Positions 1 to 64,000 of a stretch of DNA of 64,000 nt are shown here, piece by piece; the stretch's first letter is position 1, and each line of letters opens with the position of its first letter. A program made the translations under genes and the position numbers. The notes beneath the pieces are model-generated. The model was not told where the DNA came from. It did no database searches and saw only the letters and a program-made list of their open reading frames with translations. Source of the DNA: an uncultured Pseudomonadota bacterium (GTDB lineage Bacteria; Pseudomonadota; Gammaproteobacteria; CAJXQU01); contig CAJXQU010000001.1 of assembly GCA_913058255.1 (NCBI GenBank), forward strand, positions 248,001 to 312,000, written 5' to 3'.

Positions 1-1099
1 GCGTGGTGAGCCTTGGTTTGGCCGAAGTCGTTTGTTGTAGAGTAGGCTGTATTGTTATCGGCGACACAGTTCTTGAGTTAATGACGATAGGCTCTTCATT
101 CAGTGCTATCGTTGCCCCCCGCTGTGGTACAGCTTCAATCCTTGTGTTATCTGATTCTGCGGCGGGAGCTTCCTGTAAAGGTTCTGCTGACTGTGGGTTT
201 GGTTTCACAGAAGGAAGTTCTTTAACGATTTCTGCGAGTACAGCATCTTCGATTTCTACGGTTGCGGTCGTTGTTTCTTTAACATTATTAACTTTTATGG
301 TTTTAGTCGGCTGCTTGGTATTTGCCTCAACCACATGATCAACGCTTGCGATATTTGTTGGCATAAGGATGACTTTTGGTGTTACAGAAGAGTAGTAAAG
401 TGCTACGGAACCAAGCCCAATACCGAGTGCTAAGGTACCAAACATCGCGTATTTACCTAAGCCAGTCGACATGGGGCGACTCTGCCCAGCAGTAAAAATA
501 GTATGGGCTGTGACGTGTGTTGCAGAAGTATCTAGAGGAGAAGTACTGGTGATAGAGTGCTCAGTAATATCCGGCGGTGCAGCATTGACACTATTTTGAT
601 CGAGGGTGATGGATTGCGATGCCTCGAAATAGTCTTTTAAAGAAGATTGGATCGCTCGCTCAGAAGGAAGCGTTGTATCGTGATCAAGATCTGACTTATG
701 TATCCCTATTTCAGATTGCAACGTGAGGTCAGGCTCAATATCTTGAATAGCGTCAGAAAAATCTTCATCCGTAGGCATCGGTTCGATTAACGTTACGTCA
801 TCATCGATATTGGAATGATCCGGTTCTTTGTCTCCTTCAATGTCAGCGTCTGATAGTTTTTTTGTTATTGGTTCGAGCTCTATTTCATCAGAATCAAATG
901 TCCAACTTTCGTCATTTGGATCAACTAACTCTTCTGCAGAGTCTAAATCTGCAGTCAAAAAGGTTTCCGATGGTGACACAATGAGAGCATCATCAGGAAG
1001 AGCTACTTGCTCAGGAAAGTTTGCCACACTTTCGCCAGAGGAGTTTACACGACTCTTTTCTTTCTCGGCCTTTTTAAGCGCATCCATTAAGAGACTCAT
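1..1099 (-). CDS. MshN-like pilus assembly protein, N-terminal part (runs off the window)
   Basis: Minus-strand reading frame, open from an ATG at 1099 to the left edge, so about 366 N-terminal residues are visible and the C-terminus is missing. It opens with MSLLMDALKKAE, an N-terminus I associate with MshN-like, TPR-containing proteins of MSHA/type II-like systems. Next comes a long acidic, low-complexity cytoplasmic region (about residues 20-205), one membrane segment (about 212-236), then a Pro/Thr/Glu-rich segment presumably outside the membrane. Any TPR repeats would lie beyond the window. The ATG is 12 nt after the mshL stop, so it is very probably cotranscribed with mshL and mshM. The assignment rests on the N-terminus, topology and neighbours; the specific MshN name is inference. 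Confidence 0.6.
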   Translation of the reverse strand, partial: MSLLMDALKKAEKEKSRVNSSGESVANFPEQVALPDDALIVSPSETFLTADLDSAEELVDPNDESWTFDSDEIELEPITKKLSDADIEGDKEPDHSNIDDDVTLIEPMPTDEDFSDAIQDIEPDLTLQSEIGIHKSDLDHDTTLPSERAIQSSLKDYFEASQSITLDQNSVNAAPPDITEHSITSTSPLDTSATHVTAHTIFTAGQSRPMSTGLGKYAMFGTLALGIGLGSVALYYSSVTPKVILMPTNIASVDHVVEANTKQPTKTIKVNNVKETTTATVEIEDAVLAEIVKELPSVKPNPQSAEPLQEAPAAESDNTRIEAVPQRGATIALNEEPIVINSRTVSPITIQPTLQQTTSAKPRLTT

Positions 1100-1111
1100 A
1101 ATATCTGTTCT

Positions 1112-2824
1112 CTATCTGAGAATGGGCGTAGGATTTGAAACATGATTCTGCAAATAAGGTTGATACTGTTTCAAATCGCCGGTTAGGCTAGCATTTTTGA
1201 TCACGACAGGTCTTAGGAAGATGATCAGTTCAGATTTTTTGTTGGCAAAATCTCTTTGTTTGAAAGCATTTCCAACGCCAGCGAGATCACTTAGGCCAGG
1301 GACACCATCTGTGTTTCTAGAATAGTCATCTTGCATCAGGCCTCCAAGCACAGCGACCTGTCCACTATTTACTTTCAAGATGGATTCCATTTCACGAACA
1401 GCGATAACAGGAACCAGACTTTCAATACTAGAAATCGTGGTGCCGTTTGTTGAGGCTGCATTTGCTTGAGCAATGAGTATTTTCGGTGCCGGATCTGCAA
1501 CACGATCAACAACTCGAGATATTGTTGGACGCACATTTAGTGTAACGGCCATATTTTCATTAATTTGTGGTGTAACGGACATGACTAAACCGATTGGAAC
1601 GGTATGAACCTCAGACTCCACTGCGAGCAAGTTTTGTGCATTCGTACCCGAAGACTGGCTTATTTGAGCATCGATCGTGAAATAAACTTCATTTTTCACA
1701 ACTTTGAGAACAGCCGTTTGATTGTTCAATGTCATGAGCTTCGGACTAGACAGGACTTTCGTATCACCAAACGTTTTGAGTAGCTTTAGTGTTGTTCGAA
1801 AGTCGGGAGTCGTACCATTTTCGCTTTGAAGTGTTGCTTGAAAAAAGCTTGTAGCTAAACCTGTAGCACTGGGCAGTAATGTCTGGTTTAGTTGCAGAAT
1901 ATCATTGCCTCCAACTAGGGCACTCCAGTCGATACCAGACTGAAAGCGATCACTGAGAGTCACTTCAACAATCGTCGCTTCGATCAAAACCTGACGTTGA
2001 GCATTACGTAGGACTTTATCAATAAAGTTTTGTAGGTCTAGATGTTGAGACGAAGTAGCTTTTACATTAACGATACCCGTTTCAGGATTCATGATGACGG
2101 ATTTTGAGCCTATAACGCTGCTATCACCAGAGCTTGTAATTTCTTCACCGATGATCCCTCCAATATTACGAGCTAGCGTGCTCCAAAAGCGATTGAGTGA
2201 CTTGCTCTTTATCGCGGTGGTAGAATTATTACCGCCTCCGTTAGAACTACCTCCGGTAGAGGTTACGTCGACGGTTCCTGTTTGTGCTATCTGTGTGGAG
2301 ATACTTATTGAGCTTTCCATTTCTCTGGAAATATTGACGTAATCTATTTTATAAGTACGAAAGTAAGGATCGTCTGGAGAAATATAGAGATTATTGTCTT
2401 TTAGTTCATAACGAAGTTTAGCTTGTCGAGAAATACGTTCTAGAATTTGTGGCAAGGTTTGTTCGACGGCATTCAAAGTGACATATCCATCAATGTCAGA
2501 ATCAACATCGACGTTTAAAGACGCATCTCTAGCGAGAGCAAATAACAATTCTTTTACAGGAACATCATTGACAACAACGGTATATCGCTCTAACTCTTGT
2601 TCCGATGGCTGTGGTAAAGGAGGGGGTAAAAATGCTTTCTGCTGGACAATATTAGGAATGTCCTTATCAGATGAAGCCTTAGCAGTTTGTTCATCAACAG
2701 AAATATGACCCTCAGAAGGTTGGTGCGGTACAGGGATTGTTGAGGCACATCCACCAAGAAACATCGCAAGAAACATCGACGACAGTGCGTGTTTTGCTGT
2801 TTCCCCACTCAAAACCATGTTCAT
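1112..2824 (-). CDS. mshL: MSHA-type pilus secretin MshL (lipoprotein)
   Basis: Outer-membrane secretin of an MSHA-type (type IVa-like) pilus system, about 570 aa. I start it at the ATG at 2824, preceded by AGGGGAG, rather than an upstream GTG at 2863. This gives a lipoprotein signal with lipobox LGGC (Cys26). A secretin/TonB short N-terminal domain spans about residues 75-175, followed by a Gly/Ser/Asn-rich linker near 195-215. The secretin core fills the C-terminal half, with the typical run VPVIAVREMES, then VLGGLMQDD, then a terminal LIIFLRP strand. It lies between mshM and the mshN-like gene on the same strand. The window holds a second secretin, PilQ. The order here (M before L) is reversed relative to the Vibrio MSHA locus. 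Confidence 0.88.
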   Translation of the reverse strand: MNMVLSGETAKHALSSMFLAMFLGGCASTIPVPHQPSEGHISVDEQTAKASSDKDIPNIVQQKAFLPPPLPQPSEQELERYTVVVNDVPVKELLFALARDASLNVDVDSDIDGYVTLNAVEQTLPQILERISRQAKLRYELKDNNLYISPDDPYFRTYKIDYVNISREMESSISISTQIAQTGTVDVTSTGGSSNGGGNNSTTAIKSKSLNRFWSTLARNIGGIIGEEITSSGDSSVIGSKSVIMNPETGIVNVKATSSQHLDLQNFIDKVLRNAQRQVLIEATIVEVTLSDRFQSGIDWSALVGGNDILQLNQTLLPSATGLATSFFQATLQSENGTTPDFRTTLKLLKTFGDTKVLSSPKLMTLNNQTAVLKVVKNEVYFTIDAQISQSSGTNAQNLLAVESEVHTVPIGLVMSVTPQINENMAVTLNVRPTISRVVDRVADPAPKILIAQANAASTNGTTISSIESLVPVIAVREMESILKVNSGQVAVLGGLMQDDYSRNTDGVPGLSDLAGVGNAFKQRDFANKKSELIIFLRPVVIKNASLTGDLKQYQPYLQNHVSNPTPILR

Positions 2825-2932
2825 TTTGTATGACACTCCCCTATAGAAAGAGAAAGATACCACATTTTTTAACAGTAATAGAGATTTAGTTCACAAATTT
2901 TTGCAAGTTTGGACTTGTAAGAGCTAAAAAAA

Positions 2933-4006
2933 TTAATCTGGAATCGATGTACCTTGATCAAGATTTCCCCAAGCCGGAATTTCTTTGTTTTCCTGACGTT
3001 GTTGAAATGCATCATTTTTAAGGTCTTTAGAGTGTTCTGGTTGAATAAGAGCTTCTTGTTTAGTCACAGGTTTATTATTCTTAACCGTCAAACTGTAACC
3101 TGCTTTAAACCACCAGCCTGCGGCGGCTGCGCCGATGAGAGTAAGCAGTATAAGGCTAGGTATGAGTGGCGAGTTCTTGCCTTTTTTATTTGGCATTTCT
3201 GCAAAGTCACTATCATCAATAGCAACTCTTGCATGTTTTGGTGTGATGATTCTAGCGTTGTCGGCGAAGGCTGCGAGACAGGCTTTATCAGCAATAATAT
3301 TGATCCTACGTAATAAGCCTTTGGAGTGTTTCCAAACAACCTTGATAGCCTTTGGGTTAAAGAGGTCCATCCCTTGGTAACCACTGGTGCGCATCCGAGT
3401 GTTGATATAGTCACGGACTTCATATTCTTGCAAGGGAGCAAGGTTAAAACTATAGGTGATGCGTTCTTTTAGTTGACGAATTTGCTGCTGAGATAAGTTT
3501 TCATCCAGCTCTGGTTGACCGAATAAGACGATCTGTAAAAGCTTTTCTTGCTCTGTTTCTAAGTTACTTAGCAGACGCATTTCTTCCAATGTAGGGATGG
3601 GCATGCTCTGCGCCTCTTCGACGAACATGACAACACGTCGCCCTTTGGAATGTTGCTCGACAAGATAATCTTGGATCTTATGCATGACTTTTAAGTGAGG
3701 ATCGTCGGGCTCAACATCAAGCCCCATCTCAAAGCCGATGGCATGCAGCACATTGTCAGGTGTCAGGCTCGGGTTTGCTAGATAAACAACCTCGACATCA
3801 TCAGGCAAGCCATTTTCGAGCATTCGACATAACATTGTCTTACCACTGCCAACTTCACCGACAACTTTAGTGATGCCTTCACCGTTTGTAACGGCGTAGA
3901 TTAAAGCTTGTAAAACAGCACCTCGATTTGCTCCTGGGAAAAAGAGTTTCGTGTCAGGTGTTATTTTGAAAGGTGCTTGCTGGAGCCCAAAATAATTTTT
4001 ATACAT
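2933..4006 (-). CDS. mshM: ExeA/MshM-type AAA ATPase
   Basis: Inner-membrane-anchored AAA ATPase of the ExeA/GspA/MshM family, 357 aa, expected to help assemble or place the secretin MshL. Walker A is GEVGSGKT (residues 50-57). Walker B reads VVMFVEEAQ, with Glu-Glu (130-131) where the family usually has Asp-Glu. A membrane segment at about 280-300 is followed by only some 55 outside residues, with no recognisable peptidoglycan-binding domain. The start overlaps the end of the upstream regulator gene's Shine-Dalgarno region: AAAGGA lies in the regulator's stop region, 8 nt separate the genes, and translational coupling is likely. The first 60 residues align without gaps to the ankyrin ATPase at 60662, so the two are paralogues. 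Confidence 0.88.
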   Translation of the reverse strand: MYKNYFGLQQAPFKITPDTKLFFPGANRGAVLQALIYAVTNGEGITKVVGEVGSGKTMLCRMLENGLPDDVEVVYLANPSLTPDNVLHAIGFEMGLDVEPDDPHLKVMHKIQDYLVEQHSKGRRVVMFVEEAQSMPIPTLEEMRLLSNLETEQEKLLQIVLFGQPELDENLSQQQIRQLKERITYSFNLAPLQEYEVRDYINTRMRTSGYQGMDLFNPKAIKVVWKHSKGLLRRINIIADKACLAAFADNARIITPKHARVAIDDSDFAEMPNKKGKNSPLIPSLILLTLIGAAAAGWWFKAGYSLTVKNNKPVTKQEALIQPEHSKDLKNDAFQQRQENKEIPAWGNLDQGTSIPD

Positions 4007-4014
4007 ATAATCCT

Positions 4015-5466
4015 TTATTTCTCTGGTGCAACTTCAATGTTCAAGCGTTGGATCTTACTGTACAGCGTTGTGCGATTGATTCCTAACATACGTGCGGCAC
4101 GGCTCAAGTTACCACTGCTATTTTTTAGAGCGACGGTTATGTAGCGATTTTCCCAACTATCTAGTTTTTCATCTAATCGAAAGTTGTGTGTGTGTAGAAG
4201 CTCGCGCTCAGCTAGTCGGTCGAGATCATTGTGATCTGATTCAGGAATATAAACGGCTAATTCCAATTCTGCCTCTACTTGACTAAGTTTTACGGTGGTA
4301 TTGGGATATTTGGAACCCAAGCGGATCACAATATTTCTTAGCTCCCTAATATTACCGGGGAAGGCGTAATGCAATAGTCTTTGCTCGGCTTCATTTTCAA
4401 GCGTGAAAGGTTCGAATGTTCCTGCGTAGAGCTGCTGGAAGTAATTGAGTAGCAATAAACAATCTTCCCCTCTTTCTCGAAGCGGAGGAACCTTGATGGT
4501 GAGTACACCAAGCCGGTGGTAAAGGTCTTGGCGGAAAGCACCTTTACGGACAGTCTCCGGAAGGTCTCGGTTAGTCGCGGCAACAATCCGAGCATTGGAA
4601 TGGCGAGGCTGAGTTTCACCTATTCGGTAGTATTCACCATTTTCAAGCACGCGTAGTAATTTGGCTTGAAGTTCCAATGGTAACTCACCAACCTCATCGA
4701 GAAACAAGGTGCCTTTGTCAGCTTGCTCAAAGAATCCAGGTTTCGCTGAATCGGCACCAGTGAAGGCGCCTTTCGCATGCCCAAACAATTGAGCTTCGAG
4801 CAGCTCAGCTGGGAATGCGGCACAATTTATCGTTAATAAGGGCTGATTAACTCGTGTACTTTCATTGTGTAAATAATCAACGACCAACTCTTTACCACTA
4901 CCTGATTCACCCTCAATAAGTACCGGGAAAGGTGTATCAGCGAATTGCTTGATTAAACCACGTAATGTCTCGATTGCAGGACTATGACCGATGATTCCGG
5001 GCTTATCATTTTGCGGTACAGCGGCACTTTCTTGCTCGGCGTCAAGCAACATTAACTGATGCTGTAAGCGTGTTTTAAGTAGGTGCACATCACAAGGCTT
5101 AGGAACAAAATCAATCGCGCCAAGTGTCATGGCATGTTGAATATTGTCTCGCTTACTCTGACCTGAAAGAACCAAGATCTTCATGGCAGGATTGAAAGCG
5201 ACTAGCTCGGTTATTAAGTTAAAACCTTCTTCTGGTGTGTGAGGTGTCGGAGGGAGCCCCAGGTCAACCAATGCTAAGAAGGGCGGATCAACTAATCTTT
5301 GTAGTAGAACCTTCGCTTCTTCACGGGTACTAGCGGTTAGTACATCGAAAGATTCTTGTAACACAAAGCTAAGTGACTCAACAATCAGATGATCGTCATC
5401 TATTAAGAGTAGTCGAGGTTTTGCTATCACCTCTGATCCGGTCAGAATACTTGAGTTTGTTGCCAT
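4015..5466 (-). CDS. Sigma-54-dependent response regulator (PrsR/NtrC-like)
   Basis: NtrC-family transcription activator, about 483 aa. The receiver domain (about 17-135) has the acidic cluster IDDD, phosphoacceptor Asp68 in ALVDLGLP and the PKP lysine. The AAA+ domain has Walker A GESGSGKE, the sigma-54 contact loop GAFTGA and Walker B LFLDEVGE. A Fis-type helix-turn-helix closes the protein (SRAARMLGINRTTLYSKI). I choose the ATG at 5466 because GGGAG lies directly upstream; a TTG at 5505 would add 13 residues but lacks a good ribosome site. The receiver insertion after DLGLPP resembles the PrsR group of regulators. No histidine kinase is visible, so it is an orphan here. It leads the mshM-mshL-mshN-like operon and is a natural candidate regulator of it or of other pilus genes. 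Confidence 0.85.
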   Translation of the reverse strand: MATNSSILTGSEVIAKPRLLLIDDDHLIVESLSFVLQESFDVLTASTREEAKVLLQRLVDPPFLALVDLGLPPTPHTPEEGFNLITELVAFNPAMKILVLSGQSKRDNIQHAMTLGAIDFVPKPCDVHLLKTRLQHQLMLLDAEQESAAVPQNDKPGIIGHSPAIETLRGLIKQFADTPFPVLIEGESGSGKELVVDYLHNESTRVNQPLLTINCAAFPAELLEAQLFGHAKGAFTGADSAKPGFFEQADKGTLFLDEVGELPLELQAKLLRVLENGEYYRIGETQPRHSNARIVAATNRDLPETVRKGAFRQDLYHRLGVLTIKVPPLRERGEDCLLLLNYFQQLYAGTFEPFTLENEAEQRLLHYAFPGNIRELRNIVIRLGSKYPNTTVKLSQVEAELELAVYIPESDHNDLDRLAERELLHTHNFRLDEKLDSWENRYITVALKNSSGNLSRAARMLGINRTTLYSKIQRLNIEVAPEK

Positions 5467-5474
5467 GCGTCTCC

Positions 5475-5499
5475 CAGGCTCTTTAGTCGAAGGAGCCTG
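5475..5499 (-). promoter_or_regulatory. Inverted repeat next to the regulator's ribosome site
   Basis: Perfect 7-bp arms CAGGCTC / GAGCCTG around an 11-nt loop. On the minus-strand transcript the hairpin ends at the base where the GGGAG ribosome site of the regulator begins, 8 nt before its ATG. No T-tract follows, so it does not look like a terminator for metF. A translational control hairpin or protein site is plausible but unproven. Confidence 0.4.
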
Positions 5500-5529
5500 A
5501 GACAAGTATATTCAATCTGTTCTTTGTTG

Positions 5530-6375
5530 TCAGGTTGAAGAGAGGCTCAGGTTTTCCCAAACTTGTTCAATTGCATCAGATTGATTCATCGTATAGAAGT
5601 GTAAGCCTGGCGCTCCTTTTTCGAGCAACTGTCGAGATAGTTCAGTCGCGATTTCGACACCAAATTTCTTGATCGAAACGCGATCATCTCCATAATCTCT
5701 TAAACGGTAGACGATCCATCGTGGGATTTCTGCGCCACAACCTTCAGAAAAACGCATGAGCTGGGTGTAGTTAATGATCGGCATAATACCTGGAATAATC
5801 GGCACGTCGATGCCTGCTTTTTGCGCTTCGTCCACAAATCTAAAGTAAGCATCAACATTGTAAAAATATTGAGTTAGTGCGCCGTTCGCACCTGCATCGA
5901 TCTTGCGCTTGAAGTTAGCGAGATCATTTTTTGCTGTTTGTGCTTGAGGATGTATTTCCGGATAAGCCGCAACTTCGATATGGAAGTAATCTCCTGTCTC
6001 TTCACGGATTAACTCGACCAGCTCGTTAGCATAGCGAAGCTCACCATAAGAGCCTAAGCCAGAAGGAAGATCGCCACGTAAGGCAACAATTTCGCGGATA
6101 CCAGCATCTTTGTATTTTCGCAAAATTGAACGTATATCATCGCGACTAAAACCAATACAAGATAAATGAGGCGCGGCCGGCAAGCCCGTTTTTTCACGGA
6201 TCCGCATAACGGTTTCGAAGGTTTTGTCTTGTGTAGAACCACCCGCACCAAAGGTAACCGAAAAATAACGAGGTTTTAACGCTCCGAGTTTGTCTAGAAC
6301 GCTATCCATTTTAATTTCTGACTCAGGTGTTCTAGTAGGGAAAAATTCGAAGCTATAAGTTTTTTTTTCTTGCAT
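5530..6375 (-). CDS. metF: 5,10-methylenetetrahydrofolate reductase
   Basis: Flavoprotein that reduces 5,10-methylene-THF to 5-methyl-THF, the methyl donor for homocysteine methylation. It is 281 aa, close to the 296 aa of the E. coli enzyme. The N-terminus has the EFFP motif, followed by VTFGAGGST and the conserved ALRGDLP, PEIHPQA and QYFYNVDAY segments of the TIM-barrel active site. It is the last gene of metK-ahcY-metF on the minus strand, but a strong hairpin separates it from ahcY, so it may be partly or wholly transcribed alone. The ribosome site before the ATG is weak. Confidence 0.95.
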   Translation of the reverse strand: MQEKKTYSFEFFPTRTPESEIKMDSVLDKLGALKPRYFSVTFGAGGSTQDKTFETVMRIREKTGLPAAPHLSCIGFSRDDIRSILRKYKDAGIREIVALRGDLPSGLGSYGELRYANELVELIREETGDYFHIEVAAYPEIHPQAQTAKNDLANFKRKIDAGANGALTQYFYNVDAYFRFVDEAQKAGIDVPIIPGIMPIINYTQLMRFSEGCGAEIPRWIVYRLRDYGDDRVSIKKFGVEIATELSRQLLEKGAPGLHFYTMNQSDAIEQVWENLSLSST

Positions 6376-6408
6376 GATAGGTTTGTATTACACCATATAT
6401 CTGATAGC

Positions 6409-6439
6409 AAAACGGCGGAAACTAATGTTCCGCCGTTTT
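6409..6439 (-). terminator. Strong hairpin between ahcY and metF
   Basis: Perfect 12-bp inverted repeat AAAACGGCGGAA / TTCCGCCGTTTT with a 7-nt loop. The GC core and flanking A and T runs make it look like a bidirectional intrinsic terminator. It lies downstream of ahcY (minus) and only 34 bp before the metF start, which leaves little room for a separate metF promoter. Confidence 0.7.
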
Positions 6440-6471
6440 ATCTCTATTAATCGAAATGTGATTATAGTTGA

Positions 6472-7785
6472 TTAATAACGGTAATGTTCAGGTTTGAACG
6501 GTCCTTCTGTTGAAAGACTGAGGTAATCAGCCTGTTCATCAGTCAGCGTGGTCAAATTCGCCCCAATACGTTGAAGATGTAATCGAGCAACTTTTTCGTC
6601 CAACTTTTTCGGCAGAGTATAAACCTCAGCTTTGTAATCAGAAGAATTTTCCCATAGCTCGATTTGCGCTAACACCTGATTTGTGAAGGAGTTCGACATA
6701 ACAAAGCTTGGGTGACCTGTAGCACAGCCAAGATTTACCAAACGACCTTCGGCAAGCAGGATAATACGTTTGCCATCAGGGAATATAATGTGATCAACCT
6801 GAGGCTTGATATTTTCCCATGTGTATTGCTTAAGGCCAGCGACATCAATTTCATTATCGAAGTGACCAATATTACAGACGATGGCTTGGTTTCTCATTTT
6901 AGTCATATGATCATGTGTGATGACATTATAGTTACCCGTACAAGTAACGAAAATATCAGCTTGATCGACAACATCATCCATTTTGACGACACGAAAACCT
7001 TCCATTGATGCTTGTAATGCACAAATAGGATCAATTTCTGTGACCATGACCGTAGCGCCAAGACCTTTCAAAGACTGGGCTGAACCTTTACCAACATCTC
7101 CGTAGCCAAGTACAACAGCAACTTTACCAGCAACCATTACGTCAGTTGCTCGTTTGATACCGTCAACCAATGATTCACGGCAACCGTAAAGATTGTCGAA
7201 TTTAGATTTTGTAACAGAATCATTTACATTGATCGCAGGTACTTTCAATGTGCCCGCTTTCATCATTTCATAGAGACGATGTACGCCCGTAGTAGTCTCT
7301 TCAGAAAGACCTTTAACATCATTCATCGTTTCTGGAAATTTCTCGTGCATCATGATAGTCAGATCGCCACCATCATCCAAAATCATGTTTGGACGCCAGC
7401 CATCAGGGCCAAAGATAGTTTGTTCAATACACCATTCAGCCTCTTCTTCTGTTTCACCTTTCCAAGCGAAAACAGGAATGCCTTGATCAGCGATCGCTGC
7501 AGCAGCGTGATCCTGCGTAGAAAAAATATTACATGAAGACCAACGAATTTCCGCGCCTAATGCAATTAGTGTTTCAATTAGCACGGCCGTTTGAATCGTC
7601 ATATGTAGGCAACCAGCAATTCTCGCACCAACAAGAGGCATTTTGCCCTTGTATTCATCACGGATCGTCATCAGCCCAGGCATTTCGGTTTCAGCAATGG
7701 CGATTTCTTTATGGCCCCACTCAGCTAACGAGATGTCTGCAACTTTGTAGTCAGGGTCAAGATTTTCTATTGTTTGTGTGCTCAT
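6472..7785 (-). CDS. ahcY: S-adenosylhomocysteine hydrolase
   Basis: NAD-dependent cytoplasmic enzyme that splits S-adenosylhomocysteine into adenosine and homocysteine, closing the methyl cycle. About 437 aa from the ATG at 7785; an in-frame TTG at 7803 is less likely. The Rossmann NAD site [13 protein letters not shown], the active-site segment [11 protein letters not shown] and the C-terminal PEHYRY ending are all typical. It follows metK with about 50 bp between, same strand, so metK-ahcY are probably cotranscribed. I looked for an S-adenosylhomocysteine riboswitch upstream and saw none. Confidence 0.96.
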
Positions 7786-7836
7786 ATTTAGTTTGTATTC
7801 CAAATTTTTCTATTAGAAATTGAAGATTGTTAAAGA

Positions 7837-8994
7837 TTATAGACTAAGGCTACTTTTTAGCGCGTCAGCCTTATCCGTTCTTTCCCAAGTGAATTCATCA
7901 CCGCGTCCAAAGTGGCCATAAGCCGCAGTGGCTTTCATGCCTGGACGACAAAGGTCCAACATTTCAGTAATACCTTTAGGGCGTAAATCAAAATGCTCGC
8001 GAATGGCAGCAATCATCTTAGTTTCGTCAACTTTGCCAGTACCGAATGTGTCTACATTAATAGACGTCGGCTCTGCAACACCGATGGCATAAGAAACTTG
8101 TATTTCACAACGATCAGCCAAGCCTGCTGCAACGATATTTTTTGCTACATAACGGGCGGCATAAGCTGCAGAACGATCAACTTTTGAAGGATCTTTTCCA
8201 GAAAATGCCCCACCACCGTGTCGGGCCATACCACCGTAGGTATCAACAATAATCTTACGACCAGTCAAACCACAATCACCAACCGGACCGCCTATGACAA
8301 ACCTGCCGGTAGGATTAATAAAGTATTTAGTATTATCACTCAACCATTTTGCAGGCAAAACAGGCTTCAGAATTTCTTCCATCACAGCTTCTTGCAAATC
8401 TTTTTGTGAAATTTCAGGGTTGTGTTGAGTTGAAAGAACAACCGCATCAATACCAACAGGAGCGCCATTTTCATAAGCGAAAGTCACCTGGCTTTTTGCA
8501 TCCGGACGTAGCCAAGCTAAAGTGCCGTTCTTACGCACTTCAGCTTGCTTCTTAACCAGTTGATGTGCATATGCGATTGGGGCAGGCATTAATACTTCAG
8601 TTTCATTACAGGCATAACCAAACATCAAACCTTGATCACCGGCTCCCTGCTCTTTCTCATCGCCTTCATCAACACCCATAGCAATGTCAGGAGATTGCTT
8701 ATCGATTGAAACCATTATCGCGCAAGTGTCACTGTCAAAGCCCACCTCGGAACTGGTGTAGCCAATTTCTTTAATCGTGTCACGCACAACTTCAGGCATA
8801 TCAACTGTAGCGGTGGTAGAAATTTCACCTGCCAGAACCACCATTCCTGTTGTAATCAGCGTTTCACATGCTACCCGAGCATTAGTATCTTGCTCAAGGA
8901 TAGCATCAAGAATTGAATCTGAAATTTGGTCTGCGACCTTATCAGGGTGACCCTCTGATACCGATTCTGATGTGAATAGATGCGTAGCTCCCAT
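7837..8994 (-). CDS. metK: S-adenosylmethionine synthetase
   Basis: Makes S-adenosylmethionine from methionine and ATP; cytoplasmic homotetramer. At 385 aa it is almost exactly the E. coli length (384). Visible signatures are [12 protein letters not shown] near the N-terminus, [12 protein letters not shown] and the glycine-rich [22 protein letters not shown] sits 6 nt before the ATG. It is the first gene of the minus-strand metK-ahcY-metF group, transcribed divergently from the thioredoxin-fold gene at 9116. Confidence 0.97.
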
Positions 8995-9056
8995 ATAAAT
9001 CCTTCCCGTGTATGTGTGTAAAGTTGTTAAGTGTATGATATAGCGACTTCAATCTC

Positions 9057-9069
9057 CACTTCTGAAGTG
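9057..9069. promoter_or_regulatory. Palindrome in the metK / thioredoxin-fold divergent region
   Basis: Perfect 13-bp palindrome CACTTCTGAAGTG in the 121-bp space between the divergent starts of metK and the gene at 9116. It does not match the MetJ box (AGACGTCT). A transcription factor site is possible; no regulator can be named. Confidence 0.3.
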
Positions 9070-9115
9070 AGCTATTCGATGTTTCTTTATTAATGGAGCG
9101 GTAACTTCCTTTTTT

Positions 9116-9667
9116 ATGGTATTAACAAAGACACCTATTTGTGATTTCGGAAGGCTTGCGGTTGATTTTAGGCTTGAAGGGATCGATGGTAAGGAATGGT
9201 CTTTGGTCGATTGCATGGGGCCAAATGGTTTATTAGTTATGTTCATTTGTAATCACTGCCCTTATGTGAAATCTATTCAGGGCCGACTGGTTAGAGATAC
9301 CTTAGAGCTTCAAACATTAGGAATCAACACGGTGGCGATCATGTCCAATGATCCCATGGAATATCCAGAAGATTCTTTTGATAATATGCAGGTTGTCGCT
9401 GAAGAATATGGCTATCCATTTCCCTACCTTATCGATCCAAGTCAAGAAGTCGCAAAAGCCTATGGTGCAGTCTGCACTCCTGACTTTTTTGGGTATAACT
9501 CAAATTCTGAATTACAGTTTCGTGGAAGGCTTGATAATAGTGGTATGAAAGGAGCTTCTGATGTCGAAAGAGAGTTATTTCTTGCGATGCGATTGATAGG
9601 AAAAACGGGTAAAGGTCCAGAGAAACAGTTACCGAGTGTTGGTTGTTCTATCAAATGGTCTAAATAA
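9116..9667 (+). CDS. Thioredoxin-fold / AhpC-TSA-like protein
   Basis: 183 aa, a thioredoxin-family protein of the peroxiredoxin-like (AhpC/TSA) type. The redox-site region reads FICNHCPYV (a CxxC with Asn-His between the cysteines), followed by the usual VAIMSND strand, a YPFPYLID segment, a PDFFGY cis-proline-like region and a FRGRLD strand. There is no signal peptide, so it is probably cytoplasmic. The substrate is unknown. It is transcribed away from metK and towards tkt, with about 110 bp before tkt. The ribosome site is poor. Confidence 0.75.
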   Translation: MVLTKTPICDFGRLAVDFRLEGIDGKEWSLVDCMGPNGLLVMFICNHCPYVKSIQGRLVRDTLELQTLGINTVAIMSNDPMEYPEDSFDNMQVVAEEYGYPFPYLIDPSQEVAKAYGAVCTPDFFGYNSNSELQFRGRLDNSGMKGASDVERELFLAMRLIGKTGKGPEKQLPSVGCSIKWSK

Positions 9668-9776
9668 ATAGTTGCCCGGAATCAATAGCAAGGTAAAATG
9701 TTTTTTCGTAATCGTTCCAAATAGTAGGTTTTACTTCACACCGCCAATCACTAGATACCAATGGAAACAACATACA

Positions 9777-11789
9777 ATGACTAACGAAGAAAGAAACTCT
9801 GCGAGACAAACGCTAGCAAATGCAATCAGAGTGCTCAGTGTTGATGCCGTCCAGCAAGCAAACTCAGGGCATCCGGGTGCCCCTCTTGGTATGGCCGATA
9901 TCATGGAAGTATTGTGGAATAGTTTCTTAAAACATAATCCAAAAAATCCAAACTGGCCGGGACGAGATCGATTCGTACTTTCAAATGGCCATGGTTCTAT
10001 GCTGTTGTACTCGCTACTACATCTCACCGGTTATGACGTTTCCATTGATGATATTCGTAACTTTCGTCAATTTGAATCAAAAACACCCGGTCATCCTGAA
10101 TATGGTTATACGCCGGGTATTGAAACAACCACGGGTCCGTTAGGCCAAGGTATCGCAAACGCTGTTGGTATGGCTGCAGCTGAACAAATACTGGCGTCAC
10201 AGTTTAATCGTGATGGACATCAAATAGTTGATCACAATACCTATGTAGGCCTTGGCGATGGCTGCATGATGGAAGGTATTAGCCACGAAGCTTGTTCTCT
10301 TGCGGGTACATTGAAGCTCGGCAAGCTGATGGCTTTTTACGATGATAATGGCATTTCCATTGATGGTGAGGTTGAAGGCTGGTTCTCTGACGATACACCA
10401 AAACGCTTTGAAGCCTACGGTTGGCATGTCGTTCGTGATGTTGATGGGCATGACGCTGCCGCTATCGAAAAGGCGGTTATTGAGGCGCAATTGGTCACTG
10501 ATAAGCCAAGTTTGATTTGTTGTAAAACAATTATAGGTAAGGGCTCTCCGAATAAAGAAGGTTCAGAAAGTTGTCATGGTGCTCCACTGGGCAAAGAGGA
10601 AATTGAATTAACCCGAGAAAGGCTCAATTGGCCACATAAAGAATTTGAAATTCCCGAAAATGTCTACACAGGCTGGGATGCCACTGAAAAGGGTGCTGCT
10701 GCGGAAGCAGAGTGGAACGAGAAATTCTCAGCTTATCAAGCGGCCTATCCTGAACTGTCCGCTGAGTTTGAGCGGCGTATTGCGGGTGATTTGCCAGAAA
10801 ACTGGACTGAGATTGCGTCTGATTTTATCAGGTCAGTAGATCAAGCTGGTGCGTCGATCCCTTCGCGTAAAGCTTCTCAAAACGCAATCAATGCCTACGC
10901 ACCTGCCCTGCCAGAATTGCTCGGAGGTTCAGCTGACCTTGGTGAGTCTAATAATACGGTTTGGGCGAACAGCAAAAGCATTATGCCGCCATCACCTGAG
11001 GGCAATTATGTACACTACGGTGTGCGCGAGTTTGCTATGTCTGCCATGATGAACGGGATTGCTTTGCATTCTGGGCTGATCCCTTACGGTGGTACATTCT
11101 TAGTTTTTTCTGATTACGCTCGAAACGGTTTGCGTATGTCGTCTTTGATGAGCTTAAAAGCCATTTATGTGTTCACTCATGACTCGATCGGTTTAGGTGA
11201 AGACGGGCCAACGCATCAACCTGTTGAACATGCCTCAAGTCTACGATTGATACCGAATATGTCAGTCTGGCGTCCTTGTGATGCGGTTGAGTCTGCGGTT
11301 GCTTGGAAAACGGCGATAGAAAGAAACGGCCCAACCTCGATGTTATATTCTCGTCAAAAGCTTGATCATCAACCACGAACGGCTGAGCAGGTTGAAAATA
11401 TCGAACGTGGTGGTTATATTTTAGTTGATACGGATGGTGAGCCAGATGCCATCATTATTTCAACGGGCTCTGAAGTTAGTATAGCAACAACGACGGCACA
11501 AAAGCTGTTAGAAGAAGGCGTTAAAGTACGAGTGGTTTCAATGCCTTCCACAGATGAGTTTGATAGTCAGAATGCGAGCTATCGTAACCATGTCTTGCCT
11601 TCAAACATCGATAAGCGGCTTGCGATCGAGGCTGGCGTTAGCGATCTTTGGTACAAATATGTCGGTCTAAATGGCCATGTTATAGGGATTGACCGTTATG
11701 GTGAGTCTGCTCCAGCTGCAATTTTGTTTGAACATTTTGGATTTACCGTTGATCACGCTATGACTGAACTTAAAAGAATTTTAAAATAA
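9777..11789 (+). CDS. tkt: Transketolase
   Basis: Thiamine-diphosphate enzyme that moves two-carbon units between sugar phosphates in the pentose phosphate, ribulose monophosphate or Calvin cycles. About 670 aa from the ATG at 9777; the frame is open further upstream, but that stretch has no family similarity. Motifs include [11 protein letters not shown], the TPP-binding GDGCMMEG and [14 protein letters not shown]. It begins a same-strand cluster with gap, pgk, pyk and fba; gap follows after 18 nt. This is the arrangement of the cbbT-G-K-A genes in Calvin-cycle bacteria, and is also common in heterotrophic gammaproteobacteria. Confidence 0.96.
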
Positions 11790-11807
11790 TGAATAGTGGA
11801 GAAATAA

Positions 11808-12815
11808 ATGCCGATCAAAGTAGGAATCAACGGTTATGGTCGCATAGGACGAAATATCCTACGCGCGCTGTACGAATCGGATCGAACGGATGAGATCCAG
11901 ATTGTAGCAATCAATGACCTAGCTGATGCCGAGATTAATGCTCATTTAACCCAATACGACACTGCGCATGGCAAGTTCCCGGGTAAGGTTTCAGTCGAAG
12001 GTGATTTCCTCATCATCAATGGTGATAAAATTAAGGTTTTATCAGAACGCGATCCGGCAAAACTTCCTTGGGGAAAGCTAGGCGTAGATGTCGTTTTTGA
12101 ATCAACGGGTTTTTTTGCGAATAAAGAACAGGCGAGCTTGCATTTAAAGAGTGGAGCAAAGAAAGTCATTGTTTCAGCTCCTGCTGGAGATGATGTAAAA
12201 ACGATTGTTTATGGCATAAACCACGATAAGCTTGAAGCCAGTGACGAGGTCATTTCAAATGCCTCATGCACAACCAACTGTTTATCTCCTTTGGTAAAAC
12301 CATTACACGATGAAATTGGTATATTGGGTGGACTGATGACGACCATTCATGCTTACACAAATGATCAGGTGCTGACTGATGTATACCACTCCGATCTACG
12401 TCGTGCTCGGTCAGCAACATCATCGATGATCCCGACTAAAACAGGCGCGGCAGCAGCAATCGGATTAGTGCTACCAGAGCTTGATGGCAAGCTTGATGGT
12501 TATTCCATGCGTGTACCAACGATCAATGTTTCAATGGTTGACTTAGCCTTTCAGGCTGCTCGTGAAACGACGGTTGAAGAAATAAACAGCATAATGAAAG
12601 AAGCTTCAGAAGGTGCCTTTAAAGGTATTTTGGACTACAACGATAAACCTCTTGTTTCTATTGATTTTAACCACAACCCTGCTTCTTCTATTTTCGAAGA
12701 GAGTTTAACCAAGGTCAGCCACGGCACATTAGTGAAAGTTTGTTCCTGGTATGACAATGAGTGGGGGTTCTCAAATAGAATGCTCGATACCACGATTGCT
12801 TTAATGAATGCATAA
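11808..12815 (+). CDS. gap: Glyceraldehyde-3-phosphate dehydrogenase
   Basis: Interconverts glyceraldehyde-3-phosphate and 1,3-bisphosphoglycerate. 335 aa. The N-terminal Rossmann motif is [13 protein letters not shown], the catalytic cysteine lies in [10 protein letters not shown], and [12 protein letters not shown] is near the C-terminus. A clear GGAG ribosome site precedes the ATG; the same TGGAGAAATAA leader recurs before pgk. Second gene of the tkt-gap-pgk-pyk-fba cluster. Confidence 0.97.
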
Positions 12816-12839
12816 GACAAGGACTATGGAGAAATAACC

Positions 12840-14045
12840 ATGCAAACAATGGATGATTTTAATCTATCTGAGAAACGCGTTTTGATTCGCGAAGATCTAA
12901 ACGTGCCATTAAAAGACGGCGTCATTACGGATGACACTCGAATTCAAGCGGCGCTACCAACTATCAAAAAAGCGATTGAAGCTAATGCCTGTGTTATGGT
13001 TATCTCACATTTAGGCCGTCCTAAAGAAGGACAGTTTGATGAGAAGTTCTCACTTGCTCCCGTTGCTAAAAGGCTTTCTGAGTTACTTGATCAAGAAGTG
13101 ATCTTAGTTCAAGAATGGCTCAACGGCGTAGAAATAGAGCCTGGACAAGTCATTTTGTGTGAGAACATTCGTTTTGCGCTCGGAGAAAAGAGTAATGATG
13201 ATGCATTAGCTCGTAAAATGGCTGCTCTTTGCGATGTTTTCGTTAACGATGCATTTGCGACGGCACACCGAGCTCAGGCTTCGACTTTTGGGATCGCAAA
13301 TTACGCGCCGAAAGTATGTGCAGGTCCTTTATTAAAGACAGAGCTTGATGCACTTGGGCAAGCGTTAGATGAACCGGCTACACCTATGGTTGCTATCGTT
13401 GGAGGTGCAAAGGTTTCAACGAAACTTGAAGTGTTAGAAACGCTCATCGACAAAGTTGATCAATTAATTGTTGGCGGGGGAATTGCGAATACATTCATTA
13501 AAGCTGCCGGTTATGAAGTGGGAAATTCTTTATACGAAGAAGATCTTGTTGATATAGCTAAAGCATTAATTGAAAAAGCGAAAGCGCGCGGAGCGGAAAT
13601 TCCAATTCCTATCGATGTTGTTTGTGCAAAAGAGTTTTCAGAGACAGCAGAAGCTGTTGTTAAACATGTGTCTGAGGTGGCTACAGACGATATGATTCTT
13701 GATCTAGGACCTGAAACTTCCGCAGCACTTGTTAAACAACTGGATTCTGCGGGAACTATCGTTTGGAATGGACCTCTTGGCGTATTTGAATTTGAACAAT
13801 TCGCAAACGGAACGGCTGAGTTATCTAAAGCAATTGCGAAGAGCACAGCTTATTCTATCGCCGGAGGGGGCGATACATTAGCAGCGATTTCTAAGTTTGA
13901 GATCAGTGATCAGGTTTCATATATCTCCACAGGAGGTGGAGCATTTTTGGAGCTACTTGAAGGAAAGGAACTTCCGGCTGTCGCGATTCTTGAAGAGCGT
14001 GGTAGAGCAAACCCTCAGTCACTACATCCCAGCGAAGGTTATTGA
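12840..14045 (+). CDS. pgk: Phosphoglycerate kinase
   Basis: Transfers phosphate between 1,3-bisphosphoglycerate and ADP. 401 aa, slightly longer than the 387 aa of E. coli because of a short C-terminal tail ending in HPSEGY. The typical [12 protein letters not shown] start, the ISHLGRP substrate site and the GGGDTLAAI nucleotide site are present. GGAG precedes the ATG, and the gene lies 24 nt after gap. Confidence 0.96.
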
Positions 14046-14122
14046 GCCAGCGCTTAATCTAACAATAAAATGTGCAAAACTGCTAAGAGCTCAAAATTTG
14101 GTGGTGCTGTCTTGGAATTATT

Positions 14123-15565
14123 ATGAGAAGAACGAAAATTGTTGCGACACTTGGACCGGCAACGGACGATCCTAAGGTATTGGAAAAGCTCATATTAGCA
14201 GGTGCAGATACGGTCAGGCTTAACTATTCGCATGGTTCACATGAAGATCAAGAAAAACGGATTAAACTTGTTCAGAAAATAACCGATAAAACAGGGCGTC
14301 ATGTCGGCATAATGGCCGATTTACAAGGTCCGAAAATTCGCATTGCGTGTTTCAAAGAAGGTAGCATAATTCTGGAGGAAGGCGATAAATTTTCACTGGA
14401 TTCATCACTTAAAGCTAACGAAGGTGATCAGGCTCAAGTAGGTTTGACCTATAAAAAGCTCGTGGATGATGTTAAAAAAGGCGACCGGCTCATGCTGGAC
14501 GATGGACGTATCATCCTAGAAATTTTAAGTGTTCGCGGTACTCAAATTAAATGTACTGTTATCTTAGGTGGAAAGCTTTCAAATAATAAAGGCTTGAACA
14601 AAGAAGGCGGTGGTCTCTCTGCAAAAGCTTTAACGGCTAAAGATCGTAAAGATTTAAAGCATGCTATTGCCTTAGGTGTTGATTTTATAGCCATTTCTTT
14701 TCCAAGAGATGCAGCTGATGTTGAAAGCGCACGTCGCTTGATCAAAAAAGAGGGTGGTGAGTGTCGTATTATTGCCAAGATTGAGCGTGCCGAAGCGATA
14801 GAAAACGAAGATGAAATTATCTTGGCCTCTGATGCGATCATGATCGCTCGCGGTGATCTTGGTGTTGAAATTGGTGATGCAGCATTACCTCCGGTTCAAA
14901 AACGATTAATTAAAAAAGCGCGACGAATGAATCGAGCTGTAATAACAGCGACACAGATGATGGAGTCTATGATCGAAAATCATATTCCAACACGGGCAGA
15001 AGTGTTTGATGTTGCAAACGCTGTGATCGATGGAACAGATGCTGTGATGCTTTCAGCTGAAACCAGTGTCGGAAAATACCCTGTTGTGGTTGTAGAATCT
15101 ATGGCACGAATCATTAGTGAGACAGAACGTGAGCGAGGATCGCACGGCGCTGATTATCGAATTGAACAAAAATTTGAAGAGATCGATGAAACGATCGCGA
15201 TGTCTACCATGTATGCTGCTAACCATATGAAAGCCAAAGCTATTGCGGCCTTTACAGAAACGGGAAGCACGACTAAGTGGATGTCTCGAACGCGTTCTGG
15301 GATACCCATTTTTGCATTCACAAGAAGCTCTAAAACATGTCGACGTGTTAGCTTATTTCGTGGTGTTTACCCTTTTTTATATGATATTACTCATTCTGAT
15401 TTTCTAGAGGTAAATAAGGAAATGATCAATATTTTAAAAGATCGTAATGTGGTGGTAAATGGTGACATTGTTATTATTACAAAGGGTGATTTACACGGTT
15501 CAACAGGTGGCACGAACGGAATGAAAATTGTTCGTGTAGGTGAATTAGTCGAACGTAGGCATTAA
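14123..15565 (+). CDS. pyk: Pyruvate kinase
   Basis: Makes pyruvate and ATP from phosphoenolpyruvate and ADP. 480 aa. It begins RRTKIVATLGPA and carries RLNYSHGSHE, the active-site lysine segment IIAKIERAEA, the MIARGDLGVE metal site and ITATQMMESM. The last 100 residues form the regulatory C domain. Placed between pgk and fba, as in several gammaproteobacterial cbb-like clusters; about 77 bp separate it from pgk. Confidence 0.96.
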   Translation: MRRTKIVATLGPATDDPKVLEKLILAGADTVRLNYSHGSHEDQEKRIKLVQKITDKTGRHVGIMADLQGPKIRIACFKEGSIILEEGDKFSLDSSLKANEGDQAQVGLTYKKLVDDVKKGDRLMLDDGRIILEILSVRGTQIKCTVILGGKLSNNKGLNKEGGGLSAKALTAKDRKDLKHAIALGVDFIAISFPRDAADVESARRLIKKEGGECRIIAKIERAEAIENEDEIILASDAIMIARGDLGVEIGDAALPPVQKRLIKKARRMNRAVITATQMMESMIENHIPTRAEVFDVANAVIDGTDAVMLSAETSVGKYPVVVVESMARIISETERERGSHGADYRIEQKFEEIDETIAMSTMYAANHMKAKAIAAFTETGSTTKWMSRTRSGIPIFAFTRSSKTCRRVSLFRGVYPFLYDITHSDFLEVNKEMINILKDRNVVVNGDIVIITKGDLHGSTGGTNGMKIVRVGELVERRH

Positions 15566-15683
15566 AACTGCACTGCAACAATAGTTTACTGGTGCTTATA
15601 GAAGTTAAGCTCGCGCTTCTTATATAATTTAGAACATTACACGAACTTTGTGATCACACATAACAAACAAAAAGGACACTAAT

Positions 15684-16748
15684 ATGGCAGTTATCTCATT
15701 ACGACAATTACTCGATCATGCTGCTGAGAATAGCTACGGCGTTCCAGCATTTAACGTCAACAATTTAGAGCAGATGCAGGCTATTATGGAAGCTGCTGAT
15801 GAGACGGATAGTCCTGTTATTGTGCAGGCATCTGCCGGCGCAAGAAAGTATGCTGGAGCACCGTTCCTACGTCATTTGATGGAAGCTGCTGTTGAACAGT
15901 ACCCACATATTCCTTTAGTTATCCATCAGGATCACGGTACAAGTCCTACTATTTGTCAGCGTTCGATTCAACTGGGTTTCTCATCTGTGATGATGGATGG
16001 TTCTCTTGGGGTTGATGGGAAAACTCCGACTAGTTACGAATACAATGTTGACGTAACGCGTCAGACGGTTGAAATGGCTCATGCTTGTGGTGTTTCTGTT
16101 GAAGGCGAGCTGGGTTGCTTAGGTTCACTGGAAACCGGTGAAGCGGGTGAAGAAGATGGTATTGGTGCTGATGTCATTCTGACTCATGACCAAATGTTGA
16201 CTGATCCAGAAGAAGCAGCTGATTTTGTTAAGAAAACAAATGTTGATGCTTTAGCCATCGCAATTGGAACGAGTCATGGTGCTTATAAGTTCACTAAGCC
16301 GCCGACTGGTGATGTTTTAGCAATCGACCGAATCAAAGCGATCAATGCAAGAATTCCGAATACCCATCTGGTTATGCATGGCTCTTCTTCTGTCCCACAA
16401 GACTGGTTAAAGATCATCAACGAAAATGGTGGCGATTTAGGTGAAACGTATGGTGTGCCAGTTGAAGAAATTCAAGAAGGTATCAAAAATGGTGTGCGAA
16501 AAGTAAATATTGATACCGATTTACGTATGGCGAGTACGGGCTCCATTCGTAAATTCATGGCTGAAAATCCTAAAGAATTTGATCCACGTAAATATCTAGC
16601 GGTTGCTAGAGATGCGATGAAGGGAATTTGCCTCGCACGTTTTGAAGCTTTTGGAACAGCAGGTAATGCTTCTAAGATTAAAGCTATGACGCTTGAAGAG
16701 ATGTTCATTAAGTATGAAAAAGGCGAGCTTGATGCCGTAATTAGTTAG
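15684..16748 (+). CDS. fba: Class II fructose-bisphosphate aldolase, Calvin-cycle subtype
   Basis: Zinc-dependent aldolase of fructose-1,6- (and probably sedoheptulose-1,7-) bisphosphate, 354 aa. Metal and active-site segments visible are [38 protein letters not shown] and [11 protein letters not shown]. The length and the [17 protein letters not shown] loop fit the CbbA-type subfamily rather than E. coli FbaA. It is the last gene of the cluster, preceded by AAGGACA and followed by a strong terminator. The 118-bp gap before it leaves room for its own promoter. Confidence 0.95.
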
Positions 16749-16769
16749 TCTTTATTCTATTTGATGCAT

Positions 16770-16798
16770 AAAAAAGCGGTGTAATAGCCGCTTTTTTT
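16770..16798 (+). terminator. Intrinsic terminator after fba
   Basis: Inverted repeat AAAAAAGCGG / CCGCTTTTTT with an 8-nt loop, ending in seven T residues. It lies 21 bp after the fba stop and closes the tkt-gap-pgk-pyk-fba cluster. Confidence 0.85.
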
Positions 16799-16880
16799 AT
16801 GGAGGTAATAACTTCGTTCGACAAGTATTATTTCAGTACGAGGTTAGTTAGCTCCAGCAGGCACATCTTTCAGCTCTTTA

Positions 16881-17082
16881 TTATGAATAGCTGAAAGTCT
16901 GAGTAAATGACATTGCATAGTAATAAGCATCTTCAAAATCTAATAGAGCTGCCTTCTCTGAACTCAGCATAGACTCGAATAAGCCAAACCGGTAGCTATA
17001 ATCCATTTGCTTTCAATTGATACTGCGGGTCAGCAAAGTCTATAAAAACCCAAAAATCGACATAACGGTGGGTGTTATCAAT
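16881..17082 (-). pseudogene. Decayed small gene between fba and purC
   Basis: The 367-bp space 16749-17115 holds no full-length gene. On the minus strand two short frames overlap. One runs from 17082 to a stop at 16996 and includes RYVDFWVFIDFADPQYQLK, but has no usual start codon. The second starts with an ATG at 17006 inside the end of the first and encodes 41 aa beginning MDYSYRFGLFESML, ending at 16881. Both look protein-like in composition, and joining them through one frameshift gives a continuous peptide. I read this as the remnant of a short gene downstream of purC; a genuine 41-aa small protein is the alternative. I do not recognise the family. Confidence 0.35.
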
Positions 17083-17115
17083 TCAGCTTGAGCGCCGACT
17101 TGTTCAACCGAGCTT

Positions 17116-18006
17116 CTATGTAAGTTTATCTTGTACTTCCTTATATTTATCGGATGTTTTTTCCAAAATTTCCACAGGAAGCTTAGGGCCTGGAGCTGTT
17201 TTATCCCAATCTAGAGTTTCGAGGAAGTCTCTTACGATTTGCTTATCAAAGCTAGGAGGGCTCATCCCTACTTGGTATGTATCTGCAGGCCAGAAGCGAG
17301 ATGAATCCGGTGTCAGAGCTTCATCGATGAGATAGAGCTTGTTATCTTGATCGACACCAAACTCGAACTTAGTGTCGGCAATAATAATACCTCGTTCTAA
17401 TGCAAACTCTGCTGCTGTTTTGTAGAGCTGCAAGCTTACCTCTCGTATCTGCGCAGCCTTTTCTTCACCAATTAGCTCGACAGTTTTAGCATAATCAATA
17501 TTTTCGTCATGATCGCCGACAGCAGCCTTAGAAGAGGGTGTGTAAATCGCTTCAGGCAGTTGTTGAGCTTGTTTTAATCCGGTAGGCAAGGATATGCCAC
17601 AAACTGCACCAGTCGCTTGATAATCTTTCCACCCCGAACCTATTAGATAACCACGAACGATCGCTTCAACGGGTAAAGGTTTGAGTTTTTTGACAATAAC
17701 TGCTCTGCCGTTAACTTGAACGTGTTCATCTTCCGGAAGAATTTCTTCTAAGGTTAAATTAACGAGATGATTCGTGATCACGTTTTCTAGCTTATTGAAC
17801 CAAAAGTTAGAAATCGCTGTCAGGACAAGACCTTTGCCAGGGATCGGATCTGGCAAAATCACATCGAATGCTGATAAGCGATCGGTCGTCACGATTAAGA
17901 AGTGATTTTTATCGACATCATAAATATCACGCACTTTGCCTTTATAGGCCAAGGGCAGGCTTTTGATATCGGTTTCAAAAAGGCTATGAGGCGTCTTGTT
18001 AGTCAA
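17116..18006 (-). CDS. purC: SAICAR synthetase
   Basis: Phosphoribosylaminoimidazole-succinocarboxamide synthase, a purine biosynthesis enzyme that joins aspartate to CAIR using ATP. 296 aa, the longer family form rather than the 237-aa E. coli type. [32 protein letters not shown] and the ADTKFEFG plus [13 protein letters not shown] segments are diagnostic. It stands alone on the minus strand, converging on fba and divergent from the nucleotidase at 18082. Confidence 0.96.
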
Positions 18007-18081
18007 GATAATTTTCCTGTAGAGTCAATTTTTTTCTATTTGGTTATTTTCCCACATCATCGCTTCTAGTACTATTCCGCC

Positions 18082-18747
18082 ATGGCAATCAATTGGAATG
18101 AAATAGACACGGTTTTTTTGGATATGGATGGCACTCTGTTGGATCTATATTTTGATAGCTACTTTTGGAAAACGCATTTACCCAAACGCTATGCAGAAAA
18201 ACATGATATCAACGAAGTGCAGGCTAATGATCATATCATTCCGCGGCTTCAGCAAAAGGAGGGAACACTTGAGTGGTATTGCCTTGAGCATTGGTCAGAT
18301 ATATTTCAACTTGATCTTGTGAGCTTGAAGCAAGAAGTGGAACACCTGATCCAGTACCGGCCTTCTGCCAGAGAGTTTCTTGAAACATTGCAGCGAGAGA
18401 ATAAACGTTTGGTGTTAGCGACTAATGCGCATATGGACGTGATCAAGCTAAAGTTCTTACATACGGATTTGGAGATATTTTTTGATAAAATTATCTGTTC
18501 GCACGATTTTGGATGTGCGAAAGAAAACTCTGGATTTTGGGAAGCTGTCAATGAAGTAGAGCCTTTTGATAAACAAAAAACCATGTTTATCGATGATAAT
18601 TTAAGCGTGCTACGACAAGCTAAGGTTTATGGCATAAGACATCTTTACTCTATTCATAAGCCCGATAGTAAACTTCCACCGAAAAAAACGGATGAGTTTC
18701 TCGCGATCAGAGACTTTAGAGATTTATTACCGGCTAATTGGAAGTAA
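18082..18747 (+). CDS. yrfG: GMP/IMP nucleotidase, HAD family
   Basis: HAD-superfamily hydrolase, 221 aa, matching E. coli YrfG (222 aa) over its whole length. Motif I is FLDMDGTLLDL (nucleophile Asp14), motif II is LATNAH and motif III/IV is MFIDDN with an upstream lysine in FGCAKEN. The cap region contains the family's WYCLEHWSD stretch. YrfG is known to dephosphorylate GMP and IMP. Its end overlaps the end of trmB by 14 bp, tail to tail. Confidence 0.88.
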   Translation: MAINWNEIDTVFLDMDGTLLDLYFDSYFWKTHLPKRYAEKHDINEVQANDHIIPRLQQKEGTLEWYCLEHWSDIFQLDLVSLKQEVEHLIQYRPSAREFLETLQRENKRLVLATNAHMDVIKLKFLHTDLEIFFDKIICSHDFGCAKENSGFWEAVNEVEPFDKQKTMFIDDNLSVLRQAKVYGIRHLYSIHKPDSKLPPKKTDEFLAIRDFRDLLPANWK

Positions 18748-19423
18748 ACACAAAGTCACGAACGACGTGTTCTAGTCGGATGGCCCTCTTTTCATAACGG
18801 GTTAGTGGCCGCCACGCAGGTCTTGGTGCATAAATTTTATCGCCTGCTAAGTTGGTCAACAGCGGATGTTCTAGTGAAATGTCAATTATGTGATCAGCAT
18901 AGTCTTGCCAGTCAGTGCCGACAAATAAACGCCCATGCGACTTTAACTTTTTAACCACTAGAGTCAGAAAGCTCGGCTGAATTAAACGGCGTTTATTGTG
19001 ACGTTTTTTATGCCAAGGATCAGGAAAAAATACCATGACCCCATTTAGACTTTGATCCGATATTGATTCACGTAAACATTCCATCGCATCATCACGAACT
19101 AATCGCACATTCGTTAAACCGTATTTTTCTATCGCCTGAAGCATCGTTCCAATACCCGGTAAATAGACTTCAGCACCGATATAGTTATTGTCTGGGTTAG
19201 CCCTGGCGAGAGAGATCAACGCATCACCTGTTCCACAGCCAATTTCCAAAAAACAGGGTGCTTTTCGACCAAAAGTCAGATCAAGATCAGTTAGCTGAGT
19301 TTTTTCAAGGCCATGTCTAGGCCACAAACTATCTACTGCTTCGCGCTGTGCGGGTGTAATTCTTCCTTCGCGTCGAACGAAACTACGGATCTCACGCTTG
19401 ATCAGTTGCTTAGAGTCACCCAA
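18734..19423 (-). CDS. trmB: tRNA (guanine-N7)-methyltransferase
   Basis: Forms m7G46 in the variable loop of tRNAs using S-adenosylmethionine. 229 aa with the SAM site EIGCGTGDAL and the family signature FFPDPWHKKRHNKRR. It ends the minus-strand run thiS-thiG-trmB; its start abuts the thiG stop directly, so the two are probably translationally coupled. The last 14 bp overlap the convergent nucleotidase gene. Confidence 0.96.
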   Translation of the reverse strand: MGDSKQLIKREIRSFVRREGRITPAQREAVDSLWPRHGLEKTQLTDLDLTFGRKAPCFLEIGCGTGDALISLARANPDNNYIGAEVYLPGIGTMLQAIEKYGLTNVRLVRDDAMECLRESISDQSLNGVMVFFPDPWHKKRHNKRRLIQPSFLTLVVKKLKSHGRLFVGTDWQDYADHIIDISLEHPLLTNLAGDKIYAPRPAWRPLTRYEKRAIRLEHVVRDFVFTSN

Positions 19424-20206
19424 TTAGAAAAATCGTCCATCTAAAGGTGAAGATGCACTCGCAAACTGACGACGAGGCATTCGGCCTGCTAGGAATGCTT
19501 CGCGGCCAGCTTCAATACCTTTACGCATTGCTGAAGCCATTAATACAGGATCGTTTGCTTCTGCGATTGCGGTGTTCATTAATACACCATCGCAACCCAG
19601 CTCCATAGCGATGGCTGCATCGGAAGCGGTTCCAACACCCGCATCAACCAAGATAGGCACATTCGCATTTTCAACGATCGTACGAATATTGTAAGGGTTT
19701 CTGATACCAAGCCCGGAACCAATCGGTGCAGCAAGTGGCATAACAGCAACACAACCCATCTCTTCTAAACGCTTCGCTAAGATAGGGTCATCACTGCAGT
19801 AAACCATGACATCAAAATTATCTTTGATCAGAATTTCGGCAGCTTCTAAGGTTTCAGGCATGGCAGGAAAAAGTGTTTTGTCATCACCCAAAACTTCGAG
19901 TTTTACCAGTTTGCGGCCGTTGAGTAATTCTCTGGCTAACTGGCATGTACGAACAGCTGATTGAACATCGTAGCAACCGGCTGTATTCGGCAAGATCGTA
20001 TATTTTTCTGGGTTGATGACATCGAGTAGATTCGGCTGATCAGGATCTTGACCAATGTTCGTACGGCGAATTGAGACGGTTACAATTTCGGCGGCACTGG
20101 CTTCAGTCGCTTCTCGAGTTTGGTCAAGGTCGGTATATTTTCCAGTTCCTACTAAAAGTCGAGAGCTGTACTTCACGCCTGCTATTTCAAAGTGATCATT
20201 TGTCAC
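19424..20206 (-). CDS. thiG: Thiazole synthase ThiG
   Basis: Forms the thiazole phosphate ring of thiamine from deoxyxylulose phosphate, dehydroglycine and ThiS-thiocarboxylate. I start it at the GTG at 20206 (260 aa), with GGAA 8 nt upstream. The longer open frame (to 20347) would overlap thiS and adds unrelated residues. The chain begins with an FEIAG strand and contains [10 protein letters not shown], the Schiff-base lysine in [16 protein letters not shown] and [15 protein letters not shown]. It follows thiS by about 40 bp on the same strand. Confidence 0.94.
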
Positions 20207-20246
20207 GGTGTTTATTCCATTCGTTCGAAAGTCGGAATTATAGCGG

Positions 20247-20450
20247 TTATCCGCCACCAATGGCATGGACGATTTCGATTCGGTCACTGTCAGCAATAAG
20301 CTGATCGGAATGAGTAGATTTTGGAATGATTTCACCGTTGATATCAACGGCTAAACGGCCTTCCACTCCAAGCAGCTCTAATAGCTCTGTAAGAGAAGAG
20401 TTTTTGGGGATGGTATGAGGGTTACCATTGACCGTTATCTCTATGGACAT
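20247..20450 (-). CDS. thiS: Sulfur carrier protein ThiS
   Basis: Ubiquitin-like sulfur carrier for thiazole synthesis, 67 aa. It ends in the required Gly-Gly (HAIGGG), whose C-terminus becomes the thiocarboxylate. The beta-grasp pattern ([31 protein letters not shown]) is clear. It sits directly upstream of thiG on the minus strand. Confidence 0.94.
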
Positions 20451-20477
20451 TGTTTATAATACTCCTGCTTTTAACGT

Positions 20478-21035
20478 TTAGGCATCGTTTTTAATGCGAA
20501 GGAGGATATAGTCCATATTGTTAGCTGACAAGCGTTTGCGTACGTTGCCGAGTTTGGATGCGTCTTTAAATGGGCCTATTCGCACACGGAACCAGATTTT
20601 TTGGCCGTTAATGACGACACGTTGGATCTCAACAGGAAATCCCAACATGACCAGCTTGGCTTTGACGCCATCTGCATCACTATGTTTTTGAAATGATCCT
20701 ACTTGAAAAACATAAGATCCCGTCTCGACTTTTTTTCCGGCAACGGTCTTTTGTTTGGGAGGCTCCCACTCAGGCACTTTTACTTCGCGTTCAGGAAGGA
20801 TTGTGTAGAAATCAAACTTTGTTTTTTCAGATTCAATGATTTCATCACCATGAGAAAACTCAATAGCAGGAGCTTCAGCTTTTTTAGATTGATTTTCTTC
20901 AGAGGTGTTTGATGTATTGCTTTTAAGGTAAAAAACAAACGCGATGAACAAACCTACGGACAGACCTGTAATAAAAGGCATGATCGCGCCCTCTTGTTTC
21001 TTCTTCTTTCTCGGTGTTCTACGATTTGAGGCCAT
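20478..21035 (-). CDS. SPOR-domain membrane protein (FtsN-like)
   Basis: 185 aa. A short, very basic cytoplasmic tail (RRTPRKKKKQ) is followed by one membrane segment (about 18-38), a charged periplasmic linker, and a C-terminal SPOR domain (about 105-183). The SPOR part shows YVFQVGSF, a central GQKIWFRVRIGPF and a final NNMDYILLRI strand. SPOR domains bind denuded septal peptidoglycan, so a role in cell division like FtsN is likely. In many gammaproteobacteria an FtsN-type gene lies near priA or argS; here it follows priA by 74 bp. Confidence 0.85.
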   Translation of the reverse strand: MASNRRTPRKKKKQEGAIMPFITGLSVGLFIAFVFYLKSNTSNTSEENQSKKAEAPAIEFSHGDEIIESEKTKFDFYTILPEREVKVPEWEPPKQKTVAGKKVETGSYVFQVGSFQKHSDADGVKAKLVMLGFPVEIQRVVINGQKIWFRVRIGPFKDASKLGNVRKRLSANNMDYILLRIKNDA

Positions 21036-21109
21036 TATTTTTCATGCTTAAAGTAGTTTGTTAACAATACAGTAAAACGTGATAAATATTAAGAATATTT
21101 TGTGTCTTT

Positions 21110-23335
21110 TTAAAAAGTATCTTGAGGATCAACATCTAACGACCAACGTAAAGAATAAGGTTTTTTTAGAGACTCAACCTTCGGGATCCACTGATCAAGC
21201 ATTCGGTGCAATAATTGACGCTGGGTGGATTGTACGATCAATTGAGCGCGGAACCGACCCGCTCGTCTTTCCATTTGTGCGACCATTGGTCCCCAAACTT
21301 CTACCTGCTCAGAATGGGATATTTGTGCTTTTGCATCAAGTAGAAAATTCATTGCATCGCCAGCCTGACTGGCTTCAGCACGAAGCATGATCATGGATGA
21401 AAAGGGGGGGAGTAATGCATCTGATCGCTCCTGCATTAGCTGCTCGGCTAAGCCCGAAAAGTCATATTTTGATAGTGCGTGTAGAACCGGATGCTCAGGA
21501 TGATGAGTTTGAATATACACTTCCCCAGGATGCTCCGCACGGCCTGCACGTCCCGCTACCTGGATAATTAACTGTGCTAAGCGTTCAGTTGAGCGGAAGT
21601 CTGCACCATAGAGTCGGTTATCTGCATCAAGTATTCCGACTAGCGTCACATTTGGAAAGTGATGACCTTTAGACAGCATTTGCGTACCAACTAATATATC
21701 GGCTTCATTGTTTTGGATCATGGCTAGCATACGATCCATCTCTCCTTTCTTGCTTGTGCTATCGCGATCAATACGCAGGACCCTAGCTTCAGGAAACATT
21801 TGCTCTAGGATCTCGGTAACCTGTTCGGTTCCTTGCCCGATAGGAACCAGTTCAGAATCTTCACAGTCAGGACAGTGAGTTTGCATCCTTTGTTGTGAAC
21901 CACAATGGTGACATCGCATCTGTCGTGCTGCCTGATGAAACGTTAGATTCGCATCGCAGTGACGGCAGGATGCAATCCAGCCACAGTCGTGACACATCAT
22001 CACTGGGGAAAAGCCGCGACGATTGAGAAACAATAACGCTTGCTTGTTATCAGCAAGGCAGTGTTTTATTTTTTCGATCAATATCTTAGATAAACCATTA
22101 TTCAGATCGGAGCTGCGAATATCGAGAAAACCGATAGTGGGAGGAACGGCTTTACCTGCACGTTCTGGCAAGATCAAATGACGACATTTCTCTTGTTTAA
22201 CATTGTTGAGTGATTCCAAAGCCGGGGTTGCGCTGCCGAGGATGACAGGGATTTTTTCATGTTGGGCGCGGACAATCGCAATGTCTCTAGCGGAATAGCG
22301 AAAACCATCCTGTTGCTTGTATGAACTGTCATGTTCTTCATCGACAATAATGACCCCAAGCTTTGGTGTAGGTGTCCAAATTGCTGATCGAGTGCCGATA
22401 ACGATTGATGCTTTACCTTGGCTTGCTAATAACCATGCGGACATTCTTTCTTTATCGCTAAGTCCAGAATGTAAAACGGTGATTGAACAAGAAAAGCGTG
22501 CTTTAAAACGATCGATCAGCTGCTTAGTTAAACCAATCTCAGGGATTAAAATTAAGGCTTGTCGTTGTTTAGAAATAACCTTTTCGATAACTCTGAAATA
22601 AACTTCAGTCTTGCCACTGCCCGTGACTCCATCGAGGAGAAAGGTCTGAAACGTATCTATTTGTGATGAAATTTCATCAACTGCAATTGTTTGATGTTTG
22701 TTTAAATCTGGACGCTGAACGGTGCTATCTATATGTGTAGGTGAACAGCTTATCTCGGTTTCTATTTCTTCAACCCAGCCCTTTTCGATCAGTTTACTTA
22801 TTACATTTCGCCAACCACTACCTAGCTGTTTTAGATTCTCAGCTTGCAGGCCACGGGACTGTTGTCTGAGTTGCTCAAGCATTTCAGCCTGTTTTACGGC
22901 ACGTTTTAGGCTATTGTCATTTGGTTCGGGGGCGGTTGCCAATAAGCGCCAAGAGCGGGTGGTTGGTAAAGTCGCCGTCGCGCCTTGTCTAAGTAGTGTT
23001 GGAATAGCCGAAAAGATGACTTCTCCTACAGAGTGATGGTAGTAGGCACTTGCCCACTTTAACAGATCCAACTGTTGTTTTGAAAACAATGGATCGAGAT
23101 CTAAAACTTCGGAACAGGCCTTTAACTTACCAATTTCAAACTCAGAATCATCGACTATCTCTAATATAACGCCTACTCGGTCCGCTTTTTTTTTGCTACT
23201 TCCAAAAGGAACTTTTACACGAGCACCTGGTTTTAACGTACTTTGGTCAACGTTTTCAGGAGGGAGATAATCAAAAACTCTGCGCAGAGGGATCGGTAAA
23301 GCGACTCGCAGGATGCGGGGTTTTGAATCAACCAC
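21110..23335 (-). CDS. priA: Primosomal replication restart helicase PriA
   Basis: 3'-5' DNA helicase that restarts stalled replication forks, 741 aa. Helicase motifs visible include DGVTGSGKTEVY (Walker A), IIVDEEHDSSYKQQ (Walker B region) and GSATPALES. The two zinc-binding clusters are present (CHDCGW, CRHCD, CHHCGS, CPDCED). The N-terminal 3'-DNA-binding domain covers about the first 105 residues. Its start overlaps the end of the upstream unknown gene by 8 bp. Confidence 0.96.
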   Translation of the reverse strand: MVDSKPRILRVALPIPLRRVFDYLPPENVDQSTLKPGARVKVPFGSSKKKADRVGVILEIVDDSEFEIGKLKACSEVLDLDPLFSKQQLDLLKWASAYYHHSVGEVIFSAIPTLLRQGATATLPTTRSWRLLATAPEPNDNSLKRAVKQAEMLEQLRQQSRGLQAENLKQLGSGWRNVISKLIEKGWVEEIETEISCSPTHIDSTVQRPDLNKHQTIAVDEISSQIDTFQTFLLDGVTGSGKTEVYFRVIEKVISKQRQALILIPEIGLTKQLIDRFKARFSCSITVLHSGLSDKERMSAWLLASQGKASIVIGTRSAIWTPTPKLGVIIVDEEHDSSYKQQDGFRYSARDIAIVRAQHEKIPVILGSATPALESLNNVKQEKCRHLILPERAGKAVPPTIGFLDIRSSDLNNGLSKILIEKIKHCLADNKQALLFLNRRGFSPVMMCHDCGWIASCRHCDANLTFHQAARQMRCHHCGSQQRMQTHCPDCEDSELVPIGQGTEQVTEILEQMFPEARVLRIDRDSTSKKGEMDRMLAMIQNNEADILVGTQMLSKGHHFPNVTLVGILDADNRLYGADFRSTERLAQLIIQVAGRAGRAEHPGEVYIQTHHPEHPVLHALSKYDFSGLAEQLMQERSDALLPPFSSMIMLRAEASQAGDAMNFLLDAKAQISHSEQVEVWGPMVAQMERRAGRFRAQLIVQSTQRQLLHRMLDQWIPKVESLKKPYSLRWSLDVDPQDTF

Positions 23336-23915
23336 TGATGAGTTTTTTGACAGATTCGAGATCGGCCCGTTTCATAGGTTTATCATTAAGAGGGCTAATA
23401 GGAGCTTGACGTAAAGCCATGTAAGGGAAAATTGACAGTTTCAATTCGACATCTCCGGCAAAAAAGCGACATACAGGACAGGTGATAGTTTTGTTTCTAG
23501 TTTGTTGGTATTGAGATTCATCAATAACAAACGGAATTTTCCGATCAGTTAAAAGAAAGTGAATTTCTTCTGGCGAGTCGGTAAAAAGATGTAAGGATAC
23601 ACAGTTACTTTCTGTAGCCGTGCCGCGTAAGACTGAGCCGACTAATCGTGGTGAGTAGTCTTCTAGCATTTGCATGGCATTTTTAGCGATCTCTCTAAAA
23701 TCGTGCAATCGGATAGCTAGATGATCAGGCTTAAATAATTTCTGATAATGGGAGAGTGCAGACTCAACATCTATATTGTCAGGCAACAAATGTTTATCTT
23801 TAACGCCTAAACGTTGCATAGCCTTTTTTTTAGCTGTTCCAATATCGGTCACTCCATCATCTGTCATGATGCGTGCGGCTTCATTTGCAAGTTTTTGTTG
23901 AAGTTGTTTTGACAT
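23328..23915 (-). CDS. Conserved protein of unknown function, nucleotidyltransferase-like
   Basis: 195 aa from the ATG at 23915 (a TTG two codons earlier is possible). The N-terminus resembles a family pattern I recall from other proteobacteria (ANEAARIM, AKKKAMQRLG, then SALSHYQKLF). The middle segment PRLVGSVLRGTA followed by VSLHLFTDSPEEI suggests a degenerate nucleotidyltransferase fold, and LRQAPISPLNDKPMKRA closes it. I cannot give a function. It overlaps priA by 8 bp and follows mrcA by about 40 bp, so it is probably cotranscribed with priA. Confidence 0.75.
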   Translation of the reverse strand: MSKQLQQKLANEAARIMTDDGVTDIGTAKKKAMQRLGVKDKHLLPDNIDVESALSHYQKLFKPDHLAIRLHDFREIAKNAMQMLEDYSPRLVGSVLRGTATESNCVSLHLFTDSPEEIHFLLTDRKIPFVIDESQYQQTRNKTITCPVCRFFAGDVELKLSIFPYMALRQAPISPLNDKPMKRADLESVKKLISG

Positions 23916-23958
23916 GGGCAATGCGTATGTATCTTGTCAATAAAAGGTTTATGCAGGT

Positions 23959-26313
23959 TTAAAACAACTGCTCAGGTTCACCAGTTTCCGATCCACCTGT
24001 CTCGGGGTCGTTGCTGGCTGCAGTTTGAGTAGGTGCATGTTCTTTTCTGAAAGTTTCCAGATAAGCATTCTCTTGCCCGGGACTAGCGAGTAAACCTGAC
24101 TGTTTATCAACTCTTGTTGTTATGATCCCGGAGGGAGTGATGGGGAACGCCTCGGGAGTTCCTTCCAAGGCAACGCGCATATAGTCTATCCACATTGGAA
24201 GTGCTGCTCGGCCACCGCTTTCAGAAGAGCCTAACGGTCGAATTTGATCAAAGCCAACCCATGTAGTTGTTACGATATTGGCGTTGAAACCGGAGAACCA
24301 TGCATCCTTTTGATCATTTGTGGTTCCTGTTTTACCAGAGAGATCGGGCCTTTTTAGAACTAAAGCACGAGTGGCGGTGCCTGCCCGGATAACATCTCTC
24401 ATCATTGAGGCAATAATATAAACATTTCGAGGATCAACCACTTTTTTAGCGACGCCTTCAAGAGAGCTTCCTTCGCTAGGATCACACTCACGGCAGACGC
24501 GATCAGGCTTAGCTTGAAAGATGACCGTTCCGTCTGAAGTTTCGATACGATCAATGAAGTAGGGTGTCGTTAAATAGCCACCGTTGGCCAGCACGGTGTA
24601 AGCTCTGGCGAGCTCTAACGGAGAAACAGCGCCACTGCCTAGCGATAAAGAAAGATCTCTGGGTAGGCGTTCTGCATCAAAACCGAACTTGGAGATGTAG
24701 TTAATTGCATTGCTAACTCCAACGGATCGTAATAAGCGAATAGAGATCAAATTTCTAGAATAGGTCAAAGCCGAACGCAATCTAGTTGGGCCTCGATACT
24801 TGCCACTGTAGTTTTCAGGTCGCCACGTGTCTTCCAAACCAGGGTCATCAAATACAACAGGAGCATCGTTAATAAGACTGGCCGCTGTGTAACCTTTGTC
24901 TAAAGCGGCAGAGTAAATAAAGGGTTTAAAACTAGATCCGGGTTGTCGTTGCGCCTGTACGACACGGTTAAACTTGCTGTGGTTAAAGGCGAAGCCGCCT
25001 GAGAGTGCCAGAATTGAACCATCTTCAGGTGAAAGTGATACTAATGCGCCTTCTACAGCGGGTAGTTGCGCCAATTGTAAACCTGCATCGCTCTCCATGA
25101 CACGAATTAGATCTCCCGTTTGGAATAGTTCCATCGCTGACTTTGGTTTAGCTTCACGACGATCTTCGTCAATATATCGACGCGCCCACTCCATTCCTGT
25201 CCATTCGAGTGTAGTAAGGCCTCCATTTTTTAAATAAATTTCAGCAGACTTTTCAGAGACACTGATAACCAATGCCGGTTGTAGGCCTCCAAGCGCAGGA
25301 TACCCTTCCAGCATCTGAGTCCAATCGTCTTCTCCGGCCCCTTGTTCTAGTTCGTAGTGATGCTCTGCACCTCTATATCCATGGCGTTTATCATAATCAA
25401 CCAAAGCTTTTCGTAACGCATTATCTGCAGCAGTTTGTAATCGATCTTGTATCGTCGTATAAACTTTAAATCCTGAGGTATATGCTTCATCGCTATACTT
25501 TTCGACCATGTAGCTGCGAACCATTTCTGCTACATACGGCGAGCTTGTGTCAGGTATTCTGTGATGAATTTTGGCTGTAACAGGGGCTTCTTTTGCGAGT
25601 TTATATTCGTCATCAGTGATATTTCCTAGCTCTAGCATACGCCGAAGCACGTAGTTTCGTCTTCTCAAAGCTCTTTGCGGATTGGTGATGGGATTCATTT
25701 TAGAAGGTGCTTTTGGGAGTCCCGCCATCATAGCGGTTTGTGGCAAGGTTAACGCTGCAAGGGGAGAGCCGTAGTACAGCTCTGAAGCGGCAACTATGCC
25801 ATAGGCGCGATGGCCTAAATATATTTTGTTGAAATAGAGTTCTAAAATTGTTTCTTTGTCGTAATCACGTTCAATTTTTAGGGCTAATAAGATCTCATTT
25901 AACTTACGAGTATAGGTTTTTTCATTTGATAAGAAAAAGTTTCGAGCAACCTGCATCGTGATAGTACTACCGCCTTGAGCTCGTTCTCCAGTTTGAACTA
26001 ACAGCATGACAGCACGTGCAATACCTTGCCAATCAACGCCAGGGTGTTCAAAAAAGCGATCATCTTCAGAGGCTAAAAATGCATCGATCATAACCTCTGG
26101 AACTTCTTCGTACTTCACTGGCAGACGCCGTTTCTCTCCAAACTCTGATATTAGTAAGCCATCTTTAGTATAGACGTGTAGCGGTACAGAAAACTTAACA
26201 TCTTGTAGAGAATCTGTGTCAGGAAGCCCTGGAAGTAGGTAATAGACCCCGCCAGCAATAATAACTATCCCGAGTAACAGCATGAAGAATATAGCGTTAA
26301 TAATAAATCTCAT
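23959..26313 (-). CDS. mrcA: Penicillin-binding protein 1A
   Basis: Bifunctional class A peptidoglycan synthase, 784 aa. An N-terminal membrane anchor (about 6-28) is followed by a GT51 glycosyltransferase with EDDRFFEHPGVDW and GGSTITMQVARN. An OB-like insert lies near 320-400. The transpeptidase has the serine motif SSFK, then an SRN-type motif (YSRNLIS) and KTGTTND. In gammaproteobacteria mrcA usually stands divergent from pilMNOPQ, as it does here. It leads a minus-strand run to priA. Confidence 0.96.
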   Translation of the reverse strand: MRFIINAIFFMLLLGIVIIAGGVYYLLPGLPDTDSLQDVKFSVPLHVYTKDGLLISEFGEKRRLPVKYEEVPEVMIDAFLASEDDRFFEHPGVDWQGIARAVMLLVQTGERAQGGSTITMQVARNFFLSNEKTYTRKLNEILLALKIERDYDKETILELYFNKIYLGHRAYGIVAASELYYGSPLAALTLPQTAMMAGLPKAPSKMNPITNPQRALRRRNYVLRRMLELGNITDDEYKLAKEAPVTAKIHHRIPDTSSPYVAEMVRSYMVEKYSDEAYTSGFKVYTTIQDRLQTAADNALRKALVDYDKRHGYRGAEHHYELEQGAGEDDWTQMLEGYPALGGLQPALVISVSEKSAEIYLKNGGLTTLEWTGMEWARRYIDEDRREAKPKSAMELFQTGDLIRVMESDAGLQLAQLPAVEGALVSLSPEDGSILALSGGFAFNHSKFNRVVQAQRQPGSSFKPFIYSAALDKGYTAASLINDAPVVFDDPGLEDTWRPENYSGKYRGPTRLRSALTYSRNLISIRLLRSVGVSNAINYISKFGFDAERLPRDLSLSLGSGAVSPLELARAYTVLANGGYLTTPYFIDRIETSDGTVIFQAKPDRVCRECDPSEGSSLEGVAKKVVDPRNVYIIASMMRDVIRAGTATRALVLKRPDLSGKTGTTNDQKDAWFSGFNANIVTTTWVGFDQIRPLGSSESGGRAALPMWIDYMRVALEGTPEAFPITPSGIITTRVDKQSGLLASPGQENAYLETFRKEHAPTQTAASNDPETGGSETGEPEQLF

Positions 26314-26348
26314 GAAGATTCCATTGTCATGTGTTGAAGTTTAATAAG

Positions 26349-26365
26349 TTGGCCAGCATGTTGCA
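26349..26365 (+). promoter_or_regulatory. Candidate sigma-54 promoter facing pilM
   Basis: TTGGCCAGCATGTTGCA has GG and GC separated by 10 nt and matches about 13 of the 13 to 15 informative positions apart from the two after TTGGC (consensus TTGGCACG-N4-TTGCW). It reads towards pilM, but would leave a leader of about 235 nt. The window encodes a sigma-54 activator at 4015-5466. A chance match is possible. Confidence 0.4.
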
Positions 26366-26403
26366 TTGATATCCATGAATGTAAAAAGTGAGAACTTGTT
26401 AGT

Positions 26404-26436
26404 CAGGAATACTACAGGAATATTACAGGAATATTT
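26404..26436 (+). repeat. Three tandem 11-bp repeats upstream of pilM
   Basis: CAGGAATACTA, CAGGAATATTA and CAGGAATATTT follow each other without a gap. A related inverted copy (ATATCCTGT) lies at about 26447-26455. The period is close to one helical turn. They sit in the 297-bp divergent region between mrcA (minus) and pilM (plus), which otherwise holds no gene. They look like an array of protein-binding sites; no regulator is identified. Confidence 0.6.
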
Positions 26437-26574
26437 AATCCAACCGATATCCTGTTAACGCTCTGACTAAAGTTCTCTCAATTAATTGAATTATTTGATT
26501 CAGATTTTTTTAAATAGAAGTTTGATTTTTGAATGACTATAACAGCATAGATTTTTGATGCTTGCTGGTCATAA

Positions 26575-27674
<1,100 letters not shown>

Positions 27675-27675
<1 letters not shown>

Positions 27676-28244
27676 TGTCTACTATTAACTTATTACCTTG
27701 GCGCGAAGAGCGTCGCGCGGCGAAGAAGAAACAGTTTCTATCAGTATTAGGATTAACCGCTGTATTAGCCATTGGTACTTTTGGCCTTGTTCATATGTAT
27801 TTTGACAAGTTGATAGAAAATCAAAGTAGTCGTAATGCCTATATTGAATCTGAAATTAAAGCCCTTGATAGCAAGATTGAGCAAATAAAAGAGCTAGAAA
27901 AAGAGAAAAGCAGTCTCATCGCTAGAATGCGAGCTATTGAAACATTACAAACAAGTCGACCTTTGGTGGTTCATTTGTTTGATGAGCTGGTTACTACGAT
28001 GCCTGAAGGGATTTACCTAGATGAAATTGTTCAAAAAGATGAAGTGTTAACGATCACTGGATCGGCGCAATCAAATGCGCGCGTTTCTAATTTTATGCGA
28101 AACCTAGAGTCGTCAGAGTGGCTGACAGGTGCGACTTTGGAAGTTATCGAATACAAGGATAAAAAAGCCGATCGTAGTAATGCATTTACTTTGAAGGTTA
28201 ATCAAATTCCTATTCAGGTGGAAGAAGGAGACGAGGGGGTTTAA
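27675..28244 (+). CDS. pilN: Type IV pilus assembly protein PilN
   Basis: 189 aa. The N-terminus has the conserved INLLPWREERR that inserts into PilM. One membrane segment (about 22-42), a coiled coil (about 55-95) and a small ferredoxin-like periplasmic domain follow. The start overlaps the pilM stop by one base (TAATG), which indicates translational coupling. Confidence 0.94.
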
Positions 28245-28246
28245 TC

Positions 28247-28867
28247 ATGAACATGGATGATATAAATAATCTGGATTTTGAAGATGTTGGCGGGTGGCCG
28301 ACACCGTTCAAAATAATTGCCGGAGTATTACTTTTTAGCTTAATTGTTGTTGGCGGTTGGTATTTTGACCACAAGCATCAACAAGAAGAATTAGGGCTTG
28401 TGCAAGCAAAAGAACAAGAATTGAAAACAGCATTTGAATTTAAACAAAAAAAGGCCGCCAATCTTGAAGGATTACTAGCCCAGTTGGAGGAAATTAAGCT
28501 TTCCTTTGGTGATTTGTTAAAACGCCTTCCGGATAGAACTGAGGTTGCAGGCCTGTTAGTCGATATTTCTCAACAAGGATTAGGTTCTGGTCTTGAATTT
28601 GAATTGTTTAAGCCAGGTAGAGAATTCACCTCGGATTTTTATGTCGAGTTACCGATTCAAATTCGTGTAACTGGCGACTATCACTCCTTTGGACAGTTTA
28701 TTAGCGGTGTTGCTGATCTGCCACGGATAGTGACTCAACACAATATTAGAATTTATAAAGATAAGCCGAATGATCAGAAATCTGAGCCGAAATTGATTAT
28801 GGAGTCTATTGCGAAAACTTATCGTTACATGGATGAGTTTGAAGAAGAGGAGGTCGCAGCGAAATGA
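28247..28867 (+). CDS. pilO: Type IV pilus assembly protein PilO
   Basis: 206 aa. A short cytoplasmic N-terminus, one membrane segment (about 25-44), a coiled coil (about 48-90) and a periplasmic domain with ISQQGLGSGLEFELF and the family's ELPIQIRVTGDYH segment. It pairs with PilN in the alignment complex between the inner membrane and PilQ. It starts 2 nt after pilN and overlaps pilP by 4 bp. Confidence 0.94.
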   Translation: MNMDDINNLDFEDVGGWPTPFKIIAGVLLFSLIVVGGWYFDHKHQQEELGLVQAKEQELKTAFEFKQKKAANLEGLLAQLEEIKLSFGDLLKRLPDRTEVAGLLVDISQQGLGSGLEFELFKPGREFTSDFYVELPIQIRVTGDYHSFGQFISGVADLPRIVTQHNIRIYKDKPNDQKSEPKLIMESIAKTYRYMDEFEEEEVAAK

Positions 28868-29409
28868 ACACAAAACTCGTATTCATTCTTGGATCAAGCA
28901 TGCTCTTAGGAGGTTGTCTCTCTGATGATATGACTAGCCTGCGAGCTTATGCTGACGAGATCAAAGAACGCAAAGGTGGAATCATTGAGCCTCTACCTGA
29001 AATTAAACCGGTAGAGCGCTACCTCTACCAATCAGTTGATCGACGAGATCCTTTTTCTGCAAATTATCGTGATGACGATCAGCCTTCAAGTGTTGTGATC
29101 GATTCTGAACAACAACGAGCTTTATTACGTGAAGTTCGAGAGCGTAATAAGGAAGAGTTGGAACACTTTGAGTTAGATGGTCTTCGCATGGTTGGCACCT
29201 TAGAACTTGCTAGTGCCTTGTGGGGAATTGTTCAAGATCCTGATGGCACTATTTATCGGGTCAAGCAAGGGAATTATTTGGGTAGAAACTACGGGAAAAT
29301 TCTGGCTATTTCCGAAGAGAAAATCGAACTGAGAGAAATCGTCAAGGATATGCAGGGCGCTTGGGAAGAAAGACAAGCATTTATCGCATTATCAGACGAT
29401 GAAGCATGA
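28864..29409 (+). CDS. pilP: Type IV pilus lipoprotein PilP
   Basis: 181 aa lipoprotein that connects PilNO to the secretin PilQ. The signal peptide ends in lipobox LGGC (Cys18). The YQSVDRRDPF motif and the small beta-domain (DGLRMVGTLE, IVQDPDGTIYRVKQGNYLG) are typical. It overlaps pilO by 4 bp (ATGA). Confidence 0.94.
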   Translation: MNTKLVFILGSSMLLGGCLSDDMTSLRAYADEIKERKGGIIEPLPEIKPVERYLYQSVDRRDPFSANYRDDDQPSSVVIDSEQQRALLREVRERNKEELEHFELDGLRMVGTLELASALWGIVQDPDGTIYRVKQGNYLGRNYGKILAISEEKIELREIVKDMQGAWEERQAFIALSDDEA

Positions 29410-29434
29410 CAGAATGTCTAGAGGGACAAAACAA

Positions 29435-31606
29435 ATGAACACTGAATTATCGCAAGAATTGCATACTATTAACGGTCGGCAGAAAGCTGAACATAGGAAA
29501 GCATCAAAATTGAAACGTCTAGCGGGAGCCTTTGTCTTGCTGCAAATGCTGGCAACACCTGCTGTATTTGCAGAGCCATCGTTAAAGAGTATGGGATATG
29601 TTTCCTTGCCGAGCGAACGTGTGCAAATTCGTATGGACTTCTCTGAAGCTTTGAAGAAAGACCCGCTTAGTTTTACGATTGATAACCCTTCAAGAATAGC
29701 ATTAGATTTTCCTGGTGTTGGAATGGCGCTCAAGGATAAGACGCAATCAATTGGTATTGGCGCAGCCCATAGTCTTACCGCAGTAGAGGCTAATGGCCGA
29801 ACTCGAGTGGTGCTCAATCTTGTGCAGATGGTTCCTTATGAACTAAAAGTAACGGGCAACACCGTTATTTTGACGCTAGACAGCGCGGGCTCAAAAGGTG
29901 TTCCAGTGCCAGTTCCTGCTGTTGGTAAAGCAGCTGATGCTGGTAATAAGTCTCAAGCATCGTCAAAAACAGTAGCGATGAAAGGACCGCATATTACTAA
30001 TGTTGATTTTCGTCGAGGTTCAAAAGGTGAAGGACGTGTCATCATTTCATTGTCTGACTCATCAATTAACCCAAATATTCGGGAAGAAGGTGGGAAGATT
30101 AAGATCGATTTTAAAGGTGCGACATTACCAAAAAATCTTGATCGAAAATTAGATGTACTTGATTTCGCAACACCGATTAAGGAAGTGGATACATTTTCTC
30201 ACGGAAGCGGCACAAGAATGGTCATTTCGCCGCAAGGTCATTATGAGCATATGGCTTATCAGTCAGATGACAAATTAACAATTGAAGTGAAGCCTGTAAC
30301 TAAAGCTGAAAAGGAAGAGTTAAAGAAAGCTAAGTTTGGGTATACGGGAGAGAAGCTTTCGCTTAACTTCCAAGATATTGAAGTACGGGCTGTCTTACAG
30401 TTAATCGCAGATTTCACAGGGCTCAACATGGTTGCAAGTGACACTGTCGGTGGCACTGTTACTTTACGTTTGAAAAATGTTCCTTGGGATCAAGCGTTGG
30501 ATATTATCTTGAAGGCTAAAGGGTTAGCCATGCGTAAAAATGGCAATGTCATCATGGTCGCCCCCTCTGAAGAAATTGCTGCTCGTGAAAAACTTGAACT
30601 AGAATCACAAATGCAGTTAGAAGAGCTTGCACCTTTGTACACAGAGTTTTTACAGGTTAATTATGCAAAAGCTGCAGACATAGCATCTTTGTTAAAAGAT
30701 GAATCGAATAACCTATTGTCAGAACGTGGCAACATTACTTTGGACGAAAGAACAAATACACTTTTGGTTCAAGATACAGCGCAAAAGCTAGAAGAAATGC
30801 GTAAAGTTATTGTCACTTTGGATATTCCCGTGCGCCAAGTTTTGATCGAATCACGGATAGTGATTGCGGATGAAGACTTTGCTAAAGATTTGGGTGTGCA
30901 GTTTGGTTTGAGTGTTAATTCTCTAGCTAGGGATAACAATCGCGGTATCGCTATCGGTGGTAAGCAATCAGGTGATGTTGCTGGAACCACAACGTCTTTC
31001 CATCAAGATGATGTCGAAGACTTTCTGGTTAACTTGCCTATTACTGCAGCAAATGCAGGCTCAATTGGTTTAGCGCTAGGTAAAATTGGTAGCCATTTAT
31101 TACAGCTTGAACTGTCAGCGCTGCAAACAGAAGGTCGTGGTGAAGTGGTTTCAAGCCCGAGGGTGATTACGGCTAATCAGAAAGAAGCTGTGATCGAGCA
31201 AGGTACAGAAATCCCTTACCGAGAATCAAGTTCAAGCGGTGCGGCTACGATATCTTTCAAGAAGGCTGTTTTAAGCTTGAGAGTGACACCGCAAATAACA
31301 CCGGATGATCGTATTATTATGGACCTTGCGGTGAATAAAGATTCTGTTGGCCAAGTTTTCCAAGGCATTCCAAGTATCGACACCAAGAAAGTTCAAACGC
31401 AAGTGCTTGTAGAAAATGGTGAAACGGTTGTCTTGGGTGGTGTTTTCGAACAAACGAAGAGAAATGATGTTGCCCGTATTCCTTTTTTCAGTGATATTCC
31501 ATACATGGGTTGGATGTTTAGAAATACCCATGCAGAGAATAGTAAGCAAGAATTGCTAATCTTCGTCACTCCAAAAATTCTACAAGATACTTTAACTGTG
31601 CGTTAA
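29435..31606 (+). CDS. pilQ: Type IV pilus secretin PilQ
   Basis: Outer-membrane secretin through which the type IV pilus passes, 723 aa. I choose the ATG at 29435, preceded by GAGGGA, rather than an open start at 29399. The N-terminus then has a long basic signal peptide with cleavage near AVFA-EP (residue 46). Two AMIN domains (about 50-140 and 180-290) probably bind peptidoglycan. A secretin/TonB N-domain and a NolW-like domain follow, then the secretin core with VLIESRIVIA, VVSSPRVITAN, IEQGTEIPY and the terminal ELLIFVTPKIL. Last gene of pilMNOPQ. Confidence 0.95.
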   Translation: MNTELSQELHTINGRQKAEHRKASKLKRLAGAFVLLQMLATPAVFAEPSLKSMGYVSLPSERVQIRMDFSEALKKDPLSFTIDNPSRIALDFPGVGMALKDKTQSIGIGAAHSLTAVEANGRTRVVLNLVQMVPYELKVTGNTVILTLDSAGSKGVPVPVPAVGKAADAGNKSQASSKTVAMKGPHITNVDFRRGSKGEGRVIISLSDSSINPNIREEGGKIKIDFKGATLPKNLDRKLDVLDFATPIKEVDTFSHGSGTRMVISPQGHYEHMAYQSDDKLTIEVKPVTKAEKEELKKAKFGYTGEKLSLNFQDIEVRAVLQLIADFTGLNMVASDTVGGTVTLRLKNVPWDQALDIILKAKGLAMRKNGNVIMVAPSEEIAAREKLELESQMQLEELAPLYTEFLQVNYAKAADIASLLKDESNNLLSERGNITLDERTNTLLVQDTAQKLEEMRKVIVTLDIPVRQVLIESRIVIADEDFAKDLGVQFGLSVNSLARDNNRGIAIGGKQSGDVAGTTTSFHQDDVEDFLVNLPITAANAGSIGLALGKIGSHLLQLELSALQTEGRGEVVSSPRVITANQKEAVIEQGTEIPYRESSSSGAATISFKKAVLSLRVTPQITPDDRIIMDLAVNKDSVGQVFQGIPSIDTKKVQTQVLVENGETVVLGGVFEQTKRNDVARIPFFSDIPYMGWMFRNTHAENSKQELLIFVTPKILQDTLTVR

Positions 31607-31627
31607 ATTTCTTTGAGAAAGTAACCG

Positions 31628-31661
31628 AGGGTGCTTACCGCAAGGTCTGCGCCCTTTTTTT
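31628..31661 (+). terminator. Intrinsic terminator after pilQ
   Basis: AGGGTGC pairs with GCGCCCT (one G-U pair) across a 14-nt loop and is followed by seven T residues. It lies 22 bp after pilQ. Confidence 0.75.
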
Positions 31662-31662
31662 G

Positions 31663-31697
31663 TTCTGTAATAATTCCAATTCGGGTGAATTACAGAA
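31663..31697. promoter_or_regulatory. Inverted repeat upstream of aroK
   Basis: TTCTGTAAT(AA)TTC faces GAATTACAGAA around a 10-nt loop: 11-bp arms with a short bulge, directly after the pilQ terminator and 56 bp before the aroK ATG. It is AT-rich and has no T-tract on the plus side. An operator or leader hairpin is possible. Confidence 0.4.
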
Positions 31698-31752
31698 TAA
31701 TAGATTAGAGATGTTATGATGACGCTATCATCAACAGATTTCTGAATTTTTC

Positions 31753-32292
31753 ATGCTTGAGAATAATAATCTCTTTCTTGTCGGCCCTATGGGATCGGGC
31801 AAAACAACGATCGGCCGACAGCTTGCTCGACGATTAAAAAAATCTTTTCTCGATAGTGATCACGAAATAGAAGAGCATACGGGAGCCAGTATTTCTCTGA
31901 TCTTCGATATCGAAGGTGAAAGCGGGTTTCGTGTTAGAGAGGTCTCTATCATCGATGAGTTGACTCAACAACAAGGTATCGTGCTTTCCACTGGGGGTGG
32001 AGTTATTCTTGCCGCTGAGAATCGAGCGCATCTCAAAGAGCGGGGCACTGTCATTTATCTCCATGCTTCTTTAAGAAAGCTTTTTTATCGAACGAGTAGA
32101 GATAAAAGCCGGCCCTTGTTACAGACCGATAATCCACGAGAAAAGCTGCGGGAGATAGTCGAAGAACGTGACCCATTATACCGTGAAACGGCCGATTTGA
32201 TTGTTGAAACGGAGAACCGTACAGTACACCAAGTTGTCAACTATATAATTCGTCAAGTTAAGAAAAATAATAATGAAAACCCTAACTGTTGA
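31753..32292 (+). CDS. aroK: Shikimate kinase
   Basis: Phosphorylates shikimate at the 3-position in aromatic amino acid synthesis. 179 aa with P-loop [17 protein letters not shown], the DSDHEIE metal/shikimate motif, STGGGVIL and the lid [11 protein letters not shown]. Its end overlaps the aroB start by 20 bp; aroK-aroB is a conserved gammaproteobacterial pair. Confidence 0.95.
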
Positions 32293-33355
32293 GCTAGCAG
32301 AACGTTCATACCCGATCTACATCGGGCAAGAACTTCTAAGCCGCTCAGAACTTTATAACAAACATATTCGTGGTAAGCAGGTTCTAATCGTCACCAACAC
32401 AACGGTTGCCCCTCTATACCTCGAAACCGTTGAGGCAGCTTTAACCGATTACACTGTAGAACGTGTGATTTTGCCTGATGGCGAAGAGTACAAAACATTA
32501 CAAACACTCGATCTGATCATGACAGCCTTATTAGAAAAAAGACTAGATCGCAGCGTAACCTTGATTGCACTAGGTGGTGGAGTCATTGGTGATATGACGG
32601 GATTTGCGGCGGCGTGTTATCAACGGGGTGTGGATTTTATACAAATCCCAACGACATTGTTATCTCAAGTTGATTCCTCGGTGGGTGGTAAAACGGCAGT
32701 GAATCATCCTCTTGGAAAAAATATGATAGGCGCCTTTTATCAGCCCCGTTGCGTGATCGCGGATATTGATACGTTAAACACGCTAGACGATCAACAGCTC
32801 AGCGCGGGTCTGGCCGAAGTTATAAAGTATGGCATTTTGGGCAATAGAACCTTTTTCGAATGGCAAGAAGCACAAATGAAAAATTTGATCGGACGTGAGC
32901 CTGATGCTTTGAGTTATGCTATTGAGCGCTCCTGCCAAGATAAGGCTGATGTTGTCACTCAAGACGAACGTGAATCGGGTGTTCGAGCGCTATTAAATCT
33001 TGGGCATACATTTGGCCATGCAATTGAATCTGGTATGGGTTATGGCCAATGGTTGCATGGTGAAGCTGTTGCTGTGGGAATGGTGATGGCGATGGATTTA
33101 TCTGAGCGTTCCGGTTGGGTGACAAAAGAAGATACGCAACGTGTGATCACATTAATAGAGCAGGCGAACTTGCCGACAAAAGCTCCGGCTGAACTATCTG
33201 TCGAGAGAATGCTCGACCTAATGTCGGTCGATAAAAAGGCATCGCAGGGCATGATCCGGTTTGTGTTGGCTAAATCAATCGGTGAGACTGTTATGACTAG
33301 CAATTATGATAAGAACTTATTAGTTGAAACGTTAACAGCGTGTCGTCAGACATAA
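32273..33355 (+). CDS. aroB: 3-dehydroquinate synthase
   Basis: Second shikimate pathway enzyme, NAD- and metal-dependent. 360 aa. [42 protein letters not shown], and the metal ligands in [11 protein letters not shown] and [11 protein letters not shown] are visible. It overlaps aroK by 20 bp, which implies coupled translation. Confidence 0.96.
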
Positions 33356-33370
33356 CCTTTATCATAAAAA

Positions 33371-34519
33371 ATGTATGTAAACCAACAAAGTCATCTCGCA
33401 GCCTACGCGGCAACCGATCAATCTTCTCGTGGTCGTTTATATTCGGAACCCGAGCCGGAGCACCGAAGTTGTTATCAGCGCGATCGGGACCGAATCATTC
33501 ATGCATCAGCCTTTCGTCGGCTTGAATATAAAACCCAAGTATTTGTTAATCACGAAGGAGATATGTTTCGAACTCGATTGACACATTCTCTAGAAGTGGC
33601 ACAAATTGCACGCACAATTGCACGGGCGTTGAAGCTGAACGAAGATCTTGCTGAGGCGATTAGTCTGGCTCATGATCTTGGCCACACACCATTCGGTCAT
33701 GCGGGACAAGACACGCTGAATACCTGCATGCAACCTTATGGGGGATTTGAGCATAACCTTCAATCGTTACGGATAGTCGATCAACTCGAAGAAAAGTATG
33801 CGGAATTTGATGGACTTAACCTGACTTACGAAACACGTGAAGGTATTCTGAAGCATTGCAAACAAAGTAAAGCCGAAGAGCTAGGTGAGCTTGGTCAGCG
33901 TTTTCTCAATGGTCAACAATCCAGCTTAGAAGCTCAAATGGTTAACATTGCTGACACTATCGCTTACAACAATCATGATGTTGATGATGGTTTACGATCA
34001 GGATTGATCACCGAAGAGCAACTTTGTGAAACGGCGCTATTTGAAGAGCATTTCACATATGTTCTAAAAGAGTGGCCCAAACTGGAAAGAAAAAGACAAG
34101 TGCACGAAACCATTCGACGCATGATCAACGAGTTAACCATTGATTTGGTCGCGACGAGTGCAAAGGCGATTAAGGCTGCAAACCCACAAACAATTAACGA
34201 TGTTCGGGAGCAGAGCGAACCTTTGATATTATTCAGCGAAAACTTTCGTGCAAAGAATCTGGAAATGAAACGTTTTTTGCGCGATCATCTCTATCAACAT
34301 TACAAGGTTCACCGTATGACTGTGAGGGCAGATCGTATCGTGAAAGGGTTATTCGAGGCTTTTATGGAAGATCCGCTTCTATTGCCTCACGAAAAAAATC
34401 AAAGAAAGCAATTACGTCTGGAAAACAAGCAACAGTTAGCACGCAGAGTTGCTGATTATGTCGCTGGTATGACCGATCGTTATGCGATCGGCGAGCATGA
34501 GCGAATATATTTTGGATAG
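33371..34519 (+). CDS. dgt: dGTPase-like HD-domain triphosphohydrolase
   Basis: 382 aa member of the deoxyguanosinetriphosphate triphosphohydrolase-like family. HD residues are in [10 protein letters not shown] and [34 protein letters not shown] near the N-terminus is characteristic. Members cleave deoxynucleoside triphosphates to nucleoside and triphosphate; exact specificity cannot be read from sequence. It is inserted between aroB (15 bp upstream) and damX (40 bp downstream). Confidence 0.92.
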
Positions 34520-34559
34520 AGCTGTAAATTGGGACCAGATAACAAAGAGGATTAGGAAC

Positions 34560-36542
34560 ATGGATGAGAGGGACAAAGAGATGATGTCACAACAGAGTAA
34601 TGATTTTCTAGCGCGTGTGGGGCTTGATTCTGACCCTTTTCCGGTTGAGGCTGATCCATCTTTTTATTACGAAAATCCAGATTTAATGCAGCGTTTGGAT
34701 ATGATCCAGCACTTGATCGGCTTTTCTAATCAAATGATCTTTGTCACGGGTGATGAAGGTGTTGGTAAAACATCAATGCTTGATCGGCTGGAGTATTATG
34801 CGCCAGATCATTGGCGTATATGTCGTATTCAAGCGAACCCCATGTTAAATACGCCTGTTTTGTTGAGGCAGCTCACCAGTGGTTTTGATATCGAGATTAG
34901 TACAGAAACTGATGACATGTTTCAAATCTATTCAGATGCACTGCAATCTCACATTGAGACTTTAGAACGGGCAATGTTAACGCCGGTTGTCTTGATCGAT
35001 AATGCACATGAACTACCGATAGATGCATTCACGATGTTGTTCGGCTTTATGCAACAAGAAGGGGGCCATTCTCGAATGAAAATGGCTTTATTTTGTGAGC
35101 CACAAATTACGCCAATGCTCGAGTCACCTCAACTCAAAACGCTAGCACATAATTTAACGCATCAGTTAGAAATCCCTGCTTTCGATCAGAAACAAACAGG
35201 CGAGTATTTGGAACAACGTCTTCATCATGCGGGCTTGAGTGGAGATTTTCCATTTTCTCCAGAAGCCATTCTAAAAATTCATAAAGAGTCGGATGGTGTT
35301 GCTGGAAAAATTCATACTCTAGCTCAACAATTACTTCTAAATGAAGATGCTAAATTTGCTCCTGATAGTGAGATGGGTGCGGATACCGAATTCATTGATG
35401 ATTCTGAAAGCGTGCCTGTTGTCGATGAGATTTTAGAGTTTGATACTGAAGAGGATGAAACTAGCCTTCTTACTACTGCAGCCAATCCAAAAGCTGAAAA
35501 AAATAAACCAATGGGTCGTAAATTTCATAGCTGGCAGATTGGAGCTGTCGCCGCAGTGCTAGCATTGCTAACGGGGGTGTTATGGATCACCAGCCAATTT
35601 AAAAACGAACCCGAATCATCCATTGCAGAAGAAATTCCTCTCGATATTTCTCAAGGGGCTAATGATTTAGCACAAGGTAGTTCAGAACAAGAAATAAGCC
35701 AGCATGATACAAACCTTTTTGAAGAGTCAGTCAGCACTGACGATCTCGACGTAGAAGAACCAGAATTTGATCTAACAGTGCTTGACCCAAATATCGATAA
35801 AGGAATAGCTCCCGTAGAAGAGAACAACCTTGAAAATCAGGTCGCAGAGGAAGTGGCCGCTATCGAAGAAGTGGTTGAGCCATTGACGACGATAGAAGCT
35901 GGGGAAGAAAATACGGATCCTTTGGATGATTTTGTTCAAGCGATAGAAAACGATCAGCATGAGCATGAGGGAGGAGAAGGAGACCATGAACATACTGAGG
36001 TCACCGTCAAGTTTGATGAAAGCGGTAAAGCTCAAATAGTTGAAGTTGAACAGCAAGAAGTGGTTGTTGCAGAGCTTGTTGAGCCGAAAAAAGTAGAGCA
36101 AACCATCGAAGAACCTGCCTCTGTTGAGCAAGTGGCGAAAGCTATTATAGAGCCAGTACCTATAGCAGAGCCTGTTAAGCAGGATGTATCAACTCCGAAA
36201 CCAGCCGTGAAAACAACGAACAATGAGCCTTCTATTGCGGGAGTTAAGGGCGAAGCATGGTTGAGAATACAAAAAGATTCTGAGGTCTTGCTACAAATCT
36301 TGGGTACACATGATCAACAAGCACTGGCTAAAATTTTGACACAAAACACGATGGGTAATGATGTTGCTTGGTTTACAACAGTTCATGTTGGAGAGCCTTG
36401 GTATGTTTTGGTCAAAGGGCCTTATAAAAATAGAGCAATTGCGACGACATCGATCGCTTCATTGCCTGAGGCTATCAAGAAGAGAAAGCCTTGGCCGCGA
36501 ACGGTAGCAAGTGTTAAAAAAGCCATGGATGAAGCGCAGTAA
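34560..36542 (+). CDS. damX: DamX-type protein: AAA ATPase fold, membrane anchor, SPOR domain
   Basis: About 660 aa from the ATG at 34560 (GAGG upstream); the frame is open earlier but would overlap dgt. An N-terminal ExeA-like AAA domain (about 20-265) has Walker A GDEGVGKT (64-71). Its Walker B reads VVLIDNAH, where the catalytic Glu is Asn, so ATP hydrolysis may be lost. One membrane segment lies at about 324-346. A long acidic periplasmic linker follows, with a His/Glu-rich patch (DQHEHEGGEGDHEH), then a C-terminal SPOR domain (about 560-650). DamX binds septal peptidoglycan and acts in cell division. The aroK-aroB-damX neighbourhood is classical, here interrupted by dgt. Confidence 0.9.
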   Translation: MDERDKEMMSQQSNDFLARVGLDSDPFPVEADPSFYYENPDLMQRLDMIQHLIGFSNQMIFVTGDEGVGKTSMLDRLEYYAPDHWRICRIQANPMLNTPVLLRQLTSGFDIEISTETDDMFQIYSDALQSHIETLERAMLTPVVLIDNAHELPIDAFTMLFGFMQQEGGHSRMKMALFCEPQITPMLESPQLKTLAHNLTHQLEIPAFDQKQTGEYLEQRLHHAGLSGDFPFSPEAILKIHKESDGVAGKIHTLAQQLLLNEDAKFAPDSEMGADTEFIDDSESVPVVDEILEFDTEEDETSLLTTAANPKAEKNKPMGRKFHSWQIGAVAAVLALLTGVLWITSQFKNEPESSIAEEIPLDISQGANDLAQGSSEQEISQHDTNLFEESVSTDDLDVEEPEFDLTVLDPNIDKGIAPVEENNLENQVAEEVAAIEEVVEPLTTIEAGEENTDPLDDFVQAIENDQHEHEGGEGDHEHTEVTVKFDESGKAQIVEVEQQEVVVAELVEPKKVEQTIEEPASVEQVAKAIIEPVPIAEPVKQDVSTPKPAVKTTNNEPSIAGVKGEAWLRIQKDSEVLLQILGTHDQQALAKILTQNTMGNDVAWFTTVHVGEPWYVLVKGPYKNRAIATTSIASLPEAIKKRKPWPRTVASVKKAMDEAQ

Positions 36543-36569
36543 ATACTTTATAACCCCATTGTAAAGTAT
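36543..36569. terminator. AT-rich hairpin after damX
   Basis: 8-bp arms ATACTTTA / TAAAGTAT with an 11-nt loop start immediately after the damX stop. With the hairpin at 36594 it is probably part of the end of the aroK-aroB-dgt-damX unit; there is no T-tract. Confidence 0.35.
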
Positions 36570-36593
36570 CGACCTAAAATAATTCTTTCAGAT

Positions 36594-36618
36594 CGGCAGC
36601 CTAGCCTCTAGGCTGCCG
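36594..36618. terminator. Perfect 11-bp hairpin between damX and gltB
   Basis: CGGCAGCCTAG / CTAGGCTGCCG around a 3-nt loop, a very stable stem. It has no T-tract on either side, so it may end transcription in a factor-assisted way or protect a 3' end. Confidence 0.5.
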
Positions 36619-36675
36619 ACTAGATTAATCAAGAGGTTTAGGCAGTTGATAATCATTCTTGATTTGTTTCAAATC

Positions 36676-36704
36676 GTGACATTTTAGCGGCTCACCGCTA
36701 TACT
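36676..36704 (+). promoter_or_regulatory. Sigma-70-type promoter for gltBD with a spacer palindrome
   Basis: GTGACA and TATACT are separated by exactly 17 bp, 45 bp before the gltB ATG. The spacer and -10 edge contain the inverted repeat TAGCGG-CTCA-CCGCTA (36685-36700), which could be an operator that blocks or modulates this promoter. Confidence 0.6.
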
Positions 36705-36748
36705 TCTCTGCCTTTTGCCTTCAACTGGACGAACGGAAAGACAGTTTC

Positions 36749-39700
36749 ATGACATCAAAAACACAAGCACCTACATCCGGCCTATACCGCCCGGAATTTG
36801 AAAAAGATAACTGCGGATTTGGCCTAATCGCTCATATGGACGGCTTGCCAAGCTCTGGATTGGTAAATACTGCCGTTATTGCCCTTTGCCGTTTAACGCA
36901 TCGTGGGGCAGTTTCCGCCGATGGAAAATCAGGCGATGGCTGTGGTTTATTAATGAAGAAGCCGGATGCTTTTTTGCAAGTTATCGCTCAAGAAAAAGGC
37001 ATCAATCTCGCAGCAATTTATGCTGTTGGTATGGTTTTCCTTAGCCGGGATCAAGACCTTGCGAAAACAACAAGAGCGACCCTCGAAACGGAGCTAGAAA
37101 AAGAAGGCGTTGATGTTCTTGGCTGGCGAGAAGTGCCTGTAAACCCTGATGCCTGCGGTGAAGATGCTGCTATATCTCGACCACTGATAGAACAAATTTT
37201 TGTCAATGCACCCGAAGGTATGTCGGAAGAAGCGTTTAATCGACATCTGTTTGTCGCTCGACGCCGTACAGAGAATACGATTGAAGAAAATGATCCTGTT
37301 TTCTATATCCCGAGCCTTTCTTCTCACGTCATTTCCTATAAAGGTCTAGTAATGCCTGCTCATTTGGGTGAGTTTTATTTGGATTTGACTCATGAGAAAA
37401 TGGCGACGTCGTTGTGTGTGTTCCACCAACGCTTCTCAACGAACACATGGCCTCAATGGCGACTAGCGCAACCTTTCCGTTACCTTGCTCACAATGGTGA
37501 AATCAATACAATCCGTGGTAATCGTAACTGGGCATTAGCTCGCGGCGGCAATATCAAGTCAGATCTGCTTCCCAACATGGATGACATTCGTCCTATTGTT
37601 TCACAATCAGGTTCAGATTCATCTTCATTAGATAATATGTTAGAAGTGCTTATTTCTGGTGGAATGGATATCTTTGAAGCGATGCGTATGTTGGTTCCTC
37701 CTGCATGGCAAAATATGGAGTTCATGGATCCTGATCTACGTGCGTTGTATCAATATAACGCGATGCGCATGGAGCCGTGGGATGGGCCGGCAGGTATCGT
37801 TCTGACTGATGGTCGTCATGCGGCATGTTTGTTAGACCGTAACGGTTTGCGTCCAGCACGATATGTGATCACAAAAGACCGACATATTACTTTGGCTTCA
37901 GAAATCGGCGTTTATGAGTATGAACCTGCCGATGTTGTCCAAAAAGGGCGTCTTGGTCCTGGTCAAATGTTGGCTGTTGATACGCTGACAGGTGAAATGA
38001 TTCTGCCTGAAGAAGTTGATGATATGCTTAAAAATCGTCAACCTTACAAAAAGTGGATCAACGAGAACACATGCACGCTTGAAGCTGCATATACACATGA
38101 ACAACTGACAGACAGCCCGTTGGAAAAAGATCAAATTGATACCTATTTGAAACTTTTTCAAGTGACCTATGAAGAGCGTGACCAAATTATTCGTGTTTTA
38201 GCTGAAGCAGGTCAGGAAGCAATAGGTTCAATGGGAGATGACACGCCGTTACCGGTTCTTTCATCACACGTTCGGTCGGTCTACGATAATTTCCGACAAC
38301 AGTTTGCTCAGGTAACAAATCCACCGATAGATCCGTTACGTGAAAATATTGTTATGTCGCTGAATACGTATTTGGGGCCAGAGAAAAACTTATTCGCGGA
38401 TACCCCTGAACATGCACACCGATTGTTATTAAATTCGCCCGTTATTGGTAGTGGCAAGTTCCACAGCCTGATGGAAGAGTATGCGGAAGAATATCCACAT
38501 GAACGTTTGGATCTTAATTACTCTGCAGAAACAGACATACAGACTGCGATCAATTCATTGTGTGATAAAGCTGTAGAAGCAGTTCAAAACGGTAATATCT
38601 TATTGGTTCTGTCTGATCGAGAAATTTCTTCTGATCAACTACCCATTCACGCGGCTCTTGCAACAGGTGCAGTACATCATCGTTTGATCAAAGAAGGTAT
38701 TCGTTGCAAGGCTAATATTATTGTTGAAACAGCAACCGCTCGAGATCCTCATCATTTTGCAGTATTGATCGGTTATGGAGCGAGTGCGATTTATCCATTC
38801 TTAGCTTATCAAACTATCAATGACATGGTGCGCCGTGGTGAAATCAAGAGTACTGATACTAATAAATTAGCAAAATCTTATCGGAAGGGTATTCAAAAAG
38901 GGCTGTTCAAGATCCTTTCTAAAATGGGCATTTCGACGGTCACCAGTTATCGTGGTGCGCAATTATTTGAAATAGTCGGCCTGAATGATGATGTTGTTGA
39001 GCTATGTTTTCGAGGAACCGTTAGTCGAATCCAAGGCATGGGCTTTGATGATATTGAAATAGATCAACAATTGTTGGCTAAAGATGCATGGAGTCCGCGA
39101 AAAACAATCCGCCAAGGTGGTCTACTGAAATTCATCCATGGTGGCGAGTATCATGCCTATAACCCTGATGTCGTTCAAAAATTACAAGCGGCAGTAGAAA
39201 GTGGTGATTACGAAACCTATAAAGATTATGCTGACTCAGTCAATAATCGGCCAGCAACAGCTTTTCGTGATCTAATGAAGCTGACAGATAAGACAGAGCC
39301 CATCAATATTGACGATGTCGAAAGCATTGAAGATATTTTGCAAAAATTTGATTCAGCTGGAATGTCGCTTGGAGCCTTGTCTCCAGAAGCTCATGAATCA
39401 TTGGCTACGGCGATGAACCGTCTTGGTGGCCGTTCAAATTCTGGTGAAGGTGGTGAAGATCCTATTCGCTACAATTCAGATAAGGTTTCAAAAATTAAAC
39501 AGATAGCATCTGGCCGCTTTGGTGTTACACCTCATTACTTGGTGAATGCTGAAGTCTTACAGATCAAGGTAGCACAAGGTGCAAAACCTGGTGAAGGTGG
39601 TCAGCTACCGGGCGACAAGGTTAATTCCATGATCGCAACGTTACGTTATTCCAAACCGGGTGTAGCATTAATTTCACCGCCGCCACATCATGACATTTAC

Positions 39701-41224
39701 TCGATTGAAGATTTGGCTCAGCTTATCTTCGATTTGAAACAAGTGAATCCTGATGCGTTAATCTCAGTCAAGTTGGTCTCAGAAGCAGGTGTTGGAACAA
39801 TCGCTGTTGGTGTCGCGAAATCCTACGCTGATCTGATCACTATTTCAGGTTATGACGGCGGTACGGGCGCGAGTCCTTTGACCTCAGTGAAATATGCCGG
39901 AGGGCCATGGGAACTTGGCTTAACGGAAACCCACCAAGCTTTACGTGCAAATAATCTACGTAGCAAGGTTCGTTTACAAACGGATGGTGGGTTAAAAACG
40001 GGTTTAGATGTTATTAAAGGAGCGATTCTCGGGGCTGAAACATTTGGCTTTGGAACGGGGCCAATGGTGGCTTTAGGTTGTAAATACCTGCGAATTTGTC
40101 ACTTGAATAATTGCGCGACAGGTATTGCGACACAAGATAACGAACTGCGTTCATTGCATTTTAAACCGAACGGCGTACAAAAAGTAATGAACTACTTTAA
40201 GTTTCTTGCTCAGGATGTCCGTGAGCTTATGGCGCAAGTTGGTGTTAGTAAGATGACTGATTTGATCGGCCGAACGGATCTGCTTGAACTGTTGGATGGA
40301 AGTACCAGCAAACAAGGTAAATTGGATCTATCCCCGATCTTATCGGATCACGGTATTGATCCAAGCAAACCTCTTTTCTGTGAAGAACCGAGAAACGAGC
40401 CACACGATAAAGGTGAACTTGCTGAAGAAATGTTGGACCAACTTAGAGATGCCATCATCAATAAGACCGGTGGTGAATTTAGCTTCGACGTTCATAATTA
40501 TAATCGTTCAATAGGTGCTCGAATTTCTGGTGAAATAGCTAGGCATCATGGAAACCAAGGAATGTGCGAGGCACCGATCAGGCTCAACCTTAAAGGTTCT
40601 GCTGGACAAAGTTTTGGTGTTTGGAATGCGGGAGGTTTAGAGCTGAACCTAGAGGGTGATGCCAATGATTATGTCGGCAAAGGGATGACCGCCGGTAAGA
40701 TTGTGATCGCACCTCCACCAAACAGTCAGTTTGTATCTCGGGATACTGTGATTATAGGTAACACCTGTTTATACGGCGCAACAGGCGGCAAGCTCTTTGC
40801 TGCAGGACAAGCTGGTGAGCGATTTGCTGTACGTAATTCTGGAGCGACAACGGTTATTGAAGGTATCGGTGATCATGGTTGTGAATACATGACCGGAGGG
40901 GTCGTTGTTGTGCTTGGTAAAACAGGTGTCAACTTCGGCGCAGGCATGACCGGTGGACTCTCGTTTGTTCTTGATATGGATAGACATTTCTATGATCAAT
41001 TCAATCATGAACTGATCGATACACATCGTCTATTACCAGAACACATGGAAGAGTATCGTAGTTACCTCAAAGAATTGATCAGGGAGCATGTCGCAGAAAC
41101 TAACAGCGATTTTGGACAAGAAATTCTAGAAAACTTTGCTGACTATGTTGGTAAATTTTGGTTAGTTATCCCTAAAGCAGCTGATATCAATGAGTTGCTC
41201 GGCAGTCTTTTAGACGCTGCTTGA
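36749..41224 (+). CDS. gltB: Glutamate synthase large subunit
   Basis: NADPH-dependent GOGAT alpha chain, 1491 aa: converts glutamine plus 2-oxoglutarate to two glutamates. A 21-residue propeptide precedes the nucleophile Cys22 in [12 protein letters not shown] (Ntn glutaminase domain, about 22-430). A central domain follows, then the FMN synthase domain (about 820-1200) with [22 protein letters not shown] and the 3Fe-4S cysteines in [15 protein letters not shown]. The C-terminal GXGXG beta-helix covers about 1250-1480. gltD follows after 17 nt. Confidence 0.97.
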
Positions 41225-41229
41225 TCTGA

Positions 41230-42651
<1,422 letters not shown>

Positions 42652-42697
42652 TCGATTACCTTTTAAAGACCCAAGTCGCTGGTCAGGAAAAAAAATC

Positions 42698-43744
42698 ATG
42701 AGTAATGATAGATTCATCAATGCCCTTCTTCGTAAACCTGTAGATGCCACGCCTGTCTGGATGATGCGTCAGGCTGGCCGATATTTACCTGAATACCGCG
42801 CGACTCGAGAAAAAGCCGGTGACTTTCTAACACTCTGTAAAACACCTGAGTTGGCTTGCGAAGTCACCCTGCAACCGCTTGAACGATATGAATTAGATGC
42901 AGCGATTTTATTTTCAGATATATTGACGATTCCTGATGCCATGGGCTTAGGTCTTTCAGTCAACGAAGGTGTCGGTCCAAGATTTGAGCGCACAATAAGA
43001 ACTGAAAAAGATGTTGAGAATCTCTCGGTGCCTGACCCTGAAGATGACTTAGGTTATGTCATGGATGCGGTACGCTTGATCCGAAAAGAACTTGATGGAA
43101 GCGTTCCACTCATTGGTTTTTCAGGTAGTCCTTGGACATTAGCGACGTACATGATCGAAGGTGGATCATCGAAAGATTTCCGTCAGATCAAAACCATGAT
43201 GTATCAAGCCCCTGAGCTTTTGCATAAATTATTATCAACGATTACCGAATCCGTCATTTCATACCTAAATGCTCAGATCGCAGCAGGTGTTCAGACCGTG
43301 ATGGTGTTTGATACTTGGGGTGGCGTACTCACGACTAATGATTACGAAGCTTTTTCTTTACAGTACATGCGAAAGATTATTAAAGCATTAAACACCGGCA
43401 GCGGTGATGATCGCATCCCCGCGATTTTATTCACTAAAGGCGGCGGTCTCTGGTTAGAACAGATCGCGGATACAGGTTGTGATGGTATTGGTTTGGACTG
43501 GTCAATTGAGATCGGCGATGCCAAAGCCAGAGTCGGCGACAGAGTCACACTACAAGGAAACATGGATCCAGCGATGTTGCGTGCTCCCGATGATCGAATC
43601 AGGCAAGAAGTGAAACATATTATTGATAGTTTCGGTGAAGGCAGTGGTCACGTATTTAATCTAGGACATGGTATTACGCCAGATATTGATCCTGAAAAAG
43701 TCAAAGTTTATGTGGATGCTGTACACGAATTCAGCCAGTCTTAA
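42698..43744 (+). CDS. hemE: Uroporphyrinogen decarboxylase
   Basis: Decarboxylates uroporphyrinogen III to coproporphyrinogen III in haem synthesis. 348 aa. The N-terminal [12 protein letters not shown] and the [12 protein letters not shown] active-site segments are diagnostic, with [12 protein letters not shown] and [11 protein letters not shown] further on. AGGAAAA precedes the ATG. It lies 46 bp after gltD and 17 bp before the DUF368 gene. Confidence 0.97.
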
Positions 43745-43761
43745 ATTTAGAAGGTAACTTA

Positions 43762-44664
43762 ATGCTTGAAAAGGCCAAACTTGCACTAAAGGGAATGTGC
43801 ATGGGCACAGCAGACGTCATCCCTGGCGTTAGCGGCGGCACCATGGCTTTCATTCTTGGAATTTATGAACAGTTACTCGCATCGATAAAGTCTTTTGATC
43901 TTGAATGTCTAAGGCTCCTGCTCAAAGGTGATTTCAAAGCTGCAGTTTCACGTCCGCATTTTGGGTTTATCATTCCATTGTTTATCGGCATCATTGCCGC
44001 GTTGATGTTCTTCACACGTGTTATACCGTTACCTAAATTAATTCTTACTGATCCAGAATTAATCTACGGATTATTTTTCGGGCTTATTCTTGGTTCGATA
44101 ATTATTCTTCTCAAACATATCGGAAACATTCAGCTAAAAGATATCATCGAAATAGTGATCGGTATTGTGGTGGGTTTATTGATCGTGACCATGACTCCGA
44201 AAGCTACACCTGATGCGAGCTGGTTTGTCTTCTTTTGTGGAAGTATTGCAATTACTGCGATGATTCTTCCAGGAATATCGGGATCATTTATTCTGTTAAT
44301 TCTTGGAAAATATGCCTACATACTCGATGGGATCAGTCATTTCAAATTCGACATATTGTTACCTTTTGCTTTAGGTGCAGCAACAGGCTTGATCTTTTTT
44401 AGTCGGTTTCTCTCATGGTTATTAGAACATTTCCACAGGGTAACTCTATTGCTGATCAATGGAATTCTGATCGGATCACTTTGGGTTATCTGGCCGTTTC
44501 AAAACAGAGAGTATGTTGAAGTGCGTGAAAAGAAGCGTTTAATCGACTCAACGCCGATCTTTCCTGAAAGTTTTGATGCAACAGTAATGTATTCACTGTT
44601 GTTAATGATGGTAGGTTTCTCATTGGTATTGCTTATCAGCTACTTAGGTGATCGTAAGAAGTAG
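43762..44664 (+). CDS. popT: DUF368 membrane protein, probable undecaprenyl-phosphate translocase (PopT)
   Basis: 300-aa polytopic inner-membrane protein with about eight membrane segments. Two re-entrant-like motifs repeat across the chain: ADVIPGVSGGTMAFILG near residue 20 and AMILPGISGSFILLILG near 180, which points to an internal two-fold repeat as in transporters. DUF368 (PopT) proteins have been shown in other bacteria to recycle the C55-phosphate lipid carrier across the inner membrane. The gene name follows that work; the activity here is inference. AAGG lies just upstream of the ATG. Confidence 0.8.
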   Translation: MLEKAKLALKGMCMGTADVIPGVSGGTMAFILGIYEQLLASIKSFDLECLRLLLKGDFKAAVSRPHFGFIIPLFIGIIAALMFFTRVIPLPKLILTDPELIYGLFFGLILGSIIILLKHIGNIQLKDIIEIVIGIVVGLLIVTMTPKATPDASWFVFFCGSIAITAMILPGISGSFILLILGKYAYILDGISHFKFDILLPFALGAATGLIFFSRFLSWLLEHFHRVTLLLINGILIGSLWVIWPFQNREYVEVREKKRLIDSTPIFPESFDATVMYSLLLMMVGFSLVLLISYLGDRKK

Positions 44665-44764
44665 GTTTATAACATCAGTAGTAGTTTCTCAAGCTTGTTC
44701 TGATTTAAGATGCTTACTCATTTTATACTTCAAGCTTATACTTGAAAAACAGGGGAGTAATTGT

Positions 44765-45118
44765 ATGTTAAAACCAGTTAATGATTTGATCGCTGAAGCA
44801 CAGGCACAATGTAAATGCCTTTGTGTAGACGAAGCAGTACAACTACATAAAGAATCCACTAATGTTGTTATCATCGATGTTCGCGAACCGGGTGAAGTGG
44901 CTGAATCTAAGCTTGAGCATTCCATACATATTCCGCGTGGCCTTCTTGAAATGAAGATCGCAACACATTGCCCTGATCCAACAACAAGCATACTCGTGCA
45001 TTGTGCCGCGGGCGGTAGAGCATCACTCGCAGCAGCGACACTCAAAGAAATGGGCTATCAAAATGTGTTTCCGATTACGGCAAAATTTGAAGAGATTAGC
45101 GTTGCTTTGAAACTTTGA
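44765..45118 (+). CDS. Rhodanese-domain protein
   Basis: 117 aa single-domain rhodanese. I start it at the ATG at 44765, preceded by GGGAG; the frame is open to 44648 but that part overlaps the DUF368 gene end. IIDVREPGEV and the active loop HCAAGGRAS with the catalytic cysteine are clear. Cys residues near the N-terminus (CKCLC) are an extra feature. It probably carries persulfide sulfur in the cytoplasm; the partner is unknown. Confidence 0.85.
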   Translation: MLKPVNDLIAEAQAQCKCLCVDEAVQLHKESTNVVIIDVREPGEVAESKLEHSIHIPRGLLEMKIATHCPDPTTSILVHCAAGGRASLAAATLKEMGYQNVFPITAKFEEISVALKL

Positions 45119-45195
45119 TACAGAAAGATAAAGAGAGTCACTTGTCTTTTTTCGTAAGAAACCAATCAATGTTTTCTCCCTATCGAGTACAGTGA

Positions 45196-45231
45196 CTTGG
45201 AGGCTGGCTAAGAAAGTTACCAGCCTTCAAG
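45196..45231. terminator. Hairpin between the rhodanese and the SDR gene
   Basis: CTTGGAGGCTGG / CCAGCCTTCAAG pair at 11 of 12 positions around a 12-nt loop. It stands between two convergent genes, so it may serve both as a transcript end; no T-tract follows. Confidence 0.45.
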
Positions 45232-45248
45232 TAATCTACTATGCTTGC

Positions 45249-45992
45249 TTATTCTTCCTCAGCCTCAATAAAACTATCAGAGTAAGACTTATACGCGGCT
45301 TCAAAATCCTTAGCCATAGCATCTGGGAACAGGTGAAAATTTCCGGCTTGTAAGGTAGTCACTATCCCTTCAGAAACGGATTCTACTGGGGAGCCCATCT
45401 CTTCCATCCCCGCATCCTTAGCCATGTCCGTGAGGATTGGACCTGGGTGTACGCTTAGAATAGATATATTTTTTGGAGTGGTATCACGTAAGCCTTGAGT
45501 TATAGAATAAGCCGCTGCTTTTGATGCTGAGTAGGTGGTAAATGGTGTGAAATTTTTAATCGAGGCGACAGAGTTCAACTGTACAAAGGCACCCCCGCCA
45601 TTTTTTTCTAGCACAGGAATAAATGCATTTGCCATGCGCAATAAACCAAATACATTAATAGTTAGTTCGTAGTTAAATGCTGTTTCAACATTCTCACTGA
45701 GCGGTTCGGCACTTTCTAAAACACCTGCATTATTGACGACGATGTCTACATCATTTGCTATTTTAGCCAACTCTTTGATCGTTTCTGGCTTAGATAGATC
45801 GACAGAAACAGGGACGATAACAGAACCAAATTTTTCAACCAGTGCCGTGGCTTTTTGAACATCTCTCACTGCCGCATAAACTTTTTTCGCGCCATGCTTA
45901 ACAAATGATTCGACGATGGCTGAACCGATGCCCCTATTGGCTCCTGTGACTAAAGTAACTTTATCTTTGATCTTAATGCTCATAATTTTCAT
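45249..45992 (-). CDS. Short-chain dehydrogenase/reductase
   Basis: 247 aa classical SDR. The NAD(P) site is VTGANRGIGSAI, followed by VNNAGVLE, the catalytic serine in QLNSVASIKNF and the YSASK tetrad residues. The start is either the ATG at 45992 or the one at 45983, the latter having better spacing from GAGAT. It is transcribed divergently from a TetR regulator with two operators between them, so it is almost certainly the regulator's target. The substrate is unknown; such pairs often answer to small organic compounds. Confidence 0.88.
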   Translation of the reverse strand: MKIMSIKIKDKVTLVTGANRGIGSAIVESFVKHGAKKVYAAVRDVQKATALVEKFGSVIVPVSVDLSKPETIKELAKIANDVDIVVNNAGVLESAEPLSENVETAFNYELTINVFGLLRMANAFIPVLEKNGGGAFVQLNSVASIKNFTPFTTYSASKAAAYSITQGLRDTTPKNISILSVHPGPILTDMAKDAGMEEMGSPVESVSEGIVTTLQAGNFHLFPDAMAKDFEAAYKSYSDSFIEAEEE

Positions 45993-46016
45993 CTCTATAT
46001 TTGTAGAAGTATATCA

Positions 46017-46030
46017 GTACCGTTCGGTAC
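46017..46030. promoter_or_regulatory. TetR-type operator 1
   Basis: GTACCG-TT-CGGTAC, 6-bp perfect half-sites, in the divergent SDR/TetR region. It shares the GTACC/GGTAC half-site with operator 2. Confidence 0.65.
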
Positions 46031-46043
46031 AAATTGATAATAC

Positions 46044-46059
46044 TGTACCAGTTGGTACA
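46044..46059. promoter_or_regulatory. TetR-type operator 2
   Basis: TGTACCA-GT-TGGTACA, 7-bp perfect half-sites, centred 28 bp from operator 1. It lies 39 bp before the chosen start of the TetR gene, so autoregulation is likely. Confidence 0.65.
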
Positions 46060-46098
46060 ATGCATATCAACTTTCTACAAAGCTTGACGAGAACGATA

Positions 46099-46716
46099 AT
46101 GGTGGCAGGAAGACAAAGGGACTTTGAGATAGAAGAGGCGCTGGAAAAAGCCATGCTTGTTTTTTGGAAGAAGGGTTATCTCGGAGCTTCTCTAACTGAT
46201 CTGACGACAAGCATGGGGATTAATAAACCAAGCATGTACGCTGCTTTTGGAAACAAAGAGGCATTGTTTGTCGCAGCAGCAGCTTATTATGGTGAAAAGG
46301 TTGCCGCTCCTTTATTTGCTTTGTTACGCGAGGAGAATAAGTCGCTTCAATATCGTTTGAAAAACTATTTGCGTTCAACAGCAGAGTTACTCTGCGATGT
46401 TAAAACGCCGAGAGGTTGTTTTATCACGGTAGCGAGCAACGAGCTTGCTGCACATAGCCTCCCGGATAAGGCTCAAAATGTCATTGTTGATGCTACAAAT
46501 TGTTCAGAGGAAGCTTTCGAGCAGTTTTTTGCTGAAGAAATGAACAAAGATTACATAGATAAGAATACTAACTTAAAAGATTTAACCTTATTTATGTTAA
46601 CGGTGTTACATGGGCAAGCAGCGATGGCTAGGAACGGTAAGTCTCTTGAACAGCTTTATCAGGCAATAGATTTTTCAATGTTATCCTTTAACGAAATTTT
46701 GCCGATTGGGCATTAA
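46099..46716 (+). CDS. TetR/AcrR-family regulator
   Basis: About 205 aa from the ATG at 46099; a longer open frame runs back through the operators but has no family similarity. The N-terminal helix-turn-helix (about 20-50) reads YLGASLTDLTTSMGINKPSM then YAAFGNKEALF. The rest is an all-helical ligand domain with CFITVASNELA near residue 115. It lies divergent to the SDR gene. It probably represses both genes through the two GTACC palindromes and is released by an unknown ligand. Confidence 0.88.
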   Translation: MVAGRQRDFEIEEALEKAMLVFWKKGYLGASLTDLTTSMGINKPSMYAAFGNKEALFVAAAAYYGEKVAAPLFALLREENKSLQYRLKNYLRSTAELLCDVKTPRGCFITVASNELAAHSLPDKAQNVIVDATNCSEEAFEQFFAEEMNKDYIDKNTNLKDLTLFMLTVLHGQAAMARNGKSLEQLYQAIDFSMLSFNEILPIGH

Positions 46717-46788
46717 TCTCTACTTTTACGTAATGACTCTATAATCAGATCGCGAAAGTGTTTTTTTCTTAAGTTAGTCGGATCAAAA

Positions 46789-47811
46789 TTATTTCTTTGT
46801 GGCTGCAAACTCAAAGGCATCGGAATATAACCTTTCTTCATTCATACCGTACTCCAAGAATGATTTGTGTATAGACTGAACCATAATCGGTGGGCCGCTG
46901 GCGTAAATGTCTTTATCTGAAAAGTCTTTATGATCTTCGAGAATTGCCTCGTGAACAAAGCCTGTTTTGCCTTTCCAGTTATCTTCTTCCACCGGTTCTG
47001 ATAACACAGGGATATACTCGATGTGATCATGATCGGTAGCCCATGATTTTGCTAACTGATCCATATAAAGGTCGCGTTTAGCACGAGCGCCCCAATATAA
47101 AGAGACTTTTCGCTTATCTCCTTTTGCGATCATATGTTCAATGATGCCTTTAATGGGGGCAAAGCCAGTGCCGCCGGCAATGAAGATTGAGTGCCGCTCA
47201 CTATTTTCGCGTAAAAAGAAATTTCCGAACGGGCCCTTAATCCGGAGTAATGTTTTTTCTTTCATTTCGTTGAAGACTATTTCAGAAAAAACACCGCCAT
47301 CGTAGTATCGAACTTGGAGTTGTAGAAACTCATCATCATGCGGAGCATTGGCTAGAGAAAATGATCGCTCCTTGCCATCATTCATTAAGACGTCTATATA
47401 TTGTCCAGCTAAAAATTGCAGACGTTCCGTAGTCGGCAGTTTTAGCCAAATGCCCATAACATCATGTGTAAGCTGCTCCATGTGCATTACACGCGAAGGT
47501 AGATTTTTGATCGGAATATCTTTTGTTTGTGAAATTTCTTTTGCTTTTATAACAACATCAGATTGCGGCTGAGCCTGACAGGGTAAGATCCAGCCGCCCG
47601 CTGTTTCCTTATCTGTTAATGCCTCTGGCTCAGAGTCACCATATGTAATGTCGCCTTCAAGCAACTGAACCTTACAGGCACCACAAGAACCACCACGGCA
47701 ACCATAGGGTAGTTGAATGCCCTCGCGCAAGGCAGCGCTTAGGATCGCTTCACTCTCGTTGCAATTAAAGTGCTGCTTTTCTGGTTGTACTGTGATGCTG
47801 TAATTAGTCAT
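46789..47811 (-). CDS. 2Fe-2S/FAD NAD(P)H reductase
   Basis: 340 aa, of the type often labelled CDP-6-deoxy-delta-3,4-glucoseen reductase. An N-terminal plant-type 2Fe-2S domain has cysteines 38, 43, 46 and 78 (YGCRGGSCGAC ... LPCQA). A ferredoxin reductase-like FAD domain (RSFSLANAP) and NAD domain (FIAGGTGFAPIKGI, YWGARAKRDLY, YASGPPIMV) follow. It passes electrons from NAD(P)H through flavin to the iron-sulfur cluster; the acceptor is unknown. AGGAAA precedes the ATG. It is downstream of parA by 67 bp on the same strand. Confidence 0.87.
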   Translation of the reverse strand: MTNYSITVQPEKQHFNCNESEAILSAALREGIQLPYGCRGGSCGACKVQLLEGDITYGDSEPEALTDKETAGGWILPCQAQPQSDVVIKAKEISQTKDIPIKNLPSRVMHMEQLTHDVMGIWLKLPTTERLQFLAGQYIDVLMNDGKERSFSLANAPHDDEFLQLQVRYYDGGVFSEIVFNEMKEKTLLRIKGPFGNFFLRENSERHSIFIAGGTGFAPIKGIIEHMIAKGDKRKVSLYWGARAKRDLYMDQLAKSWATDHDHIEYIPVLSEPVEEDNWKGKTGFVHEAILEDHKDFSDKDIYASGPPIMVQSIHKSFLEYGMNEERLYSDAFEFAATKK

Positions 47812-47878
47812 TTTTCCTACTATCTTGTTCTATGGTGTCTTTAGATATTATAAAACAGTGTGACGTCATTGGATTAAC

Positions 47879-48532
47879 TTAAGGTTTGCTTCTCGCGCTA
47901 TTCAGCCAACGTAAAAGCGGTTCCCATTGTTCGCGATCAGTCGTGGTTAATGATGGCGCTAACTCAAAAATTGATAGGCCTTGATCTGCCGCACGAATAT
48001 AATTTTGACTCGCCCTGAAAACACTCATAAATGGAAATTTTTTACCATTAGGAAGTTTTAGTTTAGATAAATACTCTGATAAATCATTGCCGGCCAAGGT
48101 CTTTTCTCTGACTCTATTTGCCACTGTTGCGATTTTCACTTCAGATTTAACGAGCTTGTTGATGTGGTTCATGTTTTTAATAAAATGCGAAGCAGCTCTT
48201 ACATCGATAGGAGAAGGAAGGATCGGCATAATGATCGTTTCAGCTTTTCGGAGCATATCATTAAGAGGTTTGCCGCTAATACCTGCGGGCGCATCCATAA
48301 TGAGTATGTCAATACTTTTTCCGATACGAAATTTTTCTTCAAAGGCAGCGACGCCATAGATTTCAGGACTTGTTTCAGGTCTTTCAGCAAGCCAGTCCAT
48401 TGAAGATGCTTGTGGGTCATAGTCGGCTAATAAAACAGACTTCCCTTGTGTTGCATAATACCCTGCTAAGTTTGTTGCTAAGGTTGTTTTTCCACACCCA
48501 CCTTTTGAATTCATCATCAAGATCGAACGCAT
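47879..48532 (-). CDS. ParA/MinD-family ATPase (orphan)
   Basis: 217 aa. The deviant Walker A SKGGCGKTT retains the signature lysine (Lys10), with LLADYDPQASSMDW (switch I) and IDILIMDAPAGIS (Walker B). ParA-type ATPases position plasmids, chromosomes or protein assemblies by binding DNA or membrane as dimers. No ParB or other partner gene is next to it. GGGAG precedes the ATG. It lies 81 bp after the phosphoribulokinase gene, same strand, so it could share its transcript. What it positions is not known. Confidence 0.85.
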   Translation of the reverse strand: MRSILMMNSKGGCGKTTLATNLAGYYATQGKSVLLADYDPQASSMDWLAERPETSPEIYGVAAFEEKFRIGKSIDILIMDAPAGISGKPLNDMLRKAETIIMPILPSPIDVRAASHFIKNMNHINKLVKSEVKIATVANRVREKTLAGNDLSEYLSKLKLPNGKKFPFMSVFRASQNYIRAADQGLSIFELAPSLTTTDREQWEPLLRWLNSARSKP

Positions 48533-48613
48533 TCTTTAACTCCCAAGTAATTGCTATATTTAAGTTTTATACTCATTAGGTTTGTTGCTCTGCGATTCCT
48601 TGAGCGATGAAGA

Positions 48614-49486
48614 CTATCCTCGTCGACTTGCCATTAACTGCTCTGCTATTGGTGTAAATATTAACTCCATGGCAAATATTTTTTTACCGCCAGGTATGAC
48701 GATGGTATCTGGTGTTGACATAAATGAGCCATCCAACATTTTCAAAAGGAAAGGAAAATCGACGTCTAATTTTTTATGATTCCTTACATGAACGACTGAA
48801 AAGCTTTCATCATTACTAGGAACATCTCGCTCAGCAAATGGATCGGATGTATCGACAGTAGGAACACGTTGAAAGTTGATATCGGTTCTTGAAAATTGTG
48901 GAACAATGTAGTGAACATAATCATGCATGCGACCCAGTATAGCCTGAGTGGCAGCCTCTGCGGAATGTCCTCTTTCTAATCGGTCTCTATGAATTTTTTG
49001 GATCCACTCAAGATTAATGATCGGAACGACGCCGATGAGTAAATCGACGTATTTAGCGACATTGATCTTGTCTGTGATCAAGCCGCCATGTAAACCTTCA
49101 TAAAAAAGTACGTCAGTATCTTTTGGGATCGGTGCCCAGTCCGTTATAGAGCCAGGAGGCATTTTATGAATGACAGCCTCTTCCTCATTATGTACGTAGA
49201 AACGACGACGGCCTGTTCTCGTGTTTGAATATTCACGAAAAATAGTTTCTAACTCTTCGAATAAGTTACCCTCAGGACCAAAGTGAGTGACGGATTTCCC
49301 TTCTTCTTTAGCGGCTTCAACAACCTTTTTCATCTCGACGCGATCATAACGGTGGTAGCTATCACCTTCTAACATAGCCGCTTTAATGCTCTCGCGTTGA
49401 CAAATATGTTCAAATGCTGTTTTTACATTTGTCGTGCCAGCGCCGGAAGAGCCTGTCACAGCAATAATGGGATGCTCTTCGGACAT
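48614..49486 (-). CDS. prk: Phosphoribulokinase (class I)
   Basis: 290 aa, the proteobacterial class I enzyme that phosphorylates ribulose-5-phosphate to ribulose-1,5-bisphosphate. The P-loop is VTGSSGAGTTNVK, followed by EGDSYHRYDR, YFGP-type FGPEGN, FYEGLHGG and INFQRVPTVDTSDPF. It closely resembles E. coli PrkB, which occurs without RuBisCO, so the gene alone does not prove carbon fixation. No RuBisCO gene is in the window. AGGAG lies upstream of the ATG; msbA is transcribed divergently. Confidence 0.93.
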   Translation of the reverse strand: MSEEHPIIAVTGSSGAGTTNVKTAFEHICQRESIKAAMLEGDSYHRYDRVEMKKVVEAAKEEGKSVTHFGPEGNLFEELETIFREYSNTRTGRRRFYVHNEEEAVIHKMPPGSITDWAPIPKDTDVLFYEGLHGGLITDKINVAKYVDLLIGVVPIINLEWIQKIHRDRLERGHSAEAATQAILGRMHDYVHYIVPQFSRTDINFQRVPTVDTSDPFAERDVPSNDESFSVVHVRNHKKLDVDFPFLLKMLDGSFMSTPDTIVIPGGKKIFAMELIFTPIAEQLMASRRG

Positions 49487-49593
49487 AGTCCTATATTCTC
49501 CTGAAAACTTTTGTAAAATCTATAGTCGTACGTTACCTCATGTATAATTGCTACGCAAAATTAATGAATAAATAATTGATCTCAGCAGGGAAT

Positions 49594-51345
49594 ATGAACC
49601 AGCCAAAAAATAATACTGATCGCGCTTTGTATATGCGTTTACTTTCCTATGTAAAACCCTACTGGCGTTTGTTTGGCTTTTCGCTTATTTGTATGGCGCT
49701 TCTTGGTGCATTAGAGCCTGCGCTTCCCGCGTTACTAAAACCCTTGTTGGACGGTAGTTTTGTTGATGATCCAACGGCTAAACTTTGGGTTATACCCGCG
49801 CTACTTATTGTGTTGTTCCTTTTTAGAGGAGTGCTCACGTTTACCAGCCACGTTTCCTCGCACTGGGTTGCACATAGAGTGGTGATGGATCTGCGAAAAA
49901 AAATGTTCGATAAATTGGTTGCCCTACCAACCTCTTTCTATGATGACAATGCTTCAGCATCACTCGTTTCTAAATTGACTTTTGATACAGCTCAAGTTCA
50001 AGGTGCTTCTACTCAAGTGTTGACGGTTTTAGTGAAAGATTCTTTAGCAACTTTAGGTTTGCTCGCCTTTATGCTTTATATGAATTGGAAGTTGAGTTTA
50101 ATTGTTTTTTTCTTAACGCCAGTGATAGCTTTCGTTGTTAAGAAAGTGAGTAAGCGTATGCGCTCAATGAGCCAGCGGGTACAAGAGTCTATGGGCGATA
50201 TTACCCATGTAGCCCAAGAAGCGATTGATTCCCAGAAGGCGGTAAAAATTTATTCTGGTCAGAGTTATGAGAAGCAACGTTTTTCTGCGGCGATTAATAA
50301 GGCTCGTCAATACAATATGAAAGTGGTCGTCCCTGCTGCCGCTAATGGCCCGATCATTCAATTTTTTATGGCCATAGGACTGGCTGTGATTATTTATTTT
50401 TCGACTTCTTTAGCTCACAAAGGTTTAATGACGGCTGGAGAGTTTGTTGCGTATTTTACAGCGATGTCAATGCTTCTCGCGCCGATCAGACGTTTAACGA
50501 GTATCAATGAACCTTTGCAAAGAGGGCTCGCGGCGGCAAAGAGTATTTTTGAGCTGGTAGATGAAACTTCCGAGCAGGACCAAGGCTCAACAAAAATTGA
50601 GCGTGCAAGTGGTGCGCTGCGCTTTGAACAAGTCACCATGACTTACGAGCATGCAAACTCCCCAGCTCTCGATAATGTCTCGATCACAATTGCGCCAGGT
50701 GAGACTGTTGCGTTGGTTGGTGCTTCAGGCAGTGGTAAGTCAACACTCGCTAACTTGATACCGCGATTTTATCATCCTGAGGAAGGTCAAATATTCTTGG
50801 ATGATATTGATCTGGAAGCCATTACTTTAGATTCTTTACGGCGAAATATCGCACTGGTTAGTCAAGAAATTATGCTGTTTAACGATACTATCAGCAATAA
50901 TATTGCCTACGGTTCCTTACGAGATGTATCAGAAGAACAGATTATTCAGGCTGCTAAGTCAGCACATGCGATGGAGTTTATCGAAAATCTTCCAGACGGT
51001 TTAAGCAGCATGATCGGTGAAAGTGGTGCTAGGCTCTCAGGAGGACAACGTCAGCGTTTATCGATTGCTCGAGCACTATTAAAAAATGCACCGGTGTTGA
51101 TTTTAGATGAAGCTACATCAGCTTTGGATACAGCATCGGAGAAACATATTCAAGAAGCACTGGAAGATCTACGCAAAGGCCGAACATGCATTGTCATTGC
51201 CCATCGATTATCAACGATAGAAAATGCAGATCGAATTTTAGTTATGGATGGGGGACAGATCGTAGAAAGCGGCACGCATAAAGAATTGATCGATCAACAA
51301 GGAAATTACGCACACTTACACCAATTGAGCTTTTCAAAAGAGTAA
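49594..51345 (+). CDS. msbA: Lipid A export ABC transporter MsbA
   Basis: Half-transporter that flips lipid A-core across the inner membrane, 583 aa from the ATG at 49594 (CAGGGA upstream). The N-terminal six-helix domain covers about 15-320. The ATPase domain has Walker A GASGSGKSTL, the signature LSGGQRQR, Walker B VLILDEATSALD and the switch histidine in IVIAHRLSTI. No lpxK follows; the next gene is convergent, stop to stop with 3 bp between. Confidence 0.93.
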   Translation: MNQPKNNTDRALYMRLLSYVKPYWRLFGFSLICMALLGALEPALPALLKPLLDGSFVDDPTAKLWVIPALLIVLFLFRGVLTFTSHVSSHWVAHRVVMDLRKKMFDKLVALPTSFYDDNASASLVSKLTFDTAQVQGASTQVLTVLVKDSLATLGLLAFMLYMNWKLSLIVFFLTPVIAFVVKKVSKRMRSMSQRVQESMGDITHVAQEAIDSQKAVKIYSGQSYEKQRFSAAINKARQYNMKVVVPAAANGPIIQFFMAIGLAVIIYFSTSLAHKGLMTAGEFVAYFTAMSMLLAPIRRLTSINEPLQRGLAAAKSIFELVDETSEQDQGSTKIERASGALRFEQVTMTYEHANSPALDNVSITIAPGETVALVGASGSGKSTLANLIPRFYHPEEGQIFLDDIDLEAITLDSLRRNIALVSQEIMLFNDTISNNIAYGSLRDVSEEQIIQAAKSAHAMEFIENLPDGLSSMIGESGARLSGGQRQRLSIARALLKNAPVLILDEATSALDTASEKHIQEALEDLRKGRTCIVIAHRLSTIENADRILVMDGGQIVESGTHKELIDQQGNYAHLHQLSFSKE

Positions 51346-51348
51346 TAC

Positions 51349-52326
51349 TCACTCACTCACTCGGTTTCGTCCATGATGCTTAGCTCGATACAAAGCCTTA
51401 TCGGCAGAACCAATCAAACTGTCTTGATTGTCATCAGTTTGCATTTGAGCGATTCCTAGCGAAAGAGTTAGCGGTGGAAGAGAGTCGCCTTCAACAGCAA
51501 ACAGGGCTGTTTGCTCGACTGCGACTCGTAATCGTTCGGCAACCTGAGATGCATCTCCTATGTCCGAGTCAGGTAGAACGGCAAGAAATTCTTCACCGCC
51601 ATAACGAGTAATGGTGTCTTCTGGACGAAGATGAGCAGTTAGAGAACGAGCGATAGAATTCAAAGCTCGGTCACCAGCAAGATGTCCATTGGTATCATTA
51701 AAGCGTTTGAAATGATCTAAATCCATCATGATCACAGAGAGTGTTCGGCTTTCACTCTCCCCACCCTTGGAGCGTTGAATAAGACGCTCTAGCATTTTGC
51801 TTAACCAGCGGCGATTATAAAATCCTGTCAAAGGATCAATCGTTGCGTCATATTCAAACTCTCTTAATAAAGAGTGAATTTTATGCATAACAGAGTTACC
51901 GAACCTTAGTCGGTACGCTAGCGTGCGAAGCAGATTGTGTGAAACCTCATGTGAAGTTTCAAGAACCTTCCACAAGGTTTCCTCACTCAGCATCAGTACG
52001 CGGGAATCTATATCGGCAATTACATAACCCGATGTTGGTTGTTGATCAAGAATTGAAATCTCACCAATACTTTCACCTTGTTCAAGTATTGTAATAGGCT
52101 GATCATCACTTTTTTGTAGTTGCACTCGCATTCGGCCGGATAACACTAAATACATATATTCTTCAGGTTTTCCTGCCTCAATGAGAGTCTCATTTTTTGA
52201 TATGGAAATGATTTGGCTATCAGCAAGTAAGATCTTGATAGACGCAAAGTTTACGCCATTAAAGAGCTTAATTTTTTCAAGCTCATCGTCTGAGGGCATA
52301 TTGTCTTTGAAAGATTCATAATCCAT
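51349..52326 (-). CDS. Cyclic-nucleotide-fold / GGDEF diguanylate cyclase
   Basis: About 325 aa from the ATG at 52326; the frame is open to a TTG at 52419. The N-terminal CRP-like cNMP fold (about 15-130) has the loop GESIGEISILDQQPTSGYVI, but the phosphate-binding Arg of CRP is Thr, so it may not bind cAMP. A helical linker leads to a GGDEF domain (about 165-325) with DPLTGFYNRRW, MMDLDHFKRFND and the active site RYGGEEF. An inhibitory I-site RxxD lies five residues before it (RPED). It should make cyclic di-GMP under a signal sensed by the N-terminal domain. Confidence 0.88.
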   Translation of the reverse strand: MDYESFKDNMPSDDELEKIKLFNGVNFASIKILLADSQIISISKNETLIEAGKPEEYMYLVLSGRMRVQLQKSDDQPITILEQGESIGEISILDQQPTSGYVIADIDSRVLMLSEETLWKVLETSHEVSHNLLRTLAYRLRFGNSVMHKIHSLLREFEYDATIDPLTGFYNRRWLSKMLERLIQRSKGGESESRTLSVIMMDLDHFKRFNDTNGHLAGDRALNSIARSLTAHLRPEDTITRYGGEEFLAVLPDSDIGDASQVAERLRVAVEQTALFAVEGDSLPPLTLSLGIAQMQTDDNQDSLIGSADKALYRAKHHGRNRVSE

Positions 52327-52778
52327 TAAGAGGTTGTTTCCATGATCGAAGTTTGCATTATCAAATTTAGGTAATAAGTCGTATTGCGAGTATCGTTGGA
52401 GAGCTGGCAAAAAAATCAATTATTTAAGTCATTGATGATAAATTGTTTTTAATGAATTTGTAAGATTCATTTTACAACCGAGGTTATCAGATAAGAAGCG
52501 TATAGGTCACTTTAACTTTTGTATTGGACTAACCGTTTAAATATTTTTTAAGTGAATAGTAAAGACACTATTTTATTCTTTCGTATGTCCAAGAAATATA
52601 GAGCTATACGGCAGAATTTTTTTAAGCATAATGCTTGCTTTTGGATATGAAGTTATAACAAACGTCAAAAAATTGTCACTTGTATAGACAGGCCTAAAGC
52701 GTCAGTGCAATATTGCCTAACGATATGTAAAGACATATTTAACGGCACTTAGTTGCCCATGAGATCAAGGATGGAATC
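52327..52778. other. Gene-free region between the cyclase and DUF3135 genes
   Basis: AT-rich. It holds several short palindromes: ATGAAT/ATTCAT with a 7-nt loop (52452-52470), AATAGT/ACTATT with a 6-nt loop (52555-52572) and AAGCATAATGCTT (52624-52636). I see no open frame of convincing composition and no clear promoter. It presumably carries the promoters of both divergent genes. Confidence 0.4.
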
Positions 52779-53153
52779 ATGAAAGAACAAATTAAAACAA
52801 ACTTTAGCTTCGATGAATGGATGCAATTGGCTCAAGATAACCCTGATGCATTTGAAGCAAAACGTTTAGATGCTATCCAAGGTGTTATCTCTTGCACGGA
52901 AGGGTACTCTCAAAAACGCCTTGAAGGTCTGCAGTGGCAAATCGATCAAATGCGTACTTCTACCGAAAGCCCTATGGCAGCATGTCTTAATATCTCCAAA
53001 TCGATGTGGGAGAATGTACAGGGTGAAGGTGGTCTTCTAGATACGTTGAATCAGTTAACGGGCAAAACTCCAATGAAGGTAAAAGAAGAAAATTTAGCAG
53101 AAGTTCTTCAATTTAGACCTAGATCAGCAAAAGCACCCGAAAAAACTGGTTGA
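52779..53153 (+). CDS. DUF3135 family protein
   Basis: 124 aa, cytoplasmic, mostly helical. The opening FSFDEWMQLAQDNPDAFEAK matches the DUF3135 pattern (FDEW ... DP.AFE.R). A second conserved stretch is RLEGLQWQIDQMR. No catalytic motif is visible and the function is unknown. It lies 97 bp before rpmE on the same strand. Confidence 0.75.
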   Translation: MKEQIKTNFSFDEWMQLAQDNPDAFEAKRLDAIQGVISCTEGYSQKRLEGLQWQIDQMRTSTESPMAACLNISKSMWENVQGEGGLLDTLNQLTGKTPMKVKEENLAEVLQFRPRSAKAPEKTG

Positions 53154-53250
53154 TCTGCTTGCAATGGCACCGCAGTAGACGCTAAAATTGCGCGCTTTCC
53201 TTTAATGGTTAGCAAAATTATTTGTTAGCCCTGAATATACGTGCAGAATT

Positions 53251-53454
53251 ATGAAACCTGAAATACATCCACGCTACGAAGAAATTTCCGTCACCTGCAG
53301 TTGCGGCAGTGTGTTTAAGACCCGATCCACTATGGAAGATCAGGAATTATTAATCGATGTTTGTTCAGAGTGTCACCCATTTTATACTGGCAAGCAGAAA
53401 ATCGTTGATACTGCTGGTCGTGTTGATAAATTCCGTAAGAAATATGGAATGTAA
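53251..53454 (+). CDS. rpmE: Ribosomal protein L31 (zinc-binding form)
   Basis: 67 aa 50S subunit protein. The cysteines of the zinc-binding form are present (CSCG ... CSECHPF), so this is the C-plus paralogue rather than the zinc-independent one. [18 protein letters not shown] is typical. A strong terminator follows. Confidence 0.95.
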
Positions 53455-53506
53455 TTATCGCGTTTTCTTTTTTATTCCTATTTCTTAGGGATAGAAGGCA
53501 AACAAT

Positions 53507-53533
53507 AAAAAAGGCTCATGAAGAGCCTTTTTT
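53507..53533. terminator. Bidirectional terminator between rpmE and trpC
   Basis: AAAAAAGGCTC / GAGCCTTTTTT, 11-bp perfect arms with a 5-nt loop and A/T tracts on both sides. It serves rpmE on the plus strand and can serve the trp operon on the minus strand. Confidence 0.85.
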
Positions 53534-53644
53534 ATTGACTGCGATTTAGCTGGCTAATTGGACGTCAATTAATCGGCTACGAGCTTTAATTAACCTCAAC
53601 TCGGAATCAGAGAGTAGTTATAAACATATTTTTATAATAGTAGG

Positions 53645-54460
53645 TTAGTTATTAAATAGTTCGGCGAGCTTCTCACCAGGATCTTCGGCGGCCATAAAGG
53701 CTTCACCAACTAAAAATGTAAAGACTTCGTGGCGACGCATCATCGAAACATCTTCTGGAGTATGGATACCACTTTCTGTCACAATTGTTCGATCATGAAA
53801 GATATCAGGTTGTAGATCTATTGTTGTTTGGAGGCTTGTTTCAAAGGTTTTTAGGTTACGGTTATTGACACCGATTAAAGGTGTTCTTAACATCAGCCCC
53901 CGCTCAAGCTCTTCGCGGTCATGCACTTCAACAAGTACATCTAAGCCTAAACTTGATGCTAGCCAAGAGAGATCCTGCATTTGGCTGTCTTCAAGGCAAG
54001 CTACGATCAGCAAGATACAATCTGCTCCCATGGCTTTAGCTTCATAAACTTGATAAGGATCAATCATGAAGTCCTTACGTAAAACAGGAAGCTTGCAAGC
54101 AGCTCTAGCATCGATCAAATATTGATCAGATCCTTGAAAATATTTTGCATCTGTTAAAACAGAAAGACAGGTTGCTCCCGCTTTTTCATAGGATTTTGCT
54201 ATTTCAACGGGGTCAAAGTTTTCGCGGATAACACCTTTACTAGGTGAAGCTTTTTTCACCTCTGCAATGACAGCGAGTTTACCTTCAGCGATACGGTTTT
54301 TTATGGCTGCTGTAAATCCACGAGTTGGAGTAGAGTCTTTAGCTCTAGATGTGATTTCTTCCTCAGAAATACGAGATTTTCTTACAATAATCTCTTCAGC
54401 TTTATCTGTGATGATTTGTTTGAGAATATCAGGAGCGTTTGCAGGAATTTCGTTTGTCAT
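53645..54460 (-). CDS. trpC: Indole-3-glycerol phosphate synthase
   Basis: Closes the indole ring in tryptophan synthesis. 271 aa, monofunctional (no TrpF fused). [36 protein letters not shown] and [11 protein letters not shown] are the active-site segments. Last gene of rpe-gph-trpE-trpG-trpD-trpC; it starts 7 nt after trpD. Confidence 0.96.
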
Positions 54461-54467
54461 TTTCGCT

Positions 54468-55496
54468 TTAAATTTTATTGGTTAGTTCGACCAGCTCGGC
54501 GAGTTTTTGAGATGCTTCACCGCTGGCAATAATTTGTCGAGCGCACTCAACCCCAAAGAGGAGATCATCAACAATACCTGCTACATAGATTGCAGCGCCA
54601 GCGTTGAGTAATACTATGTCTAAAGCAGCGCCCTGTTGGTTCGCTAAGACCGATCGCATCAGAGCTAAGCTTTCGTCAACATTAGAGACGGAGATGTCCG
54701 AACTGCTAGCTTTTTTTAATCCAAACTGTTCAGGCTCAATAGAGTACTCATGAATTTCTCCAGCCTTTAGTTCTGCTACTTTGGTCGAAGCGCTAATACT
54801 AATCTCATCCATACCATCGTCTGAATGAACAACCATGACATGTTTGCTTCCGAGTTTTTTCAGTACCTCTGCCAGAGGCACAACCCACTGCTCGCTATAA
54901 ACGCCTAGCACTTGATTCGGCGCTGATGCAGGATTGGTTAATGGGCCAAGCAGGTTGAAGACGGTACGAACACCTAACTCTTTTCTTGGGCCGATGGCAT
55001 GTTTCATTGCCGAATGGTGCATCGGTGCAAACATAAAGCCGACACCAATCTCTTCAACACACTGCTTAACTTGCTCTGGGTTTAGATCGAGCTTGATTCC
55101 GGCAGCTTCTAGTACATCGGCGCTACCAGAACGGCTGGAGACCGCTCGATTACCATGTTTTGCGACATGACAACCTGCCGCTGCTGCGACGAACATGCTG
55201 GTGGTGGAAATATTGAAACTACTGGAAGAGTCGCCACCAGTGCCTACAATATCAACCATATGTGGTAAATCTGAAAGCTCAACGCCAGCGGCCAATTCGC
55301 GCATAACATCCGCTGCGGCAGCTATTTCGCTAACGGTTTCACCCTTCATGCGCAAACCTACTAGAAATGCACCAATCTGAGCTTGAGTCGCTTCTCCCTT
55401 CATGATGATCCTCATCACGGAACGCATAAAACTGGGAGCGAGATCTTGTTGGTTTATGACCGCATCAATTGCGGCAGGTAGATCTATTGCAGACAT
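54468..55496 (-). CDS. trpD: Anthranilate phosphoribosyltransferase
   Basis: Joins anthranilate to PRPP. 342 aa. The PRPP site is [18 protein letters not shown], with [18 protein letters not shown] and [11 protein letters not shown] following. It is separate from trpG, as in pseudomonads, rather than fused as in E. coli. It follows trpG by 21 nt. Confidence 0.96.
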
Positions 55497-55517
55497 GCCT
55501 AATTGTTCTCCTCTTTT

Positions 55518-56096
55518 CTAAAACTCAAGAAAGTTCTTCAGCATGCCATGGCCATGCTGGGTGAGAATGGATTCAGGGTGAAACTGAACGCCTGAGATCG
55601 CATAATCTTTATGATGAAAACCCATGATTTCATCGAGCTTGCCATCAGCTGTTTCTGTCCAAGCTGTGACTTCTAAACAATCCGGTAAGGTGTCTTTGCT
55701 AACGACCAAAGAGTGATAGCGTGTCGCGGTGAGAGGGTTTTCCAAGCCATAAAAAATATCTTTGTTGTTATGTAGTATCGGCGATGTTTTTCCGTGCATA
55801 ATTTCACGAGCATGGATCACATCACCACCGAATGCCTGACCAATACTTTGATGTCCTAAACAAACACCTAGGATCGGTAATTTGCCTTTGAACCGCTTGA
55901 TCGTGTCGATAGAAATGCCAGCCTCATTTGGTGTACAGGGGCCTGGTGAAATGACTATACGATCAGGTGCCATATCCTCAATTTCGCCGATAGTGATCTT
56001 ATCGTTCCTAAACACGGACACATCAGCACCCAACTCACCAAGATATTGAACGATATTAAAGGTGAAAGAATCATAATTATCGATCATTAATAACAT
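55518..56096 (-). CDS. trpG: Anthranilate synthase glutaminase subunit
   Basis: Supplies ammonia from glutamine to TrpE. 192 aa. The nucleophile Cys lies in [15 protein letters not shown] and the His-Glu pair in GVQFHPESI. The start overlaps the trpE stop by one base. The related PabA shares these motifs, and the protein may serve both pathways. Confidence 0.95.
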
Positions 56097-57568
56097 TATA
56101 AACCACCTTCAGCCATGGCGACTGCACGAAAAACTGCCCGCGCCTTGTTCATTGTTTCTTCCCACTCCATTTTCGGAACAGAATCAGCAACGACACCTGC
56201 GCCTGCTTGAATATGTAAAGTACCATCTTTTATTATTGCGGTACGAATAGCGATGGCCGTATCCATATTTCCCTGCCATGAAAGATAACCGATCGCTCCG
56301 CCGTAAATGCCGCGTTTCAGTGGTTCTAATTCATCGATAATTTCCATCGCTCTAATCTTTGGAGCACCACTTAAAGTGCCTGCTGGGAAGGTAGCGCGTA
56401 AGACATCCAGCGCACTTTGTCCTTCAGAAACTTGTCCGATCACATTTGAGACAATATGCATTACATGTGAATATCGTTCGACGATCATTTTATCGGTTAG
56501 TTGTACAGAACCTATCTCAGCGACTCGCCCGACATCATTTCGGCCGAGATCAATCAGCATTAGGTGTTCAGCAAGTTCTTTGGGATCCTGTAATAGATCA
56601 TCTTCAAATTTCTGATCAGCTTCAGCATTTTCACCTCGAGGACGTGTTCCTGCAATGGGTCGAACGGTAACCTCGCCTTCTTCGACACGAACCAGAATTT
56701 CTGGCGATGAGCCGACGATATGAAAATCATCAAGATCAAGAAAATAAAGGTAAGGAGAGGGATTTAAGCAACGTAATGCTCGATATAAATCCATCGGCGA
56801 AGCTTGGTAAGGTATTGATAGTCTTTGCGAAATAACGACCTGCATGGCATCGCCGTCAACGATGTATTCTTTAACTCGTTCAACTGCGGCTTCAAAATTT
56901 TCTTGTGTGAAGCCAGAAACAAAGTCTTCTTCGTTAATCTCGCGGGGTTCTTTTGTATTCGCTTCATGCAACTTGCCTTGCTCTAGCTGCTTAACGAGAT
57001 TATCAAGTCGGGCCAGGCCATTTTCGTACGCATTGGTTTCAGCTGGGTCAACATGTACAACGATCATCAGCTTACCGCTAAGGTTATCGAAAACGATAAC
57101 TTCATCTGACACCATCAGTAAGATATCGGGCGTTTCTAATGGATCAGGGTTTGGTGAGTCTGCGAGTCGAGGTTCTATATAACGAATCGTGTCGTAGCCA
57201 AAATAACCGACTAAACCGCCAGTAAAACGAGGCAAACCATCAACTTCAGGTACTTTATACTGCAGTCTGAAATTTTCGATCCAATTGAGTGGATCTTCGA
57301 CTTCCACCTCATCTATGAGTGATTTGTTTTTTGTGACTTGAATATTCTTGCCTGATACTTTTGCAACAACTTCAGCAGGCAGGCCAATGATTGAATATCG
57401 ACCCCATTGCTCACCGCCTTGTACGGATTCGAACAAATAGGAATATGGGCCGCTGGCAAGCTTCATGTAGGCCGAAAGTGGAGTATCCAGATCAGCCAAA
57501 ACTTCACGCACTAAAGGAATGCGGTTATAACCTTGGCTGGCATATTGTTTAAAGTCTTCACGTTTCAT
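56096..57568 (-). CDS. trpE: Anthranilate synthase component I
   Basis: Converts chorismate to anthranilate with TrpG. 490 aa. The N-terminal tryptophan feedback segment is [16 protein letters not shown]. The chorismate domain has [38 protein letters not shown] and [11 protein letters not shown]. It overlaps the gph stop by 4 bp (ATGA). I saw no trp leader peptide or attenuator directly before it. Confidence 0.96.
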
Positions 57569-58233
57569 TGAGGGAATAACTCGATCATTTCAGCTAGGGA
57601 ATCTACCAGTATGTCTGGTTTGGAGTCAGCAATATTATCACCATGATTATAGCCGTAAGTGACGCACAATATTGGCATCTGAGCTGCTCGTGCAGCGTGC
57701 AGATCATTTATTGAATCACCGACCATTAGGCTTCTTTCAGGTGCGATACCTAATTTATCGGCCACAAAAAGTAGCTGATCTGGCTCGGGCTTTTTCTTCG
57801 GCAAGGTATCACCACTGATCACGTAAGAAAAATCATGTTGTAAATTCATTGCTTTTAAAACCGGAGCAGTGAAAAGTTCACGCTTGTTGGTTACGCAGGC
57901 TAGTTTACAATTCAGCTTGGTCATATGATCTAAACCGTCACGAACACCAGGGTAAAGCGTACTGCGGCTATCGGTATTGCTCAAGTAAATATCTGAAAAT
58001 AGATCAAAACATTTTTTGAATAAATCAGCATCAGCTGTGCCATTGAAGCCACCTGTTAAGGCTGCATGGATCAGCTTTTCTGCACCGCGGCCAACCCAGC
58101 TACGGATTTTTTCTTCGCCATGTGTTGGCATATCAAGTTGGCGTAAAGCAAGATCAACGCTATAGGCTAAATCTGGAACGCTATCGACGAGAGTGCCATC
58201 TAAATCAAATAAAACTAATTCTGGTGTGTCCAT
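57565..58233 (-). CDS. gph: Phosphoglycolate phosphatase
   Basis: HAD-family phosphatase that removes 2-phosphoglycolate, 222 aa. Motif I is [14 protein letters not shown], motif II VTNKRE, motif III KKKPEPD and motif [15 protein letters not shown]. The rpe-gph-trpE arrangement is conserved in many proteobacteria, and in Calvin-cycle organisms the same function is called CbbZ. It overlaps trpE by 4 bp and follows rpe by 12 nt. Confidence 0.93.
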
Positions 58234-58245
58234 ACTCTTCTTAAA

Positions 58246-58920
58246 TTATTGCTTAGCAGCACTTAATTCAGACCGCATTTTGTCTATGGTGTTTTTATAA
58301 CTATCGCTACCGAAAATGGCTGATCCCGCAACAAAGGTATCGGCTCCTGCTTTAGCTATTTCTTGGATGTTCTCGACTTTGACGCCACCATCAATTTCCA
58401 GACGAATATCGCGACCACTGGCATCGATGAGCGCGCGAGCTTCACGTAACTTGTCTAATGCCGACGGGATAAATGTTTGTCCACCGAAGCCAGGGTTTAC
58501 CGACATAAGCAAGACCATGTCAACCTTATCGATGACATATTTAAGACAATCTAACGGTGTCGCAGGGTTAAAAACTAAGCCTGATTTACAACCAGAATCC
58601 TTGATTAGCTGTAAAGAACGGTCAATGTGATTACTCGCTTCAGGATGAAAGGTGATATAACTCGCGCCTGCTTTGGCAAATTCTCCAATCATTCGATCAA
58701 CAGGACTTACCATCAAGTGGATGTCTATAGGAGCAGTAATCCCATAATCTCTTAATGCCTGACAGATCACCGGGCCAAAGGTTAAGTTTGGAACAAAATG
58801 GTTATCCATGACATCAAAATGCACAAAATCAGCCCCGGCGTCGAGTACATCACGGACATCTTCGCCTAAGCGTGCAAAGTTCGCAGACAAAATCGAAGGA
58901 GCAATTATGAAATCTGACAT
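58246..58920 (-). CDS. rpe: Ribulose-5-phosphate 3-epimerase
   Basis: Interconverts ribulose-5-phosphate and xylulose-5-phosphate. 224 aa TIM barrel with [44 protein letters not shown] and [11 protein letters not shown]. First gene of the minus-strand rpe-gph-trpEGDC run. Its product feeds both transketolase and the phosphoribulokinase encoded elsewhere in the window. Confidence 0.96.
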
Positions 58921-59013
58921 AGCGGGTTATTCTGTGAAATAAAGAGTGCAATTTTACCTGATCGGCAAGCTAATTGCAGCAATATTGCCACTGTTTATTA
59001 ATTGAAAAATGCT

Positions 59014-60009
59014 ATGTGTAGACCTTATTTCCTATTATTACTCTTGTTCTGTTCGTCAGCACAGGCGGGAGAAGAAAAAAAAGAAGCTGAAGAAGTTGCG
59101 CCAGAGGAGGCTGTTGTTTCTGAGCCTGATCGCGAAGAACAAATGTCTAAGCTGATTGAAAAAAACTTACGTAGTGGAGAATCTATTTGGTTAGGTAATG
59201 TTGATGATGCATTCCTTGCTTTATATAAGAAGGATTCGAGCAAGAAGACACAGGGTGGGATTTTAATTTTGCATGATCTTGGAGCTAATGCGAATTGGCC
59301 GCAGCTGATCAATCCTCTGCGACTTGGGCTTGCAAAAAAAGGCTGGCATACCTTGTCTGTACAATTGCCGATGGTTGATCCTGAAGTTGAGAAAGAAGCC
59401 TACTTAACCCATTTTGATGAGGCTGTTGTTCGTGTGGGTGCAGGCATAGAACAGCTCAAACAAAAGGATGTTAATAATATTGTCATTATCGGACATGGCA
59501 TGGGCGCTGCGGTAGGAACTTTTTACCTTAGCCAAACACCTAAAGCGCCAGTTGCTGCATTGGTGACGATTAGTCTTGTCGGACAAGATGTCTTAAAACC
59601 AAAACGACAAAGGGAACCTGCGGAAGAGCTTTCTAGTCCAGATCCTGATGCAGAAAAGACAGAAGAGAAAAAAACTGAGGAAGGAGGTGAAAAGTTGACG
59701 GCTGAGCCAGAAACCGCATCAACAACGAGTGTTGATGAAGTACCGCTTCCTGACAGAGATCTTTTTTCGGAAATGATGAAAATAAAAGTTCCTTTTTTAG
59801 ATACATATGCGCAACAAGATCATCAAGACGTATTGAGAGAAGCTGAAAGACGTATTGAAATTATGCAGCAATCAGAAAACCTCAACTATTCACAATGGGA
59901 AGTGGAAGGTGCTGGTCATTACTTCCGTGGCCACGACGCGAGGCTAATTAAACGATTACGAGGATGGTTGAAAAACCATGCGGAAGGTGAGGGAATCGTT
60001 GCTCCCTAG
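59014..60009 (+). CDS. DUF3530 family exported alpha/beta-hydrolase-like protein
   Basis: About 331 aa from the ATG at 59014 (a TTG at 59002 is possible; no good ribosome site for either). A signal peptide with cleavage near AQA-G is followed by a Lys/Glu-rich stretch. The alpha/beta-hydrolase fold is visible in GGILILHDLGANAN, VIIGHGMGAAVG and the final GAGHYFRGHD. The usual nucleophile elbow GxSxG reads GHGMG, so the serine is replaced by Gly and classical hydrolysis is doubtful. An acidic insert (about residues 205-245) interrupts the fold. It probably resides in the periplasm; function unknown. Confidence 0.75.
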   Translation: MCRPYFLLLLLFCSSAQAGEEKKEAEEVAPEEAVVSEPDREEQMSKLIEKNLRSGESIWLGNVDDAFLALYKKDSSKKTQGGILILHDLGANANWPQLINPLRLGLAKKGWHTLSVQLPMVDPEVEKEAYLTHFDEAVVRVGAGIEQLKQKDVNNIVIIGHGMGAAVGTFYLSQTPKAPVAALVTISLVGQDVLKPKRQREPAEELSSPDPDAEKTEEKKTEEGGEKLTAEPETASTTSVDEVPLPDRDLFSEMMKIKVPFLDTYAQQDHQDVLREAERRIEIMQQSENLNYSQWEVEGAGHYFRGHDARLIKRLRGWLKNHAEGEGIVAP

Positions 60010-60020
60010 CCATTTGTAGA

Positions 60021-60051
60021 CACAGTTTACAATTTACATTTCTAAACTGTG
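60021..60051. promoter_or_regulatory. Perfect inverted repeat before the OmpA-like gene
   Basis: CACAGTTTA / TAAACTGTG, 9-bp arms with a 13-nt loop, 12 bp after the DUF3530 stop. Without a T-tract it could be an operator for the following genes or an RNA end for the DUF3530 gene. Confidence 0.4.
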
Positions 60052-60140
60052 ATAGGATCTAATCTAGTCAAGAGCTCGGGTTCGGGTGAATAAACAAGGG
60101 TTTTGTTTTAGGCCAGTCTCTGCAAAGGAGGGATAGTTTT

Positions 60141-60656
60141 TTGAAATTTGATCGACTGCTATCACTTTGGGTAGTGTTTATCGTATTGTTCGGAGCGGGC
60201 TGCGTAAGTCAGCCGATGAAAGTAGAGGCACCAGCCAAGCCAGTTACTCCTATTATAAATCTAACGGAATTAATGCAAGAAATTCCGGTCATTCTATTTC
60301 CTACTGGAAATACACGATTAACGAATAAAGCGCGTCAACAAGTTCGTTATATTGCCGAACTTATTAACCAACCTGGCGTCATTAAACTGCGTATTTACGT
60401 GAATGGTCATTCAGATACTTTAGGCGATGCGAATAAAAATATGATGTTGTCTCGAAAAAGGGCCGATTCTGTTAGCCGTGAGCTTATCCTCAATGGAGTT
60501 AGAAGTAGTCGAATAACTAATATTGCAAAAGGAGAAAGCGAACCCTTAATTGCTGAACTTAGCAGTGATGGCTCGCAAGATAAAGAAGCTTCCAGCTTAA
60601 ATCGACGAGTAGAAATTCAGTTTGGTGGTCTCAAAACGGACGAGGTTCAGCCATAA
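60141..60656 (+). CDS. OmpA-like peptidoglycan-binding lipoprotein
   Basis: 171 aa, starting with TTG at 60141, which has an excellent AAGGAGG 9 nt upstream. The signal peptide ends in GAGC, so it is probably a lipoprotein, although the residue three before Cys is Gly rather than Leu. The OmpA C-terminal domain (about 50-165) has VNGHSDTLGDANKNMMLS, RKRADSV and NRRVEI, the motifs that bind diaminopimelate in peptidoglycan. The ankyrin ATPase starts 5 nt after its stop with no ribosome site of its own, so the two are probably translated together. Confidence 0.85.
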   Translation: MKFDRLLSLWVVFIVLFGAGCVSQPMKVEAPAKPVTPIINLTELMQEIPVILFPTGNTRLTNKARQQVRYIAELINQPGVIKLRIYVNGHSDTLGDANKNMMLSRKRADSVSRELILNGVRSSRITNIAKGESEPLIAELSSDGSQDKEASSLNRRVEIQFGGLKTDEVQP

Positions 60657-60661
60657 ATATT

Positions 60662-63277
60662 ATGTATAATCAGTTTTTTAAACTCCAAGAAAAACCATTC
60701 AGTTTGACACCAAAAGCAGGTATCTTTCACGATAATGAAGGTATCTCTCCAGCATATAGAACCCTCATTGATGGTGTTAGTCGAGGAGAGGGAGCTATTC
60801 TGTTAACGGGTGAAACAGGAACGGGCAAAACATTATGTGCGCAGAGATTACTCGCAGAGCTTGAAAATAATGTTGAATATTTTGGCATTAGTATTCCTTT
60901 CACATCGCTTTCGCTTGATGACATGTTGGGTTATATCTGTGGTGAATTAAATCTCAACTTTGGCCTTGGCCGAAATGAAAATAAACTTGAAATCTTAGAA
61001 GTGTTCCTGACTCACGGCGTTAGCCCTATACGCAAGATCGTGATCGTTATTGATGAGGCTCAGAATCTTGCTCCAGAAGTTTTTAATGGGCTGGCAGATT
61101 TGTTGGATATCAGTAAAAATGCGCAGCGTGATGTGCAGATTGTGGTTATGTCGCGAAATGAATCGGATTTAAAGTTAAACCATCCACATATGATGGCTTT
61201 TAACCATCAAGTTAGCTTGCGGTGTCATCTGCAAAATCTACAGTCTCATGAAACAGCTTCGTATATAAAGTACCACCTAGAGGCCGCGGGTGCCGTTTAT
61301 AGTGACATTTTCACCGAAGAAGCTGTTGCAAAGATCCATGAGTTAACTCAAGGCCGAGCTCGTGCAATTAATACGCTTTGTGAGCAGGCATTGAATGTGG
61401 CAGCAGTTGAAGATGAAACGATTATCAGCATTGATCATATCAATGTAGCTCATCGACAACATCAGTTTGATGACACGATTGAAATGAGTACCTCGATGAT
61501 TTCTGACGCGATCAATCGTATGGTTAATGAGCGGGATAAAAAAGGAAATACTGAAGAACTTGAAGTTGAAAGGCCAGATCCCGAGTTTACGAAACCTTTT
61601 TTGGTGGAAGAGGTACCAGAAACTGATAAATTTGATAGAGAGATTGTTGCGTTTAATGAAGATCTGACGGCTCCTATCAGTTTAAAAGTAGAGGATGATC
61701 TTTCAAAAACATACCATAATATCCCGATCAAAAAGTCGAGTCATGGTTTTTGGAAGTTTGCGATTACCTCGATTGCTGTCGCAGTGGTTGCTTGGTATTT
61801 CCTTCCTCAAATTCAAATACAAATAGAGAATTTAACCGCTCGTGATGAGAGGGCTGCAAAGGAACAAATTGATCAGGTTTCCGAGCCGGTGGTTACAGTT
61901 TTGCCAGATAATTCTTTATCGACATCGACATCGACATCGACAGAGGCTGTTGTGGAGCGCGCGGCTAAAGATACTCTGAGTGACGATTATTCAACTGATG
62001 TTTTAGTCGAGGATAAACCTATCGTCGTCCAGACAGAGCAAAGACAGATTTTATTAGATGATAGTGGAGATATTCAAGAAACCGCTACAGTTATTGACGA
62101 TCTTGATGCCAGTAGTGTTGTTTACTCAAATGAAGCTGGCGAAATGGTTCAGGACAATATACTTGCTGCTGATGTATCGGGAGCAGACGAGACAGTCTCG
62201 GAGGTTGAGCAGTTGTTTAGCCTTGCGAGATATCAGATTAGCGTCTCACAACTAACTTCGCCTCGGAATAATAGTGCGCTTAGCAGCTATCAAAAGATCC
62301 TTGAACTTGATCCTGAAAATTTACAAGCGAAGGAGGGAATTGAAGCGCTTAAAGAGATGTTTCTGAGCTGGGCTGAAAATAATAAGCAGATTAACAAGTT
62401 TGAAAATGCTAAAAGATATTATCGAAAAGCACTGATCATCGAGCCAGAAAATGCGCAAGCATTGGAAGAACTTGCCAATCTTGAGGGAGAGTTTCCAGCG
62501 GCAGAAGAAAGCCCTGAAATAGAATCTGGCTTATTGGAACTCGCGGTTGGAGGTAACTCTTCGGCAATAAAAACCTTATTGGATAAGGGCGTATATCCTG
62601 ATATTCAAGATCAAAGAGGCAATACACCATTAATGTTAGCGACAGATGTTGGCTCTCTTCGGGTTGTGAATGTGTTACTTGAAAGTGGTGCAAATCCAAA
62701 TTTGAAAAATAAAATTGGTGAAACGGCATTAATTAATGCTGTTTGGAAGAACCAAATAGAAATTGCTGATCAATTGATTAGAAAAAATGCCAATGTAAAT
62801 GCAAACAACAATCGGGGCTGGACGGCTTTGATGTATGCTGCGATCCATGGACATGCTGAATTATTTAACAAGCTGTTAGATCACAATGCGAATCAAGAAG
62901 CTAAAACCGAAGATAAAAAGACTGCTCTAACGATAGCAGCTCACAACGGTCAGTATGGTATTGTAAATATTTTGATACACAATGGCGCGCGGGTGAATGG
63001 TCGAGATAAAGATGGCTGGACGCCTTTAATGCATGCCGTTTGGAATAGCCATGCCGAAATTGTTCAGGTTTTGTTGGTGAGTGAAAGCAACATAAATCAA
63101 AAGAATAACGAAGGCTGGACTCCTTTGATGATGGCCGCTTCGAATGGCGACAGGCTGATAGCTCAAATGTTGTTGCGCGAGGGAGCTGATAAGTCGATTA
63201 AAAATCCCGCAGGTAATACAGCACAAGATCTTGCGATGGATCAGCAGCACAATGCAGTGAGCTCACTTTTGAGATAG
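60662..63277 (+). CDS. ExeA-type AAA ATPase fused to TPR-like and ankyrin repeats
   Basis: 871 aa. The N-terminal ExeA/MshM-type AAA domain (about 1-270) has Walker A GETGTGKT (50-57) and a canonical Walker B VIVIDEAQ (Asp131-Glu132). One membrane segment (362-381) follows. The outside part starts with a low-complexity, acidic linker, then two TPR-like helical hairpins (about 517-607; YQKILELDPENLQAKEG and YYRKALIIEPENAQALEE). About seven ankyrin repeats end the protein (621-871), with repeated GWTPLM and GANPN-type turns. ExeA homologues normally carry a peptidoglycan-binding domain in this position. The partner OmpA-like lipoprotein is encoded just upstream. The target machinery is unknown. 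Confidence 0.9.
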   Translation: MYNQFFKLQEKPFSLTPKAGIFHDNEGISPAYRTLIDGVSRGEGAILLTGETGTGKTLCAQRLLAELENNVEYFGISIPFTSLSLDDMLGYICGELNLNFGLGRNENKLEILEVFLTHGVSPIRKIVIVIDEAQNLAPEVFNGLADLLDISKNAQRDVQIVVMSRNESDLKLNHPHMMAFNHQVSLRCHLQNLQSHETASYIKYHLEAAGAVYSDIFTEEAVAKIHELTQGRARAINTLCEQALNVAAVEDETIISIDHINVAHRQHQFDDTIEMSTSMISDAINRMVNERDKKGNTEELEVERPDPEFTKPFLVEEVPETDKFDREIVAFNEDLTAPISLKVEDDLSKTYHNIPIKKSSHGFWKFAITSIAVAVVAWYFLPQIQIQIENLTARDERAAKEQIDQVSEPVVTVLPDNSLSTSTSTSTEAVVERAAKDTLSDDYSTDVLVEDKPIVVQTEQRQILLDDSGDIQETATVIDDLDASSVVYSNEAGEMVQDNILAADVSGADETVSEVEQLFSLARYQISVSQLTSPRNNSALSSYQKILELDPENLQAKEGIEALKEMFLSWAENNKQINKFENAKRYYRKALIIEPENAQALEELANLEGEFPAAEESPEIESGLLELAVGGNSSAIKTLLDKGVYPDIQDQRGNTPLMLATDVGSLRVVNVLLESGANPNLKNKIGETALINAVWKNQIEIADQLIRKNANVNANNNRGWTALMYAAIHGHAELFNKLLDHNANQEAKTEDKKTALTIAAHNGQYGIVNILIHNGARVNGRDKDGWTPLMHAVWNSHAEIVQVLLVSESNINQKNNEGWTPLMMAASNGDRLIAQMLLREGADKSIKNPAGNTAQDLAMDQQHNAVSSLLR
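61919..61942 (+). repeat. Hexanucleotide tandem repeat within the ankyrin ATPase gene
   Basis: Four copies of TCGACA encode a Ser-Thr repeat in the linker just outside the membrane. The unit is a multiple of three, so copy-number change would alter linker length without breaking the frame. Confidence 0.75.
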
Positions 63278-63285
63278 ACTCAAAA
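63267..63285. other. Short hairpin over the ankyrin ATPase stop codon
   Basis: TTTTGAG / CTCAAAA with a 5-nt loop that contains the stop codon. Weak and AT-rich. A possible transcript end before the SPFH gene, which has its own ribosome site and TATAAT at 63300. Confidence 0.3.
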
Positions 63286-63336
63286 ATAGTTTTAATAATT
63301 ATAATATATGTATAAATTTAATATGAGGAGACATTT

Positions 63337-64000
63337 ATGGAAGCAATAATTGCGCTAGTGGTTTTTGTGATTTTCATCATCTTTCAAGGGGTTCAAAAAG
63401 TTGAGCAGGGTTATGAATATACGATAGAGCGATTCGGGAGATACACCAAAACGTTCCGGCCTGGCTTGCATTTCATGGTTCCTTTTATGGATCGAATTGG
63501 TTCGAAACTGAATATGATGGAAACGGTGTTGGACGTTCCCTCACAAGAAGTTATTACTAAAGATAACGCCATGATTAAGGTTGATGGTGTGGTTTTCTTC
63601 CAGATTTTGGATGCGCCAAAAGCGGCTTATGAAGTGAATAACTTGTCTCATGCCATTTTGAATTTGACTATGACCAATGTTCGTACGGTGATGGGTTCTA
63701 TGGATTTAGATGAGCTGCTATCTAAACGTGACGAAATCAACGCTAGGCTGCTGCATGTAGTGGATGCTGCGACAGAACCATGGGGTGTAAAAGTCACTCG
63801 GATTGAGATCAAGGACATTAATCCACCCCAAGACCTGGTTGATTCTATGGGTCGACAAATGAAAGCTGAGCGTGAAAAACGTGCGAATATTTTAGAAGCC
63901 GAAGGACATAAAGCATCGGCAATACTAAAAGCGGATGGTGAAAAACAGGCTGCCATTATGGAGGCAGAAGGTCGAAAAGAATCTGCGAATAGAGATGCAG
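63337..64000 (+). CDS. SPFH/stomatin-like membrane protein (QmcA-like), C-terminus outside the window
   Basis: About 221 residues are visible. AGGAG lies 6 nt before the ATG. One N-terminal membrane segment (about 2-18) is followed by [30 protein letters not shown], the SPFH core with [19 protein letters not shown], and the start of the long coiled coil ([17 protein letters not shown]). QmcA/stomatin proteins form large cages or rings in the inner membrane, often with NfeD and FtsH; the NfeD gene would be expected beyond the window edge. Confidence 0.92.

Follow-up and report, generated by a model that had tools for sequence, protein, structure and literature searches.

A conserved sigma-54-type element facing pilMNOPQ, with parallel sites at other type IV pilus genes, in a genus of uncultured Gammaproteobacteria

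The type IV pilus operon pilMNOPQ is preceded, in all three genomes of the genus studied here, by a sigma-54-like (-24/-12) element, and similar sites lie before pilA, pilB and pilT. Judging from sequence comparison, we consider it likely that this element, TGGCCAGCATGTTGCA, functions as a sigma-54 promoter of pilMNOPQ, that it has joined and probably replaced a sigma-70 promoter, that it is one of a set on pilus genes, and that the 11-bp repeats near it are a local duplication. A preliminary description of the window, by which we mean the whole 64,000-nucleotide stretch analysed, had pointed out both the element and the repeats. Its sigma-54 half is well supported and reaches wider than was seen at the time, while its repeat half is real but probably ordinary.

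The element lies between mrcA (23959-26313, minus strand, from the open reading frame list) and pilM (26611-27675, plus strand; TIGR01175, E 1.6e-118), the first gene of pilMNOPQ. The open reading frames that follow on the plus strand (27675-31606) are presumably pilN, pilO, pilP and pilQ, judging by gene order. As first described, TTGGC-N7-TTGCA was confirmed at 26349-26365 on the plus strand, and its GG-N10-GC core TGGCCAGCATGTTGCA (26350-26365) is oriented toward the pilM ATG at 26611 and matches TGGCACGNNNNTTGCW at 10 of the 12 specified positions. In the usual sigma-54 geometry some 12 nt separate the -12 element from the transcription start, which is accordingly predicted at 26376 (plus strand), about 12 nt past the GC. 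We infer that pilMNOPQ is transcribed from this element, and its leader would be about 235 nt long. The match alone is weak evidence against chance: the genome of the window (G000) has 19 occurrences of TGGCNNGNNNNTTGC and 13 of the reversed pattern. In the other two genomes of the genus the corresponding counts are 51 and 20 (G001) and 27 and 11 (G002). The case for a sigma-54 promoter at pilM rests on conservation and context rather than on the motif match.

PilM is 89% identical in G001 and 94% identical in G002, and at the equivalent position, about 36 nt from the mrcA start, these genomes carry TGGCCTGAATATTGCG and TGGCCTGGATGTTGCC, respectively. Across the three genus genomes, which share descent, 12 of the 16 motif columns are identical compared with 66/299 other columns of the gap (Fisher p 2e-5), and a repeat alignment gave 12/16 compared with 74/295 (p 7e-5). 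The best-conserved 16-column windows of the mrcA-pilM gap overlap the element, and the remaining gap has diverged. The preliminary description had named absence from close relatives as a ground for rejecting its proposal, and the element is present in both congeners. The core of the G001 pilM site, TGGCCTGAATATTGC, also recurs exactly at another place in that genome (L190, C37:93141), and a gene encoding a membrane signalling protein starts 22 nt downstream of it.

The preliminary description had advised a search of the genome for other sigma-54 sites. Such sites lie before pilA, pilB and pilT, and together with the two congeners they support the sigma-54 input to pilM proposed at the outset. 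Gene identities were assigned by profile (PilB TIGR02538, PilT TIGR01420, PilM TIGR01175, PilA PF00114 and PilS PF25323). At pilB, sites lie 178-206 nt upstream in all three genus genomes (TGGAACGATCCTTGCT, TGGAACAATTATTGCT and TGGAATGATACTTGCT), and the element is a conservation peak, with 12/16 identical columns against 33/200 (p 2e-6). Sense matches were present at 3 of 26 outgroup pilB loci, positioned elsewhere, against 2 for the reversed control (26 of 27 loci were counted, L280 being left out for a short flank and the wrong upstream stretch). The pilT sites are intergenic and correctly oriented in 3/3 genus genomes, with 166, 122 and 114 nt between them and the start; the column-conservation test gave p 0.04 and then 0.53 on a repeat alignment, with the motif misplaced by the aligner both times and in register in one separate alignment only. 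Both of the genomes read at pilA have sites (TGGCACACAACCTGCA and TGGCACGCAATCTGCA). The pilB and pilA sites are finds by region, since both fall outside the first strict pattern. On the minus strand of L255 (12490-15835), pilT is followed by two more PilT/PilU-type ATPase genes in a row, a layout matched in G001 and G002.

Thirteen stretches with a total of 16,677 nt of non-coding DNA contained 16 sites scoring at least 9, compared with 3 for the reversed motif. The sample is biased, because pilus and activator genes guided the choice of stretches and sites were already known in four of these (the window, L255, L260 and L271). Genes expected to be under sigma-54 also carry sites, including glnL, fliL (in two genomes) and a sensor-kinase gene flanked by two activator genes on C2, which we take to be the flagellar-type FleS. 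A further site precedes a gene of G002 that is, by its sequence, presumably glnA. Several other sites were encountered. In two of the three genus genomes, a PilM_2-family gene (PF11104), presumably MshI-like, has a sigma-54-like site upstream, at distances of 25 and 34 nt (L125 on C15 of G000 and L152 on C3 of G001). Within the window, two overlapping, opposed sites occupy 58963-58990, between a DUF3530 hydrolase gene (59002, plus strand) and a gene at 58246-58920 (minus strand). The site TGGCAATAACTTTGCA precedes a second GspE/PilB-family operon in G001 (L259 5809, C29), and no sigma-54-like site was found in the counterpart region of G000 (L258).

The mrcA-pilM gap is comparable across the class because a divergent mrcA precedes pilM at 77 of the 78 loci with enough upstream sequence (80 loci less L077 and L082, whose upstream sequence is short). 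Outside the genus, a sense sigma-54 match scoring at least 9 within 450 nt of pilM was present at 4/78 loci, all positioned differently from the genus element, and class-wide sigma-54 control of pilM was rejected. A second outgroup set, which overlaps the first in species and was counted separately, had such matches within 600 nt at 3 of 26 loci (L011, L027 and L031, at -306, -82 and -434), one of the 27 loci, L013, being misoriented and left out. Several of the nearer outgroups have instead a TTGTYT-17-CTATAGT-like element at -76 to -92 from pilM. The CTATAGT-like element is present at 7 of the 9 loci L034 to L042, a strict CTATANT box lies at -76 to -92 in 14/76 outgroup loci, and CTATANT occurs anywhere within 250 nt in 19/76 compared with 2/76 for the reversed control. 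This sigma-70-like box is a prediction, absent or unrecognised in most outgroup loci. In register with it, G000 has CTATAAC (26537-26543, plus strand), which has no -35 and does not end in the T expected of a -10 box; the aligned sequence is TACATT in G001, and the stretch is deleted in G002. A promoter scan of the G000 region found no sigma-70-like site facing pilM. We infer that an older sigma-70 promoter, of which CTATAAC is presumably the remnant, decayed after a sigma-54 takeover. In the genus the sigma-54 promoter would have joined, and probably replaced, the sigma-70-type promoter of the outgroups.

The rpoN gene (PF04552, E about 1e-69) is present in all three genus genomes, and G000 encodes ten strong sigma-54 activators (PF00158, E 5e-42 or better). 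One of them is in the window, as had been reported for an msh operon; it lies at 4015-5505 on the minus strand, in an msh-like operon beside an XrtA-type ATPase and an MshL-like secretin, and is one candidate pilM activator among the ten. The operon of activator, XrtA/PEP-CTERM-type ATPase and MshL-like secretin spans 1112-5505 (minus strand), and a GspE-family ATPase gene lies immediately left of the window. Elsewhere, pilS, pilR and pilA are together in G000 and pilR is directly before pilA in G001; a search of the G002 draft at E 1e-100 gave no PilR. The protein between PilS and PilA has receiver-AAA-Fis domains, and we take it to be PilR from this position and the domains.

A sigma-54 activator site usually lies about 80-200 bp upstream, and the corresponding zone of the pilM element falls inside mrcA; RpoN-polymerase bound at 26350-26365 would likely be opened by an activator looping from within that gene. 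At pilA, in both genomes read, a perfect 17-bp dyad, GTGAC-N7-GTCAC, is found 155 and 146 nt upstream of the sigma-54-like elements (upstream regions L261 7837-8240 and L269 about 5875-6090), and it is a natural candidate for a PilR site. The dyad was found at none of nine upstream regions of pilM, pilB and pilT with up to 2 mismatches. TGT-N11-AGA, the hallmark of P. aeruginosa-type PilR sites quoted in the accessible text of PMC6058289, was found at 0 of 11 promoters, pilA included. Gibbs sampling up- and downstream of pilM, pilB and pilT gave no convincing common site, the best motifs being coding-DNA or low-information matches with scores only modestly above two shuffles each. As neither the dyad, the hallmark nor a convincing shared site was found at the machine genes, either PilR would use weaker sites there or a second activator would serve them.

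It is quite possible, if short of probable, that pilM, pilB and pilT answer to such a second activator, whether FleQ/FlrA-like, the msh-operon regulator at 4015-5505 or some other member of the ten, and that PilR acts separately at pilA. The number of strong activators in G000 leaves ample candidates, fliL and the flagellar-type kinase gene have the same promoter class, and the pilA-type dyad is confined to pilA among the four pilus promoters, but the search up- and downstream of the three machine genes gave no common site for such a protein. More tentative is the proposal that PilR itself activates the four pilus promoters directly, in an expanded PilR regulon. The neighbourhood of pilS, pilR and pilA is in keeping with it, and PMC6058289, in its accessible part, cites in-silico PilR/sigma-54 sites before type IV pilus genes of Geobacter; the dyad missing at the machine genes and the hallmark missing at all 11 promoters argue against it.

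Between the predicted start and pilM, three gapless 11-bp repeats, CAGGAATA(C/T)T(A/T), were confirmed at 26404-26436 on the plus strand, beginning 38 bases past the element as had been stated (26404-26414 CAGGAATACTA, 26415-26425 CAGGAATATTA and 26426-26436 CAGGAATATTT). Tandem Repeats Finder (TRF) reports 2.9 copies, and the repeats are not due to chance because period-11 matches number 20/22 compared with a maximum of 16 in 60 length-matched first-order Markov sequences. The inverted copy said to follow them is there in part: TATCCTG stands at 26448-26454, but it is imperfect, one base short of TATTCCTG. The repeats overlap a leader block, ATACTACAGNAA...CGATANCCT (26409-26453, strand unspecified), which is found in all three genus genomes, once in each and at pilM only, with 0 matches for a reversed control. 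The block is 45 nt long in G000 and 34 nt in G001 and G002, and the 11-nt excess, equal to one repeat unit, suggests that a unit was duplicated in tandem in the line leading to G000. The triple repeat is probably a local tandem duplication inside this conserved leader block.

The block might instead belong to the promoter of mrcA on the opposite strand, since the sole sigma-70-like site found in the scan, TTAACA-N17-AATATT (26458-26430, minus strand), lies inside it. We think this unlikely, as the site has 9/12 matches, one such site was found where 2.2 were expected in shuffles, and the TTAACA and AATATT hexamers are not kept in G001 and G002.

It is less likely still that the sigma-54-like element is itself a chance match kept by shared descent, with pilM transcribed from an ordinary promoter. 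The motif count in G000 is near its control and the genus is small, but the element is the conservation peak of a diverged gap, it recurs at pilB, pilT and pilA, and the scan gave pilM no sigma-70-like alternative.

An activator array is expected upstream of a start, and the repeats sit downstream, at about +28 to +60 relative to that predicted for transcription. The binding-site array of the preliminary description is not supported by the comparison with relatives or by the search for further arrays: repeat number and spacing are not kept, the array being present in one of the three genus genomes (G000), and no second 11-bp array was found anywhere in the G000 genome. With a single array and a conserved block confined to pilM, the repeats were also rejected as a genome-wide regulatory motif. 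The CsrA/RsmA-type core is A-N-GGA, and CsrA-like sites were rejected in the absence of this core from the repeats. A possible long stem-loop enclosing the repeats in the pilM leader RNA (26389-26480, plus strand) is predicted with confidence in G000 only; predicted folding gave z -2.9 for the whole G000 leader and, for the first 120 nt, z -3.4 in G000, +0.2 in G001 and -1.6 in G002. A conserved leader hairpin was rejected because RNAalifold supports just a 5-bp stem, no Rfam family matched the pilM leader at E 1, and we make no claim for an RNA element there. We consider it very improbable that the repeats serve as an operator array, or that their three GGA motifs in the pilM leader are targets of an RNA-binding protein of the CsrA/RsmA type: the repeats are non-random, spaced near one helical turn, with GGA in each unit and a strong stem predicted in G000, but CAGGAAT has one copy in G002 and none in G001, and the core, an Rfam match, a second array and a conserved stem are all missing.

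The pilus sites are best explained by a change, particular to this lineage, that placed the type IV pilus machine under sigma-54; the pilA, pilB, pilM and pilT transcription units would then share one promoter class. Such a set would make pilus assembly depend on RpoN and an ATP-driven enhancer-binding protein. Whether the whole machine (pilA, pilB, pilMNOPQ and pilT with the two pilT/pilU-type ATPase genes) was rewired from sigma-70 to sigma-54, so that assembly and retraction would be jointly silent until the activator fires, perhaps with the PilM_2-family (MshI-like) operon and flagellar genes, is a proposal for and against which we see equal weight. If it is true, separate conserved promoters on the basal-body operon, the assembly ATPase and the retraction ATPase would make the machine, beyond its subunit, a regulated commitment, and comparing the genus with its outgroups would allow the exchange of one promoter class for another to be traced on a conserved operon.

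That sigma-54 governs the pilin gene is textbook knowledge. Like the PilSR/sigma-54 system at the pilA promoter of Pseudomonas aeruginosa and Geobacter sulfurreducens, G000 has a pilus gene with a predicted sigma-54 promoter and pilS-pilR adjacent to pilA; the genus described here differs in also having conserved sites at the machine units pilB, pilM and pilT. Regulation of pilA, and to some extent of further pilus genes, by sigma-54 and PilR is described in the accessible portions of PMC6058289, PMC8657755, PMC2725144, PMC4371752, PMC8088505, PMC11957545, PMC10782981, PMC11870540, PMC7970052 and PMC13170364. According to the available text of PMC6058289, pilA was the only known PilR target prior to that work, and P. 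aeruginosa pilB is reported to depend on sigma-70, though loss of pilR reduced it. The pilMNO-related fcpMNO of Campylobacter is reported as RpoN-independent in the part of PMC11870540 that was accessible. A literature search outside which most subscription journals lay found no mapped sigma-54 promoter of pilM in the texts, partly accessible, that it covered. In Xanthomonas oryzae, control of pilus genes by RpoN2 and PilRX is not confined to the pilin, as pilAX and pilCX show, with no direct sites at pilM or pilT described in the accessible text (PMC8657755).

Sigma-54 control of type IV pili is already known, and what is new is its extent here and the apparent replacement of a promoter. Geobacter sulfurreducens is not a gammaproteobacterium. 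Its in-silico PilR/sigma-54 regulon likewise includes several type IV pilus genes with a predicted sigma-54 promoter upstream, as far as the accessible text of PMC6058289 goes. That lineage is distant, whereas the signal in the present genus consists of conservation among congeners and the apparent loss of the promoter of the outgroups.
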